Assembly (NCBI RefSeq): GCF_001908275.1
Contig: NZ_CP018620.1
Span: 1,984,001-2,048,000, forward strand
DNA from: Paenibacillus xylanexedens
GTDB taxonomy: Bacteria > Bacillota > Bacilli > Paenibacillales > Paenibacillaceae
Length of the DNA stretch: 64,000 nucleotides
Reading direction: 5' to 3'
In this document: positions 1 to 64,000 of the stretch, piece after piece
Layout of the letters: every line of letters begins with the position of its first letter
Numbering within the stretch: position 1 is the first letter of the stretch
The notes under the pieces: generated by a model
Told to the model about the DNA's origin: nothing
What the model saw: only the letters and a program-made list of their open reading frames with translations
Database searches by the model: none
Made by a program: the position numbers and the translations under genes

Positions 1-282
1 CAGGTGATTTTTGTATTGGAAGGGGCAGCAGATCTGTCGCAATCCCTCGGTGTGCCATGGCAGACAGAGCACCCGGATGTGAGACGTGCGCTGGATGAAT
101 TGCACGCTACTGCCCAGCAGTGCGAAGTACCTTATGCAACGGTCACCAGAGGTGTGGAGGATATGTCTCTCTGGGCTGAGCGGGGAGTACATATATACGT
201 GCTTGGTGATGATCGGAATACGGCGTTTCGGGCATTTACCCAAAAACGGAATGACTACAGGAATGCGGGTGGGCAGATATGA
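1..282 (+). CDS. sbnG: HpcH/HpaI-family citrate synthase-like enzyme, C-terminal part (SbnG-like)
   Basis: The reading frame is open from the first base of the window, so only about the last 93 residues are present. They carry the ADLSQSLG and HPDVRRAL motifs near the end of the HpcH/HpaI TIM-barrel aldolase family. In staphyloferrin B pathways the SbnG member of this family makes citrate for the siderophore synthetases. The next two genes, an SbnH-like decarboxylase and an IucA/IucC synthetase, support that role over a catabolic aldolase. The stop overlaps the next start (ATGA), so the genes are probably translationally coupled. The active-site half lies outside the window. Confidence 0.8.
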   Translation, partial: QVIFVLEGAADLSQSLGVPWQTEHPDVRRALDELHATAQQCEVPYATVTRGVEDMSLWAERGVHIYVLGDDRNTAFRAFTQKRNDYRNAGGQI

Positions 283-1628
283 AACCTAGTGTATGGCAGG
301 CGATTGATGAACTACAACGCGGAAAGGAAGACCCGGTATGTGCGTATGTCTACGATCTGGCCGGCATTCAGGAACAGGTAGGTCAGATGCTGGGCAGCAT
401 GCCCGGAAACACAGAATTGTTTTACGCCATTAAGGCGAATCCAGATCCGCGAATCATTGAGGCGTTGCTACCATTGGTGAAGGGCTTTGAAGTGGCTTCA
501 AGTGGAGAGTTGCTCAAGGTTAGAGCGGTAAGTCGCGAGGTTCCGATTCTGTTTGGAGGTCCGGGTAAGAAGGAGAGCGAACTGAGATTAGCGATGGAAC
601 ATGGCGTGAGTTACATTCATGTGGAAAGTTTGCTGGAGCTGCGGCGTATCATTGCGATTGCGAAAGAGAGAGCGATGGAGCAGGAGCAGGTGCAGGGGAG
701 CAGGCAGAAGCAAGAATGGGAGCAAAAACCGGGACATGAGCCGAAACACAAACAACAACAGAAGCAAGCGCAGGAGGTGCGCATTCTGCTCCGAATCAAT
801 CTGCGAAGCAGTACGTTACCCCGGACGAAGATTGTTATGGGCGGCGGACCGAGTCCTTTTGGTATCGATGAAGAGGCAGTGGAAGAAGCCGTCGAACTCA
901 TTCGTGTGGAAGGCGCGGGTGTAGTTCGGTTAAGCGGGTTCCACTTTCATTCCTTGTCTAACAATATGGATGCCAGGCTGCACGCCGAGATGATCGAACT
1001 GTATTTGCAAAAGGTGGAGCAATGGCAGCAACAGTATGATCTTCCTGTGGAAGTGGTGAATGCAGGAGGTGGGTTCGGTGTTACGTATGATGGCAGCCCC
1101 GGATTCGACTGGCCCTTGTTCACTTCCCTGCTGGAGCAAAGTGAAGCCAGAGAGCGCCTTGCTTCACGCGGAGGTCAGCTGTATTTTGAAACGGGTCGAC
1201 TACTGGTGGCAGACCATGGGTACTACGTAGCAGAAGTTACGGATATCAAAACCTCTCATGATCAGTATTTTGCCGTGTTAAGAGGAGGTACGCACCACAA
1301 TCGTCTGCCTGCTTCATGGGGGCATAACCACCCGTTCCAGATTATGGAGACGGACCGTTGGAAGCATTCATTTGCCCGTCCAGAGGTAAGAGATCGTCGA
1401 GTCCATATCGTAGGTGAGCTATGCACACCTAAGGATCGCATGCATTCTGATGCGGAGGTAGCACTGCTGCGCGTGGGAGATATTGTTTTGTTTGAAAAGT
1501 CTGGGGCTTATTGCTGGACCATCTCGCATCATGATTTTCTGGGGCATCCGCACCCGGCATTCCATTATCTAACGGAGGACAATAATCATGTCAACACTGA
1601 TGAAACGTTCCAGTCTGCAAGCCGCTGA
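279..1628 (+). CDS. sbnH: PLP-dependent decarboxylase (SbnH-like, siderophore biosynthesis)
   Basis: 449 residues of the fold type III (alanine racemase-like) PLP decarboxylase family, related to diaminopimelate decarboxylase. The PLP lysine is K52 in FYAIKAN; GGGFGV (phosphate-binding glycines) and GELCTPKD with the dimer-interface active-site cysteine follow. In staphyloferrin B synthesis SbnH decarboxylates a citryl-diaminopropionate intermediate. The ATG overlaps the upstream stop. Residues about 127-166 are a glutamine/lysine/glutamate-rich stretch not expected in this fold, probably an exposed loop insertion. The 3' end overlaps the next gene by 41 bp. The family call is firm; the exact substrate is inferred from neighbours. 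Confidence 0.87.
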   Translation: MKPSVWQAIDELQRGKEDPVCAYVYDLAGIQEQVGQMLGSMPGNTELFYAIKANPDPRIIEALLPLVKGFEVASSGELLKVRAVSREVPILFGGPGKKESELRLAMEHGVSYIHVESLLELRRIIAIAKERAMEQEQVQGSRQKQEWEQKPGHEPKHKQQQKQAQEVRILLRINLRSSTLPRTKIVMGGGPSPFGIDEEAVEEAVELIRVEGAGVVRLSGFHFHSLSNNMDARLHAEMIELYLQKVEQWQQQYDLPVEVVNAGGGFGVTYDGSPGFDWPLFTSLLEQSEARERLASRGGQLYFETGRLLVADHGYYVAEVTDIKTSHDQYFAVLRGGTHHNRLPASWGHNHPFQIMETDRWKHSFARPEVRDRRVHIVGELCTPKDRMHSDAEVALLRVGDIVLFEKSGAYCWTISHHDFLGHPHPAFHYLTEDNNHVNTDETFQSASR

Positions 1629-3435
1629 ACGCCGGATTATGGCGGATCTGATGAATTCATTCTTGTCGGAGCAATTACTCCCACTGGAGGATCACCCATT
1701 CATTGATTTTACCGCATCACCTGCACCGTTCCGTCGATTGTACAAGGGATATGACAGCGAAGAGCATAATCATAATGTAGCTTCTCGCTATAGATTGCAC
1801 ACTCAAGGTATACTCTGTCTGGTTGAAACAGGAGTAAGACAGGGGACTCAGTGGGTTCAGGGTTCACCGATCTACGAGGAGAAAACTGATGGAAGCTGGG
1901 TTCTCCTTGATACTCCGGCAGAAGTTGGACGTGCGGTGTTACAGAGGGCTTTGTCGGATAAGGCCTATGCGCAGCCTGGGGTGGCGGAATTCCTGGTTAG
2001 TCTGGACATTGCTGTGGAGCAGTATGCTTTGGGCTGGGAACAAGTCCAGTATCTGTCCGCTAACGTCCCGGCTTCTGCGTATGAATGGTTTATCAAGGGG
2101 GAGCGCGTTGCGGCATTGCGGGATCGTCCATTTCACCCATCGTCCAAAGCCAAGGTGGGATTCAATGCAGAAGATGTAACACGGTATGCAGCAGAATTCG
2201 GGAAGGCGATTTCGCTGCGCTGGGTGGCTATACGGCTGGATGCGGTACAGCAAGGTTATGAAGAGGGGTTGTCCATTTTGGACGTGTTAGATGATGTTCA
2301 GCGTGGAGTAGTAGAAGCCGAGTTTGCCAAAAAAGGGATCACGTTGGACGAATATCTGCCGATGCCTGTTCACCCGTGGCAATTGGAACATGTGATTCTG
2401 CCAAGCTTCACGGGAGAGATCGAAGAAGGCAGCATTGTCGTATTGGACGTAGAAGTGGGCGACGTACAGGCCACATCCTCTCTGCGCTCGATGGCTCCGT
2501 CAATTGAATCCACCCTAATGCTCAAGCTACCGGTTAGTGTGCTGTCTCTGGGGGCTGCTCGTTATCTTCCGGTAGTCAAACTTCTGAATGGTCTTGCTGG
2601 AGAACGCATGTTAAGGCAGGCCGTTGCTTGTGACGAGACGTTGAAGGATAAGGTGTATATGTGTGAAGAGCAGAACTGGTGGGGCTTTATGCCAGAATCC
2701 ATGGGACTGTTCGATGATCATCCACGCCATCTGGCTGCACAGATTCGTGTGTATCCCGCCGAATTGCTGAATGAAGCCTACAAAGTCATTCCAATGGCCG
2801 CACTGGGTGTGAATCTGGAAGGTCATCATCTATTAAAGGACATTCTGGGTGATGATCTGAGCAGCACGAATGTTCTCGACTTTTATACCAGCATAGCTAC
2901 GACGTTTTATGATATCGTGATGCGCCTGTTCAAGGTGGGTGTTGTACCTGAGATTCATGGTCAGAACTGCTGTCTGGTGTTACGGGATAATCAGGTAAAA
3001 GGTCTTTTGTTCCGCGATCATGATTCCGTGCGTTTGCATCAGCTTTATCTGGACAAACATGGCATTGCAGACCCTGCCTATCATATTCGCCCAGGCTACT
3101 CGAACAGCCTGTATAACGAGACGATTCAGAAGCTGATCTTCTATGTGCAGTCTTTGGGGACGCAGGTGAATCTGGCTGCGATCATGGAGGCACTGAGCGA
3201 GGTGTATCACATCCCGGAAACGAAGTTATGGGAGATCACCGAGCAGGCTTGGAAGGAAGCGCTGCATCAAGTGCAGCTTCCCGAATCTGATCGGGCCGCG
3301 CTCGCTCATGCGATATTCGAGAGCAAGGAGTGGCCCGTGAAGTTAATTGTCCGTCCGCTGCTTGAAGCGGATGGGGTGCCTGGCGCGATGCCATCGGGCA
3401 AAGGCATAGGGTGGAACCCTTTTTACAAGGGATAG
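1588..3435 (+). CDS. IucA/IucC-family siderophore synthetase
   Basis: 615 residues, the usual length for NRPS-independent siderophore (NIS) synthetases, which join citrate or a citryl intermediate to an amine using ATP. Family motifs are visible: HPSSKAKVGF, MPVHPWQLEH, a Ser-rich TSSLRSM nucleotide-binding stretch, HGQNCCLVLRD and RDHDSVRL. The ATG follows GGAGG at 1574-1578 and lies inside the end of the decarboxylase gene. In S. aureus the SbnC, SbnE and SbnF synthetases sit upstream of sbnG; here one lies downstream of sbnH, so this is a rearranged pathway. Which of the condensation steps it performs cannot be told from sequence. A hairpin and T-run follow the stop. Confidence 0.9.
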   Translation: MSTLMKRSSLQAAERRIMADLMNSFLSEQLLPLEDHPFIDFTASPAPFRRLYKGYDSEEHNHNVASRYRLHTQGILCLVETGVRQGTQWVQGSPIYEEKTDGSWVLLDTPAEVGRAVLQRALSDKAYAQPGVAEFLVSLDIAVEQYALGWEQVQYLSANVPASAYEWFIKGERVAALRDRPFHPSSKAKVGFNAEDVTRYAAEFGKAISLRWVAIRLDAVQQGYEEGLSILDVLDDVQRGVVEAEFAKKGITLDEYLPMPVHPWQLEHVILPSFTGEIEEGSIVVLDVEVGDVQATSSLRSMAPSIESTLMLKLPVSVLSLGAARYLPVVKLLNGLAGERMLRQAVACDETLKDKVYMCEEQNWWGFMPESMGLFDDHPRHLAAQIRVYPAELLNEAYKVIPMAALGVNLEGHHLLKDILGDDLSSTNVLDFYTSIATTFYDIVMRLFKVGVVPEIHGQNCCLVLRDNQVKGLLFRDHDSVRLHQLYLDKHGIADPAYHIRPGYSNSLYNETIQKLIFYVQSLGTQVNLAAIMEALSEVYHIPETKLWEITEQAWKEALHQVQLPESDRAALAHAIFESKEWPVKLIVRPLLEADGVPGAMPSGKGIGWNPFYKG

Positions 3436-3444
3436 AATGCAGAA

Positions 3445-3481
3445 GGTGGCCCGCTTGATGGGTTGCCTTTTCGGTTTTTTT
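3445..3481 (+). terminator. Intrinsic terminator after the siderophore operon
   Basis: Eight-pair stem GGTGGCCC/GGGTTGCC with three G-U pairs, 7-nt loop, then TTTTCGGTTTTTTT. It starts 10 bp after the synthetase stop. The wobble pairs make it weaker than a typical terminator. Confidence 0.5.
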
Positions 3482-3600
3482 CGTAATGAAGGTTCAAATG
3501 GCGAGGGGGGGAATAAATGTTCATAATTATTGAAGGTGAATCTGATGAAATCCAAGTACAGAAACCGGACTGGTGTTATAAATGAATAAGTGTTACTGGC
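3449..3600. repeat. Diverged direct repeat, copy 1 (with a 22-codon ORF)
   Basis: By eye this stretch aligns with 4231-4370: both run CTTGATGG / GTTGATGG, then GAGGG-GGAATAAA-GTTCAT, then GAAA..GACTG.TG.TATAA. Copy 1 contains a short ORF at 3517-3585 (ATG TTC ATA ATT ATT GAA) behind a GAGGGGGG ribosome site. In copy 2 the matching ATG is ACG. It may be the remnant of a duplicated promoter plus gene start. Identity was judged without an alignment program. Confidence 0.45.
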
Positions 3601-3641
3601 TCACCTTCTTATGATGGCAATGTGTTTGTTACTTATATTTA

Positions 3642-3992
3642 CTAATTAGTTGTTTTCGGTTGATTAAAATTACCTATTTGTTGATTTAACAGACTTACTA
3701 TTTCCTTTGAATTATTACTCATTCCATCGTCATTCTGATTCTTATTAGAGTTGGAATCACTCAATAGAACCTTTGAGCCGTCTGAATTAACAAGATACTG
3801 TCTAGTATAAGCACCTTCCCTTGCTGTAACCAGCTGCCCTTTTTTTTCTACTGATTTGTCCTTCTTTTCTTCGTCTTCTTTCTTTTCGACTGTTTGTACG
3901 AACAGCGTTGATTTAAACAACTCTTTGTTGTTTGTTAGATTGTTGCGTTGGTTAATGTGATAAATGCTAGGACTAGAATTGTTAACACGCAT
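3642..3992 (-). CDS. Small hypothetical hydrophilic protein
   Basis: 116 residues with no family I recognise. It is rich in Asn, Lys, Glu and Ser, has an EKKEDEEKKDKSVEKK charged stretch in the middle, and has no signal peptide or membrane segment. The ATG at 3992 is preceded on the minus strand by GAGGG with about 8 nt spacing, which supports a real gene. It lies between the two copies of the diverged repeat. The region is AT-richer than the flanking operons, so it could be a recent insertion. Confidence 0.6.
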   Translation of the reverse strand: MRVNNSSPSIYHINQRNNLTNNKELFKSTLFVQTVEKKEDEEKKDKSVEKKGQLVTAREGAYTRQYLVNSDGSKVLLSDSNSNKNQNDDGMSNNSKEIVSLLNQQIGNFNQPKTTN

Positions 3993-4230
3993 GACTTCAC
4001 ACCCTCTTCGAATGGAATTTTTTGAAATAATTGTAACATGTCATTTTATATCGGTATCTTTTGTTGAGAAATGAGTACAAATTGCGATTTGGACAAAAAA
4101 AGGGACACTCGCAGCTTTTCTTTTAACGATTTTAATGAATTTGATATCGTCATTCCCTGAAATACCTTATAAGTATCTTCGCGGTTCACCATTCCGGGCT
4201 TATATTGTCTACTTGACGGGGCTGTGAACA

Positions 4231-4370
4231 TGACCCGGTTGATGGCTTGTTGTCATCGAAAGTTACAATGCTTGGAGGGAATAAAACGTTCATTACAGCT
4301 GAAAAATCTTATGAAAAGGCGTTGTAGGAAAGAGACTGATGGTATAATCGGGATATGTGTTATAGTCATA
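4231..4370. repeat. Diverged direct repeat, copy 2 (beta-galactosidase promoter region)
   Basis: Partner of 3449-3600. This copy keeps the GGAGGGAATAAA and TATAAT segments and lies just upstream of the beta-galactosidase gene, so it may supply that promoter. Outside the repeat, 3993-4460 holds no gene I can support. Confidence 0.45.
4322..4348 (+). promoter_or_regulatory. Candidate SigA promoter for the beta-galactosidase gene
   Basis: TTGTAG (4322-4327) and a perfect TATAAT (4343-4348) separated by 15 nt, about 110 bp before the ATG. The spacer is shorter than the preferred 17 nt, so this is tentative. Confidence 0.4.
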
Positions 4371-4382
4371 CTTGTGTATTAC

Positions 4383-4396
4383 TGAAAAGGTTTTCG
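4383..4396 (+). promoter_or_regulatory. Candidate cre-like (CcpA) site
   Basis: TGAAAAGGTTTTCG matches the catabolite-response consensus TGAAARCGYTTTCA at 12 of 14 positions and lies between the putative promoter and the glycosidase start, where CcpA would act as a roadblock. The normally invariant central CG is GG here, which lowers confidence. Confidence 0.3.
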
Positions 4397-4460
4397 GAAA
4401 AAGTGACATCTACTGTTGTAACCGCAATCATAATTTACTTCAAGAAAGTGAGAATCTACC

Positions 4461-7400
4461 ATGAATCAGAAGAGGCTTTTTAATGATGGATGGCAATTTG
4501 CGAAAAGTAAGCTGGATGTTACGGAACCTGCGGGTCTGGTGTATGAACCTGTAGAGCTTCCCCATGATTGGCTGATATATAATACGCTTGAACTGTATGA
4601 GGACAGCATTGGATGGTACCGCAAGACGTTCCATTACAAGAAGGATGAGCGGCAGCTTTTGCTTTGTTTTGATGGCGTATACATGGACTCTTCGGTCTAT
4701 GTGAACGGGCAGTTGGTTGGGGAGTGGAAGTATGGCTATTCTGCTTTTGAACATGAGATCACGAATGCACTGGTGGAAGGGCACAATGAGATTGTTGTCA
4801 AAGTAGTGCATCAGAGCCCGAACAGCAGATGGTATTCCGGGGCCGGAATCTATCGCCATGTGTGGCTGAAGACGAGAGACCGCAACCATATTGTTACGGA
4901 TGGAATCTATGTATCCATCAAGCAACAGACGGATGGCTGGCAGGTGGAAGTGGATACGGAGCTAAACCTGGAACAGAATCAGCAAGCAGAACTATTGCAT
5001 ACGATCTTGTATGAAGGTCAGGTGGTGGCATCCAGCCAAGCGAATGTTACGGCTTTGGTGGGTGAGAATGCAGTTGTATCGGCAGATAGCCAACAGATCA
5101 TTGTGGAGAATCCAAACCTGTGGAGCCCGGATGCACCGCATCTGTATGAACTGGTGACTGAGTTGCGATTGATCTCGGATGATCAGACAGTTGAATCGGT
5201 ATCACAGCGCATTGGATTCCGGAATATCAAACTGGATGCCAATGAAGGATTCCACCTGAACGGGGTCAAGATGAAGCTGAACGGTGTGTGCGAACACCAC
5301 GATCTCGGGGCGCTGGGAGCTGCGTTTAACCTGACGGCATTGCGTAGAAGATTTGTTTTGCTCAAAGAAATGGGCGTTAACGCCATCCGTACCGCGCATA
5401 ATATGCCAGCCAAAGAGTTCATGGAACTCGCGGATGAGATGGGTATGCTGGTTGTGTCTGAAGCCTTCGATATGTGGGAACGTGCCAAAACGCCATATGA
5501 CTATGCGAGATTTTTCCCGGAGTGGGTGCACACCGATGTGAAGAGTTGGGTGAAGCGAGACCGTAACCATGCCAGCCTGATCATGTGGAGTATCGGGAAC
5601 GAAATCTACGATACCCATGCGGATGAGCGTGGACAGGAAGTCACTCGGATGCTGATGGATTATGTGCTGGAATTTGATCCAAAAGGTAATGCTGGCGTGA
5701 CGATTGGTTCGAACTACATGCCATGGGAAAATGCACAAAAATGCGCGGATATCGTGAAGCTGGCAGGCTACAACTACGCGGAAAAGTACTACGACAAACA
5801 TCATGAAGAGCATCCAGACTGGATCATCTATGGTAGTGAAACGTCATCGGTGGTGCAGAGTCGTGGGATATATCATTTCCCGTTCGAACAGCCGATTCTG
5901 GCAGATGACGATGAGCAGTGTTCGGCTTTGGGTAACAGTACGACCAGTTGGGGCGCGAAGTCGGCAGAATACTGCATCTTGGCAGAGCGGGATACACCGT
6001 ATTCGCTGGGGCAGTTCCTGTGGACTGGATTCGATTATATCGGAGAACCGACACCGTATCATACGAAGAATTCGTATTTTGGACAGCTGGATACAGCAAC
6101 GTTCCCGAAAGACTCCTATTACATCTACCAAGCGGCTTGGACGGATTATAAGAAAAGTCCGATGGTTCACCTGTTCCCTTATTGGGATTTCAGCCCGGGT
6201 CAGATCATTGATGTACGCGTGTGCAGCAACGCACCGAAGATTGAGCTGCAACTCAACGGCAAAACCATTGGCACGTACGATATCGATCAAGCCAATGGAA
6301 CACAGCTGTCTGGCTGGTGGAAAGTGCCGTACGAAGAGGGTGAGCTGAAAGCGATCGCTTACGATGAGAACGGTCAGATCATTGCAACTGATGTGCAAAG
6401 ATCCTATACGGATGCGAAGAAAATTCGTCTGCAAGCGGATCAGGAGCAGCTACATGCGAATGGCACAGACCTGATTTTTGTAGAAATTGATGTTGAAGAT
6501 GAAGCGGGTAATCCGGTTCACAATGCAAACAACCGCGTACAAGTTCAGGTGACGGGTGCAGGACGATTACTGGGTCTGGATAACGGGGACAGCACCGACT
6601 ATGATCCATACAAAGGATTGAGCAGAAGGCTATTCAGCGGCAAACTGATGGCGATCATCGGAGCGACAAATGAACCTGGAACAGTACGCGTTGAAGTTTC
6701 TTCCGAAGGGTTGGAAGGGGCTACGGCTGAATTTGAATCTCTACTTGTGGCGGCTGAACTTAATGATGAGAAAGAAGTACAACCTGTCTTCATGAACAAT
6801 GAAGAACGTCCGGTGCTAACGGGGAATGCTCAGGAGATTCCTTTGCGGAAGATTGAGATCATCAGTAAAGCAGGACAGTTGCTCGATCCGTCCAACCCGG
6901 AGCTTACTGTAACCGCCAAGCTGTATCCGGAGAACACCTCCTACCGCGATATCGAGTGGGCTGTTGTGAACGATGCAGGAATTGAATCCAACATTGCCAA
7001 AGTGGAAGCTGTTCAAACAGAAACAGGCGACGACGGTGAGCATCAACATGCGGTGAAGGTATCGGCTATAGGTGACGGGGAGTTCAGACTTCGTGCAACC
7101 AGTACCAACGGTACGGATAAAACGAAACTCATCTCGCAGCTGGAGTTCAAGGCGGACGGTCTCGGCACAGCCTACAAAGATCCATACGGCTTCATCACGG
7201 GCGGACTGTACGATTACACCAAAGGTGAGGTTGGTAACGGCAATGAGCGCGGGGTAGCGACAAGTCGGGATGGAGAGACGCACGTAGGTTTCCGTAATAT
7301 TGACTTCGGACCGTACGGCTCCGATACCATAACGATTCCTATTTTCACGCTGTCCACTGAGGACTACTTCATTCAGATCTGGGAAGGTATGCCGGATGAA

Positions 7401-7934
7401 GAAGGAAGTACGATGATCGCAGATGTGGTGTATGACAAAGAGTCCATCTGGAATGTATACCAGGAAGAGACGTACCAATTGTCCAAACGCCTTAGCGGGA
7501 TCACGTCGATCTGTTTTGTACTGAAACAGAAGATTCATATTAAAGGTTTCTCCTTCGAGCGCCAAAGTCGTGCCTTTGAACAGAATGCGGCTGCATCCTG
7601 TGACCATCTCTATGGAGATACGTTCAAAATTGAAGCTGATCGAGTAGAAGGTATCGGGAACAATGTATCGTTGGAGTTTGAAAACATGGACTTTACGGCA
7701 GAAGGCACATCCAAGCTCGTGATCTACGGCCATTCACCGATCGATAAAAATACGATTCATATTCGCTTCGCAGGTGCGGACGGACAGAGCAACCAGCTGG
7801 TTGAGTTCACCCAGTCGGGTGGATATGAGGAGCGGGTGTTTGAGCTTGAGCAAGTGACAGGTGTGCAGAAAGTAAGCTTTATCTTCCTGCCAGGCAGTCA
7901 GTTTGACTTCGGCTGGTTCCGATTCGAGAAATAG
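4461..7934 (+). CDS. Glycoside hydrolase family 2 beta-galactosidase (large, multidomain)
   Basis: 1157 residues. The N-terminal GH2 sugar-binding domain (about 1-150, with FDGVYMDSSVYVNG) is followed by an Ig-like domain, then the TIM-barrel domain with RTAHNMP, the acid/base glutamate E381 in WSIGNEI and the probable nucleophile E460 in YGSETSS. After the barrel comes a DUF4982-like region and further beta-sandwich domains to the C-terminus. GH2 enzymes of this layout cleave terminal beta-galactosides. There is no signal peptide, so it is probably cytoplasmic. The ribosome site is weak (AAGAAAGTGAG). It stands alone, with no sugar transporter next to it; galactokinase is 26 kb away. Beta-glucuronidase or another GH2 activity is possible but less likely. 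Confidence 0.88.
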   Translation: MNQKRLFNDGWQFAKSKLDVTEPAGLVYEPVELPHDWLIYNTLELYEDSIGWYRKTFHYKKDERQLLLCFDGVYMDSSVYVNGQLVGEWKYGYSAFEHEITNALVEGHNEIVVKVVHQSPNSRWYSGAGIYRHVWLKTRDRNHIVTDGIYVSIKQQTDGWQVEVDTELNLEQNQQAELLHTILYEGQVVASSQANVTALVGENAVVSADSQQIIVENPNLWSPDAPHLYELVTELRLISDDQTVESVSQRIGFRNIKLDANEGFHLNGVKMKLNGVCEHHDLGALGAAFNLTALRRRFVLLKEMGVNAIRTAHNMPAKEFMELADEMGMLVVSEAFDMWERAKTPYDYARFFPEWVHTDVKSWVKRDRNHASLIMWSIGNEIYDTHADERGQEVTRMLMDYVLEFDPKGNAGVTIGSNYMPWENAQKCADIVKLAGYNYAEKYYDKHHEEHPDWIIYGSETSSVVQSRGIYHFPFEQPILADDDEQCSALGNSTTSWGAKSAEYCILAERDTPYSLGQFLWTGFDYIGEPTPYHTKNSYFGQLDTATFPKDSYYIYQAAWTDYKKSPMVHLFPYWDFSPGQIIDVRVCSNAPKIELQLNGKTIGTYDIDQANGTQLSGWWKVPYEEGELKAIAYDENGQIIATDVQRSYTDAKKIRLQADQEQLHANGTDLIFVEIDVEDEAGNPVHNANNRVQVQVTGAGRLLGLDNGDSTDYDPYKGLSRRLFSGKLMAIIGATNEPGTVRVEVSSEGLEGATAEFESLLVAAELNDEKEVQPVFMNNEERPVLTGNAQEIPLRKIEIISKAGQLLDPSNPELTVTAKLYPENTSYRDIEWAVVNDAGIESNIAKVEAVQTETGDDGEHQHAVKVSAIGDGEFRLRATSTNGTDKTKLISQLEFKADGLGTAYKDPYGFITGGLYDYTKGEVGNGNERGVATSRDGETHVGFRNIDFGPYGSDTITIPIFTLSTEDYFIQIWEGMPDEEGSTMIADVVYDKESIWNVYQEETYQLSKRLSGITSICFVLKQKIHIKGFSFERQSRAFEQNAAASCDHLYGDTFKIEADRVEGIGNNVSLEFENMDFTAEGTSKLVIYGHSPIDKNTIHIRFAGADGQSNQLVEFTQSGGYEERVFELEQVTGVQKVSFIFLPGSQFDFGWFRFEK

Positions 7935-7995
7935 GACGATACTTGGCATGAATGTTGTCCGGCATTGCTCTGTTTAGCGTTGTGCGCTTAAACAG

Positions 7996-8057
7996 AAAAA
8001 TCCTCTTCAAATAACGATGTTCGTTAAGAACAAGACGTTTATTTGAAGAGGATTTTT
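7996..8057. terminator. Strong bidirectional terminator
   Basis: Perfect 19-bp inverted repeat (7996-8014 and 8039-8057) with A-run and T-run ends, plus a small nested GTTC/GAAC hairpin in the loop. It sits between the convergent beta-galactosidase and RCC1 genes and can end transcription from both sides. Confidence 0.92.
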
Positions 8058-8095
8058 TATATGTTAAGGGATTCATATGGTGTAAAAGCGTTCGT

Positions 8096-9664
8096 CTAGA
8101 GCCCTGACTTTTTCTTGTCTACATCGTCAATGGTCAACAGGGATTTCTCAGAATCCCAGGACACCTTCAGCCCCAAACCACGCAATACTTCAAAAGGCAA
8201 GGTGGTTGCTCCTGAGTAGTTATTTATGGGTTCAGATAGCTCTATGAGTTGCTCACTAGACGCGTCTATGGAAGTTATTTGATAATGTGCTTCGTTAGGG
8301 GTGATCGTAATTGTTCGATTGTTATATTTCAACGTATAGTAACTCAGGCTATCTTCCCACTTATGCACCTCAAATTCTGCTCCGATTGTTGCGGCGATTG
8401 CTTTGATTGGCAGTTGTATAGTCTTGGACGTTTCCACCGCGGGATACATGGACTGGAACAGCTCACCATTCAGAAAAATATCTATACCCAACTTGGCCTG
8501 AACCGGTTTGTAGACCATGCCCCCAGAAGATGTTGCAGGTGCGCCCGCTTCCTGATATTTATCACTTCCCCAGCCCCAGACAGTCCCCTCAGAGGATAAG
8601 GCAAGACTGTGGTAGTACCCTGCTGAAATATCGGTAATGCCGGATAGATGGTTTACTTTTCCTTCTTTGCCGGTCACGGTGCTTCCGTAGGTGAACACCT
8701 CCCCGGATGTTGTGAGAAGCAAAGTATAACTTGAATTGGCATCCATCTTCTTCACTTTGAGCTCGTGATGAAAGGGGGTGGCTTTGCCCTCTAAGTGCAG
8801 CTGCCAGACTTTTCCCTTTTTATCTAGTGCAAGTAGAGATGCATCTGCACCTGTGATTAAAGATATATTGGTCAGACCTTTTAACTTGGTTGGTTTGGAA
8901 GGTGCTTTACCGGGTTCGTTTGGCTCGTTCCATGTCCATACGGAGCCATCTTTCTTCAGGGCATATCCACGCAGGCCCACAGATTCAACTTGGATGATAT
9001 CTTTTAGCCCACTAATCGCCTGTAGCTTACGTGTTCGTTCCAGATCTACGGCTTGAGACGGGGTTTGCCAAGAAAGAACAGTCCCATCCTGGAGGAGGGC
9101 GATGGTTGAAAAAGCCCCTATGCTAACATTCGTGGCGGAGGTAATATCAGGCACTTGACGTGGCATGTTGCCGTTGCCCCACTCCCAGATGGTTCCATCT
9201 GCTTGAATGGCTGCGTTGTTCCCACCCCCGGAGGATGAAATAACTGTTACATTGGATAATTTGGGAATACGAATCGGACTAAATGTATGACGATATCGAA
9301 CGTTGTCGTTCACACCAAGTTCTCCCCAGAGATTACGACCCCAGGCCCATACGGAACCGTCACTTCTCAATGCGACTGTGTGATAATAAGCACCCTGTAC
9401 AGCGGTATAGTAAAGTTTCTTTTCTACACTGCTTGATGAAGTTGGTTGAACAGAAGTGTTACTAGTGGAGGGGGACATGTTAGTGGCTGCATGAGTCGTT
9501 GGCACAGCAGCTAGCTCCATCAGCAGGCTTGACGCAACTAATGTTGTAGCTATTGCAATGGCGAATCGACGGGTCTTTTTACCGTTACCCTTGGATCGAT
9601 TATTCAAGCGTGAAGTGGAGCATTTTTCTTTTGCTATGTGATCGGATGAGTTTACCGATTGCAT
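8096..9664 (-). CDS. Secreted RCC1-repeat protein with copper-amine-oxidase-N-like tail
   Basis: 522 residues from the ATG at 9664, chosen because AAGAGG lies 7 nt upstream; an in-frame start at 9748 lacks such a site. A long basic N-region leads into a hydrophobic signal segment ending AVPTTHA. Residues about 80-400 hold RCC1-type propeller repeats with the pattern ALRSDGSVWAWG, IQADGTIWEWG, ALKKDGSVWTW and ALSSEGTVWGWG. The last 120 residues (IFLNGELFQSM, LPIKAIAATIGAEF, LPFEVLRGLGLKVSWD) resemble the copper amine oxidase N-terminal (stalk) domain common in Paenibacillus surface proteins. It probably acts outside the cell as a binding or scaffold protein; the partner is unknown. Confidence 0.85.
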   Translation of the reverse strand: MQSVNSSDHIAKEKCSTSRLNNRSKGNGKKTRRFAIAIATTLVASSLLMELAAVPTTHAATNMSPSTSNTSVQPTSSSSVEKKLYYTAVQGAYYHTVALRSDGSVWAWGRNLWGELGVNDNVRYRHTFSPIRIPKLSNVTVISSSGGGNNAAIQADGTIWEWGNGNMPRQVPDITSATNVSIGAFSTIALLQDGTVLSWQTPSQAVDLERTRKLQAISGLKDIIQVESVGLRGYALKKDGSVWTWNEPNEPGKAPSKPTKLKGLTNISLITGADASLLALDKKGKVWQLHLEGKATPFHHELKVKKMDANSSYTLLLTTSGEVFTYGSTVTGKEGKVNHLSGITDISAGYYHSLALSSEGTVWGWGSDKYQEAGAPATSSGGMVYKPVQAKLGIDIFLNGELFQSMYPAVETSKTIQLPIKAIAATIGAEFEVHKWEDSLSYYTLKYNNRTITITPNEAHYQITSIDASSEQLIELSEPINNYSGATTLPFEVLRGLGLKVSWDSEKSLLTIDDVDKKKSGL

Positions 9665-9858
9665 GATATCGCCTCTTTTTCGGATGAGTTGGGTAAGAAT
9701 GTTGCATTTCTTTCTAAACGCTCTATGAAGGGATGAAGTTACATACAAGTGATAAAATTTCCTATATATTGAAGAGGGCTAGGCGTAATTGCAGTCTTTC
9801 TAACAGAAACTAGGTAACCTGCACATAGTCTTTAACGTCGTAAACATGAGGTGATTGA

Positions 9859-10332
9859 ATGAAAAGAGTGCTGCTTACTTTTTTGTTAATTTTAATAGTG
9901 TTAACAGCATGTGAGGCAAAGAATCGGACAGTGGATTCTCCAGTAATCACGAAATCATTCCCAGAAATTATTGAGCCCCATAATCCAGAGCAAGCGGAGC
10001 AAAGTGGGGATGTGGTAGTGCTTCTCGAAGGCATTAGGAATCGGGATAAGTGGAACACATTTATGAAGAATGTGAAGAAAAAACATCAGGATCAGATTCG
10101 TGTGACGAAGTATACCATTGAAGGTGGGCCCATTATCCATAAATTGATCTATGATGGTACAGCTATTCAATCGACTTACGATAACTCAAGGGATGCCTAC
10201 GGCTCCAAACAGGGAATGAAGACTGACACCTGCAAAGGGATCGGGACAATGAAGAGTGAGCAGGGACATATTTTTTACGTGTTAACCGGGTGTGAGAAGG
10301 AAGAGAACCCCTTTTGGATGCCTAAGTTGTAA
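9859..10332 (+). CDS. DUF4362-like lipoprotein
   Basis: 157 residues starting with a lipoprotein signal (VLTAC lipobox, Cys about residue 18). The mature part has the pattern GDVVVLLEGIRNRDKWNTF, a Lys-rich helix, then YDGTAIQSTYDNSRD, resembling DUF4362, a family of unknown function found as Bacillus/Paenibacillus lipoproteins. The ATG follows GAGGTGATT. It is probably anchored to the outer face of the membrane. No operon partner is obvious. Confidence 0.72.
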   Translation: MKRVLLTFLLILIVLTACEAKNRTVDSPVITKSFPEIIEPHNPEQAEQSGDVVVLLEGIRNRDKWNTFMKNVKKKHQDQIRVTKYTIEGGPIIHKLIYDGTAIQSTYDNSRDAYGSKQGMKTDTCKGIGTMKSEQGHIFYVLTGCEKEENPFWMPKL

Positions 10333-10362
10333 ATGAGATGTATCCACATGCAAATTCTTAAT

Positions 10363-10398
10363 AAAAACTGTGAAGCCGAGGCTGGTATGCAGGTTTTT
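10363..10398. terminator. Probable terminator between convergent small genes
   Basis: AAAAACTG pairs with CAGGTTTTT with one bulge, with an inner AGCC/GGCT pairing, between the lipoprotein gene and the minus-strand membrane gene. Runs at both ends allow bidirectional action. Confidence 0.45.
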
Positions 10399-10446
10399 GT
10401 TTCTATTTGAAAGGTGAAAAATCGAAATTTTATCTGTACAAAGCAT

Positions 10447-10674
10447 TTACTGTCCATCGCCCTGAATCTCATAATCCAACTGCACTTCATGATCTGTATA
10501 GGTTGCATTATGCATTGTGATGGTAAGCTCATCTACTGTTTTGGTTTGAAATGGGATGTTTGAATCGGGAAGTTCGGATTCTTCTTTATTAGTTACAGAA
10601 AAATAAAGCACAAGTTGAAGTATCAATATGATAAGAGCAATAATGATAGCGATGATGATATTCCTTTTGCTCAA
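10447..10674 (-). CDS. Small single-pass membrane protein
   Basis: 75 residues beginning at a TTG with AAGGAAG 7 nt upstream. Residues 5-27 are a very hydrophobic Ile/Leu-rich membrane helix. The remaining 45 residues are acidic and extracytoplasmic by the positive-inside rule (N-terminal KR inside). I do not recognise a family. It may be the shortened remnant of a longer anchored protein. Confidence 0.6.
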   Translation of the reverse strand: MSKRNIIIAIIIALIILILQLVLYFSVTNKEESELPDSNIPFQTKTVDELTITMHNATYTDHEVQLDYEIQGDGQ

Positions 10675-10763
10675 TGTGCATCTTCCTTTCAGCGAATAGA
10701 TTTTTAATGAAGTGAATTTAGTGGTTAATAACCAATTATATCATATTTTGGGTGGTGATATAA

Positions 10764-11144
10764 ATGAAGAGGCTTTGGGTGTTATGTATTTTGATACTTT
10801 TAGTGACAGGGTGTGGTCAGAACAATAGAGAGAAAGCCATTGATTATCTAACGCAAAATCAAAGAAATGATGCATCACTCATTGTATTTACCGACCGACC
10901 TTCGGAGCGACCATTTATTGTTGAGTTACAGACGCAATTAAATGAAGTAAATAACGAGAATTTGAGGGCAGAAGGCCCAATAACTAACGTAACCTTTTAT
11001 AATGTCCGTGATGAAAATAAGTTTAATTATGAGAAGATTTTTGGTCTGAAATCATATCCGTACATGATCCTGTTCGAGAAAGGCGAGATTACACTGGAGA
11101 CGCATGAACCGGAAGAGATCGTTCAGCATTTTAAGAAGAGGTGA
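10764..11144 (+). CDS. Small lipoprotein with thioredoxin-like pattern
   Basis: 126 residues with a lipoprotein signal (LVTGC lipobox). The mature domain reads SLIVFTDRPSERPF, then FYNVRDE.., then IFGLKSYPYMILFEKGE, which looks like a thioredoxin-fold beta-alpha-beta core with a cis-proline-like YP but without a CXXC motif. It would therefore not be redox active. The ATG follows GGTGGTGA. Function unknown; the fold assignment is tentative. Confidence 0.65.
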   Translation: MKRLWVLCILILLVTGCGQNNREKAIDYLTQNQRNDASLIVFTDRPSERPFIVELQTQLNEVNNENLRAEGPITNVTFYNVRDENKFNYEKIFGLKSYPYMILFEKGEITLETHEPEEIVQHFKKR

Positions 11145-11235
11145 GAGTCTACTAAAAAGAAGTTTGATCCCGATGGATCGTCTGAGTTAAACATACAGTG
11201 AGGTCCTACTGGGGAAACAATGAAGCCATGCTGGC

Positions 11236-11275
11236 AAGACAAAGGACAACTATCGCAGGACTCTTGTCTTTTTTA
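11236..11275 (+). terminator. Intrinsic terminator
   Basis: AAGACAA (11236-11242) pairs with TTGTCTT (11264-11270), followed by TTTTTATT. It is about 90 bp downstream of the small lipoprotein gene. Confidence 0.6.
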
Positions 11276-11374
11276 TTGGGCTTCCCTCATAGTTATTCGC
11301 ACACTCTCCGAATGTGTTAAGGACATAGTATAGGGCATATATACTGTGTGCCTTGGCCTAAGGAGATGACCATT

Positions 11375-12481
11375 TTGAAGTATCTGAACAAGAGGACAGC
11401 CACCCTCAACAAATTGAGGCCCAGTCGTTCTACGTTGAAATGCAGAAAAAAACACTTGGGAAAACGAAAGAAATGCCATATTATCCGCAGATCTTATCGG
11501 AAAAAGCGCTGCTCACTGAAGCGTCCATTAAGATCACAGAAAATGGCCCGTGACAAAAAAGTCATTGCATTACCGAGAGGGGTAGGCAGCAACCCGGTAT
11601 GTTGTGAGCCTGCCCCCCTGCTCGCTCCGTTGAGACAACATGAATTGGAGACTGTGAGTCTCCCTGGAACGCAAGGTGTGGCAGGTGTCCAAGGCCCCGC
11701 AGGCCCTCACGGCGGGCCGGGTCAACAAGGGGTTCCCGGAGCGCAGGGTCCTGTTGGTCCTCACGGTGGGCTGGGTCAACCGGGAGTTCCGGGAGCGCAA
11801 GGCCCGGCAGGTCCTCAGGGTGAAACGGGTCAACGGGGAGTTCCCGGAGAGCAAGGCCCCGCAGGCCCTCAAGGTGAATCGGGTCAACCGGGAGTTCCGG
11901 GAGCGCAAGGCCCGGCAGGTCCTCAAGGTGAGCCGGGTCAACCGGGAATTCCGGGAGCGCAAGGTCCGGTTGGTCCTCAAGGTGAATCGGGTCAACCGGG
12001 AGTTCCCGGAGCGCAAGGTCCTGTTGGTCCTCAGGGTGAACCGGGTCAAGCAGGACTTCCCGGAGCGCAGGGTCCGGCAGGTCCTCAAGGTGAGCCAGGT
12101 CAACCGGGAACTCCCGGAGTCCAAGGACCAATGGGTCCCCCAGGTGAGCAAGGTCCGCCGGGCACGGTACCCGGAATTGAAATCATTCCTACGGCAAACC
12201 GTTACTTCTATTTTCCGGATACCGATCTGGATTTGTCGGCCTCGGTTGTAATTCCTGCCACAGAATTCACAAATGACGATGGCGACAGCATAACCGAATT
12301 TGCCGGGGTTGGACTTACTAGTTTCAACAATCTTTATATAAACGGGATTGTACAACCAGGAAACTCATACAGTGTAAGTGCGGAGAGGTTGTTTTTTTCG
12401 TCACAAAGCGGTGTGATCTTTGCAGGGACACCTATCACTATAGAGATAATTATAATAACAGCCAATATCATAAATGGTTAA
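11375..12481 (+). CDS. Collagen-like surface protein with DUF4183 C-terminal domain
   Basis: About 368 residues from the TTG at 11375, chosen because AAGGAG ends 9 nt upstream; in-frame ATG (11366) and GTG (11348) starts are worse placed. The first 60 residues are strongly basic and the next 35 carry a CC pair. A collagen-like Gly-X-Y region (DNA about 11680-12165) is built from 18-residue units of the type [18 protein letters not shown]. The last 100 residues ([17 protein letters not shown]) are a DUF4183 domain. Such proteins decorate the spore or cell surface in Bacillus and Paenibacillus. There is no classical signal peptide, as is usual for spore-coat or exosporium filaments. Confidence 0.85.
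11680..12165 (+). repeat. Imperfect 54-bp tandem repeats coding collagen-like Gly-X-Y units
   Basis: About eight to nine imperfect 54-bp units, each coding 18 residues. Variation is mostly in the hydroxyproline-like and Pro/Ala/Glu positions. The GC content is well above the surrounding DNA, and the repeats create long spurious ORFs on the opposite strand. Confidence 0.85.
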
Positions 12482-12563
12482 AATTGGTTGTAGTTGCTGG
12501 TTCCTTTGCCTTCACTACTCCCAAACCTACCACATATACTATGTTAGGTAGGAGGTGAGAAAC

Positions 12564-12848
12564 ATGCCACTTGTGACACCATTTCAGAACAGTTTAAGAT
12601 TTGCTGCAACCATTGGTGATGGGACCGGCACTGGGGTAACGTTTGCCATTGCTGCGACTGCCTTTACAAACGACGCTGGTGTAGCTGCAACCGCATTTCC
12701 AGGCACCTACAACTACTACAATCTTTATATTAATGGCCTTATGCAAACAGCAGATACCTCCTCGACTACGACGACTACAATTACAATTCCCGGTGGAGAT
12801 GCATTAAATGATGGAACTCCAATTGTTGTACAATTTGTAGTGTCTTAA
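12564..12848 (+). CDS. Small DUF4183 protein
   Basis: 94 residues from the ATG at 12564, which follows GGAGG with 8 nt spacing. NYYNLYINGLMQTADT matches the [10 protein letters not shown] core of the C-terminal domain of the collagen-like protein just upstream, so this is a free-standing DUF4183 domain. A Thr/Ser run follows (SSTTTTTITIP). It probably forms part of the same spore or cell surface layer. A terminator follows. Confidence 0.78.
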   Translation: MPLVTPFQNSLRFAATIGDGTGTGVTFAIAATAFTNDAGVAATAFPGTYNYYNLYINGLMQTADTSSTTTTTITIPGGDALNDGTPIVVQFVVS

Positions 12849-12882
12849 AGAAGGTTTAATCCTACTGTATCGTTATCTTGTG

Positions 12883-12916
12883 CGACTTCTATCTGTGATA
12901 GAAGTCGTTCTTTTTG
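12883..12916 (+). terminator. Intrinsic terminator
   Basis: Perfect 11-bp stem CGACTTCTATC/GATAGAAGTCG with a TGT loop, then TTCTTTTTG. It ends the DUF4183 transcription unit. Confidence 0.85.
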
Positions 12917-13104
12917 TACAAGATACCCAGTCGACTCAACGGCATTCATCTATGCATTAATGTGCAAATATAGTTACCCAGGGATGTTGCCGAACTACCG
13001 GATAACCTCTGAGGAAATGATCCTTCCGTTTGATTCCAATCTTCCTTCCCACTTGTTAAAATTTAGGTACATAAACTAAGGTCAGGTTGGCGGGTGATAA
13101 GGAA

Positions 13105-14289
13105 ATGCAGCGAATCGAGGTACATCCCGATCTATTGGAGGAAAAGGCCCGGTTGGTCCAGCAGAAGAAACAGGAACTGGAGCGAATGGTCAGGGAACTG
13201 GAGAAATCCATTTATATGTTGCAATCCGATTGGTCGGGTGTGACAGGAGAGCGTTTCTTCTGGGATTTTATGCAGGTGAAGGAAGTGTTCCCGACTACAC
13301 TTGGGCTGTTGGACGAAATCCAGAAAGAGTTTACGTTTATCGCAATGAACTTCAGAACAACGGACGGCTCAGGCGAGGTTGCGCTGTACATTCCAGAAGA
13401 ACTAAAGCGAAATTTCGCTGTAGGGCTGCTTGATAAATCAGTAGGAGAAACAATAACGGGAATGGGGCAGACGGCAGAATCTTTCTTCGAGAACCCATTC
13501 AGTACATTAAGCAGTGTGGCATATGCCATGACAGTGGGCAAAGTTGTAGACGTTGGGCGTGGTATTCAGTTTGCATGGGACACCGCTTGGGGTACGGGAA
13601 CGGCGAGATCTGATATAGAGCAATTTGTAGAAGAGCAGAAGAAACAGATCGATGAGAGTGGTGCAGGGTATTACGGTGGGGCGATGACGGGACAGGCCTT
13701 GGCGTATGTTTTGTTTGGCAAGGCATTTCGTTCGAAGGACGACATTGGGTCGGGTGGAGGTAAGAAAGAATCAGAGGGAATTAGCAGTTTAACTAGTGAC
13801 TCAAGGTTAAGAATGGAAGGCAATAAAACAATATACCCTAATCAATTCGGTAATGAGGTATCTTGGACCAAACAAGGTTCTAAAGATATAGATGCTATTA
13901 TTGAGAAGAATTTAAAAAGCTCAAAAGCTGGTGATATTCTAGAGGGTCAAGTAGCACAGACTGTAAAAGGTACAGGAAGATTACAGGGGACTGGAATACA
14001 GTTGAAACTGCAAGATGATACAATAGCAGGGGATATTGACGTGTTAACAGATTCACATCTTATTGAAGTGAAAAAGTCTTTAAGTGCAGTAAGTAAAAAA
14101 CAATTTGATAAATTGACCGATCCATTAAATGAGAAATACTTTAACTACGATAACAAGGAAATAATATATTATATTGAAGATATTACTGTAAATAATAGAA
14201 CCCAAGAAAATCTAGTTAAAATGATTCAGAATAAAGGAATAAAAATAATAAGTTCTGCTAACGAATTAGAGGAGGTCTTGAAGAAGTGA
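13105..14289 (+). CDS. WXG100-headed polymorphic toxin with PD-(D/E)XK-type nuclease domain
   Basis: 394 residues from the ATG at 13105 (GGTGAT 7 nt upstream; this start also lines up with the second toxin at 25314). Residues 1-95 form a WXG100/ESX-like helical hairpin with W43-S44-G45, the export tag of type VII secretion substrates. A middle region leads to a C-terminal nuclease-like domain: GDILEGQVAQ, then D310/D312 in GDIDVL and E321-x-K323 in LIEVKKS, the D...ExK signature of the PD-(D/E)XK fold. It is probably a secreted antibacterial DNase. Base composition becomes AT-rich from about 13780, where the toxin tail starts. No secretion machinery is in the window. The next gene overlaps by 4 bp. 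Confidence 0.8.
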   Translation: MQRIEVHPDLLEEKARLVQQKKQELERMVRELEKSIYMLQSDWSGVTGERFFWDFMQVKEVFPTTLGLLDEIQKEFTFIAMNFRTTDGSGEVALYIPEELKRNFAVGLLDKSVGETITGMGQTAESFFENPFSTLSSVAYAMTVGKVVDVGRGIQFAWDTAWGTGTARSDIEQFVEEQKKQIDESGAGYYGGAMTGQALAYVLFGKAFRSKDDIGSGGGKKESEGISSLTSDSRLRMEGNKTIYPNQFGNEVSWTKQGSKDIDAIIEKNLKSSKAGDILEGQVAQTVKGTGRLQGTGIQLKLQDDTIAGDIDVLTDSHLIEVKKSLSAVSKKQFDKLTDPLNEKYFNYDNKEIIYYIEDITVNNRTQENLVKMIQNKGIKIISSANELEEVLKK

Positions 14290-14768
14290 GTTCTTTGATT
14301 TTTTTGAAAAAGATAGAAAACTATTCCCCTGAAAAAGCCATTGAGGATTTTAAGAAAGCAGCGCAAAAAGCGAACATGTTTTGTATTTTAATAAAAGATA
14401 AATACCGTGATGATCTCTTCATATCTGCTGAAGGGACACTATCAGAAGTTGATGAATTTACTTTTAAAAACATGGATAATAAGGACAACTTAAAGTACTT
14501 CACATTTAATGTTAATCAAGTAGAGGAAGACTCAATTGATAGTTTCACTTGGCTTACTCAAAGCGAAAATTATTTCTGGGCTTTAGATATTGAAAATATA
14601 AATCATGAGTACAAGTTTATCTTTAGATTTCTTGTAGAGTATTTTAAAGATAATGGCGAGGATTATTTATGGTTTGATGATGCCGAGTGGTATTACACAG
14701 CTGATGATATTTTAAAATTAAGTCAGATGCCTTATGATCCGAACTGGTGCAGTGAAAAGATTGTCTAG
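14286..14768 (+). CDS. Putative immunity protein for the nuclease toxin, copy 1
   Basis: 160 residues starting at a GTG that overlaps the toxin stop, behind GAGGAGG. It is acidic and rich in aromatic residues, with no signal peptide, as expected for a cytoplasmic immunity protein. The C-terminal part (FRFLVEYFKDNGEDYLWF, WYYTADDILKL, PNWC) aligns with the next gene. The family is not one I can name; the immunity role is inferred from position and overlap. Confidence 0.72.
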   Translation: MSSLIFLKKIENYSPEKAIEDFKKAAQKANMFCILIKDKYRDDLFISAEGTLSEVDEFTFKNMDNKDNLKYFTFNVNQVEEDSIDSFTWLTQSENYFWALDIENINHEYKFIFRFLVEYFKDNGEDYLWFDDAEWYYTADDILKLSQMPYDPNWCSEKIV

Positions 14769-14833
14769 TTGTATACATTTGAAAATAACGAGGTTTTACT
14801 AGGTATTAGACATAGTCGAGGAGTATTGAAATA

Positions 14834-15307
14834 ATGGGAATGTCATCTTTTGTATTATTTAAACGTGGAGAAAGCACGTCAGCAAGTGATTTATTGAGTA
14901 CTATTAATAATATATGTATAAAAGAGAAACTTTTATTTGATAATGATGAAGAAACTTACAATAGCGAAGGTACATTAAAATACACTCGACTATATATAAG
15001 CGACACGCCATTCAAGGAAAATTACTCAAGGACGCTTAGCTTTAGTGTATATGATGAACCTTATGAATTTCAAAACGTTACTTATGATTGGGATGATACG
15101 CAAAATGAATATTTTAAAGCAGTAGTATCTGATGACTTTGATGATAATGAGGACTTATTATTTAAATTCCTTTTTGCTTTTCTGAGCGAATGCCCCGATG
15201 CAAGAGTATGGATTGAAGAAGATTGGTTTTACAATCTGGAAGATATGAAAAAGATAAAGGCATCCTACAATAATAATTGGTGTTATATAGATCCAAACAA
15301 CATTTAA
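14834..15307 (+). CDS. Putative immunity protein, paralogous copy 2
   Basis: 157 residues, again acidic and aromatic-rich. FKFLFAFLSE, DARVWIEEDWFYNLEDMKKI and NNWC match the corresponding C-terminal segments of the preceding gene, so the two arose by duplication or stepwise acquisition. The N-termini (SSFVLFKRGE against SSLIFLKKIE) also correspond. The ATG follows GAGGAG. Extra immunity copies behind a polymorphic toxin often protect against variants of that toxin. Confidence 0.68.
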   Translation: MGMSSFVLFKRGESTSASDLLSTINNICIKEKLLFDNDEETYNSEGTLKYTRLYISDTPFKENYSRTLSFSVYDEPYEFQNVTYDWDDTQNEYFKAVVSDDFDDNEDLLFKFLFAFLSECPDARVWIEEDWFYNLEDMKKIKASYNNNWCYIDPNNI

Positions 15308-15431
15308 GTGAAACACAATAATTAAGATTCAGGCACTTCTACCAGACCATAAGTAGAGGTGCTATTTGCTGTTTTATCCAAACAAATAATTCCGTGGTAT
15401 GATTATAAAAAATACGATAAGGAGTTGACGT

Positions 15432-16031
15432 ATGAGGAAAATTTCTCTAATGGTCATTGCTTTGTTCATGGTAGCGATCGCGATCTTACCACTTTCCGCA
15501 TCTGCTGCTTCGAAAGCAGACTTTCGCAATGTAAAGTGGGGCATGAACACTAAACAAATCAAGAAACTAGAAAAGGACAAACTGATTGATTCAGGAAGTG
15601 TTAACCATTTTTCATACCTTACATACAGTTCGTCAGTCTCCTCAACATCTGCAGAGTTATCTTACTTGTTCTACAAGAACAAACTGGTTCGTACTATCTA
15701 CGAAGTGAAGGGTAACACATTTGCGACTTCTGGAGATAAGATGAATACATATTACGGCATCAAAGATGCCTTGGAAGACAAATACGGTAAACCTACTAAT
15801 TCGACTGATAAATACATCATTGGTGCAGAGTCTAGTCTAACGAACGATGACGCATTGGACCTGAGTATGGGGAACATTATGTTTAAATCACGGTGGGTAA
15901 TCAATAATAAGCGAACAGAAGTTGCGCTTTATCTAGATCGATACCAAGGACAACCACGTTTGCGCATCCTGTACTCAGATCGGACAAATAACTTAGACAT
16001 TGATAAGTTGATGTATTCAGATGGTTTGTAA
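15432..16031 (+). CDS. Secreted protein of unknown function
   Basis: 199 residues with a clear Sec signal peptide (LFMVAIAILPLSASA, cleavage probably before ASKA). The mature part starts DFRNVKWGMNTKQIKKLEK, a pattern of small exported proteins in which a WGM motif precedes a helix, followed by a beta-rich region. AAGGAG precedes the ATG by 7 nt. I cannot assign a function. It is the last gene before the helicase, with a terminator downstream. Confidence 0.72.
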   Translation: MRKISLMVIALFMVAIAILPLSASAASKADFRNVKWGMNTKQIKKLEKDKLIDSGSVNHFSYLTYSSSVSSTSAELSYLFYKNKLVRTIYEVKGNTFATSGDKMNTYYGIKDALEDKYGKPTNSTDKYIIGAESSLTNDDALDLSMGNIMFKSRWVINNKRTEVALYLDRYQGQPRLRILYSDRTNNLDIDKLMYSDGL

Positions 16032-16051
16032 GGCATAATACGATGATATTC

Positions 16052-16089
16052 AAAAAGGGGCGATCTGTCATAGGGAGAACTCCTTTTTT
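16052..16089 (+). terminator. Intrinsic terminator
   Basis: AAAAAGGGG pairs with CTCCTTTTT (one G-U pair) across a 19-nt loop, with a T-run at the 3' side. It ends the secreted-protein gene. Confidence 0.7.
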
Positions 16090-16229
16090 GTATCAAAACA
16101 ACTAATGAAATTTTCCCCATGCTGGACGATAATATAGTAGAAGTAATAACTTACCTATGGCAACTATTCAGCTCACCATATACATAGAGAACGATCCACA
16201 ACCATCCTACACCCACACGAGGTACATTC

Positions 16230-19200
16230 ATGAAACAAGGCATATATGAACAGCTTATCAACACCATCACCAGGCAGGAGATTTCGGCGCTGGACCCGGA
16301 TGTGTATAACATTGGAACCGAGAAGTTGAATGCAGAGGAAGCGCGCAAGCTGCTGTCCACGTATTTGGCGACGGTGACCCGGCGGGCGCTCAAGATTGTG
16401 CGGGAACAGACAGAAGATAAGACAGCAGTGTTGGCACAGATCCGAACGTGTAATGAGATTATTGCTACCCTGAAAGGCACGCTGGGGGAAGAAGAATACA
16501 ACGAATTGCAACTGGATGAGCAGGGGGAAGTGCTGACCCATGTGTACTCCAAGCTGAACAGCATTCGTGCGGTCCGGGATACCAAAATCGTTCGTCCAGA
16601 TACGCCGATCTCCCAGAGCTCTTTGTTCACAGGTGCCAAGTCCGAGCCGAGTATGTTATTGGAGTTGCAAAAGGAGATCATGACCGCCGATCGGATCGAT
16701 TGGCTGGTATCGTTTATCAAATTTAGCGGGCTTCGCCTGCTGCTGGAACAGCTTCAACAGTTCACGGCTAGTGGAGGGAAGCTGCGGATCATCACAACTA
16801 CATACATGGAAGCAACCGACCTTAAGGCCATCACTGAACTTAGCAAACTGCCCAACACGGAAATCCAGATTTCCTATGATACCAAAGTGACTCGGCTACA
16901 CGCCAAAACGTACATTTTCCACCGCGATACCGGATTCACCACAGCCTATGTCGGCTCCTCTAACCTGTCCAACCCGGCGCTGACCAGTGGTATGGAGTGG
17001 AACCTCAAGGTGACGGAGAAAGATTCACTCGATGTGCTGCGCAAGATTGAAGCGACCTTCGAGAGTTACTGGAATGACCGTGAATTTACGCGGTATATGG
17101 CTGAGGATGAAGGCCATGAGGCACAGTTGAAGGCGGCTCTGAATCGTAAAAAAGATCAGTCCAACCACTTTCACCTCGACATCCAGCCTTACGATTATCA
17201 AAAGGAAGTGCTGGAAGAGCTGAACGCCGAGCGTACGCTGTATGGACGAAATCGCAACCTGATCGTCGCCGCCACAGGCGTTGGCAAAACAGTCATCTCT
17301 GCCTTCGACTACAAGCGATTCCGGGCAAGCCATGTGGGAGCTAAGCTGCTTTTTGTCGCCCATCGGGAAGAAATCTTGAAGCAAAGTCGGGACACGTTTC
17401 GGTATATCCTGAAGGATATGAACTTTGGTGAGCTGCATGTCGGGAATTACCGAGCAGAGGCGCTGGATCACTTGTTTGTTAGTATTCAGAGCCTTAACTC
17501 CATGAAGCTGACGGAGATCACTAGCTCAGACTATTACGATTACATCATTGTGGATGAATTCCACCATGCCGCTGCTCCTTCGTACCAGAAGCTGTTGTCC
17601 CACTACGAACCGAAGATTTTGCTAGGACTCACTGCAACGCAGGAACGGATGGATGGCAAAGACATTACCGCCTACTTCGATCATACGATTGCCGCCGAGA
17701 TCCGTCTAACCGATGCCATTGACCGGAAACTACTGAGCCCTTTTCAATATTTTTGCGTCACCGATACTGTCGATCTATCCCAAGTGAAGTGGTCGCGTAA
17801 AGGCTACGACCTGAACGAACTGGAGAAGCTCTATACCCATAACAAAATCCGTGCCAACCAGATCATCCAAAGTCTGAACAAATACGTAACCGATCTGGAC
17901 GATGTGAAGGGGCTTGGTTTCTGTGTAGGGGTGGATCATGCAATGTATATGGCAAAAATATTTAACGAAGCCGGCATTCCATCCATGGCCCTGCATGGCG
18001 GGTCGAGCGAACAGGAGCGTCATTCTGCGAAAGGACAGCTGGTGAACGGGGAACTGCGCATGATCTTTGTCGTTGATCTGTACAATGAGGGCGTGGATAT
18101 CCCTGAGGTGAACACCATCCTGTTCCTGCGTCCTACTGAGAGTCTGACCGTATTCCTGCAACAGTTGGGACGTGGACTCCGGATGGCGGAGGGCAAAGAG
18201 TGCCTGACCGTGCTCGACTTCATCGGACAAGCGCATCAGGAGTACAGGTTCCAGGATAAATTCCGCGCCCTGATCGGCGCTACTAAACATTCTATCTCGT
18301 ATTACGTCGAGAATGGATTTTCGAACTTACCACGCGGCACGTTCATTCAATTGGAAAAGCAAGCGAAGGAATACATCATGCGCAACCTCAAGCAGATGAG
18401 TCGTAATCGCAGAGCGTTGATCCAGAAGCTGCAAACGTTCCAGCAAGACACCGGACTGCCGCTGACCTTGGCTCATTTTGTAGAGCATCACGGGATGACA
18501 CTCTATGAATTCTATGGTGGACGTACGGGGAGAAGGTATTTCCGCGGTATGTTAGCCGAAGCCGGATTAACAGCACCCATCGAGGATGAACACGAGGAAT
18601 ACATCCGCAGACTGCCATCTGTGCTGACGATTAACTCCCGAAGCTGGCTGACGTTCCTGATCGACTTTATTGAAAAAGGGAAAGAAGCAACCACCGCTGA
18701 TGAACAGCGCATGTTGATCATGTTCTATTATACCTTCCATCGGGCTGCGCCCGAGAAGCTAGGACTGAGCAGCATCGAAGAGGGTGTGCAGCGTGTGCTT
18801 TCTTCTGAGGCATTCCGAGCAGAGCTTGTGGATATTTTCAAATATAATTGGGCTCATCTACGATTTGTGGATAAAAGCAATTCGTTCCCGTACACTTGTC
18901 CACTGGATATCCACTGTATGTACTCCATCGACCAAGTGCTCGCCGCCTTCGGTTACTGGAATGCCCAGCAATCACCCGCCTTCCGTGAAGGCGTGAAGTA
19001 TTTTGCAGATGAACAGACCGATATCTTCTTCATTACATTGAACAAATCAGACAAAGATTTCTCTCCATCTACGCTGTACGAGGATTATGCGATCAACGAG
19101 CGTTTATTCCACTGGCAGACACAGAGCCGGGTGTCAGAGCATACAGCTACCGCGCAGCGGTACATCCATCATCGGGAGACGGGCAACCGAATCGTGCTGT

Positions 19201-19367
19201 TCGTGCGGGAGTATAAGGAGGAGCATGGCTATACGTCTCCATTTGTGTTCCTGGGCGAAGCGGATTATGTGAGTCATGAGGGGAACAAACCAATGAGCTT
19301 TGTGTGGCGGTTAAGGGAAGAGATGCCTGCGAAGATGGTAGCGGTGGCGAATAAGTGTATTGTTTGA
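16230..19367 (+). CDS. DUF3427-type superfamily 2 helicase with PLD nuclease-like domain
   Basis: 1045 residues. An N-terminal helical region is followed by a phospholipase-D-like domain with H224-x-K226 (RLHAKTYIF) and GSSNLS. Then comes an SF2 helicase core: Walker A with K353 (ATGVGKT), motif II D442-E-F-H, motif III LTATQERMD, and motif VI QQLGRGLRMAEGK. The long C-terminal part corresponds to DUF3427. Such proteins are predicted to process nucleic acid and are often found near mobile DNA, but their function is not settled. The gene has the GC content of the core genome, unlike the AT-rich island after it. Collinear fragments of a second copy lie at 27.6 and 29.6 kb. Confidence 0.88.
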   Translation: MKQGIYEQLINTITRQEISALDPDVYNIGTEKLNAEEARKLLSTYLATVTRRALKIVREQTEDKTAVLAQIRTCNEIIATLKGTLGEEEYNELQLDEQGEVLTHVYSKLNSIRAVRDTKIVRPDTPISQSSLFTGAKSEPSMLLELQKEIMTADRIDWLVSFIKFSGLRLLLEQLQQFTASGGKLRIITTTYMEATDLKAITELSKLPNTEIQISYDTKVTRLHAKTYIFHRDTGFTTAYVGSSNLSNPALTSGMEWNLKVTEKDSLDVLRKIEATFESYWNDREFTRYMAEDEGHEAQLKAALNRKKDQSNHFHLDIQPYDYQKEVLEELNAERTLYGRNRNLIVAATGVGKTVISAFDYKRFRASHVGAKLLFVAHREEILKQSRDTFRYILKDMNFGELHVGNYRAEALDHLFVSIQSLNSMKLTEITSSDYYDYIIVDEFHHAAAPSYQKLLSHYEPKILLGLTATQERMDGKDITAYFDHTIAAEIRLTDAIDRKLLSPFQYFCVTDTVDLSQVKWSRKGYDLNELEKLYTHNKIRANQIIQSLNKYVTDLDDVKGLGFCVGVDHAMYMAKIFNEAGIPSMALHGGSSEQERHSAKGQLVNGELRMIFVVDLYNEGVDIPEVNTILFLRPTESLTVFLQQLGRGLRMAEGKECLTVLDFIGQAHQEYRFQDKFRALIGATKHSISYYVENGFSNLPRGTFIQLEKQAKEYIMRNLKQMSRNRRALIQKLQTFQQDTGLPLTLAHFVEHHGMTLYEFYGGRTGRRYFRGMLAEAGLTAPIEDEHEEYIRRLPSVLTINSRSWLTFLIDFIEKGKEATTADEQRMLIMFYYTFHRAAPEKLGLSSIEEGVQRVLSSEAFRAELVDIFKYNWAHLRFVDKSNSFPYTCPLDIHCMYSIDQVLAAFGYWNAQQSPAFREGVKYFADEQTDIFFITLNKSDKDFSPSTLYEDYAINERLFHWQTQSRVSEHTATAQRYIHHRETGNRIVLFVREYKEEHGYTSPFVFLGEADYVSHEGNKPMSFVWRLREEMPAKMVAVANKCIV

Positions 19368-19382
19368 GTTTGAAATGAATGG

Positions 19383-19408
19383 ACCTGCTATGTAAAGCAG
19401 GTTTTTTT
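19383..19408 (+). terminator. Intrinsic terminator after the helicase
   Basis: ACCTGCT/AGCAGGT stem with a 6-nt loop followed by seven T. Confidence 0.9.
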
Positions 19409-19915
19409 GTTTGAAATTGTATTTTATAGTGGAAATAAGTGGTTTATTGTTGGATAATGATTCTATGAGCCTAGATACTACCAATACACTGATCTAATAG
19501 ACCTATAATTTTGTTGATTTTATAAGATGATATGAATACGTTACTTTAGATTACACGAGGTTATTCCGATAAGATCAGTTGTATACATCATGATTGCGAT
19601 GAAACTAAAAAAGATAAAAATGTAAGGCCTTTTTATTATTCAAAATAATCTTATGGATAGGAGGCATAGTGAGATTCACGCGAATCGTTATTAATCTTTC
19701 CAAAAGTGCATATTAGCACAGAACATAACGAAACAGTAATTTAACAGGATCAACTGCTATTAACATTACATATAAACAAAGGAATTGCACCAAGAGATAT
19801 GATAAAGCAGATTGAGGATAAACATCCTTCAATCCTTGATGTCGCTGTTAGTGGTTAAGCCTTTTTAGTGTTTATTTAAATAGTACGAAAATTACTTTTT
19901 AGAGGAGTTATTGGA
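19409..19915. other. AT-rich gap with no supported gene
   Basis: About 500 bp with many stops in all frames. The stretch before the TAA at 19856-19858 reads as coding-like sequence (KGIAPRDMIKQIEDKHPSIL) without a start, perhaps the end of a lost gene, possibly a transposase; this is a weak impression. The ParB-like operon promoter should be at the 3' end, but no clear -35/-10 pair stands out. Confidence 0.4.
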
Positions 19916-21535
19916 ATGGAATTATTGAGAGTGAAATTGAGTAATATACTTGTTAATGAGGATAATCCTAGGAATGAACCGCAAGAAAGTGAAGCTGATG
20001 CTATTAAAGTTCTATTTAAGAAGGAAAAAGAGTTATTTAATTTAATGTCTAATATTGCAGAAAAAGGTATAGATAGATCGGAGAGAATAATTCTTACGAA
20101 ATTAGATGGCATGAATGATTATATTGCAATGGATGGAAACAGAAGGGTAACTTGTTTAAAATTGTTGAATTCAAGTGAATTTCTCCCCGCTGATATTAAT
20201 GATCGAGAAAGAATAAAAAAACGAATTGAAAAAATCATCGAAAAATATGATTATAAAAAAACAGTTCATATAGATGCTGTTGTTTATGACATAGATCATG
20301 AAGAAGAAGAAATGTTGGATACAATAAGAAGAAAACACACTGGTGAAAATAAAGGTATTGGAAGAATGAGATGGGATTATACTGCACAAGTGAGATTCAA
20401 GAAGGATGACTTTAAAAAGTTTCTTTCAGGTTACTTGAATAGTATTCTAAAAGTAGAAAGATCTTATACCACAATGGAAAGAATACTCTTGGACAAAAAT
20501 ATGCAATCACGTTTAGGTATTATTGTTCATAAGGATAGACTAGAAGTTGAGAGATTAAATGAGAGTAGCCTCAAAAAGCTATATTATATTTTATATTTGT
20601 TAGATAATAAAAGAATAAGAGTGAAAGATGTATACAGCAAAGAAGATCGTGAATTATTTTACAATAAATTCTTTGTTGATAATGATGAATGGAAGTTTTT
20701 AAAGAGTCCTTATAATAATAATTATCCATACCCAACAGGAACAGAAGATGAAAATAAGCGAGGTAAGGAAGGAGGATCAGGACCAAAAGACGAAAATAAG
20801 CCGGATGACAAAGGACCAAAAGACGAGAATAAGCCGGATGACGAAGGACCAAAAGACGAAAATAAGCCGGATGACGAAGGACCAAAAGACGAAAATAAGC
20901 CGGATGACAAAGGACCAAAAGACGAAAATAAGCCGGATGACGAAGGACCAAAAGACGAGAATAAGCCGGATGACGAAGGACCAAAAGACGAGAACAAGCC
21001 GGGTAACGAAGGTGGATCAGAATCAGAAGACGAAAATGAGCCGGGTAACGAAAATGGTCCAGGGCAAGGAGAACAAAAACTGGTACCTGATTCCAAAGTT
21101 TTATTTCAAGGTATTATATATGAGGGTGATCACCAAGGTATCTGGAGATCCCTATCGGAAATTCATCGTATGAAGTTGCGATACTCTGATAGATATCTTT
21201 TGAGTCTAACCTATCTTTTGAGGACACTAATTGAGTGTACGTTGCAAGAATATTTAGTGAAAAATTCACTTTTTGATAATTGGCATAAACCGAATCAAGA
21301 CCCTTCAATAACTGATTTGATCAGATATAGTGTTCAAAATAATGTCTTTGCTACTACGAATAGAAATTATCAAAGAATAATTGTGTTGGCTGATTCACAA
21401 AAAGATTACGATAGCTTGAACGTTATTGCCCATGGTAAATATAGCTTACCGTCTATAGAAATTTTGAAAATAATTGAAAAGAGATGGTATATTCTTATGA
21501 AGCACATGATTGAAGATTTAAACAAAAAAAACTAA
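19916..21535 (+). CDS. ParB/Srx-like N-terminal domain protein 1, with repeat linker
   Basis: 539 residues; ATG behind AGAGGAG (8 nt). Residues 1-80 match the ParB/Srx N-terminal fold: a short beta start (LLRVKLSNILVNEDNPR) and the nucleotide-site motif DGNRR at 73-77 (compare GERR in ParB CTPases). Residues 80-285 are charged and mostly helical. Seven 11-residue repeats (GPKDENKPDDE type) form a disordered acidic linker at about 289-365. The last 150 residues (YLLRTLIECTLQEYL, DPSITDLI, LNVIAHG) form a domain that also ends the next protein. First gene of a ParB-ParB-methyltransferase unit. Probably a DNA-binding NTPase-like component of a defence or modification system; function inferred. 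Confidence 0.72.
   Translation: MELLRVKLSNILVNEDNPRNEPQESEADAIKVLFKKEKELFNLMSNIAEKGIDRSERIILTKLDGMNDYIAMDGNRRVTCLKLLNSSEFLPADINDRERIKKRIEKIIEKYDYKKTVHIDAVVYDIDHEEEEMLDTIRRKHTGENKGIGRMRWDYTAQVRFKKDDFKKFLSGYLNSILKVERSYTTMERILLDKNMQSRLGIIVHKDRLEVERLNESSLKKLYYILYLLDNKRIRVKDVYSKEDRELFYNKFFVDNDEWKFLKSPYNNNYPYPTGTEDENKRGKEGGSGPKDENKPDDKGPKDENKPDDEGPKDENKPDDEGPKDENKPDDKGPKDENKPDDEGPKDENKPDDEGPKDENKPGNEGGSESEDENEPGNENGPGQGEQKLVPDSKVLFQGIIYEGDHQGIWRSLSEIHRMKLRYSDRYLLSLTYLLRTLIECTLQEYLVKNSLFDNWHKPNQDPSITDLIRYSVQNNVFATTNRNYQRIIVLADSQKDYDSLNVIAHGKYSLPSIEILKIIEKRWYILMKHMIEDLNKKN
20780..21010 (+). repeat. Seven 33-bp tandem repeats
   Basis: In-frame 33-bp units coding GPKDENKPDD(E/K); units differ mainly by GAA/AAA and GAA/GAG/GAC changes, and the last unit ends PGNE. 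They lie in the linker of ParB-like protein 1. Near-identity between units points to recent expansion by slippage or unequal exchange. Confidence 0.9.
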
Positions 21536-21604
21536 ATTAGATATGAAAAAGTAATTATACTCATGTTTTAATAACATAATATGATTAATGAGGGAGAACC
21601 TACA

Positions 21605-23137
21605 TTGAATTATACTTCCGAAAGAATTCCAATACTAAACTTAGTGTTAGACCCGTTAAATCCAAGATTCGTTTCACTCCCTTCTCCAAACGATGAAAGT
21701 ATCAAGAACTACTTGGTACAAAATGAAGATGTAATAACTATTGCAAGAGGTATCAATGAAGATGAAGGATTAATGCCTGGGGAGCGTATTATAGTCTTTA
21801 GAGAGAACGAAAACAATTATATAGTTTTAGAAGGGAATAGACGGATTTGTGCCTGTAAGTTACTTTTGGGACACTTTATTACAGATCGAAAAATACCTTC
21901 TATTTCTGAGACGACTAAAGAAAATATAGAAATTATCAATGTTGATGTTGTGGAGAGTCGGGAGGCTGTACAATCAACTTTGTATAAAAGACACATCAAA
22001 GGAATTCGCAGTTGGCCAACTCAAGCTAAACTTTCATTTTTTGCTAACCGTTATTTGGCTGGGGAAGGTATAGATGAAATTAGCAGGGATACAGGATCTG
22101 CCAAAGGAAAAGTCACAGGATTCATTCAGAATTACAAATTACTACAATATGCGTTGAACCTCCCTCAATGGAGGGAGGTTGAGTTGGACAGTCTAGACCC
22201 AATGGGACTAGATATAAATAGATTCCTAAGAGTATTTAATTCTAATTCCAAGTATTATTCTAATAAAACTGCAAAAAATCTTCTTAAGTTATCGTTTGAT
22301 GAGAATCTTAATCCAATTTCGGAGTATGGTGAAGATATAATGAATCTTGGATTATATTATATAGCTAAAGCAGCCTTCCTTACTAAAGAACTAACTACTA
22401 GAAATCATGTTGATTCAATTTCAGAATTTAATACATTCATGAGGGAAATTAACCCTATAATAGATACTGAAATAACTTCAACTCAAGAAGACTTGAAATT
22501 AGATTATTCAAATAGAACTGAAGATGATCAATTGAAAAATAACAATAACTCCAATATCCTTAGAACAATATCAGGAGTTCAAGAACCTACTGAAATGAAA
22601 AAGGTTACATTAGTAGATATGCCCTTTAAATTGTCCAATCCGAAACCATTTGTATTCTTTGAGTCATTAAAATGGAACGTTTTACAATCAAACGATATTC
22701 AAGATATCGGGCTAATGCAATTAGCAAAGGAAATTCAGAAAATTTCTAAATATAATCATTATGGATGGTACACTATATCAGCTACGCTATTGTTAAGGTC
22801 TTTATTAGAACAAAGTTTGAAATTTTATCTAAGAAAAGTGGGGGAATGGGAATCGTTAACCTCTAACAATCAGGGTAAAGACCCAATGCTTAGTCAATTA
22901 ATTAAATTCTACAAGCATAATAAACGTTACGAGAAATTATTTGTTGAAAAGAAGTATTACTCTGCATTCCTTAACTCGGTCAATGATGAAAATATAACAT
23001 TTCTTGATACGGTAGTACATAATGCTGGAATAATACTTCCTTCTAAGGAAAAATTAGAGTCTATTACTAAAGGGGGAATGTATACTCTTATTGAATACAT
23101 TCTAAATGAAAAAAAATATTGGAAGATAAGTAGGTGA
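21605..23137 (+). CDS. ParB/Srx-like N-terminal domain protein 2
   Basis: 510 residues from the TTG at 21605, chosen because GGGAG lies 8 nt upstream and the protein then begins like its neighbour; an in-frame ATG at 21581 has no ribosome site. It opens with a ParB-like start (ERIPILNLVLDPLNPRF), and EGNRR at about 76-80 replaces the DGNRR of protein 1. A helix-turn-helix-like stretch follows (EGIDEISRDTGSAKGKVTG), as in true ParB proteins. The C-terminal 140 residues (ISATLLLRSLLEQSLKFYL, DPMLSQLI, LDTVVHNAG) parallel protein 1. It ends 7 bp before the methyltransferase start. Low GC suggests acquisition by transfer. Confidence 0.74.
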   Translation: MNYTSERIPILNLVLDPLNPRFVSLPSPNDESIKNYLVQNEDVITIARGINEDEGLMPGERIIVFRENENNYIVLEGNRRICACKLLLGHFITDRKIPSISETTKENIEIINVDVVESREAVQSTLYKRHIKGIRSWPTQAKLSFFANRYLAGEGIDEISRDTGSAKGKVTGFIQNYKLLQYALNLPQWREVELDSLDPMGLDINRFLRVFNSNSKYYSNKTAKNLLKLSFDENLNPISEYGEDIMNLGLYYIAKAAFLTKELTTRNHVDSISEFNTFMREINPIIDTEITSTQEDLKLDYSNRTEDDQLKNNNNSNILRTISGVQEPTEMKKVTLVDMPFKLSNPKPFVFFESLKWNVLQSNDIQDIGLMQLAKEIQKISKYNHYGWYTISATLLLRSLLEQSLKFYLRKVGEWESLTSNNQGKDPMLSQLIKFYKHNKRYEKLFVEKKYYSAFLNSVNDENITFLDTVVHNAGIILPSKEKLESITKGGMYTLIEYILNEKKYWKISR

Positions 23138-23144
23138 CAGTAAA

Positions 23145-24026
23145 TTGAAAATTCAAAAAAGTCCGTTGCGATATCCTGGTAGCAAAAGTGATCTAAGTCC
23201 CTATGTAGAAAAAGTTATTCACAACAACGACTTAAATGGTTGTCACCTGATAGAGCCCTTCGCAGGAGGGGCATCAATTTCTTTAACGCTTTTACAGAAA
23301 GGAATTGTAGGTAAAGTAACATTACTAGAGTTTGATCCTTTGGTTTATTGTTTTTGGGAAAGTGTCTTTAAATATACAGATCAACTTTGTGAGATGATCG
23401 AAGAAACGCCTATAACGATTGGAGTATGGGAAAGATTTCAAATATATAAAGGTATAGATATCCCGTTGAAAAATAACATACTGGAACTTGGATTTGCGGG
23501 TTTGTTTCTTAATAGAACTAGTTTCTCTGGGATTTTAAAAGGTGGACCCCTTGGGGGGAAAGAACAGTTAAGCACTTATAAAATTGATTGCCGATTTAAT
23601 AAACAGAAGATTATCGAAACAATTAAGTTCATTTCTTTATTTAGTGATAGAGTTAATGTGAAATGGGGTAATTCGCTAAAATATTTGAGTAATCTGAAAA
23701 AAAAAACATCCCAAGAAAAGACCTTTCTATATGTTGATCCCCCCTACTATGACAAAGGTAAGTCATTGTATAGGAAATATTTCACAGAAAGGGATCATAA
23801 AGCACTCTACAGAAGATTGACATCTTTACAATATCCTTGGCTTTTAAGTTATGATGATTGTCCATTTATTACTTATCTGTATTCTCATTCTAAAACTGAT
23901 TTAAAAAAACAAAATTTATTTTTTGACTATTCTGCAGGTGGTAGTAAAAAAAAGCAAGAAATATTAATCTCTAACCTGGAGATTCCTCCTATAGCACATG
24001 TTAAAAATGAATCAATTATTATTTGA
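23145..24026 (+). CDS. Dam-type (D12 class) DNA adenine N6-methyltransferase
   Basis: 293 residues from a TTG behind AGGTGA. The N-terminal RYPGSKS and PFAGGASIS (SAM-binding motif I, F39-A-G-G) and the catalytic D198-P-P-Y are in the order typical of alpha-class adenine methyltransferases such as Dam. It transfers a methyl group from SAM to adenine N6 in DNA. The target site cannot be read from sequence. It is the third gene of the ParB-like unit, where it would mark self DNA; no separate restriction nuclease of a known type lies beside it. AT-rich like its partners. Confidence 0.88.
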   Translation: MKIQKSPLRYPGSKSDLSPYVEKVIHNNDLNGCHLIEPFAGGASISLTLLQKGIVGKVTLLEFDPLVYCFWESVFKYTDQLCEMIEETPITIGVWERFQIYKGIDIPLKNNILELGFAGLFLNRTSFSGILKGGPLGGKEQLSTYKIDCRFNKQKIIETIKFISLFSDRVNVKWGNSLKYLSNLKKKTSQEKTFLYVDPPYYDKGKSLYRKYFTERDHKALYRRLTSLQYPWLLSYDDCPFITYLYSHSKTDLKKQNLFFDYSAGGSKKKQEILISNLEIPPIAHVKNESIII

Positions 24027-24065
24027 ATATTTTTAGAATTAAATAAATCATGATATGTATTACGA

Positions 24066-24098
24066 AGAGCAAAGTAAAGGTTTAGTTTACTTTGCTCT
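24066..24098. terminator. Hairpin between methyltransferase and XRE regulator genes
   Basis: Perfect 13-bp stem (24066-24078 with 24086-24098) and a 7-nt loop; it includes the stop codon of the minus-strand regulator. No long T-run follows, so termination efficiency is uncertain. Confidence 0.55.
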
Positions 24099-24473
24099 AT
24101 TACTGTTATGTGATGAATTCGTGGTTGAATCTAACCCTTTAATAATTTCACGTACGACATTTCTTGCTAGATCAATACTATAGAATTCAGAATTCCTTAG
24201 CATACTCACAATATCCTGAATTACAGCCTCCGACTCGTTGATCTCCATATCTTCATTAACATAAGCGAACAACTGCGATATATTTACCTCCAGGGCTTCA
24301 GCGATTTTAGCCAAGTTAACCAAAGATACATTCTTTTCCCCACGTTCAACTTGTCCGATGTATGTAAAATGAAATCCACCTTTTTCTCCAAGTGCCTCCT
24401 GGGATAGTCCCTTCTCTTTCCTTAAAACCTTGATTCGAGCGCCGACTAAATTTAAAATTTCTCTGTCTTCCAC
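24087..24473 (-). CDS. XRE-family regulator resembling restriction-modification controller (C) proteins
   Basis: 128 residues from the GTG at 24473, chosen because AGGGGG lies 8 nt upstream; a GTG at 24482 touches that site. Residues about 8-65 are a Cro/CI helix-turn-helix: GARIKVLRKEKGLSQEALG, then FTYIGQVERGEKNVSLVNLAKIA. The GLSQE..., YIG.(V/I)ERG..N(V/I)SL and LAKIA pattern is that of controller proteins that time expression in restriction-modification systems. The C-terminal 60 residues are an acidic helical extension. Convergent with the methyltransferase and divergent from the HEPN-like gene, with a palindrome between. Confidence 0.85.
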   Translation of the reverse strand: MEDREILNLVGARIKVLRKEKGLSQEALGEKGGFHFTYIGQVERGEKNVSLVNLAKIAEALEVNISQLFAYVNEDMEINESEAVIQDIVSMLRNSEFYSIDLARNVVREIIKGLDSTTNSSHNSNRAK

Positions 24474-24540
24474 GATACGCACCCCCTCTATGTAAAAGTG
24501 TAGACAAGATTTAGGGGGCTAAACATGACTATTTGAATCG

Positions 24541-24561
24541 TATAATTTTTGTTAAATTATA
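24541..24561. promoter_or_regulatory. Palindromic candidate operator between divergent genes
   Basis: TATAATTT - TTGTT - AAATTATA is a perfect 8-bp inverted repeat. It offers a TATAAT -10-like box in both directions and lies between the XRE regulator and the HEPN-like gene. It could be the regulator's binding site or overlapping promoters. A second TATAAT is at 24583-24588, just before the HEPN-like gene. Confidence 0.45.
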
Positions 24562-24617
24562 TCTTTGGGTATGTTTTTATTGTATAATACTGGTATTAAC
24601 TCTTTGGAGGGATGACA

Positions 24618-25139
24618 ATGGCAAGAAATTGGTCCATAACCGAAGCACATTGTAATCACCTAGTAGATTTCACCCCACGTTCGCAAGACCATGATATCTC
24701 CACACAACCTAGGTCCAAACATATTCCTGCTTACCACATGATACATACTACAATCATGGAATATCACCAACATGCTAAGTATCATCTCAAACTTGCGGCC
24801 ATCATGTGTAAACACAATCAGTTTAAAGCCTGCCTAATTCTATGTGATTGGGCTCTAGCCTCCATGATTAAGGCACTTTATATCCATAAGTATCATTCAG
24901 TTCATCCACCCAAGGAACTCACTATGAACGAAATCTTGCCTCTAGTGCATACGGACACTGAACCTGGATTGGATATCGCTTTGTTCATCGGCACGATGCA
25001 ACATATGTCATCTTTAGAGGAACGCCAAGAGGATCAATATTTAGACCTTGATAACATCGAAAAGCTCCTTCAACGAACGGAAGACATTTTGGAGGAGTTA
25101 GCCACTCGATTGAATGATAATTCAACAAAGTTTTTCTGA
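24618..25139 (+). CDS. HEPN-like domain protein
   Basis: 173 residues from the ATG at 24618 (GGAGG 7 nt upstream; an ATG at 24612 is too close). It is helical, with the pattern of the HEPN fold: YHQHAKYHLKLAAIMCKHNQFKACLILCDWALASMIKAL, then ELTMNEILPLV, then a closing helix DNIEKLLQRTEDILEEL. HEPN proteins are either RNases (R-x4-6-H) or substrate-binding partners of minimal nucleotidyltransferases. I see no clear catalytic R-x4-6-H, and no nucleotidyltransferase follows. Its place beside the regulator and methyltransferase unit suggests a part in the same system. Fold call is moderate. Confidence 0.6.
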   Translation: MARNWSITEAHCNHLVDFTPRSQDHDISTQPRSKHIPAYHMIHTTIMEYHQHAKYHLKLAAIMCKHNQFKACLILCDWALASMIKALYIHKYHSVHPPKELTMNEILPLVHTDTEPGLDIALFIGTMQHMSSLEERQEDQYLDLDNIEKLLQRTEDILEELATRLNDNSTKFF

Positions 25140-25313
25140 TATAAGGCGTGTCATGATCATCTGGAGGTTCCTTTCACAGGAATGGGACTGGAGGATTATA
25201 AGTACTGAAACCTATTTATTTGGGGAAAGGGAAAATCAGGATAATGGGTGGATGTATTTGCAACAAACTTCTGCTAACATTGTAAAATCCTAATTTTAAT
25301 GGCGGAGAATGAT

Positions 25314-26429
25314 ATGAGTACAATTAAAGTAACACCAGAGCAACTACTCCATGTATCCAGGCAGATTGAGCAGGGCAGGCAGCAGTTGGAAGGTATACGT
25401 AATGACCTGACTGCACGGATCGGCTTCATCCAGTCTCAGTGGGCGGGAGCAACGCAGGAACGATTTTTCTATGATTTTCAGCAGTCACGTCCTGTACTGG
25501 ATCGAGCACTGGAAAGTATGGTACAGTCCTCTCAGGATCTAATGGGGATTGCCGAGAGATTCGACCAAGCAGATCAGGAACAGGTGAGCTTGGGAGCCGT
25601 TGCTGGACAGATTGCTGCCCATACATTGATGAACCATAATACAGGTAACCCAGAAGAGCAACGACGAATGGTATATAATCCTTTGTTTGGAGTTAACATG
25701 CCTGCCAGTGAAGCAGAGGATGGGATGCCAGGGCAAAAGGAGTTTGTTAAGTATTGGGAACAGGGTGGCACCTATGAAGAAATGAGAGCTGGACCGAAGC
25801 AACCGGAGTCTGGCGGTGGGGATATATATGATGAACAGATTAGTGCATTTAAGGAAGGTCATCATCCCGTAACTGGAGAATCCATACCTGCATGGCAAGC
25901 AGCAGTTTCTATTGGAGGTTTACAGACTGCTAAGCTCGTGTTGGCTTTTACTGGAATGTATAATAGGGGTTATAAGGTTCCGAAAGAAGGATTAGGATTC
26001 CCAAAAGGTATGATCGGTGGAAGAATTACAGTAAGCAATGAAAGAATTAACCATGCTTCACTTGGGGATTTCAATTCTAAAAATAGATTGATCAATGGTG
26101 GTCACGGTCAAGATAATATTAATTACTTACTTAAAAATAAGATCCCATTTAACATTACTAAAGAATATGAAAACGGTGTACGAGTTGGTAATATACCAAA
26201 CCACAAAAACAAAGCAAAGCGAAGTGGAGAGGGACAAACATGGTTCCCTAAGGAGTGGACATCGGAAGACATCAAAAAGTCAGGTGAGCATGTAGCAAAT
26301 CTGCCTGAGAATAGAGTTAAGGGTGACGGTGAATGGATGTTTGGAAACTATAATAACGTTAGAGTAGGAGTGATCAAGAACGATGGACAGATCGGAACAA
26401 TTACTCCAGATAACTCAAGACAACCGTAA
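25314..26429 (+). CDS. WXG100-headed polymorphic toxin with EndoU nuclease domain
   Basis: 371 residues from the ATG at 25314 (GGAG 6 nt upstream); an ATG at 25299 lacks a site. Residues 1-95 are a WXG100 helical hairpin with W43-A44-G45, at the same position as in the first toxin. A PT-TG-like linker (GHHPVTGESIPAWQ) leads to a C-terminal EndoU-type domain: H247 (NHASLGDF), H264 in GGHGQDN, GVRVGNIP, a K-rich loop and GQTWFPKEW, then GVIKNDGQIGTITP. EndoU toxins are RNases that attack tRNA or other RNA in rival cells. It is a probable type VII secretion substrate. The toxin tail is AT-richer than its head. Confidence 0.87.
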   Translation: MSTIKVTPEQLLHVSRQIEQGRQQLEGIRNDLTARIGFIQSQWAGATQERFFYDFQQSRPVLDRALESMVQSSQDLMGIAERFDQADQEQVSLGAVAGQIAAHTLMNHNTGNPEEQRRMVYNPLFGVNMPASEAEDGMPGQKEFVKYWEQGGTYEEMRAGPKQPESGGGDIYDEQISAFKEGHHPVTGESIPAWQAAVSIGGLQTAKLVLAFTGMYNRGYKVPKEGLGFPKGMIGGRITVSNERINHASLGDFNSKNRLINGGHGQDNINYLLKNKIPFNITKEYENGVRVGNIPNHKNKAKRSGEGQTWFPKEWTSEDIKKSGEHVANLPENRVKGDGEWMFGNYNNVRVGVIKNDGQIGTITPDNSRQP

Positions 26430-26441
26430 GGAGAGCGAACC

Positions 26442-26753
26442 ATGGTAGACTACAGTGAAAAAGTTATCTCATTAGTAAAGAAGAGAAAAGATTTACATCC
26501 CGACGATCCAGCTATTCAAACGATATGGAATGAGTTGGTTGACATTCTAAAAGAGAATGAGCATAGCGCCATATCATTTCTAAATCAATGCGGAGAAGAA
26601 GATTTATATTGGCTCAGTGAGATATTTGAAGATCTATCTTCTGAATTCCAAAGTCGAGCATTTATAGATTTTCTTCTTCAATTGCAAAAGAAGTATCCTG
26701 ATCTGGATATGGAGCAAGACATAGAATATGCGATCCAATCAATGGAGGACTAA
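26442..26753 (+). CDS. Putative immunity protein for the EndoU toxin
   Basis: 103 acidic, all-helical residues (KVISLVKKRKDLHPDDP, EIFEDLSSEFQSRAFI), starting 12 bp after the toxin stop behind AAGGAGAG. No signal peptide. Small acidic helical proteins in this position are the usual EndoU-toxin antidotes. The role is inferred from position. Confidence 0.75.
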   Translation: MVDYSEKVISLVKKRKDLHPDDPAIQTIWNELVDILKENEHSAISFLNQCGEEDLYWLSEIFEDLSSEFQSRAFIDFLLQLQKKYPDLDMEQDIEYAIQSMED

Positions 26754-26764
26754 AAATAAGAAGA

Positions 26765-26959
26765 TTGACGGCCTATTTCAACTCAAATACGAGTAGTCAT
26801 GGGCTATTTTTATCTCTTCAATCCAATCTACTGCCTTACAAAATCAACCCGTCCCTTCAATTGAAAGTATCCAAGCCCAAGAAGCTTAGGGTAGGCGAAG
26901 ATGATTTGTTTTGGATCATCGATATAGATGGTGACTTTAACATAATTGGAGTGAGATGA
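26765..26959 (+). CDS. Short hypothetical ORF, possibly a remnant
   Basis: 64 codons from a TTG with only a weak ribosome site; the stop overlaps the next start region (ATGATGA). The C-terminal half (LKVSKPKKLRVGEDDLFWII) looks like real protein sequence. It may be the leftover of another immunity gene or the start of a split gene. Low confidence. Confidence 0.35.
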   Translation: MTAYFNSNTSSHGLFLSLQSNLLPYKINPSLQLKVSKPKKLRVGEDDLFWIIDIDGDFNIIGVR

Positions 26960-27606
26960 TGAGAGTTCAGCTTAAAGATACATTAGCATTACAAACCAAT
27001 TTATCATCTGTTCGAAAATATATCGTATTTGAAATAGAAGCTGCTCCTTCAGGAGATACGTATTACAGGATTGAAAATGATGCTAATCGGGTTGTTCCTT
27101 ATGATTCGTCACTATTTAATGTAGTTTCGGATAAGCTAAATGGTGACTGGACTATCTTAGATAAGCCTAATCAATCATCAGCCAGATTGCCAAGAGAGAT
27201 TGCTTACATGACATTTTGGGAAGATTTTTACAATGATGAACCCAAGGCTCTACGGGCGTTTAATCAAGCTAAGGCTAGATTATATCTTGAAGAGTTAGAG
27301 GATACCGAAATCCAAAATATTCTGGAGAGTAACAACGAGGAAGAGATTTACCTTGTCTTAAATACGTTAATCAGGACGAAGTGTGACACATTTACGCACG
27401 AAATGATCCAGTTTGCCAAAAAGAGGCTGGAAGAAAATCGTTATCCAGAGGACAATATATTATTGGCTACATTCCAATATTTGAGTTTGTTTCAAGAAGA
27501 ACATATCAATGAATTCTTTGTATACTACTTGACCAACATAGAACTTGGAAATGATGAATTAACAGAGATCGTGAGTAATTACTTTGCATCATCACAGATA
27601 TGGTGA
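26959..27606 (+). CDS. Hypothetical protein, possible immunity protein
   Basis: 215 residues from the second of two adjacent ATGs (GGAG 7 nt upstream). A short beta-rich N-terminus (YIVFEIEAAPSGDTYYRIEND) is followed by an all-helical body with HEAT-like helix pairs (PKALRAFNQAKARLYLEELE, EEEIYLVLNTLIRT, LLATFQYLSLFQEEH). No signal peptide. It is the third small gene downstream of the EndoU toxin, so it may be an orphan immunity gene. The family is not recognised. Confidence 0.6.
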   Translation: MRVQLKDTLALQTNLSSVRKYIVFEIEAAPSGDTYYRIENDANRVVPYDSSLFNVVSDKLNGDWTILDKPNQSSARLPREIAYMTFWEDFYNDEPKALRAFNQAKARLYLEELEDTEIQNILESNNEEEIYLVLNTLIRTKCDTFTHEMIQFAKKRLEENRYPEDNILLATFQYLSLFQEEHINEFFVYYLTNIELGNDELTEIVSNYFASSQIW

Positions 27607-27639
27607 GTGGATGGGGCAAACCTTAGAGAATATCATCTT

Positions 27640-27901
27640 TGATTTTAAGAAAAAACAACTACTGAGATGGTTACGCTTTTGCTCGTCGATCCGTCAGCTT
27701 GATGCGGGTGACCTGGAGGTTGTGTTGACAGTGGGTCTGTTCAATGAGGGTACGGATATTCCGCGTGTGGACACGCAACTATTAGTACGTCCAACAGAGT
27801 CACTCACCGTGTTCACCCAGCAGGTATGGCGTGGTCTGCGGCTGGCGGAAGGCAAATCTCATAGTGTGCTGTACATGCTGGAGCGAGGTGAAGCCCACTA
27901 G
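27640..27901 (+). pseudogene. Remnant of a DUF3427-type helicase (motifs V-VI)
   Basis: LFNEGTDIPRVDTQLLVRPTESLTVF and WRGLRLAEGKSHSVL match the helicase C-terminal motifs of the intact gene at 16230-19367 (LYNEGVDIPEVNTILFLRPTESL, GRGLRMAEGK), but the rest of the helicase is missing before and after. The GC content jumps up here relative to the AT-rich toxin genes. A clear decayed paralogue. Confidence 0.82.
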
Positions 27902-28233
27902 ATGGACCCGATCACACCGGGGGAGATAGCACGGTTCTTCCATACGTATCTGACAGAGAAGGAATACCGGAAAAGGAAGGACTTTTCGGACAAAGGAAAA
28001 CTCCGCTATGGGAATGGAATGAGAAGACGGCAACACGGATTGAGAAACTGATTATCGACATGCCGATGTCAATGTGGAGCGGGGCGAAGGGCAGCATGAC
28101 ACGATTCGAGGATGGCCTGTTCTCGCTGAATGTGCAGGTGAAGGATGCGGCGGACAAGGCGTTACTGTATCGTTGGACGAGGGAGATGTGTCAGTATCGG
28201 TTGCATGCGTATTTTGAGCGGGGAGAATGGTAA
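27902..28233 (+). pseudogene. Frameshifted C-terminal fragment of an unrecognised protein
   Basis: One frame codes ITPGEIARFFHTYLTEKEYRKRKDF and then ends. A shifted frame from about 28003 continues as WNEKTATRIEKLIIDMPMS and runs to TAA at 28231-28233 (ALLYRWTREMCQYRLHAYF). A one-base indel near 28000 would rejoin them. It follows the helicase remnant directly. I do not recognise the family; part of a nuclease-type protein is possible. Confidence 0.6.
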
Positions 28234-28271
28234 TCTCTTGCGGTTAGATTAATTGAAGATGTTTTATAAAT

Positions 28272-28326
28272 TATAAGTGGCAATGAAGCTGGTAGTACAT
28301 AAGCTTTATTGCCACTTATAGTTTTT
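28272..28326. terminator. Strong terminator-like hairpin
   Basis: 19-bp stem (28272-28290 with 28302-28320, one G-U pair) followed by GTTTTTG. It ends the debris region and can also end the small minus-strand gene. Confidence 0.85.
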
Positions 28327-28347
28327 GTCAATTACTTGATTGAGATA

Positions 28348-28473
28348 TTAGTTTTTAAACTCATAGATAGCCAGAATGATAATGGCAATTAGTGCTATAA
28401 GAAAGAAAATAAAAAGGGCAGTTAAAAGTCCGTAACCTAGTATAGAGGCTAACTTTGTAATTAATTTTTTCAT
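28348..28473 (-). CDS. 41-residue hydrophobic membrane peptide
   Basis: The ATG at 28473 has AAAGG 9 nt upstream on the minus strand. The peptide begins MKKLITKLASILGYG and continues as a single very hydrophobic helix (LFIFFLIALIAIIILAI), ending YEFKN. It is divergent from the secreted protein gene at 28574, with the two starts 100 bp apart. It could be a small membrane regulator, an immunity peptide or a type I toxin-like peptide; nothing in the sequence decides. Confidence 0.55.
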   Translation of the reverse strand: MKKLITKLASILGYGLLTALFIFFLIALIAIIILAIYEFKN

Positions 28474-28573
28474 GGTAAACAACCTTTCTATCATGGATAA
28501 ATTTTACAGAATATCTTATATATGATAATATCATACATGTAAATAAATAACATATAAAAGAAGGAGAAGTGAA

Positions 28574-29488
28574 ATGAATAATTCTAGTAAATTATTAAAA
28601 CCAATACTTGCATTCTCGTTATTGTCTGCAGCATTTATGCCTTATGCTCTTTCTAGCAACACTATTCATGCAGATTCCCTTTCATTCGAAGCATCAACTC
28701 CTATCACGAATGGCGTAAATAATGCCTGGACAGATGGTACTGTAAATAATGAAAAGTTGAAAGAAGAAGCAGATTTATCGACTTGGAATATAAGATATGA
28801 CGATGAGGCAAAGACGGTCTTGAAGAGTATTAAAAGCAACAATATATCTGCTTTAAAAGCTCAGGCCCAACAAGAGGCTGAGGCCAAATTTTTAGAAGAA
28901 GTTCAACAATTTCAGTATTCTACTCATGCCAATGATCAATCTAATTTTGCAGCGGCAGCTTCAAAGACAAAAGCCCAGTATCGCTCAGATTTTAATTTGG
29001 TAGCATTATCACTCGGTGCGTTCTCATGCCCTTTTGCAGGACAGGCTCTTATTAATTCGCTTCAGGATTCTCCATCTGCACTAGATTATGCTGCTGGGAG
29101 CAGTCGTTCAAATGCATGGTCACTAACTTCAGCTTACACAACAGTTTCGATACCTATTGCCAAAGCGATTGATATTGCAAATGCTGCTGGGAAAACATTT
29201 GTTTCTGGTGATTCCAGTGTTGCTACAAGCGCTGGAAACGCGGGCTTGGATTTTTATCTAGCTCTCGGTAAAGTTACTGTTGGTTGGGCAGCTGAAAAAG
29301 TGAGTGGAAGTTGGAAAGTATATATTCATACGTATGATAAGTATGATTTCCAAGATAAGACTGTACCAAGCAGCTTCCCGAACAACATAATCACTATTGC
29401 AAATAATGAAGGTGCTAAAGCTCAAGCAGCTGGAGCAATTGTTCCTTATTTCATTCACATCTATACTCAACAGAATTACAAACCTTAA
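28574..29488 (+). CDS. Secreted protein of unknown function
   Basis: 304 residues; AAGGAGAAGTGAA precedes the ATG. A Sec signal peptide (ILAFSLLSAAFMPYALSS, cleavage near NTIHADS) is followed by a helical Gln/Ala/Glu-rich segment (about 95-130) and a Ser/Ala/Gly-rich domain with LDYAAGSSRSNAWSLTSAY and WKVYIHTYDKYDF. I do not recognise a family. It interrupts the helicase remnants and is closed by its own terminator, so it looks like an inserted cassette together with the divergent 41-residue peptide. An extracellular toxin or bacteriocin-like role is possible but unsupported. Confidence 0.7.
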   Translation: MNNSSKLLKPILAFSLLSAAFMPYALSSNTIHADSLSFEASTPITNGVNNAWTDGTVNNEKLKEEADLSTWNIRYDDEAKTVLKSIKSNNISALKAQAQQEAEAKFLEEVQQFQYSTHANDQSNFAAAASKTKAQYRSDFNLVALSLGAFSCPFAGQALINSLQDSPSALDYAAGSSRSNAWSLTSAYTTVSIPIAKAIDIANAAGKTFVSGDSSVATSAGNAGLDFYLALGKVTVGWAAEKVSGSWKVYIHTYDKYDFQDKTVPSSFPNNIITIANNEGAKAQAAGAIVPYFIHIYTQQNYKP

Positions 29489-29550
29489 TTTGGAATTGTT
29501 ACTTATTAGTATATAACACTTTAAAAAGAGCTTAGTTTCCCATTTTTAAC

Positions 29551-29587
29551 AAAAGAGTGACTCTGAACTTCGGAGTCACTCTTTTTT
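29551..29587 (+). terminator. Intrinsic terminator
   Basis: Perfect 13-bp stem (29551-29563 with 29573-29585) rich in AAAAGAGTGACTC, 9-nt loop, T-run at the end. Confidence 0.92.
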
Positions 29588-29591
29588 ACTT

Positions 29592-29897
29592 ATGGAGACC
29601 CAGGTGGTGAACCTGCTTCAGGAGCCAAGCCGCAAACGGCTGCCGCGCCGTGAGAAGCTGCATCAGGATTTTCTGGATGTGAAACGAGAGCTGGGGCATA
29701 TTCCGACGTATCTGGAGCTGCATCTGATGGGACGTTCGAAGAGTATCGGGTACCGGAACGAATGTGGCTCCTATGTTGGATTTCTCTATTGGGCGGAGCT
29801 GCTGTCCCCGACTGAGGGAGAGGTGTACGTGCGGCATGAGGCGTGGCTGCGTGATGTGGAGAAGACACTCATGAACCATGGGACACAGCTGGCATAA
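29592..29897 (+). pseudogene. Remnant of a DUF3427-type helicase (post-helicase region)
   Basis: About 100 codons reading KRLPRREKLHQDFLDVKREL, GHIPTYLELHLMG and GSYVGFLYWAELLSPTEGEV, which parallel the region after motif VI in the intact helicase (NRRALIQKLQTFQQDTGLPL, RYFRGMLAEAGLTAPIEDE). It is collinear with the 27640-27901 fragment, so the two are pieces of one destroyed gene split by later insertions. Confidence 0.7.
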
Positions 29898-29899
29898 AA

Positions 29900-30124
29900 A
29901 GAAACATCCGAGCAGAAGTTAAAATTGATTGTGTAGGTATTGTAAATTTTGAAACTGGAGCGATAGGTAAGATCTCTAACAATACAGTAAGCCAGACATC
30001 GTCTGGCAAAGTGGATTTCCTTACCTTAAATAAGTCTGATTCATTTACAGGCCTACCGATGTTTGTTTATTATTATCCAAAGGCTACATTTGACGGAGTT
30101 GATTTAACTGGTGAGTTCAGATAA
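29900..30124 (+). pseudogene. Start-less C-terminal coding fragment
   Basis: An open frame of 74 codons to TAA at 30122-30124 reads AEVKIDCVGIVNFETGAIG ... SGKVDFLTLNKSDSFTG ... VYYYPKATFDGVDLTGEFR. It has no plausible start or ribosome site and a low GC content. It looks like the end of an extracellular beta-rich protein cut off by recombination at the helicase remnant. Confidence 0.45.
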
Positions 30125-30156
30125 AAACATTTCTAAAAATTAAAATATCCATCACT

Positions 30157-30188
30157 AACCCATGGCTAAGGTGCTCTAGCCATGGGTT
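30157..30188. terminator. Hairpin, probable terminator
   Basis: Perfect 12-bp stem AACCCATGGCTA/TAGCCATGGGTT with an 8-nt loop. The T-run is short. It marks the right edge of the accessory island. Confidence 0.65.
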
Positions 30189-30269
30189 TATTAGATAGAT
30201 CATTTACATAATGGGCGTTTAATTGATAGTACCATTGTTCCGTGTTTTTTCTGTGCGTTCTTTCGGAGG

Positions 30270-31058
30270 TTATCTAATATCTTTCACACCTGATACCACC
30301 TTACCCTCCACATAAACCATAATCGCTTGATACAAAAACCTCAAAAAATCTCCATTACCAAACTGATCAAAATAACCCGCATAGCGATGATCTGTCGTAT
30401 AGGCTTCTGCGATACACCTCAGAATCTCAATATCACAGACCATGAACTGTTCCAGACAACTCTTCCATTCACGCACTAACGATTGCACCTCAACAGAAGC
30501 AGGAGACAGATCCTGATGTTTCGCCAACTCCCGAAATACCTGCTCCATGTTGACCGAGAACTGCTGGTAAGCTTGTTCTTGCTCTTCCGCAGACAGTTGG
30601 TTCACATTGGCTTCGAATTCCTGATATTTCTCGGTATCTCCGTAGATGAACTTCGCCTCAGATTCATATTGTTCTTGAATGGACAGAATGGAAGAGTCGT
30701 CAAACAGATGAAGATGAGAGATATCTGTACCATCCACATACTCGTCCAACTGGTCGATGATGGTTTCGAGCTTTTGTTTGCGTTGAACGAGTGTACTGCG
30801 ATGCTCTCTTAGGATATCTTTCTGTTCGTCTTTGGAGAGTTGCATCATGGCTGCAATGTCTTTCAATGAGAAATTCATTTCTTTGAACAAGAGAATCATC
30901 TGCAGATTCCCCAGTGCCTCTTGATCGTAATAGCGATAGCCGTTGTCCTCGACTTTGCTCGGTTTCAATAGATCCGTTTTATCGTAATAATGTAATGCGC
31001 GTTTGGTGATGCCTGTGATCTTAATGATATCTTTAACAGTGAAATAGGGTGTCTTCAT
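30270..31058 (-). CDS. MerR-family regulator with TipAS-like effector domain
   Basis: 262 residues from the ATG at 31058 (AAAGGA 8 nt upstream). Residues 1-70 are a MerR winged helix: FTVKDIIKITGITKRALHYYDKTDLLKPS, NGYRYYDQEAL. A coiled-coil dimer helix (about 75-125) follows, then a helical C-terminal domain like TipAS (EQAYQQFSVNMEQVF, HRYAGYFDQFGNGDFLRFL), which binds drugs in TipAL-type regulators. Its start overlaps the end of the peptidase gene by 26 bp, so the two are one operon. It probably activates this locus or the neighbouring exporter in response to a small molecule. Confidence 0.87.
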   Translation of the reverse strand: MKTPYFTVKDIIKITGITKRALHYYDKTDLLKPSKVEDNGYRYYDQEALGNLQMILLFKEMNFSLKDIAAMMQLSKDEQKDILREHRSTLVQRKQKLETIIDQLDEYVDGTDISHLHLFDDSSILSIQEQYESEAKFIYGDTEKYQEFEANVNQLSAEEQEQAYQQFSVNMEQVFRELAKHQDLSPASVEVQSLVREWKSCLEQFMVCDIEILRCIAEAYTTDHRYAGYFDQFGNGDFLRFLYQAIMVYVEGKVVSGVKDIR

Positions 31059-31959
31059 TCCAAAAGTCCTTTGTTTCAGCAAGGATGACACTTGCCGGAG
31101 TGATGGTTGCTTGGGTAATCGGTGTACCTGTTTTGTTCAGATAATATTGGATTAAGTGATAACCGCAGGCATAGCCAGCCGCGTAGGGCATACCTACGGG
31201 CGTGAAGTTTTGCATGATGGCAAGTTCATCGCCGTATAGATACGGATTAATTTGGTCAAAACCGATGACATGTAGCTGGTCTTTCATTTTTGGCTTGATT
31301 ACGGTATTCAATGTCTCCATATCCGTTTTGGCTACCCAGGGGCCTAGCAAATTCTCTCCATACAGGGATGTCGCAAAACTCTCGGCCAACCCCTCGCTAA
31401 CCACCATCTCCCCAAGCGTAATCTGTGGACTCCACTGGATATATTGATACCTTACGTTATGATTGCATTCATGGGCTAACACGGATTGCATACGAGGTAG
31501 AGTATACCTATTGGGGATCAGGTTCGCAATAATACAACCCGGGATTCCACCATCTCCGCTGATGCCTTCGTTCATGGTGAGTGAAGGACTGTTCTTGTCG
31601 CCTAATAAAATCGTATATAGATATTCGGAGACCGATAGCTCAATCCCGTGATCTGTAAAGGTGGATAGACTCGTACAAACGGCTTCATGACACTGTTGCC
31701 AAAATGCTTCAGACGAAATCGCTGCTAACGATTCGTTAATCTCAGGTGTGATATCTGCTGGAGCGATATTCATAAAGTTATTCATCATGATCACATCGAA
31801 GCCGTGAGGCTCTTGAGAGCGAAACGGGATATGTTGAATGTTCCATTTGTTCATGAATGGACTCATCATTCGTTCACGGTATAACTCCAATTTCTCATCG
31901 GGTGCAGCCTGAATGATTTCCTCATAGATTTGATCTGAACGTAACGCGGTAATCTTCAT
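31033..31959 (-). CDS. DUF2268-family putative zinc metallopeptidase
   Basis: 308 residues from the ATG at 31959 (GGAG upstream with about 9 nt; an ATG at 31977 has no site). The HExxH zinc motif is visible as HECNH in VLAHECNHNVRY, with a downstream glutamate in VSEGLAESF as the probable third ligand, the arrangement of DUF2268 peptidases. No signal peptide, so cytoplasmic. Cotranscribed with the TipAS-like regulator. Substrate unknown. Confidence 0.82.
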   Translation of the reverse strand: MKITALRSDQIYEEIIQAAPDEKLELYRERMMSPFMNKWNIQHIPFRSQEPHGFDVIMMNNFMNIAPADITPEINESLAAISSEAFWQQCHEAVCTSLSTFTDHGIELSVSEYLYTILLGDKNSPSLTMNEGISGDGGIPGCIIANLIPNRYTLPRMQSVLAHECNHNVRYQYIQWSPQITLGEMVVSEGLAESFATSLYGENLLGPWVAKTDMETLNTVIKPKMKDQLHVIGFDQINPYLYGDELAIMQNFTPVGMPYAAGYACGYHLIQYYLNKTGTPITQATITPASVILAETKDFWNEDTLFHC

Positions 31960-32018
31960 CCTTAATCTCTCCTTCATGTAAGCTTGAGATCATTATCAAG
32001 TATGACCTAACGTAACAG

Positions 32019-33275
32019 TCAAGCGTTGATGTTACGCTGCTGGCTCTCTGAATGATTCTGCATCTTCATTGCGAATATCAGGGCAGACAGGAGATAGATC
32101 AGGCTTAACAAGAGATAAGGGAGTTGCAGCGAGAATACACGATCAAAAGTCGTTTCACTAACCCGCACCAATAATCCGCCGAGAAGCGTACCAATGGCAC
32201 TGATGCCAAAGGATAGAAAGCGAAACACACTTCCGACCCGGCCGAGCATCTCATTAGGAACGGAACGTTGCAGGATGGAGGAACGGGTAACATTGTAGAC
32301 AATAATGAAAAATGCAGCACAGAAGTACAGTCCACCTACCATATATGCATTCGTGGTTAAACCCACCACACCGTAGATGATTCCCATGCACAAAATGGAG
32401 GAGATAATCAATTGTTTTGTACTCCATCTCTTACGCATATAAGCAACAGCCTGGCTCCCTACAATGCTGCCGATTGTTGCAATGGAGATGAGGATACCAA
32501 ATGCAAAAGCATCCAACTGAAGCACATCTCGTACAAAAAAGATCTGAGTAGCCAGAATGATCGAATACATCAGCGTAATGGTGAGAGATAGAATGGCTAA
32601 TCCGCGGAGAAAACGATCATGATAGACATATTGAATACCGGACCACATCTCTCGTTTCCAATTCTTCATCGGTCGAACTTCTTTCTTGGTTGTTTCCGTA
32701 TCCCCAGGGTAGAAGTTTCCCCTCAAACTGATCAAAAAGAGCAGAGCAATAACAGCCGTTACGGCGTCTATGGCAAAAGGAAATACAATATGCAGGGTTA
32801 TGATAAACCCTCCCAGAGCAACGCCCAGAATATCACTTGTGATTAACTGTCCGGCGGTGAACTGCCCATTCGCTTTCTCCAATTTACTTTCATCTACAAG
32901 TTGAGGAATGACCGTCTGCACCGTACTGTCGAATACAACTCGGCTCAATCCAATCCCAAACATGAACAGAGCCAGAATCGGAATGCTCACCCATCCTCCC
33001 CAGATACATAACGTCAGAACAAGTAGAAGGATCATTCGCGTAAAGCCTGCCCCAACCAGCATATGTTTGCGTGAGTATCGGTCGATGAGGACACCTACAG
33101 GCAGACTGAATAGCAGCCAGGGCAAACGAAGTGCCGTCATAGTGACAGAGGCATACAGCGTATCGCTCGTTAGTGTTGATATGAGCCAAGGAACCGCAGC
33201 AAGCGTAAGTCCATCACCCAAAAATGTAAGAGAAAATGCACCAAATAACTTAGTATAGTTTGACTTAATTTTCAT
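32019..33275 (-). CDS. MFS transporter, probable drug or siderophore exporter
   Basis: 418 residues from the ATG at 33275 (GGAGGG upstream; the ATG 30 bp earlier lacks a site). About 12 membrane helices. The MFS loop motif appears as GVLIDRYSRKHML between helices 2 and 3. The overall pattern (GDGLTLAAVPWLI, LLGGLLV) fits the macrolide/enterobactin exporter branch of the major facilitator superfamily. It is 60 bp upstream of the peptidase and MerR genes on the same strand, so may be controlled by the MerR protein. Confidence 0.87.
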   Translation of the reverse strand: MKIKSNYTKLFGAFSLTFLGDGLTLAAVPWLISTLTSDTLYASVTMTALRLPWLLFSLPVGVLIDRYSRKHMLVGAGFTRMILLLVLTLCIWGGWVSIPILALFMFGIGLSRVVFDSTVQTVIPQLVDESKLEKANGQFTAGQLITSDILGVALGGFIITLHIVFPFAIDAVTAVIALLFLISLRGNFYPGDTETTKKEVRPMKNWKREMWSGIQYVYHDRFLRGLAILSLTITLMYSIILATQIFFVRDVLQLDAFAFGILISIATIGSIVGSQAVAYMRKRWSTKQLIISSILCMGIIYGVVGLTTNAYMVGGLYFCAAFFIIVYNVTRSSILQRSVPNEMLGRVGSVFRFLSFGISAIGTLLGGLLVRVSETTFDRVFSLQLPYLLLSLIYLLSALIFAMKMQNHSESQQRNINA

Positions 33276-33402
33276 CGTTCCCTCCATCAATAAGATGTTA
33301 AGCATAGCAATTTTGAGGTTGGAAAATAATGTGTTTTCACTTAAACCAAATTTAAGTTATTCTAAAATGGTTTTCAATCCTATTTTTACATTAAATAACT
33401 TC

Positions 33403-33416
33403 ACAAAACGCTTACA
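33403..33416 (+). promoter_or_regulatory. Candidate cre-like (CcpA) site upstream of galK
   Basis: ACAAAACGCTTACA keeps the AARCGNTT core of the catabolite-response element, with mismatches at the first two positions and one in the right arm. It is in the 276-bp divergent region between the MFS gene and galK. Confidence 0.35.
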
Positions 33417-33551
33417 AACTTTCAATTCTACCCTACCTTTTCCGCTACGAAGCTGAGATAATGGGAGAGGAATAAGGTCTGAAACAGACGCGACAACCAT
33501 GTTCACCAACAGTCTAAAAATAAAAGCTGCATATCCATAGGAGGATTATTA

Positions 33552-34850
33552 ATGACGACACAACCATTGAATCTGATCCAATCCACGGAGGGCCAAGCGT
33601 TACTTGCCCAAATGTATGGACAATCACAAGTAGAGGAACAGACCGCACGTTACACAAAGCTGAACGCAACGTTTGAAGAGTACTTTGGCGCGCAAGAAGG
33701 AAGCAAGTTGTTCAGTGCGGCAGGACGCAGCGAGATTGGCGGCAATCATACGGATCATAACCATGGTAAAGTGCTGGCGGGCAGCATTACGCTGGATACG
33801 ATTGCAGTGGCAGCACCAACTGCGGAGTCGGTTATTACGTTTTACTCAGAAGGTTATGACAAGAAATATGTAATCGATCTCACGGACCTCACGCCAAATA
33901 CAGAAGACGATGGCACAACAGCATTGATTCGCGGTATGGCTGCGGGATTTGGAGAATTTGGATATAAAATAGGCGGCTTCCAGGCGTATCTCTCCAGTAA
34001 TGTGTTCTCGGCATCTGGGGTGAGTTCCTCTGCTTCATTTGAGATGCTGATCTGTACGATATTGAATCATTTCTATAATGACGGTGCACTGGATGTTGTG
34101 ACAATGGCTAAAATCGGTCAGTATGCGGAGAACCACTATTGGAACAAACCTTCCGGTCTGCTGGATCAGATGGCTTGTGCGTACGGGGGACTCATTGCTA
34201 TTGATTTTGAAAATCCTGCACAGCCGGTTATCGAGCCTGTTCAGTGGGATTTCCAACAAAACGGCTACTCATTGGTCATTGTGAATACGGGCGGTAACCA
34301 CGCTGATCTGACAGAAGATTACGCTGCTGTGCCATATGAGATGAGAGCGGTTGCTCAGGCACTGGGCAGTGAGTATGTTCGGGAAATTACTGCAGACGCA
34401 ATCTATGCCAACCTCAAGAAGGTTCGTGAAGCTGCTGGGGATCGTGCCGTGCTGCGTGCGCTTCATTTCCTGGAGGAAAATAATCGTGTCGATGGTCAGG
34501 TTCAGGCGTTGCGTGATGGACGTTTTGCTGATTTCTTGAAACTGATTACGGCGTCTGGTAATTCGTCATGGAAGTGGTTGCAGAATGTATATCAGAGTGG
34601 TGCTGTGAAGGAACAGGAGATTGGCATCGCGCTGGCACTGACCGAGAATTATCTGCAAAACCTGGGTGATGGCGCTTGTCGTATTCATGGTGGTGGATTC
34701 GCAGGGGTTATTCTGACGATCCTTCCGAACGAAAAAGTAGAAGAGTATATGTCCTGGATGCACGACATGTTGGAAACGCCAATCATCGTCGTTAATGTGC
34801 GTGCACAAGGCGCGGTATGCTTGAATGCATTGATCGCTAACGCGAGCTAA
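33552..34850 (+). CDS. galK: Galactokinase (GHMP kinase)
   Basis: 432 residues, ATG behind AGGAGG. It phosphorylates galactose with ATP at C1 in the Leloir pathway. The galactokinase signature is diverged: GRSEIGGNHTDHNHG instead of the usual GR.NLIGEHTDY..G. The GHMP glycine/serine motif is FSASGVSSSASFEM, and the C-terminal motif GGGFAGV is present. It belongs to a Firmicutes branch of galactokinase. It stands alone, without galE or galT beside it. A terminator follows the stop. Confidence 0.87.
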   Translation: MTTQPLNLIQSTEGQALLAQMYGQSQVEEQTARYTKLNATFEEYFGAQEGSKLFSAAGRSEIGGNHTDHNHGKVLAGSITLDTIAVAAPTAESVITFYSEGYDKKYVIDLTDLTPNTEDDGTTALIRGMAAGFGEFGYKIGGFQAYLSSNVFSASGVSSSASFEMLICTILNHFYNDGALDVVTMAKIGQYAENHYWNKPSGLLDQMACAYGGLIAIDFENPAQPVIEPVQWDFQQNGYSLVIVNTGGNHADLTEDYAAVPYEMRAVAQALGSEYVREITADAIYANLKKVREAAGDRAVLRALHFLEENNRVDGQVQALRDGRFADFLKLITASGNSSWKWLQNVYQSGAVKEQEIGIALALTENYLQNLGDGACRIHGGGFAGVILTILPNEKVEEYMSWMHDMLETPIIVVNVRAQGAVCLNALIANAS

Positions 34851-34888
34851 ATAACACTCAGTTATATAGTTCTAACATGATTCTACGA

Positions 34889-34914
34889 AGTCCGGGCTAT
34901 GCTCGGGCTTTTTG
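34889..34914 (+). terminator. Intrinsic terminator after galK
   Basis: AGTCCG/CGGGCT stem (one G-U) followed by TTTTTG. Confidence 0.72.
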
Positions 34915-34936
34915 AATTGTTCATTTTTTGAAAAAA

Positions 34937-34951
34937 CTTCAAACTTTGAAG
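34937..34951. promoter_or_regulatory. Short palindrome, possible operator
   Basis: CTTCAAA-C-TTTGAAG is a 15-bp perfect palindrome in the intergenic region upstream of two small membrane genes. It is too tight for an RNA hairpin, so it may be a protein-binding site. Nothing further supports this. Confidence 0.25.
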
Positions 34952-35079
34952 GTCTGTAATGTGTTATTTATGTAGTGGTTTAGTTAGGAAGGTAGTGACA
35001 AGAATACAGGCGTATTAATGATGGTTCGAATAGGTGAGAGGCTACATCTCAATAATTTTTCCATGGGAGGAAGGATCAG

Positions 35080-35361
35080 ATGATTACACCTACAGTGGCT
35101 GGGCAGGAAGAGGCTCAATTATATGAGGAGTTGCGGCATGCGATCGATGAATTCGAAGAGGGTGAGCAGCGGCAAATAGTTCTGAGTCGGATGATCAGAC
35201 AGCTCAAGTTTGCCAAGTGGCGCAAAGATCGGATGCGCAAGGTCGATACATACTGCCACAAGATCAAGCCCGCGACACTTTGGATTATCTTAACCACAGG
35301 TGCTCTTGTGCCCGTCTTGTTATTTACGATGTTCATTTGGGTATCTCTATGGGTAGAGTAG
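35080..35361 (+). CDS. Small single-pass membrane protein
   Basis: 93 residues; ATG behind GGGAGG. An acidic then basic cytoplasmic helix (EELRHAIDEFEEGEQRQ, KFAKWRKDRMRK) precedes one C-terminal membrane helix (LWIILTTGALVPVLLFTMFIWVSLW). No family recognised. It is followed 36 bp later by another small membrane gene and is probably cotranscribed with it. Confidence 0.6.
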   Translation: MITPTVAGQEEAQLYEELRHAIDEFEEGEQRQIVLSRMIRQLKFAKWRKDRMRKVDTYCHKIKPATLWIILTTGALVPVLLFTMFIWVSLWVE

Positions 35362-35397
35362 CAGACAACTAGAGAGATAAGGAGAGATCTATCCCGT

Positions 35398-35676
35398 ATG
35401 TTATTTATTGTGTTTTTGATTGCGATCGTATTTGGTACTTTGTTGATTTTTCGGATGGATGAGGATAGAAGGTTAAAAGCCGGAGCGCTGACCGTAGTCG
35501 TGTTCAGTATTCTGCTGTGTATGCTACTCATATTCCAAATGGGCAGTTACGGAGGCGATTCTTTTAGCTATTTGGGTTTTTTCAACATGTCGTATGGAGC
35601 GGCCAACGTATGGGTTCACATCTTTATTGTGACGACGCTGGCGGCGTTACTAACGTATCTGGGTGCGGATGAGTAG
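35398..35676 (+). CDS. Small three-helix membrane protein
   Basis: 92 residues with three predicted membrane helices (1-18, 27-48, 68-88). The first cytoplasmic loop carries RMDEDRRLKAG. AAGGAGAG lies about 12 nt before the ATG. Pairs with the preceding gene; function unknown. Confidence 0.6.
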   Translation: MLFIVFLIAIVFGTLLIFRMDEDRRLKAGALTVVVFSILLCMLLIFQMGSYGGDSFSYLGFFNMSYGAANVWVHIFIVTTLAALLTYLGADE

Positions 35677-35687
35677 CAGAGGAGTGA

Positions 35688-35736
35688 GGTTAGACAGTGA
35701 GGGGAGTTGGTCGGGATTACTCGTCACTGTCTAACC
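35688..35736. other. Long perfect inverted repeat downstream of small membrane genes
   Basis: GGTTAGACAGTGA (35688-35700) and its exact complement (35724-35736) flank a 23-nt loop. It starts 11 bp after a stop codon but has no T-run. A factor-dependent or RNA-stability structure is possible. Confidence 0.5.
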
Positions 35737-35808
35737 TTTGGCATGTAACGAAGTGCAACTGATCTGACCGCAGCATGATACAGTGATTTTCTATACCTGC
35801 TCACAAGT

Positions 35809-35851
35809 AAATAGTTAGAAGGGAAATAAGCTTCCCATCTAACTATTTTTT
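35809..35851. terminator. Strong bidirectional terminator
   Basis: Stem AAATAGTTAGA/TCTAACTATTT extended by GGGAA/TTCCC across an A-A mismatch, then a T-run. It lies between the small membrane genes and the convergent lipoprotein gene. Confidence 0.87.
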
Positions 35852-35909
35852 GCTTCGTTCATACATTTTTATAGATTGAAGTCATTCGGGTAATCAGTAC
35901 TGTTACTGT

Positions 35910-36443
35910 TTAGTGTAAATTGGGATTACTGCTGTTCAAGGATTGCACTTGTCCCTGAATATACTGATGGTAATCACGGAAGCTGCTAATGTGATGCAAA
36001 GAATCGGAGTTCTCAGACTGGATTTTAATTTTACCGTCCTGAGGCAATTTTTTCATCTCAGCAATGACGGATTTGGAACCTTGGATATCACCAGACATGT
36101 CTTGAATTCGCTGTAATAATGCGGGATGTCCTTCATGCTGAAGCATTTCGGCAAGCGGTCGCATTTCCTCCAACTTTTGGCTCGATCGTTCAAGTGTGGT
36201 CATCACTTTGTCTCCATCTGTACTTGCGCTAAGCGAAACCATTCGGTGGATGTGATCCTTCTCCATACGCTCAAGTGCTTCAAGATGGGAAGCTTCCAGT
36301 CGTTTGGGATCGCTCCAACTCTCCGATCGAACGGTGTCATTCTGTTGCTGGGAAGCATTATTCGCAGTGCCATTGCCACAGCCCCATAACAGAGTTGAGC
36401 AAGTTAACACGGCTCCAACGGCGATGATACTTTTTAACCTCAT
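35910..36443 (-). CDS. Lipoprotein of unknown function
   Basis: 177 residues; ATG with AAGGAG 7 nt upstream. Signal with lipobox LLWGC. The mature part is helical and rich in Glu, Met, Leu and Gln (EASHLEALERMEKDHIHRM, LERSSQKLEEMRPLAEMLQ), likely a small coiled-coil protein on the outer membrane face. No family recognised. Confidence 0.7.
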   Translation of the reverse strand: MRLKSIIAVGAVLTCSTLLWGCGNGTANNASQQQNDTVRSESWSDPKRLEASHLEALERMEKDHIHRMVSLSASTDGDKVMTTLERSSQKLEEMRPLAEMLQHEGHPALLQRIQDMSGDIQGSKSVIAEMKKLPQDGKIKIQSENSDSLHHISSFRDYHQYIQGQVQSLNSSNPNLH

Positions 36444-36571
36444 GCTGTCACTCCTTCAATAATTTACTTATGGTAGTATGAGCCGTAAATTGGTAATTAT
36501 GCATGTAAATAAAGCGAAGAGAAGTAAGCTTACTTAAGCAAAGCGATACGATCAGGAAATCAGGAGGGCAC

Positions 36572-36901
36572 ATGAGTAAGAGGAAAAATGAGAAGTTGTT
36601 CAATTATTTATTGTTATTTTTAGTTTTGTATGGAATTAGTTTGTTAATCTGGCCTATAGCTCTTTTCGGACTAGGTATGTCTCTAGCTGCACCGTTTCCG
36701 CATACATACGATACTTCCCGTGACATATTAGTTAAAATTCTTTTTACATATCCTTTGGGCGTATTATTTGCAATTTTCTATTGTGGGATTAGTTACGAGA
36801 ACGGAAGATTCAAAGCCCCTTACTGGGTTGTTCATGTTCCATTGCTTTGGCCTGCTTCATGGATCATAGTCGAATACTTAGGATTAACATTTGGTTTTTA
36901 A
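36572..36901 (+). CDS. Small membrane protein
   Basis: 109 residues with about three membrane helices (YLLLFLVLYGISLLIWPIAL; LVKILFTYPLGVLFAIFY; VVHVPLLWPASWIIVEYL), and an ATG behind GGAGGG. No family recognised. Convergent with the germination operon, sharing the terminator region at 36941. Confidence 0.62.
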   Translation: MSKRKNEKLFNYLLLFLVLYGISLLIWPIALFGLGMSLAAPFPHTYDTSRDILVKILFTYPLGVLFAIFYCGISYENGRFKAPYWVVHVPLLWPASWIIVEYLGLTFGF

Positions 36902-36940
36902 AGAAAAATGAATTTTTTCTTATCAACAAGTAAAAAACAC

Positions 36941-36981
36941 AAACACCCCTTATCCGGCTGCATACCTGACAAGGGGTGTTT
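36941..36981 (-). terminator. Terminator of the spore germination operon
   Basis: AAACACCCCTT/AAGGGGTGTTT 11-bp stem. On the minus strand it is followed by GTGTTTTTTAC, so it mainly serves the ger operon that ends at 36992; it may also stop the plus-strand membrane gene. Confidence 0.8.
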
Positions 36982-36991
36982 CGCGTTCTGG

Positions 36992-38155
36992 CTACACTTT
37001 CCGTTTATATTTCCCTGTATACGGGATGGTGAGGTGGATTTTCAGATCTTGAATCGAGTCTTCGGTAAGCATCATCTTGCTGCCATTGTTGGATAACTTG
37101 CGCCAGAGTTTCGGATTTTTGCGATACAGCTTCTCCTGAAGACCGTAAATATCCACACCACGCTCAAGGCCGTGACGATACGTCTGCATGATCTGCTCCC
37201 GCAACTTCACTTCACTGATCTGGATCATCTCTTCATATGAGGTGGGCACCAGGTATTCGTACAGGGCAGTGAGGTAGTGGGCGTCAATGTTGAACGTAAC
37301 GTCTTCACCCTGAATGACAGGTTTAATTTTGATTTTTGGCAATCCTACACTGAGTGCCCCATAGATCGTTCCATCCTTCTGAACTAGTAAGGGAGCGCGC
37401 CGCATGTCTTTGATTAACCAGTGATAACCGGGAAGCTGACTGCGTGGAAAGTATTCAAAGTCATAGCCAGTCTTCTCGAAAAAGGCCCCTTCCACTAGAA
37501 ACAAATCATGTTTTTTCTCATTCTCAGCCCACTGGGTATCGTTCAATGCAAGACTCGGCAGATACGTCGTGGTAGCGGGATCATTATGTGTTGCAATGAG
37601 TTTAAAGCTGAGCACAGGCGGGTACAACGATTCTTCCATGTACGTGGGGAGCGGGTTGTGAAGAATGCTGTCCAGTGGCGACATATTATAGATGGACGTT
37701 GCACTCAGGATTTTCTCCAGAGGCTCGCGTGTTCCGTACACCCAGGTTGTATAACGGGATTCTGGAAACCGTCCCAGCATGTCGAACACTTCTTTGATGT
37801 GTTTGCTGGTGAGCACACCTTCAGCCATAACGATAGCTGTCACATGCCCCCAAGCCATGTGTAATTGAGCCGTACGGAACAGTTCGTTCAGCGCCAGACT
37901 CATCGTTTTCCCTTCGGCATGTCCGACCCATACAGGCGGTGTATCTGCACTTTTAGTTGAACTTTCACTTTTGGCGACACTGGCAAAATCCAGCGTTTGT
38001 ACATACAGGTGATACATGCCGTCCTTATAATCAATCCCAAAGGCTTTGGCGTAGTCCACCTGTTGAATCTCAAAGGCACTCCAGCATCCACTTGTCATCA
38101 CGCACATCAATAGGCTTAACAGACCCAGCAAACATTGCTGTAACAAGTGTTTCAT
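36992..38155 (-). CDS. Ger(x)C-family spore germination lipoprotein
   Basis: 387 residues with lipobox TSGCW, then EIQQVDYAKAFGIDYKDG, the usual opening of GerAC-type proteins. It is the C subunit of a nutrient germinant receptor in the inner spore membrane, where it interacts with the A and B subunits. Start overlaps the upstream gene stop (ATGA), indicating coupling. C-terminal helical repeats (VKLREQIMQTYRHGLERGVDIYG) match the family. Last gene of the B-A-C operon. Confidence 0.9.
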   Translation of the reverse strand: MKHLLQQCLLGLLSLLMCVMTSGCWSAFEIQQVDYAKAFGIDYKDGMYHLYVQTLDFASVAKSESSTKSADTPPVWVGHAEGKTMSLALNELFRTAQLHMAWGHVTAIVMAEGVLTSKHIKEVFDMLGRFPESRYTTWVYGTREPLEKILSATSIYNMSPLDSILHNPLPTYMEESLYPPVLSFKLIATHNDPATTTYLPSLALNDTQWAENEKKHDLFLVEGAFFEKTGYDFEYFPRSQLPGYHWLIKDMRRAPLLVQKDGTIYGALSVGLPKIKIKPVIQGEDVTFNIDAHYLTALYEYLVPTSYEEMIQISEVKLREQIMQTYRHGLERGVDIYGLQEKLYRKNPKLWRKLSNNGSKMMLTEDSIQDLKIHLTIPYTGKYKRKV

Positions 38156-39654
38156 CGTCCGTTTCCTTTCTTACGCGGTTCTTGAGTCTCAAGATAGACG
38201 GGTCTTCGTTTACCTAACCCCTTTGGCAGTTTGAATAATGAAGCTATCGCTTGTTTGAAATGAAGCGGTGTTAACGGCGTGAGATACGGAATGCCAAATG
38301 ATTTGAGATCAGTCAGGTAGATGAGGAACAGAATCAACGACAGGATGAACCCATAGATGCCGAGGGATGCCCCCAGGACAAAACAAAGGAACCGCAGGAT
38401 CAGCACAGAACTGGTCATGACCTGATTCACAATGGTTGCACCAGCTACGACGGTAACTGCAATGATGACAATCATGAGGGGAGAGACCATGCCGGCTCGA
38501 ATGGCGGAATCCCCGATGATCAACCCTCCAACGACAGTTAGTGTCTGGCCGATGGCACTTGGTAAACGTACCCCCGCCTCTCGGAACAGCTCCATTAGCA
38601 GCATAATGAGAAACATCTCCACTCCCGATTCCATTGGAAGTCCCATGCGTTCAACCGATATCGTTGCAACTAGAGGAAAGGGGATCTGATCCATATGAAA
38701 GGATGTCAGCGCAATATAGAATCCGGGCAGGAACACGGTGATCATCAGGCCAAGAAAGCGCAGCATCCTTCCTACGTTCACAGGCAAGAAGGGAAAGCTG
38801 GCATCCTCCGGGGATTTGAGCAAAAGAAACAGATTGACTGGCCCAATAATGGCGCTGGGATTGCCGTCTACAATGAGGATAAAACGTCCGTTCATGAGAC
38901 ATTCTGCAGCAAAGTCAGGCCTGCCCGTATAATGGGTGACGGGAAACAAAGTAATCTTCGAAGGCGACAGCAATTCTTCCAGTTCATTGGCGGTCAAGAT
39001 GCGTTCGGTCTCAATCTTACGCAACCGATCCTGGACGTCTTCGATCAGCTCCGGATTGGCGATATTCTTGATATACATCAATGCCACCTTGGTTGCAGAA
39101 CGTGTACCGATCAGTTCGATATTGCAGGCAAGTTGGTTCGTACGCAGACGGGTGCGTATCAAGGCAACATTGACGGCAAGTGGTTCGATGAACCCATCTC
39201 TTGCCCCGCGGATCGAAACTTCGGTGGTCGATTCCTCCGGTGTTCGAGTAGGGATGTTAGATATATCAATACTCCACATGGTTTGCAGGGAAGGAATACA
39301 GATCAACATATGACCTTCAAAAACACGGAGAGACATTAGTTCGGTGCCATATGCCGAGTCTTGCAGATCCATTCGGGTCCAATCCAGGCTGATGCACTTT
39401 TCAATGTCGGATGTACGGATAAAGTGTGTATTTTCATATGTTCGTCTGAGTTCCGGGAGAATAATATCGTAGATCGCTTCACTATCCACCATACCGCTGC
39501 AATAGGTCATAAGGAGTTGCATCGGAGGTTCTCCGATCATATGACTATTGATGATAACATCATCAGATCCGGCAAAAAAGGTATTCAGGTTATGCTCGTT
39601 CATTCGGAACGGTTCAACGTCAGGATTATTCTTGGGCTGGGTTGAGATCGGCAT
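38152..39654 (-). CDS. GerA-family spore germination receptor A subunit
   Basis: 500 residues; ATG behind GGAGG (9 nt). A soluble N-terminal domain (about 1-280: SDDVIINSHMIG, DWTRMDLQDS, GTELMSLRVF, GRPDFAAECLMNGRF) precedes about five membrane helices and a short basic tail, as in GerAA/GerKA. It contains the conserved membrane segment VGGLIIGDSAI. It senses or transduces nutrient signals for germination. It overlaps gerB-like by 29 bp and gerC-like by 4 bp. Confidence 0.9.
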   Translation of the reverse strand: MPISTQPKNNPDVEPFRMNEHNLNTFFAGSDDVIINSHMIGEPPMQLLMTYCSGMVDSEAIYDIILPELRRTYENTHFIRTSDIEKCISLDWTRMDLQDSAYGTELMSLRVFEGHMLICIPSLQTMWSIDISNIPTRTPEESTTEVSIRGARDGFIEPLAVNVALIRTRLRTNQLACNIELIGTRSATKVALMYIKNIANPELIEDVQDRLRKIETERILTANELEELLSPSKITLFPVTHYTGRPDFAAECLMNGRFILIVDGNPSAIIGPVNLFLLLKSPEDASFPFLPVNVGRMLRFLGLMITVFLPGFYIALTSFHMDQIPFPLVATISVERMGLPMESGVEMFLIMLLMELFREAGVRLPSAIGQTLTVVGGLIIGDSAIRAGMVSPLMIVIIAVTVVAGATIVNQVMTSSVLILRFLCFVLGASLGIYGFILSLILFLIYLTDLKSFGIPYLTPLTPLHFKQAIASLFKLPKGLGKRRPVYLETQEPRKKGNGR

Positions 39655-40747
39655 GATCGGGAGCCTCCTTGTCCTTTTTATGGATTAATGCAGCAATGGT
39701 TAATATCACGGTAACGATTGAGACATAAGCGAGCATGACCGGGAACTGAATATGGTCCACATAATAATCCACGTAATCAATGCGCCACCATTGCATCGCC
39801 ATGAAGCTCATGATGACGGTAATGGTGAGAATCGCGATATATCGTTTCTTCGGTCTGCGGAAATTCAGCAGATCCACGATGAGATACATGGATATGGCCA
39901 CCCTTGCAAAGGAACCACTAAGCCACTGATAGATGGATAGAAAATCAACGTGTTGCAGCAGCTTGCCGATATTCACAAGTTTCCATTGCTCATAGGGACT
40001 GTTTCGTTGTTTGGCTGCTTCTTCGGGACCAAACTCCACGATGGCTCCGATGGTTGGTCCGATCGCCATACTGAGCATAAACACGCCGAGGATCAGAACA
40101 TGCCACCAACGAATTTTGCCTTTGACTTCATGTTGGAACAACATAAGAATCCAGATCTCCATAAGTCCGGCGAGAGAGTAGATCATGCCCCGCCACACGG
40201 GACCTATACCGTTCTCCATAATCGGGAACAATAGACTGTAGTCTTTATATTTCATATTGGCGGACATTACAAAATAACCAAGCAAAATGACAAAGGGCAA
40301 CAGCAGACTGGAAGTCATCGCAATGGAGCGTATGCCTTTAGCCGCTGCCCACGCGGCAACCAATGCTCCGCCACCAGCCAGAACGTAAGGTGGTGTGAAT
40401 TGAAGATATGTGGACACGGTCCAGTTAGTTGTCTCATACAGCGTATGCGTGCCAAGCGTGAACAGCAGAATGGAAGCGGAGATTCGGAAGATCCAGGAAG
40501 GGACCGCCCCGAACTCTCGCGTAATCCAATCTGTTAATCGCTGTCCACGTACACGGCGAATAATGATGTACATCATACATAGAAATAACATGAAAAAAGG
40601 GCCAGCCGCCACGACAGACAACCATCCATCCCTGCCTGCTGCTTCGAGAATTCCTGGAATGGACAAGACATGGCAGACCAGTCCGGCACTTAATAAAATG
40701 ATGGAAAAGGACAACCAGATGGTAATTTGACCTTTTTCACGACTCAT
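39626..40747 (-). CDS. GerB-family spore germination permease-like subunit
   Basis: 373 residues from the ATG at 40747, with AAAGGAGG 6 nt upstream; an in-frame start at 40765 lacks a site. About ten membrane helices in an APC-superfamily fold (GQITIWLSFSIILLSAGL, GALVAAWAAAKGIRSIAM). It is the B subunit, thought to bind the germinant. First gene of this operon, whereas gerA operons of B. subtilis usually run A-B-C. Confidence 0.89.
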   Translation of the reverse strand: MSREKGQITIWLSFSIILLSAGLVCHVLSIPGILEAAGRDGWLSVVAAGPFFMLFLCMMYIIIRRVRGQRLTDWITREFGAVPSWIFRISASILLFTLGTHTLYETTNWTVSTYLQFTPPYVLAGGGALVAAWAAAKGIRSIAMTSSLLLPFVILLGYFVMSANMKYKDYSLLFPIMENGIGPVWRGMIYSLAGLMEIWILMLFQHEVKGKIRWWHVLILGVFMLSMAIGPTIGAIVEFGPEEAAKQRNSPYEQWKLVNIGKLLQHVDFLSIYQWLSGSFARVAISMYLIVDLLNFRRPKKRYIAILTITVIMSFMAMQWWRIDYVDYYVDHIQFPVMLAYVSIVTVILTIAALIHKKDKEAPDHADLNPAQE

Positions 40748-40942
40748 GCGAATCCTCCTTTCCAATGAAGGAAGTTTACGTTAGGTTGTACAGCATATGG
40801 GAAGTTGATTCCTTTTTCAGATTTTTTCACAGAAAGCGGCAAACGAGATGGACGAGCTAGACAGAAAGCTTTAACATACAGATATAGCAATGTCGAAGAC
40901 AAGCACTGAGCGAAGCATAGAGAAATAGGGGGGGAACCTACG

Positions 40943-41836
40943 ATGACAATAACGACTAAGGTACCTGGAGAGACTAAGGTTGGCTTTATTGGTACAGGCG
41001 TGATGGGTAAAAGCATGGCTGGGCACATCCAGAGAGCAGGGTATCCGCTGCATGTGTACACGCGAACTGCTGCCAAAGCGGAAGCGTTGGTGAAAGAGGG
41101 TGCCGTATGGCATGACACACCAGGCAAACTGGCTGCCGCGTGTGATGTCATCATCACGATGGTGGGGTATCCGAAGGATGTAGAGGAGATTTATCTCGGT
41201 GAGGATGGTCTCGTAGCCAATGCCAAACCGGGTTCATATCTGATTGATATGACAACCTCAAGTCCGTTACTGGCTGCACGAATCTTTGAAGCTGCGGAAG
41301 CCAAAGGACTGCATGCACTGGACGCACCTGTGTCGGGCGGTGATATCGGAGCGCAGAACGCGAAGCTGTCCATTATGGTTGGTGGTAGTTCGAAGGCCTT
41401 TGAAGCCGTGCGTCCGCTGTTTGAGCAGATGGGTAGCAACATAGTGCTGCAAGGTAAGGCGGGAGCCGGGCAGCATACGAAAATGTGCAACCAGATTGCC
41501 ATTGCCTCTGGCATGATGGGCGTATGCGAAGCACTCGCCTATGCCAAGACGTCCGGTCTGGACGCGGAGACCGTGCTGAAGAGCATTGCTACCGGTGCAG
41601 CCGGAAGCTGGTCGCTCAGCAATCTCGGTCCGCGCATGATCGCAGGCGATTATGAGCCTGGATTCTATGTGAAACATTTTATCAAAGACATGGGAATTGC
41701 ACTGGAGTCTGCAAAAGCGATGGGCATGAAAACGCCTGGGTTGGCCCTGGCCGAATCCCTGTATCAGGAAATAGCGAATAATGGGCTGGAAGAGAAGGGT
41801 ACTCAGGTGCTCTACACCTATTATCTTCAGGCTTAA
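40943..41836 (+). CDS. NAD(P)-dependent beta-hydroxyacid dehydrogenase (GarR/HIBADH family)
   Basis: 297 residues. Rossmann motif GFIGTGVMG near the start, substrate motif DAPVSGGDIGAQNAKL, and the catalytic lysine in GQHTKMCNQ. This family oxidises or reduces short beta-hydroxyacids such as tartronate semialdehyde or 3-hydroxyisobutyrate; the substrate cannot be fixed from sequence. Behind GGGGGGAACC. Monocistronic, with a terminator after the stop. Confidence 0.9.
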   Translation: MTITTKVPGETKVGFIGTGVMGKSMAGHIQRAGYPLHVYTRTAAKAEALVKEGAVWHDTPGKLAAACDVIITMVGYPKDVEEIYLGEDGLVANAKPGSYLIDMTTSSPLLAARIFEAAEAKGLHALDAPVSGGDIGAQNAKLSIMVGGSSKAFEAVRPLFEQMGSNIVLQGKAGAGQHTKMCNQIAIASGMMGVCEALAYAKTSGLDAETVLKSIATGAAGSWSLSNLGPRMIAGDYEPGFYVKHFIKDMGIALESAKAMGMKTPGLALAESLYQEIANNGLEEKGTQVLYTYYLQA

Positions 41837-41846
41837 CAACCAAGAG

Positions 41847-41898
41847 AACAGCAGCGTATTCTTTTTCTATTCAGGAAAGGGTTGCGCTGTTTTTTTTC
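41847..41898 (+). terminator. Intrinsic terminator
   Basis: AACAGC/GCTGTT stem with a neighbouring GC/GC pairing, long loop and eight-T tail. Confidence 0.65.
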
Positions 41899-42114
41899 AA
41901 TTTTGCGGCTTGTTTATGCGTCTAAAGTCACGAAATTGGTTAAATGTTCATATGTACTTTGCGTATTGGAGAGATTTTGATCGTTTTCCCTTTATTTTTA
42001 CCCCGCTTTATCCGACATAAGTAATAGAAGTTTACATAATGAATGTGTCAAAGGATGTTATTCCTCCTGTAATGGTCACCCGTAACCCACACTATAATAG
42101 AACGGAGCTTGCCC

Positions 42115-42846
42115 ATGTTCAAGAAAATCCTGTCTCTGTTCAAGACACAACCAGAGCTTGCGAACCAGATTACAGCGTCCGCTTCAGCGTTACCATCAAC
42201 GACAACCATTCCCCCGCGTATGGTCCGAAGTAAGCGCAAGAAAAAAGCGGAAGGGGATTGGACACGTCAGCCGGAGGAGCCTAGTACAGCAGATCAGCTG
42301 ATAGGTCTTCCAATTCAATATAAAGTGCTGAACGACCTGCTCGTTACCAATCCGAAGTCACGCTCCGGTTATTCGCAGATTGATCATGTCGTAATCGGTC
42401 CGCGGGCAATCTTCGTGATCGAAACCCGAAATCTGACGACAGGTGAGATTCGCGGCGGAAGAAGAGAGGCCAATTGGTCGGTCAGCAGCAGCCGGGTCAA
42501 AATGTACAATCCACTCATGCAGCATCGTGCACATGTGGAAGCCATCCATGCACACCTCGGAGACTACAAAAGAGTACGTCTCGTCTCCATGGTGACCTTC
42601 ACCAACCGTTGCCGCATCAGTGTTGATCCTGCTGTGAGGTATGTGAACTCGGATGAACTGATTATCTACGATCACGAATTGGTAGAGACCATTCAGCGTA
42701 AGACGGAACGACTTGAGAGTGAGGTTCCAGAAACCGTATTTCAAGAGAAGGATATCCAGGCGATCTACGCTCTGTTATCTTCGGTCAATTCCACCGATCC
42801 TCAGATTCGGTCAGAGCATATGGAGAAGGCTAAAGGGATCAAATAA
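42115..42846 (+). CDS. NERD-domain protein
   Basis: 243 residues from the ATG at 42115 (GGAG 7 nt upstream). A basic, low-complexity N-terminus (PRMVRSKRKKKAEG) leads to the nuclease-related domain: GYSQIDHVVIGPRAIFVIETRN. In the related PD-(D/E)XK fold the motif would be ExK; here it is E-T-R, so catalytic activity is doubtful. No membrane segment. A TATAAT at 42093-42098 may be its -10 box. Function unknown; NERD proteins are thought to act on nucleic acid. Confidence 0.8.
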   Translation: MFKKILSLFKTQPELANQITASASALPSTTTIPPRMVRSKRKKKAEGDWTRQPEEPSTADQLIGLPIQYKVLNDLLVTNPKSRSGYSQIDHVVIGPRAIFVIETRNLTTGEIRGGRREANWSVSSSRVKMYNPLMQHRAHVEAIHAHLGDYKRVRLVSMVTFTNRCRISVDPAVRYVNSDELIIYDHELVETIQRKTERLESEVPETVFQEKDIQAIYALLSSVNSTDPQIRSEHMEKAKGIK

Positions 42847-43109
42847 TTACGCTTTACGAACACTGTTGTCCATACGGGCGGCAGTGTTTTGTGTTGCGGT
42901 GGTAGTTAATGTGCGAGTAGTAAAAGGCTTTAGACACAGGTATATCGTCGTATACAACCGATTTTTAACTTATGATAGAATGTAGACCATGTCCAATTGT
43001 GTGAATCAAGCATGTTATATGAAAGGATATTTTTGTAAGCAGGTGTTCAAGTCTTGGAGCAGAGGTTAATGGTTCTCAGGAATATACATACGATAGGGGA
43101 AGATATACG

Positions 43110-44003
43110 ATGAAATGGAATTATACGATAAAGACGTTCACAGTTATGCTTGGTTTGACAGCGATTCTGACAGCATGTGGTGGCGGAGCGAAAGAGACGT
43201 CATCGCCGGAGTCTGCTTCCGGTACAGAAGTTGCTTCATCAGAAACAAGCAGCTCGAATGCTGCTGTAACAGAAACCGCAGCAACCGGTTCGAATGAGAG
43301 TGAGGAGACAGGTTCAACTACAGACGAATCTTCTTCAGCTGACGACGGCAAGATTGGAAAGGACTCCACACTGGAAGAGTTGAAGCAGGAGTATGCGGAT
43401 AAACTCGGTTATATCCGTATCCCGCTTACGGATCATCCGGTGCGTCGGGTTAGTGAGGAAGGTTCCAAAAATATTAATGTGGCCAACTATAGTGATGCCG
43501 TTGTGGACATGAATGCAGAGGTTCCAATTCATTCCGATTCGCAGCGGTTAATTGATGATGCCTTTCCATTTTTCACAACCGTACAAGCACCTGATGAATC
43601 TTATATAACTTGGGAAGAAGCAACCAATCTGGAGCGTGCCATGGTGAAAACACTGTTTATCGCCCGTGAAGGTCTACTAATTACTGAGGATGCGATGAAA
43701 AATAAGGATTATAGCAGTACATCATTCCAGGATTCGATGGATTTCTTCAGGGTCACAGCGAAATTTGAATCCATGGCACCTGTTGCACAGCATCCGCGTG
43801 ACATTACGTTGAGTACGCTATACGACAAAGCCCGCACGTCGTGGGGCGAGCTTGCTGCAATGGACCCGGAGCAGGATGAAACGGCGTTTGCCGAGATGTA
43901 CAAGACGACGAGAACCGATGCCAATAATGCCATGGGGTTGCTTAATGTTCTGTTGTCTACCAATGAGGAAGAACGTGTAGAGGAGATTTACGGAAAGGAA
44001 TAG
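43110..44003 (+). CDS. Lipoprotein of unknown function
   Basis: 297 residues with lipobox LTAC followed by GGG. A Ser/Thr/Glu-rich unstructured spacer of about 60 residues is typical of cell-surface lipoproteins that reach through the wall. The helical C-terminal domain (YITWEEATNLERAMVKTLF, RTDANNAMGLLNVLL) is not one I recognise. It is separate from the ter locus that follows. Confidence 0.75.
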   Translation: MKWNYTIKTFTVMLGLTAILTACGGGAKETSSPESASGTEVASSETSSSNAAVTETAATGSNESEETGSTTDESSSADDGKIGKDSTLEELKQEYADKLGYIRIPLTDHPVRRVSEEGSKNINVANYSDAVVDMNAEVPIHSDSQRLIDDAFPFFTTVQAPDESYITWEEATNLERAMVKTLFIAREGLLITEDAMKNKDYSSTSFQDSMDFFRVTAKFESMAPVAQHPRDITLSTLYDKARTSWGELAAMDPEQDETAFAEMYKTTRTDANNAMGLLNVLLSTNEEERVEEIYGKE

Positions 44004-44059
44004 TAGTATTGAATAAAATTTGAATGAGTTGAACGAAATATATATATGCTGAGGTATTT

Positions 44060-44104
44060 CATAGAACCTTGACTGCCGAGACGATCGGTGGTCAGGGTTC
44101 TATG
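44060..44104 (+). terminator. Long hairpin after the lipoprotein gene
   Basis: 14-bp stem CATAGAACC(T/C)TGAC with a nested CCGA/TCGG hairpin in the loop; no T-run follows. It probably ends the lipoprotein transcript. Confidence 0.5.
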
Positions 44105-44163
44105 TGTTGTGCGTGAGAGTGGAAACAAGAAAAGAGGTGTCGAGCAATTTTTTGAAATCCGCT

Positions 44164-44189
44164 TGAAACTATATCCAGAACGATGCGTA
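44164..44189 (+). promoter_or_regulatory. SigW-type (ECF) promoter of the ter operon
   Basis: TGAAAC (44164-44169), exactly 16 nt, then CGTA (44186-44189) is a full match to the B. subtilis SigW consensus TGAAAC-N16-CGTA. It lies about 165 bp before the TerB-like start, leaving a long leader. The homologous yceCDEFGH operon of B. subtilis is under SigW, SigM and SigB control, which fits cell-envelope stress induction. Confidence 0.75.
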
Positions 44190-44352
44190 TCATAAGGTAT
44201 TAATTGTTTTTTAATGTAGAATATTGCCGTATTTCAGAGTATAGTTAAGGAATAATTTAACTTATATTCAATCATGATGTAGGAATGAAAATTTACTGAA
44301 AACCATGAAAAAGTGTGAAGAACACCATGTATGAAACTATTGGAGGTTGAGT

Positions 44353-44799
44353 ATGAGTTCATTTAAAAGCTGGTTAAATTCAACAAAACAAGGACTTGAA
44401 GAGCAAGTCAAAAAGTTTAAAAATAAAGATTTTATGGATGCCGTGGTTGCAGGGTGTGCACTGGTTGCTTTTGCAGATGGTTCCATTGATGAAGCAGAAA
44501 AGAACAAGATGGCTGGTTATATCAACCTGAGTCAGGAATTGAAAGTATTTGATATGGCTGAAGTGATTACACGCTTTAATCATTATGTCGCGAACTTTGA
44601 GTTCTCTCCAGAGATCGGGAAGCAGGAAGCGCTGAAAGCTATTGGGAAATTCAAAGCCAAGCCGGATGTAGGACGCGTTATTGTGGGTGTATGCAGTGCG
44701 ATTGGTTCAGCTGACGGCAACTTTGATGATCAGGAGAAAAGAGTCGTTGCCGAGATATGCATCGTACTTGGACTGAACCCGAGTGAATTCAATCTCTAA
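44353..44799 (+). CDS. TerB-like protein
   Basis: 148 residues from the ATG at 44353 (GGAGG 6 nt upstream). All-helical, with the acidic metal-binding pattern of TerB: AFADGSIDEAEKNKM and its repeat SADGNFDDQEKRVVAE. TerB proteins sit at the membrane and connect Ter complexes. First gene of the ter operon behind the SigW-like promoter; 35 bp before the first terD. Confidence 0.86.
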   Translation: MSSFKSWLNSTKQGLEEQVKKFKNKDFMDAVVAGCALVAFADGSIDEAEKNKMAGYINLSQELKVFDMAEVITRFNHYVANFEFSPEIGKQEALKAIGKFKAKPDVGRVIVGVCSAIGSADGNFDDQEKRVVAEICIVLGLNPSEFNL

Positions 44800-44834
44800 G
44801 TAGCTATTTTACATATGAAGGGAGGTGAAAATCA

Positions 44835-45428
44835 GTGGCAAGCATTAATTTGGTCAAAGGACAAAAGATTGATTTAACCAAAGGCAATGCAGGACTTACT
44901 GAGGTGATTGCTGGTCTCGGTTGGGACCCGGTAACTGCCAAAGGTTTCTTTGGAAGAAAAAAACAAGCGGATATCGATTGTGATGCATCGGCGATCATGT
45001 TGAATGAGGAAGGCAAGTTGGTGAAGGACTCCAACCTGGTTTGCTTCCACAACAAACAAAGTGCATGTCGTTCGGTTATCCATTCAGGTGACAATTTAAC
45101 AGGACAGGGAGACGGTGACGACGAACAGATCAAAATGGATCTGTCCCGTATTCCTGCTGATGTTCATAAAGTATTAATCGTTGTTAATATCTACGATTGT
45201 GTCAATCGCAAGCAAGATTTTGGCATGATTGAGAAGGCTTATATTCGTATTCTGGATGGTAAAAATTCCAGTGAGCTCGTGAAGTTCAATCTATCCGAAA
45301 ACTACACAGGTTCAACGGCGTTGATCTGTGGTGAATTGTATCGTCATGGAGGCGAATGGAAATTCTCGGCAATTGGAGAGGGTTCCCATGCGGTACATAT
45401 CAACGAACTCGCTCGCAGGTACTCCTAA
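44835..45428 (+). CDS. TerD-family stress protein
   Basis: 197 residues from a GTG behind GGAGGTGAAAATCA. TerD beta-sandwich with [14 protein letters not shown] at the start and the calcium-binding motif GDNLTGQGDGDDEQ. TerD proteins bind Ca2+ and act in tellurite, phage or envelope stress responses. It is the most diverged of the three single-domain copies: it has Cys-rich changes (DCDASA, VCFHNKQSACRS) and a GRKKQ loop insertion. Confidence 0.89.
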   Translation: MASINLVKGQKIDLTKGNAGLTEVIAGLGWDPVTAKGFFGRKKQADIDCDASAIMLNEEGKLVKDSNLVCFHNKQSACRSVIHSGDNLTGQGDGDDEQIKMDLSRIPADVHKVLIVVNIYDCVNRKQDFGMIEKAYIRILDGKNSSELVKFNLSENYTGSTALICGELYRHGGEWKFSAIGEGSHAVHINELARRYS

Positions 45429-45518
45429 GTACAAGATTTAACCTAAATCGACAATAATCCTGATATTCATATGTCACGATAACTACAATACACTTAAATA
45501 AGCGAGGATGATCATACG

Positions 45519-46094
45519 ATGGCAATTAATCTCTCTAAAGGTCAAAAAATCGATCTGACTAAAACAAACCCAGGTTTGACAAAAATCACAGTAGGCTTGG
45601 GCTGGGATACCAATAAGTATGATGGCGGAAAAGACTTTGACCTGGATGTATCGGTATTCTGTGCCAATGCAAACGGTAAAGTAGAAGGCGAGAAAAACTT
45701 CATCTTCTTCAACAATCCACAAAATGAAAATGGTTCTGTTGTTCACACCGGTGACAACCGTACAGGAGATGGCGATGGTGATGATGAGCAGATCAATATC
45801 GACCTGCCTAACGTACCCGCAAATGTAGAGAAAATTGCCTTCTCTATTACGATCTACGAGGCTACAGAACGTAGCCAGAACTTCGGACAAGTCTCCCGTG
45901 CTTATGTGCGAATCGTTAACGAAGCAAACAGCGAAGAGCTGATTCGTTTCGACCTGGGAGAAGACTTCTCCATCGAAACAGGTGTAGTTGTTGGTGAATT
46001 GTATCGTCATAACGGCGAGTGGAAGTTCAGTGCCATCGGTAGTGGTTACCAGGATGGATTGGTTGGATTGACACGCGACTACGGTTTGCAATAG
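45519..46094 (+). CDS. terD: TerD-family stress protein
   Basis: 191 residues, ATG behind AGCGAGG. Canonical Ter[49 protein letters not shown] calcium-binding loop and [17 protein letters not shown]. Very close to the next gene, so a recent duplication. It corresponds to YceD/YceE of B. subtilis. Confidence 0.92.
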
Positions 46095-46122
46095 GACGTA
46101 CAGTACGACTTACAGGATGGGA

Positions 46123-46150
46123 AGAACCGTCTCCTGGACGGTTCTCCTTT
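46123..46150 (+). terminator. Intra-operon hairpin, partial terminator or processing site
   Basis: AGAACCGTC/GACGGTTCT 9-bp stem with a 5-nt loop, then CCTTTTC. It lies between two terD genes and may lower expression of the downstream ones. Confidence 0.5.
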
Positions 46151-46187
46151 TCATTTAATCACATATTTTGGAAAGGTGGAAAAACAA

Positions 46188-46769
46188 ATGACGATCAGTC
46201 TTGCCAAAGGACAACGTATTGACCTGACTAAGACGAATCCGGGCCTTACCCGTGTGGTGGTTGGTTTGGGTTGGGATACAAACAAATATAGTGGTGGAGT
46301 CGACTTTGACCTGGACGCTTCGGCTTTTTTGTTGTACGAAGATGGAAAAGCCAAAGGTACGGATGACTTTGTTTTTTACAACAATCCAAGCGGCGGTGCG
46401 GGTTCAGTAACACATACTGGTGATAACCGTACAGGTGAAGGTGACGGCGATGATGAGCAAGTTGTTGTTGATTTCAGTAAAATCCCTGCGCACATTCACC
46501 GGATCGGTATTACCGTAACCATCTATGATGGAGATGGAAGAGGGCAGAATTTTGGACAAGTCTCCAATGCTTTTGTTCGTGTTGTAGATGCTGCAAGTGA
46601 TCGGGAAGTGCTTCGTTTCGACCTCGGAGAAGACTACTCTACCGAAACAGCTGTGGTATTCTGTGAGTTTTACCGTGCAGGTGCGGACTGGAAATTCCAG
46701 GCGGTAGGCAGCGGCTTCACTGGTGGACTATCTGCTTTATGCAAAAATTACGGGCTGGATGCACAATAA
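46188..46769 (+). CDS. terD: TerD-family stress protein
   Basis: 193 residues from the ATG at 46188 (AAAGGTGG upstream; a GTG at 46176 sits inside that site). [40 protein letters not shown] and FYRAGADWKFQAVGSGF are all standard TerD motifs. Third single-domain copy in the operon. Confidence 0.91.
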   Translation: MTISLAKGQRIDLTKTNPGLTRVVVGLGWDTNKYSGGVDFDLDASAFLLYEDGKAKGTDDFVFYNNPSGGAGSVTHTGDNRTGEGDGDDEQVVVDFSKIPAHIHRIGITVTIYDGDGRGQNFGQVSNAFVRVVDAASDREVLRFDLGEDYSTETAVVFCEFYRAGADWKFQAVGSGFTGGLSALCKNYGLDAQ

Positions 46770-46799
46770 CATAACTTGGCATAGAAAGGTGATTCTGCT

Positions 46800-48056
46800 A
46801 TGGCGATTTCTGTCGTGAAAGGCCAGAAGAGTGATCTGACCAAAACCAACCCGGGCTTGTCCCGTCTAACGGTAGGCATTGGTTGGGAGGCAGCCTCGGG
46901 TGTAGAGCTGGACACATCAGCATTCCTTCTGGGTTCAGACAATAAAGTGGCTGGAGATGAGGATTTTATCTTTTATAATCAGCCCTCTACCTCGTTCATC
47001 ACGTACATGGATGGTGGACAGGTTGGTGGCGAGAAGAAACAATTCGCCATTGATCTTGGCAAAATCCCTGCCCGAATTGAGAAAATCGCCTTCAGCCTGA
47101 CGATTCATGACGGTGAAGCACGACGCCATCATTTTGGACAGGTTCAGCATGGTTTTCTACGGTTTGCCAATGCAGCTACAGGTCAGGAAGTAATGAGATA
47201 TGATCTGGGAAGCGGTTTTACAGTGGAGACCGCGATTGTCATCGGTGAATTGTATCGTCATAATGGAGAATGGAAGTTCAATGCAATAGGGTCGGGTTTT
47301 GCAGGTGGTTTGAATGCACTCTGCGCTAACTTTGGTGTGGATGTGGATGGTGGATCGGACCCTGCACCAACGACTTCAACCGTTCCCCCGACAGCTGCAC
47401 CGACTCCGCCACCCCCGGCACCCGCACCAGAACCGACGCCTGCTCCTGTGAATTCGATCAATTTCAGCAAAATTGAATTGAAGAAGAAGGGTGACACCAT
47501 TAACCTCAAGAAAAATGCGGGGGGACTTGGTGAAATCCTGATTAACCTGAACTGGAATCAACAGGGCAGCAAAGGGTTGTTTGGTCGCAGCAAGAGTGTT
47601 GATCTGGACTTGGGCTGCCTGTTCGAGATGAAGGATGGTACACGAGATGTGATTCAGGCCTTGGGACAGACGTTTGGTTCACTGAATCGATTCCCTTATA
47701 TTGCACTGGATGGGGATGACCGGACGGGATCGGTTAAGACGGGAGAGAATCTGCGGATTAATGGTGCCCGTATCTCGGAAATTGAGCGCATCTTGGTATT
47801 CACCTATATTTATGGTGGTGTGGCCAACTGGTCTCAAGTAGACGGTGTGGTAACCATCCAGCAGAAGGACGGCCCGGATATCATTGTCCGAATGAATGAA
47901 TACGGGAGCCCGCTTGGCATGTGTGGCATCGCGATGTTACGCAATGTGAACAATGAGACATTCAGTATTGAACGAATCGTGCAGTTCTATAATGGGCATC
48001 AGGCGTTGGACGAGGCTCATGATTGGGGAATGCAGTGGGTTGCGGGAAGAAAGTAA
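46800..48056 (+). CDS. TerD-TerA fusion protein
   Basis: 418 residues. Residues 1-180 form a TerD-like domain ([36 protein letters not shown]) in which the usual GDNRTGxGDGDDEQ loop is replaced by a loop around GGQVGGEKK, so its calcium site is probably lost. A Pro/Ala/Thr-rich linker (about 188-217) leads to a TerA-like domain with GDDRTGSVKTGENLRING. Such two-domain members are common partners of plain TerD in Firmicutes. Last gene before the terminator at 48148. Confidence 0.88.
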   Translation: MAISVVKGQKSDLTKTNPGLSRLTVGIGWEAASGVELDTSAFLLGSDNKVAGDEDFIFYNQPSTSFITYMDGGQVGGEKKQFAIDLGKIPARIEKIAFSLTIHDGEARRHHFGQVQHGFLRFANAATGQEVMRYDLGSGFTVETAIVIGELYRHNGEWKFNAIGSGFAGGLNALCANFGVDVDGGSDPAPTTSTVPPTAAPTPPPPAPAPEPTPAPVNSINFSKIELKKKGDTINLKKNAGGLGEILINLNWNQQGSKGLFGRSKSVDLDLGCLFEMKDGTRDVIQALGQTFGSLNRFPYIALDGDDRTGSVKTGENLRINGARISEIERILVFTYIYGGVANWSQVDGVVTIQQKDGPDIIVRMNEYGSPLGMCGIAMLRNVNNETFSIERIVQFYNGHQALDEAHDWGMQWVAGRK

Positions 48057-48147
48057 TCATTTGTATTTATTCAATATATAAACGCTGTATCGGTCAGCAC
48101 CATTGCAAGGATACTGTTGACCAACGTTATCCTCGATAATAGACCAT

Positions 48148-48180
48148 CAATCCCTCCAGACTAAGGAGGGATTGGTTTTT
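48148..48180 (+). terminator. Intrinsic terminator inside the ter locus
   Basis: Perfect 10-bp stem CAATCCCTCC/GGAGGGATTG, 7-nt loop, GTTTTT tail. It separates the terB/terD genes from the biosynthetic module. Confidence 0.87.
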
Positions 48181-48247
48181 ATGCCCCGACAGCTGGAATC
48201 AACTATTGCAGATTGGCTATTGCCAAAGGTGCGAGGAGGAGACAACC

Positions 48248-49468
48248 CTGAAATATTTTAACTTTTTGAGTCTGGAAGAAGAAGATACTTTATTTTTCTC
48301 TTCACCCGTCTCGTTCAATCACCGGACTTCCAAAGATCTACTGGCATATGCTGTTGGGGCTGCTCTATATATGCCCGCGACGCGCACACATATCGCGGAC
48401 GACATTATGAATGGTAAACATGAAGGTCTGACGACCATTATTATTGATCTGGAGGACGCTGTGGGTGACGACCAAGTAGAATTTGCCGAGCAGTGTCTGG
48501 TACAGCATCTAACTCAACTGATGACTTATATGGAGACAGGCATGCTGAGTCAGGATCGAATGCCTCTTCTGTTTGCTCGTGTACGTTCACCACAACAGTT
48601 GGAACGTCTTATTGATACGTTGGGAGAATTGGTGTCCATGCTGACAGGCGTGGCTTTGCCCAAGTTTTGTGTGGGCAATGGAAGAGCTTATTTTGACCAG
48701 ATCCGCAAGTATAATCAACGGAAACCGGATCATTATCCCGTTCTTTATGGAATGCCTATATTGGAAACGGCTTCAATTATATATCGGGAGACACGTTGGG
48801 AGACCTTACTGGGCCTTCGTAACATCCTCGATGAAAATGTTGAATATGTGCTCAATGTACGCATTGGTGCGACCGATTTCTCCAGCCTGTTTGGACTACG
48901 CCGAAGCCCGGAATTAACCATATACGATATCGCCACAATACGTGACTGTATCTCGGACATTATCAATCTGTTCGGACGGATGGACAAGCCGTACGTGATC
49001 TCGGGTCCAGTCTGGGAATATTTCAGTCAGCGGGAGCGCGTGTTCAAACCTCAATTACGACAGACTCCATTCGAAGAAACCCTGGGCAAATCAGGGCTGC
49101 ATCTGAGAATGAAATATATTACGAACACAATGGATGGATTGATGCGTGAAGTCATGATGGACAAGGAAAATGGAATTGTAGGCAAAACGATCATTCATCC
49201 TTCTCATATTAAGCCCGTACAAGCGATGTACGTTGTTACACATGAGGAATATTCCGATGCACAAGACATCATCGCCCGTAATGACGGTAGCCTGGGTGTG
49301 TTCAAAAGTAATTACTATAACAAAATGAATGAGATTAAACCACACTTGAACTGGGCGAATCGAATTCTAATCCGATCACAAATATATGGGGTGTTACATG
49401 AACAGCAGCATTTTGTCGGGCTCTTGCCCAAGCACGAACAACAACATAACTACGTTCCCAATTCTTGA
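48248..49468 (+). CDS. TIM-barrel C-C bond lyase of the Ter biosynthetic module
   Basis: About 406 residues. Related to the HpcH/citrate lyase family: LYMPATRTHIADDIMNGK, TTIIIDLEDAVGDDQVE (metal-binding E and D), PVLYGMPILETASI, NVRIGATDFSSLFG. This is the lyase found in the module that Ter systems use, predicted to help make a nucleoside-like metabolite. Start: GAGGAGGA lies 7 nt before a CTG codon at 48248, after which the protein begins KYFNFLSLEEED; a TTG at 48206 is the nearest ordinary start but has no site. The 3' end overlaps the next gene by about 70 bp. Confidence 0.83.
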   Translation: MKYFNFLSLEEEDTLFFSSPVSFNHRTSKDLLAYAVGAALYMPATRTHIADDIMNGKHEGLTTIIIDLEDAVGDDQVEFAEQCLVQHLTQLMTYMETGMLSQDRMPLLFARVRSPQQLERLIDTLGELVSMLTGVALPKFCVGNGRAYFDQIRKYNQRKPDHYPVLYGMPILETASIIYRETRWETLLGLRNILDENVEYVLNVRIGATDFSSLFGLRRSPELTIYDIATIRDCISDIINLFGRMDKPYVISGPVWEYFSQRERVFKPQLRQTPFEETLGKSGLHLRMKYITNTMDGLMREVMMDKENGIVGKTIIHPSHIKPVQAMYVVTHEEYSDAQDIIARNDGSLGVFKSNYYNKMNEIKPHLNWANRILIRSQIYGVLHEQQHFVGLLPKHEQQHNYVPNS

Positions 49469-50831
49469 TCAATTCAGTCTGAACGTTCAGGTTACACATA
49501 ACCCGCTGCAACTTCCACTAGAATCTCTATTTTCCATGGCTGCACGCATCAATAAGAAACGTTCATTTCTGTTTGTAAGCAGACTGCTGGGCAAGCACAT
49601 CCCGGTTAACCCGTATACCTCGCTTCTGAGTGGCGCAGCATTGGCTGTTCTGTTATATGAGCACCTGACTGAAAAGACGGAAGAGACGAAAGTTCAGATC
49701 ACCGAGTGGAAACGGGAAATGGTCGAGGGACTGATTGACCCCCAACAAGCCCGGCAAGTGTACAACATGCTGTTGCAAGAAAGCTTGAGTTTATCGGAAA
49801 CGATTCGTTTTGTTGGTTTTGCCGAGACCGCTACAGCGCTGGGTCACAGCATGTACGAGATGTTTGCTGATCAAGCTTCCTATATTCACACCACTCGCGA
49901 ATATGTTCCAGCGATGCATCCAGATATTCAATTTGAAGAAGAACATTCCCATGCGATGGCTCATCGTTGTTATGCGTTGGATCATGAAGCCTTTGCAGGA
50001 GAGGGTCCGATTGTTCTAGTGGACGACGAGATTACGACGGGCAAAACGACGTTGAATATCATTCGGGATATTCAGGCCAGATACCCCCGGAAGCAATATG
50101 TGATTGCTTCGCTGTTGGACTGGCGTACGGAAGCGGACGAACTTCGGTTTGCCGAACTGGAAGTTGAACTGGGGATTACCATTACACCGTTAAGCCTGTT
50201 GAAGGGCCGCATTGAAGTGGTGGGTACTCCACAGTTGGAACCAACACAGCAAGATGAGCAGCTATATCATCCTGCCGTAACGCTTCAAACCTCTACCGTT
50301 GCCGATGACTTCAATCAACTGCATGCCACTTCGGAGGATGGTGAAGGTAAACGTAGCACAGCGAGCTACGTCCAGCATACGGGCAGGTTTGGTATGCAAT
50401 CCCGACATAATGGGGTATTACGTGAGGAGATTAGCCGGATTGCAGAACGACTTCGGTCGCAGCGTAAGGCAGAACGGACGTTGGTGATGGGAACAGGGGA
50501 GTTCATGTACATTCCGATGCGTATTGCTGCCGAGATGGGAGAAGGCGTGTTGTATCAATCCACTACCCGCAGTCCAATCCATACACATCCGGCTCCAGGA
50601 TATGCTGTTCGTAGTGGTGCCGGATATGCCTCACCGGAAGACGCATCTGTTCGTAACTTTATCTATAACATCGCTCCGGGACAATATGATGAGATTTTTG
50701 TTCTGCTGGAGAGACAGATGTCCGAAGAAAGAATGGAACCGATGTTGAAGGTACTGGGGCAGTTGGGGTGCGGACACATTCATATTGTATATTGCGGCTT
50801 GCCAGAGAAGACAGGGGACAACGAGCAATGA
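49398..50831 (+). CDS. Phosphoribosyltransferase with TRSP domain (Ter module)
   Basis: About 477 residues. The PRTase part has VQVTHNPLQLPLESLFSMA and the PRPP-binding loop IVLVDDEITTGKTTLN. The C-terminal part (about 330-477: LVMGTGEFMYIPMRIAAEMG, STTRSPIHTHPAPGYA) fits the TRSP domain that follows this PRTase family. It would attach ribose phosphate to a base in the predicted nucleoside-like product. Start uncertain: ATGs at 49386 and 49398 both lie within the lyase gene. Stop overlaps the next ATG (ATGA). Confidence 0.83.
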   Translation: MNSSILSGSCPSTNNNITTFPILDQFSLNVQVTHNPLQLPLESLFSMAARINKKRSFLFVSRLLGKHIPVNPYTSLLSGAALAVLLYEHLTEKTEETKVQITEWKREMVEGLIDPQQARQVYNMLLQESLSLSETIRFVGFAETATALGHSMYEMFADQASYIHTTREYVPAMHPDIQFEEEHSHAMAHRCYALDHEAFAGEGPIVLVDDEITTGKTTLNIIRDIQARYPRKQYVIASLLDWRTEADELRFAELEVELGITITPLSLLKGRIEVVGTPQLEPTQQDEQLYHPAVTLQTSTVADDFNQLHATSEDGEGKRSTASYVQHTGRFGMQSRHNGVLREEISRIAERLRSQRKAERTLVMGTGEFMYIPMRIAAEMGEGVLYQSTTRSPIHTHPAPGYAVRSGAGYASPEDASVRNFIYNIAPGQYDEIFVLLERQMSEERMEPMLKVLGQLGCGHIHIVYCGLPEKTGDNEQ

Positions 50832-51979
50832 ACTTAACTACACTGGAGCTAATCAGACAACGTGAGATTCCGTCTCCCGAACCGATGGGCAGTTATGCTG
50901 CATCGGACGTTGTTTTCCTACTGAAGGATATCAGCCATGTGGATCTGGAAAAGGGAACGGGTGAACGGGAGCAGGCGATCCAATCCGGGGTTCATTATTC
51001 GGAGATGTTGCCCGTGGAATATCAGCCCACAGCAGAATACATCGAGCTGTTCCATCAGACGCTGGAACAATCCGCTGCAAGAATCGCACGTCATACCGCC
51101 ATTGTTGCTGAGAAGATTGTAGAGCGTAGGGGACTGAATCTGGTGCTGGTATCTCTGGCTCGAGCCGGAACACCTGTGGGCATCCTGATCAAACGTTATA
51201 TTGAATTGAAATACAAGGTGACGATTCCGCATTATAGCATTTCGATTATTCGTGGCAAGGGTATGGACGAGAACGCAATTTTATATATTTTACAGCAGCA
51301 TGGTCTGGAAACAGCCATTCAATTTGTAGACGGTTGGACAGGCAAAGGGGCTATTCGCAAAGTGCTGAAAGAGTCCTGTGACCACATGGAACGGACTTAT
51401 GGCGTAAGTCTTGATGATGATCTTGCTGTGTTGGCTGATCCGGGGCAATGTTCAGGAACTTTTGGGACAAGGGAAGATTATCTTATTCCTAGCGCTTGTC
51501 TGAATTCAACGGTATCGGGACTGGTGAGCCGTACAGTACTTCGCGATGATCTGATCGGGCCGGCAGATTTTCACGGAGCCAAATGGTATCGTGAATGGTC
51601 CTCTGCGGATGTGTCGACCCAATACGTGGATACTATTGCTCAGCATTTTCCGCAAATGATGAACCAAGTGGAGATTCGCTCGGACGACAATGCTACCGAT
51701 ACTTTGGAAATCACTTGGAAAGGCTGGCAGGATATCGAAGCCATCCAGCAATCCTTTGGTATTACGAACATTAATCTGATCAAACCTGGAATCGGAGAAA
51801 CAACCCGGGTGTTACTGCGCCGTGTCCCTTGGAAGATTCTTGTGGACCGTCTGGATAATCCGGATTTGCAACATATCATGATGCTCGCCAGAGACAGAAA
51901 TGTGCCGGTTGAGGTATATCCGGGATTAACCTATTCCTGTTGCGGCATTATTCAATCCCTGGGAGGTGGAGGAGAATGA
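50828..51979 (+). CDS. StiP-PELOTA fusion protein (Ter module)
   Basis: 383 residues from the ATG overlapping the previous stop. The N-terminal 275 residues match the StiP family (MGSYAASDVVFLLKDI, LVSLARAGTPVGILIKRYI, SIIRGKGMDENAI, VDGWTGKGAI), a second phosphoribosyltransferase-like or cysteine-protease-like fold. The last 105 residues (EITWKGWQDIEAIQQSFGI, VLLRRVPWKILVD) fit the PELOTA-type RNA-binding domain that accompanies it. Works with the neighbouring PRTase. Its end overlaps the HAD gene start. Confidence 0.83.
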   Translation: MNLTTLELIRQREIPSPEPMGSYAASDVVFLLKDISHVDLEKGTGEREQAIQSGVHYSEMLPVEYQPTAEYIELFHQTLEQSAARIARHTAIVAEKIVERRGLNLVLVSLARAGTPVGILIKRYIELKYKVTIPHYSISIIRGKGMDENAILYILQQHGLETAIQFVDGWTGKGAIRKVLKESCDHMERTYGVSLDDDLAVLADPGQCSGTFGTREDYLIPSACLNSTVSGLVSRTVLRDDLIGPADFHGAKWYREWSSADVSTQYVDTIAQHFPQMMNQVEIRSDDNATDTLEITWKGWQDIEAIQQSFGITNINLIKPGIGETTRVLLRRVPWKILVDRLDNPDLQHIMMLARDRNVPVEVYPGLTYSCCGIIQSLGGGGE

Positions 51980-52827
51980 TGATTTACGCAAGTGATCTGG
52001 ACCAGACGCTGGTGTACTCCCGTCGTGCGCTCCGTATTCCCGAAGATACACCGGGACTTGTTCCCGCAGAGTGGATTAACGGCAAGTTGTCCGCTTTTAT
52101 GTCAGCATATGCACTGGAGCGGTTGCAGTCTTTGCCACAAGACATTGTATTTATGCCGGTGACGACACGTACAGTGGAGCAGTACCGGCGCATTCATATT
52201 TTTCAGAGCGAATGTATTCCGAAATATGCGGTGACGAGTAATGGTGGCAACATCATTGTTGACGGTCAGGTAGACGATGAATGGAATCTGCATATTCGTT
52301 CTTTGCTTCGTCAGCAGGCAGCTACTCCCGAAGAGATCCTGGATTTATTTGACGATGTGCTGAGCCCGGAGTGGGTAATTAATCAGCGATTGTGTGATGA
52401 GCTGTTCTTTGCATTGCTGATCGAACGTGACAAGCTTCCGATGGAGCATATTGCGGAAAAGATTCGGGTGTTAGAGACGCTGGGATGGGAGAGTTCGATT
52501 CAGGGGCGGAAGCTCTATCTGGTGCCTTCGGCCGTGAACAAACGAGCTGCCGTGGAGCATATTAGGCAACGCATTGGCGATGGGCCTGTGATTGCTTCGG
52601 GTGATTCCTTGCTGGATCGTTGTTTGCTGGACTTTGCGCACTACGCCATTGCTCCGTCTCACGGAGAGTTACATGTGGAGAGACAGCGTGTACCTGAGCA
52701 GGTACCGTATCAATTTACGGAACAATTCGGTGCTTTTGCAGCAGATGAGATTCTCGATTACGTTCACCGTATTCATAACGATCAACAGACCCAGATAGAC
52801 CATGCCGAGATAAGGGAGACCGTATAA
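51976..52827 (+). CDS. HAD-family phosphatase (Ter module)
   Basis: About 283 residues. HAD motif I is DLDQT (nucleophile D and D+2) in MMIYASDLDQTLV; the later motif SGDSLLDRCLLDFA carries the metal-binding aspartates. Sucrose-phosphatase/Cof-like branch. It probably removes phosphate from the pathway intermediate. The ATG lies 3 nt (or 6 nt for the second ATG) after GGAGG and overlaps the upstream stop. Confidence 0.84.
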   Translation: MMIYASDLDQTLVYSRRALRIPEDTPGLVPAEWINGKLSAFMSAYALERLQSLPQDIVFMPVTTRTVEQYRRIHIFQSECIPKYAVTSNGGNIIVDGQVDDEWNLHIRSLLRQQAATPEEILDLFDDVLSPEWVINQRLCDELFFALLIERDKLPMEHIAEKIRVLETLGWESSIQGRKLYLVPSAVNKRAAVEHIRQRIGDGPVIASGDSLLDRCLLDFAHYAIAPSHGELHVERQRVPEQVPYQFTEQFGAFAADEILDYVHRIHNDQQTQIDHAEIRETV

Positions 52828-53877
52828 ATGAAAAAAATGAAGATTTACTTCAACCGTTGGTTCTCAGTAACGTATCATTATATGAATGCGATTCGGGACA
52901 ATGAGGACGGTATGGAATTTGAGATCTACGGTACTCACCCTGATCCGGGACACATGGCATTACAGGGCTGTGATGTTGCAGAAGTTGAACCGCGTGTAAC
53001 GGGCCGGGAATATGTTGATTTTTGCTTCGACTTTTGCCGTCGTCATCAGATTGATGTGTTTATTCCACGCTGGAACATGCTGGACATCAGCAGACATATC
53101 TCCCTGTTCGAAGAGATCGGCACACGGGTTATCGTATGCTCGGACACGGAATTGCTGGAACAATTGATGGAGAAAGACCGGTTCTATGAATCGGTGCGTG
53201 AGAAAGGCATTATGGAGATTCCGGATTATTTCACAGTCAGTAATGCTGCACAATTCCAGCAAGCATATGAGGCGCTGCGTGCACGTGGACATGATGTATG
53301 CTTCAAACCATGTAATGGTGAGGGCGGCATGGGATTCCGGGTGATTAATAATGAACGTGATCCGTTGCAGGAGTTGTTCGGATACGCGCTTAACTCCATT
53401 TCGTATGAAGATGCCCTGCGTGCTTTCTCTTCTGCTCCGTCCTTTCAAAATGTCATGGTGATGGAGGTACTGGAAGGATATGAATACAGCATTGATTGTC
53501 TTTCGGATCGCAATGGGAAACTATTAACGGCTATTCCGCGTAGAAAAGAAAGAGGACGTTTGCGCTTGCTCGAAGAAAACGAGGAATTGCTGGCGATTGC
53601 CCGCAATGTGGCAGAGGTATATCAGATTCCTTATAATTTTAATATACAGATGAAATATCGCAAGGATACACCGAAGCTGCTGGAGATTAATCCGCGTATG
53701 TCGGGTGGGTTGCACATGTCTTGTCTGTCGGGCGTGAACTTCCCGTATCTGGCTGTCAAGTCTGCACTTGGCCATGATATTGGACCACTTCATCCGAAGT
53801 TTGGCATACTGGGAAGTCATATCGAACAGCCATTTATAATCGACGTTCAGAAGGTAAGCGGAGTACACCACGTCTAG
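52828..53877 (+). CDS. ATP-grasp ligase (Ter module)
   Basis: 349 residues starting directly after the HAD stop. ATP-grasp features: GHDVCFKPCNGEGGMGFRV (ATP lid, K and glycines), VMEVLEGYEYSIDCLSD, and PKLLEINPRMSGGLHMSC with the metal-binding glutamate and asparagine. It would form an amide-type bond in the final product. Fifth and last gene of the tightly overlapping module. Confidence 0.86.
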   Translation: MKKMKIYFNRWFSVTYHYMNAIRDNEDGMEFEIYGTHPDPGHMALQGCDVAEVEPRVTGREYVDFCFDFCRRHQIDVFIPRWNMLDISRHISLFEEIGTRVIVCSDTELLEQLMEKDRFYESVREKGIMEIPDYFTVSNAAQFQQAYEALRARGHDVCFKPCNGEGGMGFRVINNERDPLQELFGYALNSISYEDALRAFSSAPSFQNVMVMEVLEGYEYSIDCLSDRNGKLLTAIPRRKERGRLRLLEENEELLAIARNVAEVYQIPYNFNIQMKYRKDTPKLLEINPRMSGGLHMSCLSGVNFPYLAVKSALGHDIGPLHPKFGILGSHIEQPFIIDVQKVSGVHHV

Positions 53878-53960
53878 CTGAGAATTTCCCTCAACATTGA
53901 CACCTTCTGGATGGTTTTTTTACAATACGGATAAGTGTTGTTAAGGCAGGAGGACAAGTA

Positions 53961-54713
53961 ATGTTACGGAAAACGAAGATAGGTATAGGCGCATTGGTCG
54001 GTTATGGTCTCGCGGCGATCTCGAGTCCCTTTCTACCGGATGTCATCACGTGGGCAATTCCGGCACTGGCAACTGTGGTCGGAGGATTGATTCCTTCACG
54101 TTCCACGCCACGTACACAGGGCGAGAGTTCTTCATCAGCCCCTGTACCCATAACAGATATCGGAAATGAACCATCCCGCTTGAATGGTGGACAAGCGCCG
54201 AGCGCAGTGCCAACAGGGGCGATAGAAGCCTCTCCGGCACAGCCCCATTCGAGTTCCACTCCCGCACAACATGCGGGCACAGAACAAGCGAAGCCTTCCC
54301 GGACCGAACCAGATCCTGTATTTGATCCGGTGATTGAATACCTGGAAGTTTTGGAAGACATGATCATCTCCGAAGGTCAGAAGAACGAGCTGGATAATGA
54401 AATCGTGGAGAAATCACTGGCGTTGTTTGCCCGTTTGCAGCGTGTGATCCCTTCCCTTCAGGAGTTAAACAACGGGGATATTAACCATACGGTGCGCAGA
54501 CTGATTTTGAAAGATTTGAACGGTTTTATTAATCCATTTCTACGTTTAAGTGGAGAAGCCAAACGTAATAATCGGCGTATGCTGCTGAATGGTCTTCGAG
54601 ACGTGGATTCCAAGATATCGGATATTGTATCAACGATTGAACATAAAGACTTAATGGAGCTCCAGAACAAAGCGGAACTAATACATCAACGGTATAACAG
54701 CTCTGAATTATAG
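53961..54713 (+). CDS. Hypothetical protein paired with TelA
   Basis: 250 residues; ATG behind CAGGAGGA. A hydrophobic N-terminal stretch (IGIGALVGYGLAAI, VITWAIPALATVVGGLIP) suggests one or two membrane segments. A Pro/Ser/Ala-rich linker (about 47-115) follows, then a helical C-terminal domain (LEDMIISEGQKNELDNEIVE, LSGEAKRNNRRMLLNGLRD). It directly precedes telA with a gap of 11 bp and probably anchors TelA or the Ter complex to the membrane. Confidence 0.72.
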   Translation: MLRKTKIGIGALVGYGLAAISSPFLPDVITWAIPALATVVGGLIPSRSTPRTQGESSSSAPVPITDIGNEPSRLNGGQAPSAVPTGAIEASPAQPHSSSTPAQHAGTEQAKPSRTEPDPVFDPVIEYLEVLEDMIISEGQKNELDNEIVEKSLALFARLQRVIPSLQELNNGDINHTVRRLILKDLNGFINPFLRLSGEAKRNNRRMLLNGLRDVDSKISDIVSTIEHKDLMELQNKAELIHQRYNSSEL

Positions 54714-54724
54714 GAGGGATTGGC

Positions 54725-55828
54725 ATGGCAACGGAATGGGCTCAGTTGAAGCAGGAAGATGAGCAACGGATTAACCAGGAAGCAACGCAGCTTATTCAGA
54801 AAGTATCCCAAAGTGATCCGGCTCACCTGGATACCTTAATGGATGATATCGGTAAGTTGGGCGTGAAAACACAAGAGAGAGCAGGACAGACTCTCAAGTT
54901 GCTTGATCGCCCAGTCAATGAACTGATGTCCGGGAACCGGGCAGAGGTATCCAACATGATCCTGAAGCTCCGTGATGAATGTGAGAGTTTGCAACAGAGT
55001 AAAAATGTGAGTTTTGTCGGGAAGTTGTTACGTAAAAGCCCGTTGAAAAACTACGTATACCGTTATCAATCCGTTCGCACGAACATTGATGCCATCATTA
55101 ACGGGTTGCGGGACGGCAAGGACAACCTGGAAGAAAGCATCGTGAATATGCGCCAATTGAAACGTTCCTCCATTCAGGAGATCTACAATCTGCAGACCAA
55201 AATCTCTTTTGGTAATCAGTTAAAAGCTTTGTTTGAAACCGAGATTGCCAAGCCTGAGAACGAGAATCGTAAAGCACATCTGGAGCGTGGGTTGCGCAAA
55301 GTGGTAACACGTACCCAATCCATGACAGAGATGATCATGCTGTACAATCAGGCAATCGCAGCTACCGACATCATTAATGATAACAATGACAAGCTGATTG
55401 ATTCCGTTAATAATGCCATTGATAAAACAGCGAATCTGATCACCGTTTCGGCCATGATTGCGATGGCTCTTAATGATCAGGAGAAGGTCATTTCTGCTGT
55501 GGAAGCTACGAATAAGACGATTGAAGATCAATTCAAGGAAAACGCCAGATTGTTGAAGACAACAACAGAGAAAACAAACGAACTGTTGTCCAAACCGGCG
55601 ATGTCCCTTGAAGCGGTCAATCAGGCGATGGGTGATCTGATGTCTGCCCTGGATCTGTCCGAGCAGTCTAATCGCCGGATTATCGAGAGCTGTAATGACT
55701 ATACCAACAAGATGACAACCCTTAACGCCAAAATGAGTGATCGACTGGGTCTGGAAGGACCGAAGGCTGCTGCCATTCCGGAGAAAAACAAACCGGATTC
55801 CAGTGCATTAGGATCTTTCCTGGATTAG
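54725..55828 (+). CDS. telA: TelA-like toxic anion resistance protein
   Basis: 367 residues, ATG behind TAGGAGGG. Long helical coiled-coil protein: LKLLDRPVNELMSG, NYVYRYQSVRTNIDAII, LRDGKDNLEESIVNMRQLK and the TNELLSKPA segment are all typical of TelA (YceH in B. subtilis). TelA regularly accompanies TerD genes and is linked to tellurite and cell-wall antibiotic tolerance. Same strand and locus as the ter operon, but after the biosynthetic module. Confidence 0.9.
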   Translation: MATEWAQLKQEDEQRINQEATQLIQKVSQSDPAHLDTLMDDIGKLGVKTQERAGQTLKLLDRPVNELMSGNRAEVSNMILKLRDECESLQQSKNVSFVGKLLRKSPLKNYVYRYQSVRTNIDAIINGLRDGKDNLEESIVNMRQLKRSSIQEIYNLQTKISFGNQLKALFETEIAKPENENRKAHLERGLRKVVTRTQSMTEMIMLYNQAIAATDIINDNNDKLIDSVNNAIDKTANLITVSAMIAMALNDQEKVISAVEATNKTIEDQFKENARLLKTTTEKTNELLSKPAMSLEAVNQAMGDLMSALDLSEQSNRRIIESCNDYTNKMTTLNAKMSDRLGLEGPKAAAIPEKNKPDSSALGSFLD

Positions 55829-55966
55829 GGTAGGACTCGCTGCATATCGTATTGAGATTGCTACATGGTTTTATTTTCTACGAGGGACGCTGAGTGCGTC
55901 TCTTTGTTTCATTTATTTGATAGAATAAAGCTAAAATCTGGGGTTATACGAAGGAGCTTGCTGAAC

Positions 55967-56533
55967 ATGCTGGACTTTTCATTCGAGATTATTGATGAGA
56001 CCAAGATTAATATTCAATACAAATATGGCAGTGAGTTCTTTAACTTTAACCTGTATTATGCAAACGGCGAGTGGACGCTGCATCCATTTGACGGCATTTT
56101 GATCCAAAACCGTGAAATGTGCAGTCTGATTGTATCGGAGCTGCTCCGTAACAAAGATTTTCATGTCATGTTGGCTAAAGAGAAAATCATCTTATCCCAA
56201 TTACGCACCAGTGTTAACCTCCAGTCCAATGAGCCGGATGAATGGGTAGCAGATCGGAGAAACGCAGATTATTCCAGTCCTGATGATGAGTTGATGGATT
56301 ACATAGGGAACCACAGCTTCGAAGACATATTACAGCTTGAGCAAGAACAGATTGAGGCCAGAGTGCAATTCTTCCAACAGATTATTCAGAGAATGTTTAT
56401 GGAGGGACTTGGACCGGAAGATGCTGATTTTATCAAAGTTCAGGCCGTGATACGGATATATAAAGAGACATACGATCGTCTTGGTGAGTTGAATGATCAT
56501 AATAGGGGTGATCGTGGACGCAGGAGATGGTAG
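55967..56533 (+). CDS. Hypothetical protein at the end of the ter locus
   Basis: 188 residues from the ATG at 55967 (AAGGAG 10 nt upstream; an earlier in-frame ATG at 55865 has none). A beta-rich start (FEIIDETKINIQYKYGSEFFNF) is followed by an acidic helical part with EQIEARVQFFQQIIQRM. No family recognised. It ends with a basic tail (RGDRGRRRW). Its place after telA suggests a helper in the same stress system. Confidence 0.66.
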   Translation: MLDFSFEIIDETKINIQYKYGSEFFNFNLYYANGEWTLHPFDGILIQNREMCSLIVSELLRNKDFHVMLAKEKIILSQLRTSVNLQSNEPDEWVADRRNADYSSPDDELMDYIGNHSFEDILQLEQEQIEARVQFFQQIIQRMFMEGLGPEDADFIKVQAVIRIYKETYDRLGELNDHNRGDRGRRRW

Positions 56534-56901
56534 AGAAAATCCCGTTCGGTATGTAAACGGATAACTATATTTCTGCGAAGTTAGGCAGATCATTCTAATT
56601 TGCAGGCATGCATTTCTTTTCCACCTGATATGCCTGGTAGAGCGGACAAACTTTAAGTTTCAACTAGCTGCGGGGGAGGGAGACCTTCCTTTTTTTACTG
56701 CCAAAATGAAGAGAAGTTTATTGTATTGGGAAAAGTAGGGTAATAAGAATAGAAGCGGCATTGTAAAATACGCTATAATAACCATATGTGTACATAGAAA
56801 TGATTACATATTGGACGCTGTGGAGAAAACAACATGTCTAATGGAGGCTCTGAGCTGGAACGTGTTATCGGTTTAGGGTGCTCCGAGCCGGAGGAATGCT
56901 T
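56534..56901. other. Gap between ter locus and ABC exporter
   Basis: Holds the terminator at 56674-56696 and a TATAAT at 56774-56779 that may be the -10 box of the ABC operon; I see no matching -35. No gene supported. Confidence 0.5.
56674..56696 (+). terminator. Intrinsic terminator ending the ter locus
   Basis: GGGAGG/CCTTCC stem (one G-U), GAGA loop, then a seven-T run. Confidence 0.75.
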
Positions 56902-58710
56902 ATGATCAAGCTGTTGTACTACTTGAAGAAGTACCGAGTTGCCGCGATTGCAGCCCTGGTCATGATGTTAATTGAGCTTGCGGTGGAGCTGGCTCAGCCT
57001 TATCTGATCTCCAAGATCATCGATAACGGGATTCAGCAGGGAGACTTATCTGTCGTCTGGTTGTGGGGCGGTGTGCTAGTTGCTAGTGCTGTTGTGGCTT
57101 TTGCTGCCGGAATCGCGAGTTCGTTCTTTGCATCCCATGCAAGTCTGGGGTTCGGATACGATCTGCGGGAGAAGTTGTATGAGAAAGTGCAAACGTTCTC
57201 TTATGCCGTCTTTAACCGGTTCGCGACATCGTCCCTGATTACCCGATTAACGGGGGATGTGACCCAGGTTCAGGACACCGTCTTTATGAGTCTGCGCTTC
57301 ATGACACGTGTGCCCCTGGTGGTGATTGGTAGCATGATTATGGCTTTGATCGTGAACCCGAGGTTGGGTCTGCTGCTGGTTGTCATGGTGCCTGTACTGC
57401 TCATTGTTGTGGTGTGGATGATCAAAAAGGCAGCGCTGCTGTTCCGCAATGTGCAGCGCAGACTGGATGCCGTCAATGGAGTCATCCAGGAGAATCTGAC
57501 AGGCATTCGGCTGATCCGTGTCTTCGTACGGATGGGCCATGAGATTGAACGCTTTGCCGGATTCAGCGGCAAGCTGATGAAAGGCACCATTTCCGCGCTG
57601 CGCCTGACGGAGACAACGATGCCGTTCATGCTGCTAATGATGAACGTTTGTATCATCGCCGTGTTATGGTTTGGACGAGTCGACATTGCTTCCGGTAATG
57701 CAACCGTGGGTGAAGTGGTCGCCGTCATTAACTACCTGCTTCGCACAATTGGTGCCATGTCTGCGTTGTCATGGATTCTGGTAACCTTCTCCAGAGCAAG
57801 CGCTTCGGCGCAACGACTGAATGAAGTGTTCAATACGGAGGACACGTCGGAGACTGAACAGACGAAGTCGTTATCAACGTCTGCGCCATCTGCTGGATCT
57901 ATGAAATCTTCAAATTTTCCGCAATCTGTATACCCGGCGAAGAAACAGCGCGTTGTGCAGGGAGCGGTTGAATTCCGCAGTGTAGGCTTCAGTTATCCCA
58001 ATAGTGAAATTACAGTACTGGATAACATCACATTTACGGCAAAAGCGGGGGAGCGTATTGCCATTATGGGAGCAACTGGCTCAGGCAAATCTTCGCTCGT
58101 ACAGCTCATTCCGCGTTTATACACAGAAGATCAAGGAAAGGTACGAATTGATGGTGCCGATGCATCAGAGCTGGATCTGTCCATGCTGCGTGGTGCGATT
58201 GGTTATGTGCCGCAGGAGGTTGTCCTGTTTACCGGTTCCATACGGGAGAATATTGCCTGGGGCCAGGAAGATGCTACCTTGGAGGAGATCGTGGAAGCCG
58301 CAAAGCGCGCGCAGATCCATGAAACAATCGAGAATTTACCAAACGGTTATGATACATTGCTGGGTCAACGGGGAGTGAATCTCTCCGGTGGACAGAAGCA
58401 GCGACTTTCCATTGCACGAGCACTGGTACGTAGACCAAGAATTCTGATTCTGGACGATAGCACAAGTGCGCTGGATGTAGCTACAGAAGGCAGACTGCTG
58501 GATGCGCTGGAGGAATTGTCGTGTACCACGTTTATCATCACCCAGAAGATCAGTTCAACCACTTCGGCGGACCTGATTCTGCTGCTTGATGATGGACAAC
58601 TCATTGGACAGGGAAAACATGAAGACCTGATGGAATCGTCAGAGCTGTATCGTCGAATCCACGAATCACAATACGGGGAGGGTGCACAGCATGTTCAAAG
58701 CATTCATTGA
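56902..58710 (+). CDS. ABC exporter half-transporter with degenerate NBD (heterodimer subunit 1)
   Basis: 602 residues from the ATG at 56902 (GGAGG 7 nt upstream). Six membrane helices, then an ATPase domain: Walker A K396 in GATGSGKSS, intact signature LSGGQKQRL, Walker B LILDD with D519 where the catalytic glutamate should be, and Q548 in the switch position (ITQKIS) instead of histidine. The degenerate ATP site pairs with the next gene. A Ser/Thr-rich linker (about 315-350) is unusually long. Multidrug or lipid exporter of the BmrCD/LmrCD/YfiBC type. Overlaps the next gene by 20 bp. Confidence 0.9.
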   Translation: MIKLLYYLKKYRVAAIAALVMMLIELAVELAQPYLISKIIDNGIQQGDLSVVWLWGGVLVASAVVAFAAGIASSFFASHASLGFGYDLREKLYEKVQTFSYAVFNRFATSSLITRLTGDVTQVQDTVFMSLRFMTRVPLVVIGSMIMALIVNPRLGLLLVVMVPVLLIVVVWMIKKAALLFRNVQRRLDAVNGVIQENLTGIRLIRVFVRMGHEIERFAGFSGKLMKGTISALRLTETTMPFMLLMMNVCIIAVLWFGRVDIASGNATVGEVVAVINYLLRTIGAMSALSWILVTFSRASASAQRLNEVFNTEDTSETEQTKSLSTSAPSAGSMKSSNFPQSVYPAKKQRVVQGAVEFRSVGFSYPNSEITVLDNITFTAKAGERIAIMGATGSGKSSLVQLIPRLYTEDQGKVRIDGADASELDLSMLRGAIGYVPQEVVLFTGSIRENIAWGQEDATLEEIVEAAKRAQIHETIENLPNGYDTLLGQRGVNLSGGQKQRLSIARALVRRPRILILDDSTSALDVATEGRLLDALEELSCTTFIITQKISSTTSADLILLLDDGQLIGQGKHEDLMESSELYRRIHESQYGEGAQHVQSIH

Positions 58711-60529
58711 GCCTTTCCGTCAGCCACCGCCTCCGATTGATCCGGAGACGTTACGATCAGGTGGTGGTCGCAAACCCAAGGCACGGGCGAAGAACTGGTC
58801 AGGTACGCTAGGTCGTATCTGGACCTATCTGGCACGTCGCAAGGTTAAGCTGTCCATGGTACTGTTGATGGTGTTTGCCAGTTCCGCACTCGCTTTGCTT
58901 GGCCCTTACATGGTAGGGGTGGCCGTGGATGATTTCATCGCGGGCGAAGCCGGGGCAAGCTGGACTCGGTTTCTGATTGGATTAACCGCAGTGTATGTCT
59001 TGTTCTCTCTTACATCCTGGTTACAAAATATATGGATGATCGAAATTGCACAGGAAACCGTGTTCCGCATGCGGTATGATCTGTTCTCCCATCTGCACAA
59101 ATTACCGATTCCATTCTTCGGTAAACGCCAGCAGGGGGAGATTATGAGCCGGGTGACCAATGATATCGAGAATGTCAGCGGTACGTTGAACAGCTCGGCG
59201 ATCCAGATTTTTTCGAGTGTATTAACACTGCTCGGAACGTTTGGGGTTATGCTCTGGCTCAGCCCGTTACTGACCCTGCTTACCTTTATCGTTGTGCCTT
59301 TGATGGCCATCGGTATGCGTTGGATTACGCGCAGAACGGGACCGCTCTTCAAGGAGCGGCAGCGCAATCTCGGTGAACTTAACGGTTACATCGAAGAGAC
59401 TTTATCCGGGCAGCGGATCATTAAGGCATTCTCCCAAGAGGAGCGAGTGATTCGCGGTTTTGAGGAACGAAATACCCGCATCCGGATTTCCGGTTTCTGG
59501 GCACAGACGATCTCTGGTTTTATCCCGAAACTGATGAATGGATTGAACAACCTGAGCTTTGCGATTGTGGCGGGCATTGGTGGTATACTGGCGATTCAGG
59601 GTTCGGTTACGGTCGGGGTGATTATTATCTTTGTGGAATATGCCCGTCAATTCACCCGTCCGCTGAATGATCTGGCGAACCAGTGGAATACGTTATTGTC
59701 CGCGATTGCGGGGGCTGAGCGCGTATTCGAGGTGCTGGACGAAGATGAGGAAGCTAAGGATGAAGGGGCAGCGATATCTCTGGACAAGGTAGAGGGAGCC
59801 GTTCGTTTCGACAAAGTATCCTTTGGATACGATGAAGGACGTAACATTTTGCATGAGATCAGCTTCGAAGCCAAACCGGGGGAGATGATTGCCCTTGTGG
59901 GTCCGACCGGAGCGGGGAAAACAACATTAATTCAGCTGTTATCCCGTTTCTATGATCCAACAGGTGGCACATTAACGGTAGATGGTCGCGATATGACCAC
60001 CATTCGGCGTGAGAATCTGCGGTCACATATGGCATTTGTACTACAAGATTCATTTCTGTTTCAGGGCACGATTCGAGAAAATATTCGGTTTGGCCGTCTG
60101 GACGCAACGGATGAAGAGGTGGAAGCAGCCTCCCGGCTGGCGAATGCCCACTCCTTCATTGTGCGAATGAAGGATGGATACGACAAAGTGCTCCAGGCCG
60201 ACGGGAGCGGCATTAGTCAGGGGCAGAAGCAACTACTCGCCATTGCCCGGGCAATCTTGGCAGATCCATCGATACTCGTACTGGACGAAGCGACGAGCAG
60301 TATTGATACTGTTACGGAGATTAAAATCCAGGAAGGGCTGCAACGCCTGATGCAAGGCCGTACCAGTTTTGTTATTGCTCACAGGCTGAACACGATCCGT
60401 CAGGCCGACCGGATTCTGGTGCTGAAGGATGGGCAGCTACTGGAGCAAGGCTCGCATGATGCATTGCTGGAACAAGGCGGTTTCTACAGCGAGCTGTATT
60501 ACAGTCAGCTGCGTAAAAAGGCTCAGTAG
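58691..60529 (+). CDS. ABC exporter half-transporter with catalytic NBD (heterodimer subunit 2)
   Basis: 612 residues from the ATG at 58691 behind GGGGAGGG. N-terminal Pro-rich tail (PFRQPPPPIDP), six membrane helices, then an ATPase domain with Walker A K410 (GPTGAGKTT), Walker B LVLDEA with catalytic E533, and H564 (IAHRL). Its signature is ISQGQKQLL instead of LSGGQ. So each subunit supplies half of one good and one degenerate ATP site. The substrate cannot be predicted. Confidence 0.91.
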   Translation: MFKAFIEPFRQPPPPIDPETLRSGGGRKPKARAKNWSGTLGRIWTYLARRKVKLSMVLLMVFASSALALLGPYMVGVAVDDFIAGEAGASWTRFLIGLTAVYVLFSLTSWLQNIWMIEIAQETVFRMRYDLFSHLHKLPIPFFGKRQQGEIMSRVTNDIENVSGTLNSSAIQIFSSVLTLLGTFGVMLWLSPLLTLLTFIVVPLMAIGMRWITRRTGPLFKERQRNLGELNGYIEETLSGQRIIKAFSQEERVIRGFEERNTRIRISGFWAQTISGFIPKLMNGLNNLSFAIVAGIGGILAIQGSVTVGVIIIFVEYARQFTRPLNDLANQWNTLLSAIAGAERVFEVLDEDEEAKDEGAAISLDKVEGAVRFDKVSFGYDEGRNILHEISFEAKPGEMIALVGPTGAGKTTLIQLLSRFYDPTGGTLTVDGRDMTTIRRENLRSHMAFVLQDSFLFQGTIRENIRFGRLDATDEEVEAASRLANAHSFIVRMKDGYDKVLQADGSGISQGQKQLLAIARAILADPSILVLDEATSSIDTVTEIKIQEGLQRLMQGRTSFVIAHRLNTIRQADRILVLKDGQLLEQGSHDALLEQGGFYSELYYSQLRKKAQ

Positions 60530-60576
60530 TCATTTTGGATAATATGTGACATGTATTAGAAAACTTGTAGGTATGT

Positions 60577-60624
60577 AAAAAGAGCAGGGATGAGGGCACG
60601 ATGCTCCTCACTTCTGCTCTTTTT
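60577..60624. terminator. Bidirectional terminator after the ABC operon
   Basis: AAAAAGAGCAG/CTGCTCTTTTT 11-bp stem with further pairing in the loop; T-run at the end. Confidence 0.87.
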
Positions 60625-60803
60625 GCATATTCCCTTGAAGGAAAATAGAAAATAGAACTGTGATTGTATGTTAAAATAAGGATATATTGGAATAGATCCG
60701 TTTTTGGAAGGTTGCCAGCGGTTTTGAAGCATGAGAATGAATTTTTACACGTATGCCTGTAGTCAGTCATGTGATGCATTAAAAGAGAGGAGGGCAATGC
60801 GGA

Positions 60804-61139
60804 ATGGAATTTAAATTTGGGAATGCTGCTCTTCTTTTTCCCCCTTTACACATTACGATTATCGCAATCATTATTATTTTCATTCTAGTAAGGTGGAGCA
60901 AGCAGTTAGAAACGAGACGTTTTACGGTTTTCTTTTACTTTTTGATTAGTACGTTCATTACTCCAATTTATTCTCAAAGTACATCAGAAGGTGTCTTTGA
61001 GCTATGGATCCCCGCAGGGTTTATTGTGGTTTTCTTATATTTGATTCGTAGCGAAAGAAATCATCCATCTAAAATGAAAGCGAGTATCTTAGGATTTTCA
61101 ATAGCGTTATATCAGTTAATTCTTCAATATGTCGGATAA
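60804..61139 (+). CDS. Small four-helix membrane protein
   Basis: 111 residues; GAGGAGGG lies upstream. Hydrophobic segments at about 10-29, 38-55, 68-83 and 92-110 with little soluble sequence (SKQLETRR loop, RSERNHPSKMK loop). No family recognised. Confidence 0.62.
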   Translation: MEFKFGNAALLFPPLHITIIAIIIIFILVRWSKQLETRRFTVFFYFLISTFITPIYSQSTSEGVFELWIPAGFIVVFLYLIRSERNHPSKMKASILGFSIALYQLILQYVG

Positions 61140-61191
61140 CGGACAGGATAGGATAATTCAATAAGAACAAGTAAGCAATAGGTTGAAAACA

Positions 61192-61225
61192 AAAGAGCAG
61201 ATCCTGATCACAGGACCTGCTCTTT
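61192..61225. terminator. Bidirectional terminator
   Basis: AAAGAGCAG/CTGCTCTTT and TCCTG/CAGGA stems around one A-C mismatch with a 4-nt loop. It serves both the small membrane gene and the minus-strand nucleotidase gene. Confidence 0.8.
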
Positions 61226-61230
61226 CTCAT

Positions 61231-62835
61231 TTAACTTCCAATAACTTTCCAGTTATTCGGCTGTTCAACCGTTAACGGTTGGTGTCTGCGAATATAATCC
61301 TCCACCAGTGCGGCCATGTCCGTGGCACCTTCGTGCAGTACCTTTTTGCCCGGATACATTGCATAATCCCCGCCGCCAGCAGCGCGGTAGCTGTTCATCA
61401 CGACAGAGTACATGCCATTCATGTCCATTGGCTTGCCTTCATGTTCCAACTTCACAACTCGACTGCCTACAGGTTGGGAGATATCCAGCTCGTATTCCAT
61501 GCCAGCCCACATATCGTAATTATAATGTTGGGGTTTGGGCTCCATATAAGCTGGATTGACTGCCACCTCACCAGAAGCATTCACTTCAAAGTAACGTGCC
61601 GTTTGTTCCAGTGCCTCCCGGATATCCTGACCACTCAGCTCCAGCACCGTCAGAGTATTAGGATAGATGAAGTTGGATAACACGTCCCGAACGGTGATAT
61701 GACTCCCGAAACCGCGAGCTTCTTCACTCAGCATGGCGGTATTGGAGAGCTGCGCTCCAGTCGCTTCCATCTGCACTTGATGTACAAAAGCAATGAATGG
61801 ATGTGCCTTGAGTCGCAGAGCCGTAGCATTGGTGATGGATAAATCCCCAGCCACCTCGCCAATGGGTTGATCAAGCCATGCTTGTGCCTCAGTTTCCAGC
61901 TCTTCCGTCAGTTTCATGACGGTTGCATCAGGTTCAACCTCATGATGTTCATCCAGAAGTAACAACCGAGCCTGTTTATCTGTAATCTGCCACTTGCCGC
62001 CCGATGATTGTTCCAACTGAACGGTTACATGCCCCGCACCATTTCCACTGAATCCCGGCTGAATGACGGTTACACCATGAATATTAGCGATAAGTTGACG
62101 ATGCTGATGTCCGGTAAGCAACACATCGATGCCTTTGATGTCCCGGCAGATGGCATAGCCTTGATTTTCTCCAGTTAACCGTTCGGTGGGCTCGCCTGTC
62201 TCCAGATCACTCTCAAATCCGCCGTGATAACTCACAACCATTACATCTGGTTGTTCATGCTCGCGTATATAGCTAACCCATGTACGAATGGTCTCCAAGG
62301 CATCAAGGAACTGTAACCCCTCAATATTTTTTGGATGCTCCCAGTTCGGTATGTAGTGCGTAGTTGCGCCCAACAGGGCTACTTTGACACCCGTAGATAA
62401 GGTTTTGATTAGATACGGAGGACCGAAGGCAGGTACGTCTGGTTGCTCATCTTTTACAATATTGGCAGACAGCCAAGGGAAATTGGAAGCTTCAACTGCT
62501 CCGCGCAACAGATTCTGACCATAGTTAAACTCGTGATTTCCCATCACCGCTGTATCATAACCGAGTTCATTCAGTACTGTAATGAATGGATGCACTTCGT
62601 TTTTGGAAACCTGTGAAGCTGCATAGGAGGCCAAGGGTGATCCTTGCAGCAGATCCCCGTTATCCACCAGCATCAATTCAGGTGAACGTTCACGTTCCTT
62701 ACGAATCAGGGAAGCCAGCAGGGCAAGCCCAGCCGGGCGGTAGGCATTGGTATTGTAATGAATGGGACGGATCGCCCCGTGCAGATCACTGGTATACAGA
62801 ATATCGAAGCTTGCCGTATGGTTTGTGGATGTCAT
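61231..62835 (-). CDS. 5'-nucleotidase / 2',3'-cyclic phosphodiesterase family enzyme, cytoplasmic
   Basis: 534 residues from the ATG at 62835 (GAGGAG 8 nt upstream; an in-frame start at 62961 has no site). Metallophosphatase domain with all motifs: ILYTSDLHG, DNGDLLQG, MGNHEFNYG, SYHGGFESD and LTGHQHRQL. The C-terminal 5'-nucleotidase domain follows (NTLTVLELSGQDIREAL, NSYRAAGGGDYAMY). Many relatives are secreted; this one has no signal peptide, like YunD of B. subtilis. It probably hydrolyses nucleotides or cyclic nucleotides inside the cell. Confidence 0.9.
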   Translation of the reverse strand: MTSTNHTASFDILYTSDLHGAIRPIHYNTNAYRPAGLALLASLIRKERERSPELMLVDNGDLLQGSPLASYAASQVSKNEVHPFITVLNELGYDTAVMGNHEFNYGQNLLRGAVEASNFPWLSANIVKDEQPDVPAFGPPYLIKTLSTGVKVALLGATTHYIPNWEHPKNIEGLQFLDALETIRTWVSYIREHEQPDVMVVSYHGGFESDLETGEPTERLTGENQGYAICRDIKGIDVLLTGHQHRQLIANIHGVTVIQPGFSGNGAGHVTVQLEQSSGGKWQITDKQARLLLLDEHHEVEPDATVMKLTEELETEAQAWLDQPIGEVAGDLSITNATALRLKAHPFIAFVHQVQMEATGAQLSNTAMLSEEARGFGSHITVRDVLSNFIYPNTLTVLELSGQDIREALEQTARYFEVNASGEVAVNPAYMEPKPQHYNYDMWAGMEYELDISQPVGSRVVKLEHEGKPMDMNGMYSVVMNSYRAAGGGDYAMYPGKKVLHEGATDMAALVEDYIRRHQPLTVEQPNNWKVIGS

Positions 62836-63108
62836 TTTACAATCTCCTCTAATATATAAGTTCAGATATATGGAATTACTATAAAACGGAGAAGAATGAA
62901 TAACCTGAAGAACCGAAGTATACGCCGTTATCTCCGATGTTCTTCTTATATCTTCAACCATAATGAGCCTATTCTAACAGATACAAGTCGCGCTGACAGC
63001 CTGACAGGAAACTTTACAAAACTCCAAATTTCGTTTCACATCGCGCTAATATTTGGCAACTATAGTAGATAAGTACTGAAAAATAGAAACTCTTTGGAGG
63101 GTGTTCGT

Positions 63109-64000
63109 TTGAAGAAGTCTGCTTTATTTTTACCATTGTTGATTTTGGTTCTGTTTCTGAGTGCTTGTGGGTCTAGCAGTAGTACAACAGGTTCGGCTAA
63201 CGGGGATAATGCGAGTTCTAATGCATCCGGTACGTCTACGGCAGAGACAGAGAAAGCTGTCGAAGGTTATGTGCCAACTGAATTGACGGTTCAATTTGTT
63301 CCTTCCCAGAACGCAGATACGCTTGAAGCCAAAGCGAAACCGCTGGAGAAGTTGCTTGGTGACAAACTGGGCATTCCGGTAAAAGTTAGCGTATCCACCG
63401 ACTACAACACAATTATTGAAGCAATGGCTTCCAACAAAGTAGACGTAGGTTTCTTGCCTCCGACAGCTTATGTACTGGCTAAAGAAAAAGGCGCTGCGCA
63501 GGTTATTTTGCAAGCACAACGTTTCGGTGTAAATGATGAGACAGGTGCTCCAACCGAAGAGTTGGCGGATTCCTATAAATCCATGTTCATTGTAAAAAAA
63601 GATTCGCCGATTCAATCCATCGAAGATCTTAAAGGTAAAAAAGTCGCTTACCAAAACGTAACGTCTTCCGCAGGCTATGTATGGCCAGCAGGTCTGTTGC
63701 TGGACAGAGGCATTGATCCATTAAAAGATGTAACACCTGTAACGTTGAAAGGTCATGACCAAGGTGTTATCGCTGTATTAAACGGTGACGTTGATGCAGC
63801 AGCTATTTTCCAAGATGCCCGCAACACGGTAGCCAAAGACTATCCGACTGTATTTGAAGATACACGAGTACTGGCGTTCACTGAGCCTATTCCTAACGAT
63901 ACCATTGCCGTTCGTACAGACATGAATGCAGATTGGACTGCGAAGATCAAACAAGCCTTCATCGATATCGGTAAAGATACTGAAGGTCACCAGATCATCA
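63109..64000 (+). CDS. phnD: PhnD-like phosphonate/phosphite ABC transporter binding lipoprotein (3' end outside window)
   Basis: 297 codons to the window end, no stop reached. It starts at a TTG with GGAGG 8 nt upstream. Lipobox LSACG, a Ser/Thr/Asn-rich spacer, then the PhnD domain: LTVQFVPSQNADTLEAKAK, VDVGFLPPTAYVLAKEKGA, IEDLKGKKVAYQNVTSSAGYV and ALLNGDVDAA-like VLNGDVDAAAIFQDA. It binds phosphonate, phosphite or a related oxyanion outside the cell for an ABC importer expected downstream. Confidence 0.85.
   Translation, partial: MKKSALFLPLLILVLFLSACGSSSSTTGSANGDNASSNASGTSTAETEKAVEGYVPTELTVQFVPSQNADTLEAKAKPLEKLLGDKLGIPVKVSVSTDYNTIIEAMASNKVDVGFLPPTAYVLAKEKGAAQVILQAQRFGVNDETGAPTEELADSYKSMFIVKKDSPIQSIEDLKGKKVAYQNVTSSAGYVWPAGLLLDRGIDPLKDVTPVTLKGHDQGVIAVLNGDVDAAAIFQDARNTVAKDYPTVFEDTRVLAFTEPIPNDTIAVRTDMNADWTAKIKQAFIDIGKDTEGHQII

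What the first reader, a model, noticed from the sequence alone, without database searches (positions are those of the whole stretch)
19916..25139. Candidate undescribed system: two ParB-like proteins, a Dam-type methyltransferase, a C-protein-like regulator and a HEPN-like protein
Seen: three genes on one strand with 69-bp and 7-bp gaps, coding two different proteins with ParB/Srx-like starts (DGNRR and EGNRR) and an adenine methyltransferase with FAGG and DPPY. A convergent controller-like XRE gene and a divergent HEPN-like gene follow. All are AT-rich compared with the flanking genes and lie between two toxin modules. Known: DNA modification plus a ParB-like or DGQHR-type NTPase sensor occurs in Dnd and Ssp defence, and C proteins time restriction-modification expression. 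Inference: the methyltransferase marks self DNA, the ParB-like pair reads unmodified DNA and acts through the shared C-terminal domain.
Basis: partly seen in the sequence, partly recalled or inferred. Interest (0 to 1): 0.82.

Follow-up and report, generated by a model that had tools for sequence, protein, structure and literature searches.

The report
Two-sensor PD-lambda-5 phage defence operon
A bacterium carries a known kind of anti-phage system (PD-lambda-5: a DNA methyltransferase plus a ParB-like protein that seems to end in an RNase-like HEPN domain), but in an unusual form with two different ParB-like proteins beside one methyltransferase, in a site where related bacteria keep other defence-type genes.

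Summary
The three-gene core is real: two ParB-like genes (A1, A2) and an adenine methyltransferase (B), intact, on one strand. It is not undescribed: all three match PADLOC's PD-Lambda-5 models, a system validated in E. coli (PMC9519451). The neighbouring XRE and HEPN-like genes do not belong: they occur in 56 and 55 of 75 genus genomes, A genes in 2 of 75. The core is cargo of a variable site that holds other defence-type genes in five of six relatives tested. Unusual is two A genes for one B: of 103 loci with A beside B, only the window has two intact full-length A genes. They belong to two deep A classes; B groups with partners of A2's class. Models suggest a ParB-CTPase-like N-terminus and a HEPN-like C-terminus in both; the HEPN match is the weaker, and its usual R-x4-6-H motif is missing. 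Likely mechanism, inferred: B marks self DNA; A proteins gather on unmarked DNA, bring HEPN-like domains together and stop the infected cell. New variant of a known kind.

The parts
19916..21535 (+). A1: PD-lambda-5 A protein, short class (no ParB helix-turn-helix seen), 539 aa; ParB-CTPase-like N-terminus, repeat linker, HEPN-like C-terminus
   Evidence: PDLC03994 E 5.7e-82 over residues 5-532; model and structural matches; spacing class
20779..21012 (+). 33-bp tandem repeat, 7.1 copies, coding the GPKDENKPDD(E) linker between the two domains of A1
   Evidence: low confidence (pLDDT under 50) in the model
21605..23137 (+). A2: PD-lambda-5 A protein, long class (with KorB/ParB-like helix-turn-helix region), about 510 aa from TTG 21605 (518 aa from ATG 21581)
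   Evidence: PDLC04013 E 5.5e-25, phrog_9592 E 4.2e-54 over residues 12-508; model and matches; start
23145..24026 (+). B: D12-class N6-adenine DNA methyltransferase, PD-lambda-5 B
   Evidence: PDLC04018 E 6.4e-91; Pfam MethyltransfD12 E 9.9e-16; motifs conserved in 12 aligned relatives
24087..24482 (-). XRE-family regulator; flank of the variable site, not part of the system
   Evidence: 56 of 75 genus genomes at E up to 1e-20; divergent to the HEPN-like gene in 30 of 32 fetched loci
24612..25139 (+). HEPN-like gene; flank of the variable site, not part of the system
   Evidence: 55 of 75 genus genomes at E up to 1e-5; Pfam HEPN 19.1 bits, below cut-off
16230..19367 (+). PLD-ResIII-DUF3427 helicase (type IV restriction-like); other flank of the variable site
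   Evidence: long matches in seven of eight relatives

Best explanation
The locus is a composite PD-lambda-5 anti-phage system: a complete long-class pair (A2-B) with a second, short-class A protein (A1) in front of it, the two A proteins sharing one methyltransferase. Shown by sequence comparison and structure prediction: family membership of all three genes; a ParB-CTPase-like N-terminal fold in both A proteins; a C-terminal domain whose best matches are HEPN proteins; alignment to KorB through the helix-turn-helix region in A2 only; different ancestry of A1 and A2; B grouping with B genes that partner long-class A; location as cargo in a variable defence site. Inferred: B methylates adenine in a motif on host DNA. 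A proteins, switched by a nucleotide (CTP, or ATP/GTP as in some relatives of the fold), load on the unmethylated motif on incoming DNA, accumulate along it like ParB clamps and bring their HEPN-like domains together, which then cut RNA and stop the infected cell. A1 would add a second way of sensing or a second effector set under the same self-mark. Step confidence: PD-lambda-5 membership about 0.95; two-domain ParB/HEPN build about 0.75 (lowered from 0.85 on re-reading the weak Foldseek values for the HEPN part); methylation-guarded sensing about 0.6; HEPN-driven abortive outcome about 0.4; A1 working with A2 and B about 0.5.
Confidence: 0.58

Rival explanations
1. A1 is an orphan relic: an older PD-lambda-5 (A1-B') lost its B' when an A2-B pair landed beside it, and only A2-B is a working system.
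For: A1's four closest kin (L034-L037) are A1-B pairs with their own B lineage; the double A was not found elsewhere.
Against: A1 is an intact 539-aa frame that keeps the invariant residues, and shares strand, tight spacing and base composition with A2-B. If A1 were an active effector without a protecting methyltransferase it should be toxic, so an intact A1 suggests that B covers it (inference).
Confidence: 0.3
2. A1 and A2 form a hetero-complex: A2 brings the site-specific helix-turn-helix, and A1, which lacks it, serves as a second HEPN partner.
For: Only A2 aligns with KorB through the HTH region (202 against 118 residues); HEPN proteins such as Csm6 and HepT act as dimers (recalled).
Against: Short-class A proteins are the single A beside B in 58 of 85 classed pairs, so they do not need a long-class partner there.
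Confidence: 0.25
3. A conventional restriction-modification system in which the A proteins are DNA nucleases cutting unmethylated sites (ParB/Srx nickase), with no RNase step.
For: DNase activity has been reported for ParB/Srx proteins (passages); the canonical HEPN motif is missing in 103 of 105.
Against: Both A proteins carry a C-terminal domain with an invariant histidine whose best structural matches are HEPN proteins, which a simple DNA cutter would not need.
Confidence: 0.22
4. One reading: the C-protein-like XRE times expression and the separate HEPN-like protein is the effector.
For: Adjacency only; the XRE matches Control_protein models at E 2.6e-19.
Against: XRE in 56 of 75 and HEPN-like gene in 55 of 75 genus genomes, A in 2 of 75; they keep a divergent 129-142 bp arrangement in 30 of 32 fetched loci and flank other genes or almost none.
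Confidence: 0.03

Closest known systems
PD-lambda-5 (Vassallo et al. 2022, PMC9519451; PADLOC PD-Lambda-5_A and _B)
   Same: A and B families, same strand, adjacent; defence setting; A-B pairs also on viral contigs
   Different: Two A genes of different deep classes for one B; 97 of 103 loci with A beside B have one A-matching ORF, and of the other six only the window has two full-length A genes
ParB-CTPase-fold proteins (ParB, Noc, KorB); survey PMC12704722 (passages read)
   Same: Predicted fold, GxxR P motif, and in A2 the helix-turn-helix region
   Different: C-terminal HEPN-like domain instead of the ParB dimerisation domain; N in place of the E of GERR (recalled). The search listing counts no 'hepn' in that paper and 'pd-lambda' was not found in its main text
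ParB-HEPN fusions and ParB + methylase + HEPN operons noted by Anantharaman et al. 2013 (PMC3710099, passages read)
   Same: The combination of ParB fold, HEPN and DNA methylase was noted there (Table 1: Saro_3948; MAE_28990)
   Different: I could not test whether Saro_3948 is an A protein; two fused proteins per methylase are not described in the passages read
Ssp/Dnd systems (DndB, SspE) and GmrSD (DUF262)
   Same: ParB/Srx-fold protein linked to modified DNA (passages)
   Different: Adenine methyltransferase here; no phosphorothioation gene or HNH domain was among the family hits of the core

Membership tests
PD-lambda-5 | A gene matching PD-Lambda-5_A | tested here: met
   A1 E 5.7e-82 nearly full length; A2 E 5.5e-25 over its N-terminus and phrog_9592 E 4.2e-54 over residues 12-508
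PD-lambda-5 | B gene matching PD-Lambda-5_B | tested here: met
   E 6.4e-91 over residues 1-280
PD-lambda-5 | A and B adjacent on one strand | tested here: met
   A2-B gap 7 bp
PD-lambda-5 | Protects against phage | not testable with these tools
   shown for the E. coli system only
ParB-CTPase fold | Fold of the N-terminal domain | tested here: met
ParB-CTPase fold | P motif GxxR (Box II) | tested here: met
   GNRR, 99-100% at each position in 105 A proteins
ParB-CTPase fold | Nucleotide binding and clamp closing | not testable with these tools
   PMC12704722 reports that sequence does not predict the nucleotide
Canonical ParB/KorB DNA clamp | Central helix-turn-helix | tested here: inconclusive
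   A2 aligns to KorB over 202 residues including this part, rmsd 4.5; A1 aligns over 118 only and is short class
HEPN superfamily | HEPN fold | tested here: inconclusive
HEPN superfamily, RNase-active | R-x4-6-H motif | tested here: not met
   2 of 105 at the invariant H; an R lies in an earlier helix in 94%. HEPN families lacking the R are described in PMC3710099
C protein of restriction-modification systems | Small HTH protein of the C family | tested here: inconclusive
   Control_protein E 2.6e-19, but general HTH families match as well
C protein of restriction-modification systems | Inherited with the methyltransferase operon | tested here: not met
   56 of 75 genus genomes have an XRE match, 2 of 75 have A

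The most novel reading that the evidence does not exclude
PD-lambda-5 works as a methylation-gated ParB clamp: A proteins load on a motif that B methylates on self DNA, spread over unmethylated phage DNA in a nucleotide-switched way, and switch on HEPN-like domains by crowding. This locus is a two-sensor version in which a site-binding long-class A (A2) and a short-class A without helix-turn-helix (A1) answer to one methyltransferase, so that phages escaping one sensor meet the other.
Probability: 0.28. Interest if true: 0.75.

Novelty: new variant of a known kind. Interest (0 to 1): 0.45.

Why it matters
Eleven papers of the library hold the name PD-lambda-5; in the passages that I read of four of them there are protection data and a one-line RM+Abi guess but no mechanism. 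A ParB-CTPase plus HEPN-like build gives a concrete, testable one and would tie ParB clamps to phage immunity. The division of A proteins into two deep classes, with B genes apparently re-associating between them (10 changes on the B tree), and a locus holding one of each, offers a natural experiment for separating sensing from self-marking.

Tried and rejected
Five-gene system: rejected. C-protein role of the XRE: not supported. A wider A-A-B architecture: looked for in 186 records and in 57 loci from an A2-clade scan; not found. Six of the 186 had two or more A-matching ORFs beside B: L040, L042, L120 and L163 are one A in pieces (their hits cover successive parts of the model); L076 is A-B-A' in which A' matches only the ParB part; the sixth is the window. 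Scans of the viral collection with A1 and A2 alone, and of the genome collection with B alone, found no relative. Sequence searches of the PDB with A1, A2 and the A profile gave nothing or weak hits without bearing. Pfam on 30 A proteins gave only weak hits, ParB_N in 2 of 30 among them.

Rows dropped: 5 of 93 A-B pairs with near-identical B before the trees; three A proteins under 420 aa (L071, L114, L130) have no spacing class. Loci overlap in part, as some contigs were fetched twice (for example L158 and L258). The A2-A1-B distance test and the clade test use quick trees.
Full report
OBSERVATION. One search confirms five ORFs at the stated places. A1 (19916-21535) and A2 (21581 or, more likely, TTG 21605 to 23137) carry the DGNRR and EGNRR motifs; B (23145-24026) carries EPFAGGA and DPPY. 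GC is 0.331, 0.322 and 0.322 for A1, A2 and B, against 0.503 for the upstream helicase, 0.384 for XRE, 0.407 for the HEPN-like gene and 0.446 for the window.

WHAT THE CORE IS. Pfam recognises only the D12 methyltransferase among the three. PADLOC names all three: A1 is PD-Lambda-5_A (PDLC03994, E 5.7e-82, residues 5-532 of 539), A2 is PD-Lambda-5_A (PDLC04013, E 5.5e-25, N-terminal part) and B is PD-Lambda-5_B (PDLC04018, E 6.4e-91). A2 matches phrog_9592 over residues 12-508 (E 4.2e-54). PD-lambda-5 was found by functional selection in E. [quoted passage not shown] passages, section 7). Eleven papers of the library hold the name; I read passages of four, which gave no mechanism, and not the other seven.

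WHAT DOES NOT BELONG. The HEPN-like gene has a match in 55 of 75 genus genomes (E up to 1e-5) and the XRE in 56 of 75 (E up to 1e-20). Of the 32 loci fetched by these two searches (20 and 12, from 24 genomes by the handles listed, the window's own included), 30 hold both genes, divergent and 129-142 bp apart. A genes occur in 2 of the 75 genomes (E up to 1e-8): this one, with two, and G704, with one A-B pair. Blastn of eight genus relatives, taken from the best HEPN and XRE matches, shows XRE-HEPN on one side in all eight and a long stretch of the helicase on the other side in seven; L253 keeps only a 267-bp match near the helicase end. In L254 only 343 bp lie between the aligned flanks; the other seven hold different genes. 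PADLOC on ten cargo proteins from six of these loci (L251 was not tested) finds Lamassu-type proteins in L253 (LmuB E 4.9e-174), type II methyltransferases in L255 and L256, Mrr-like similarity in L257 and AbiO/Nhi-like similarity in L250; the L252 protein matched nothing. So the core looks like cargo of a defence hotspot.

A profile of A found one A-matching ORF on B's strand within 4.5 kb in 97, none in 77, two or more in 6; 6 had no B hit. The window is the only one of the six with two full-length A genes (see Tried and rejected). A further 57 viral loci from an A2-clade scan gave 48 with one A and one B (in many of them B lies on the other strand or about 1 kb away), 9 with one A and no B hit, none with two A. 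In the phylum 9 of 398 genomes match the A profile (E up to 1e-10); in the order, A2 matched 4 of 296 (E up to 1e-5, this genome included).

ANCESTRY. Trees of 88 A-B pairs plus the window (5 of 93 pairs dropped as near-identical) put A1 in a clade with L034-L037 (support 100), whose loci are simple A-B pairs, and A2 in a clade with L158, L102, L207, L058, L138 and L139 (99), also with one A each. B groups with the B genes of L058, L138 and L139 (99); forcing it to join the B genes of A1's kin costs 60 log-likelihood units, p-AU 0.011. Tree distances of A and B agree overall (Mantel rho 0.373, 0 of 999 shuffles); distances from B follow those from A2 (rho 0.186, reached by 186 of 4999 shuffles) but not those from A1 (rho -0.054, 3420 of 4999). 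Against a simple story, A2's nearest A relative, L158, has a B of another lineage, and 30 of 86 inner branches of the B tree are weak. The distance between two conserved residues (W145 and R217 of A2) is bimodal: under 60 in 73 and 66 or more in 32 of 105 A proteins. The classes change once on the A tree (87 tips; shuffled mean 23.8) and ten times on the B tree (85 tips; shuffled mean 23.2, minimum 17); weak branches may inflate the ten. A1 is short class (36), A2 long class (72). So the locus holds one A of each deep class, and B most likely came with A2.

MECHANISM. ParB proteins close around DNA on binding CTP and spread from a site (PMC12704722, passages); members of the fold can also bind ATP or GTP, and sequence does not tell which. 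With a methyltransferase beside it, the simplest reading is that B hides the loading site on self DNA, and that A loads on unmethylated DNA and triggers its C-terminal domain by crowding. This is inference. HEPN-ParB fusions, and an operon of HEPN, ParB and methylase, were noted in 2013 (PMC3710099, passages). Searches listed no paper whose title or passages, so far as I read them, describe a methylation-gated ParB-HEPN system; not every listed paper was opened, and preprints and most subscription journals are not in that library.

VERDICT. A known system in an unusual two-A form, in what looks like a defence hotspot of the genus; the mechanism is proposed, not shown.

Noticed in passing
window 19368-24136, and L250-L257: A variable site between a PLD/SF2 helicase gene and a divergent XRE/HEPN-like pair holds different genes in seven of eight genus relatives, defence-type in five of the six tested, and is nearly empty in L254: a likely genus defence hotspot.
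   Followed up: partly
L169:4265-5956, L038:7533-9329, L043:5027-6655, L040:12990-14513: The B methyltransferase family also sits beside an OLD/PtuA/AriA-like ATPase of about 510-600 aa: 51 of 180 loci with B, of which 40 have no A hit; L043 has A-ATPase-B, L040 and L042 have A-B-ATPase.
   Followed up: partly
L053, L054, L055, L266-L272 and others: A shorter ParB-like protein (about 370-400 aa, no HEPN part), then a gene of about 1 kb, then in many loci a methyltransferase on the opposite strand; in P2-like phage Wphi it is gp98-gp96-Mth. The middle protein of L053, L055 and L076 had no Pfam or PADLOC match.
   Followed up: partly
L076:422-4583: A-B-A'-X in a Prevotellaceae MAG: a PD-lambda-5 pair followed by a ParB-only protein and an unknown 308-aa protein.
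   Followed up: partly
L035:6934-10154 and L036:8891-11998: A1-type A-B pairs sit next to a gene that looks like rlmH (recognised from recall, not scanned), the known insertion site of SCC elements (recalled).
   Followed up: no
L330:587-8833: In G704 an A-B pair lies just after ORFs that look like Tn7-like transposition genes, including a TniQ/TnsD-like one (from recall, not scanned).
   Followed up: no
L040:9074-12096: An A gene in pieces with a transposase-like ORF (from recall) on the opposite strand inside it; described only.
   Followed up: no
window 25299-26429 and 13087-14286: WXG100 proteins on both sides of the site, the first listed with a C-terminal EndoU nuclease domain.
   Followed up: no
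window 27584-27901: A short ORF with a weak match to the C-terminal part of a helicase (Helicase_C E 0.0062, 17.2 bits, below the cut-off), perhaps a fragment of a relative of the flanking helicase.
   Followed up: no
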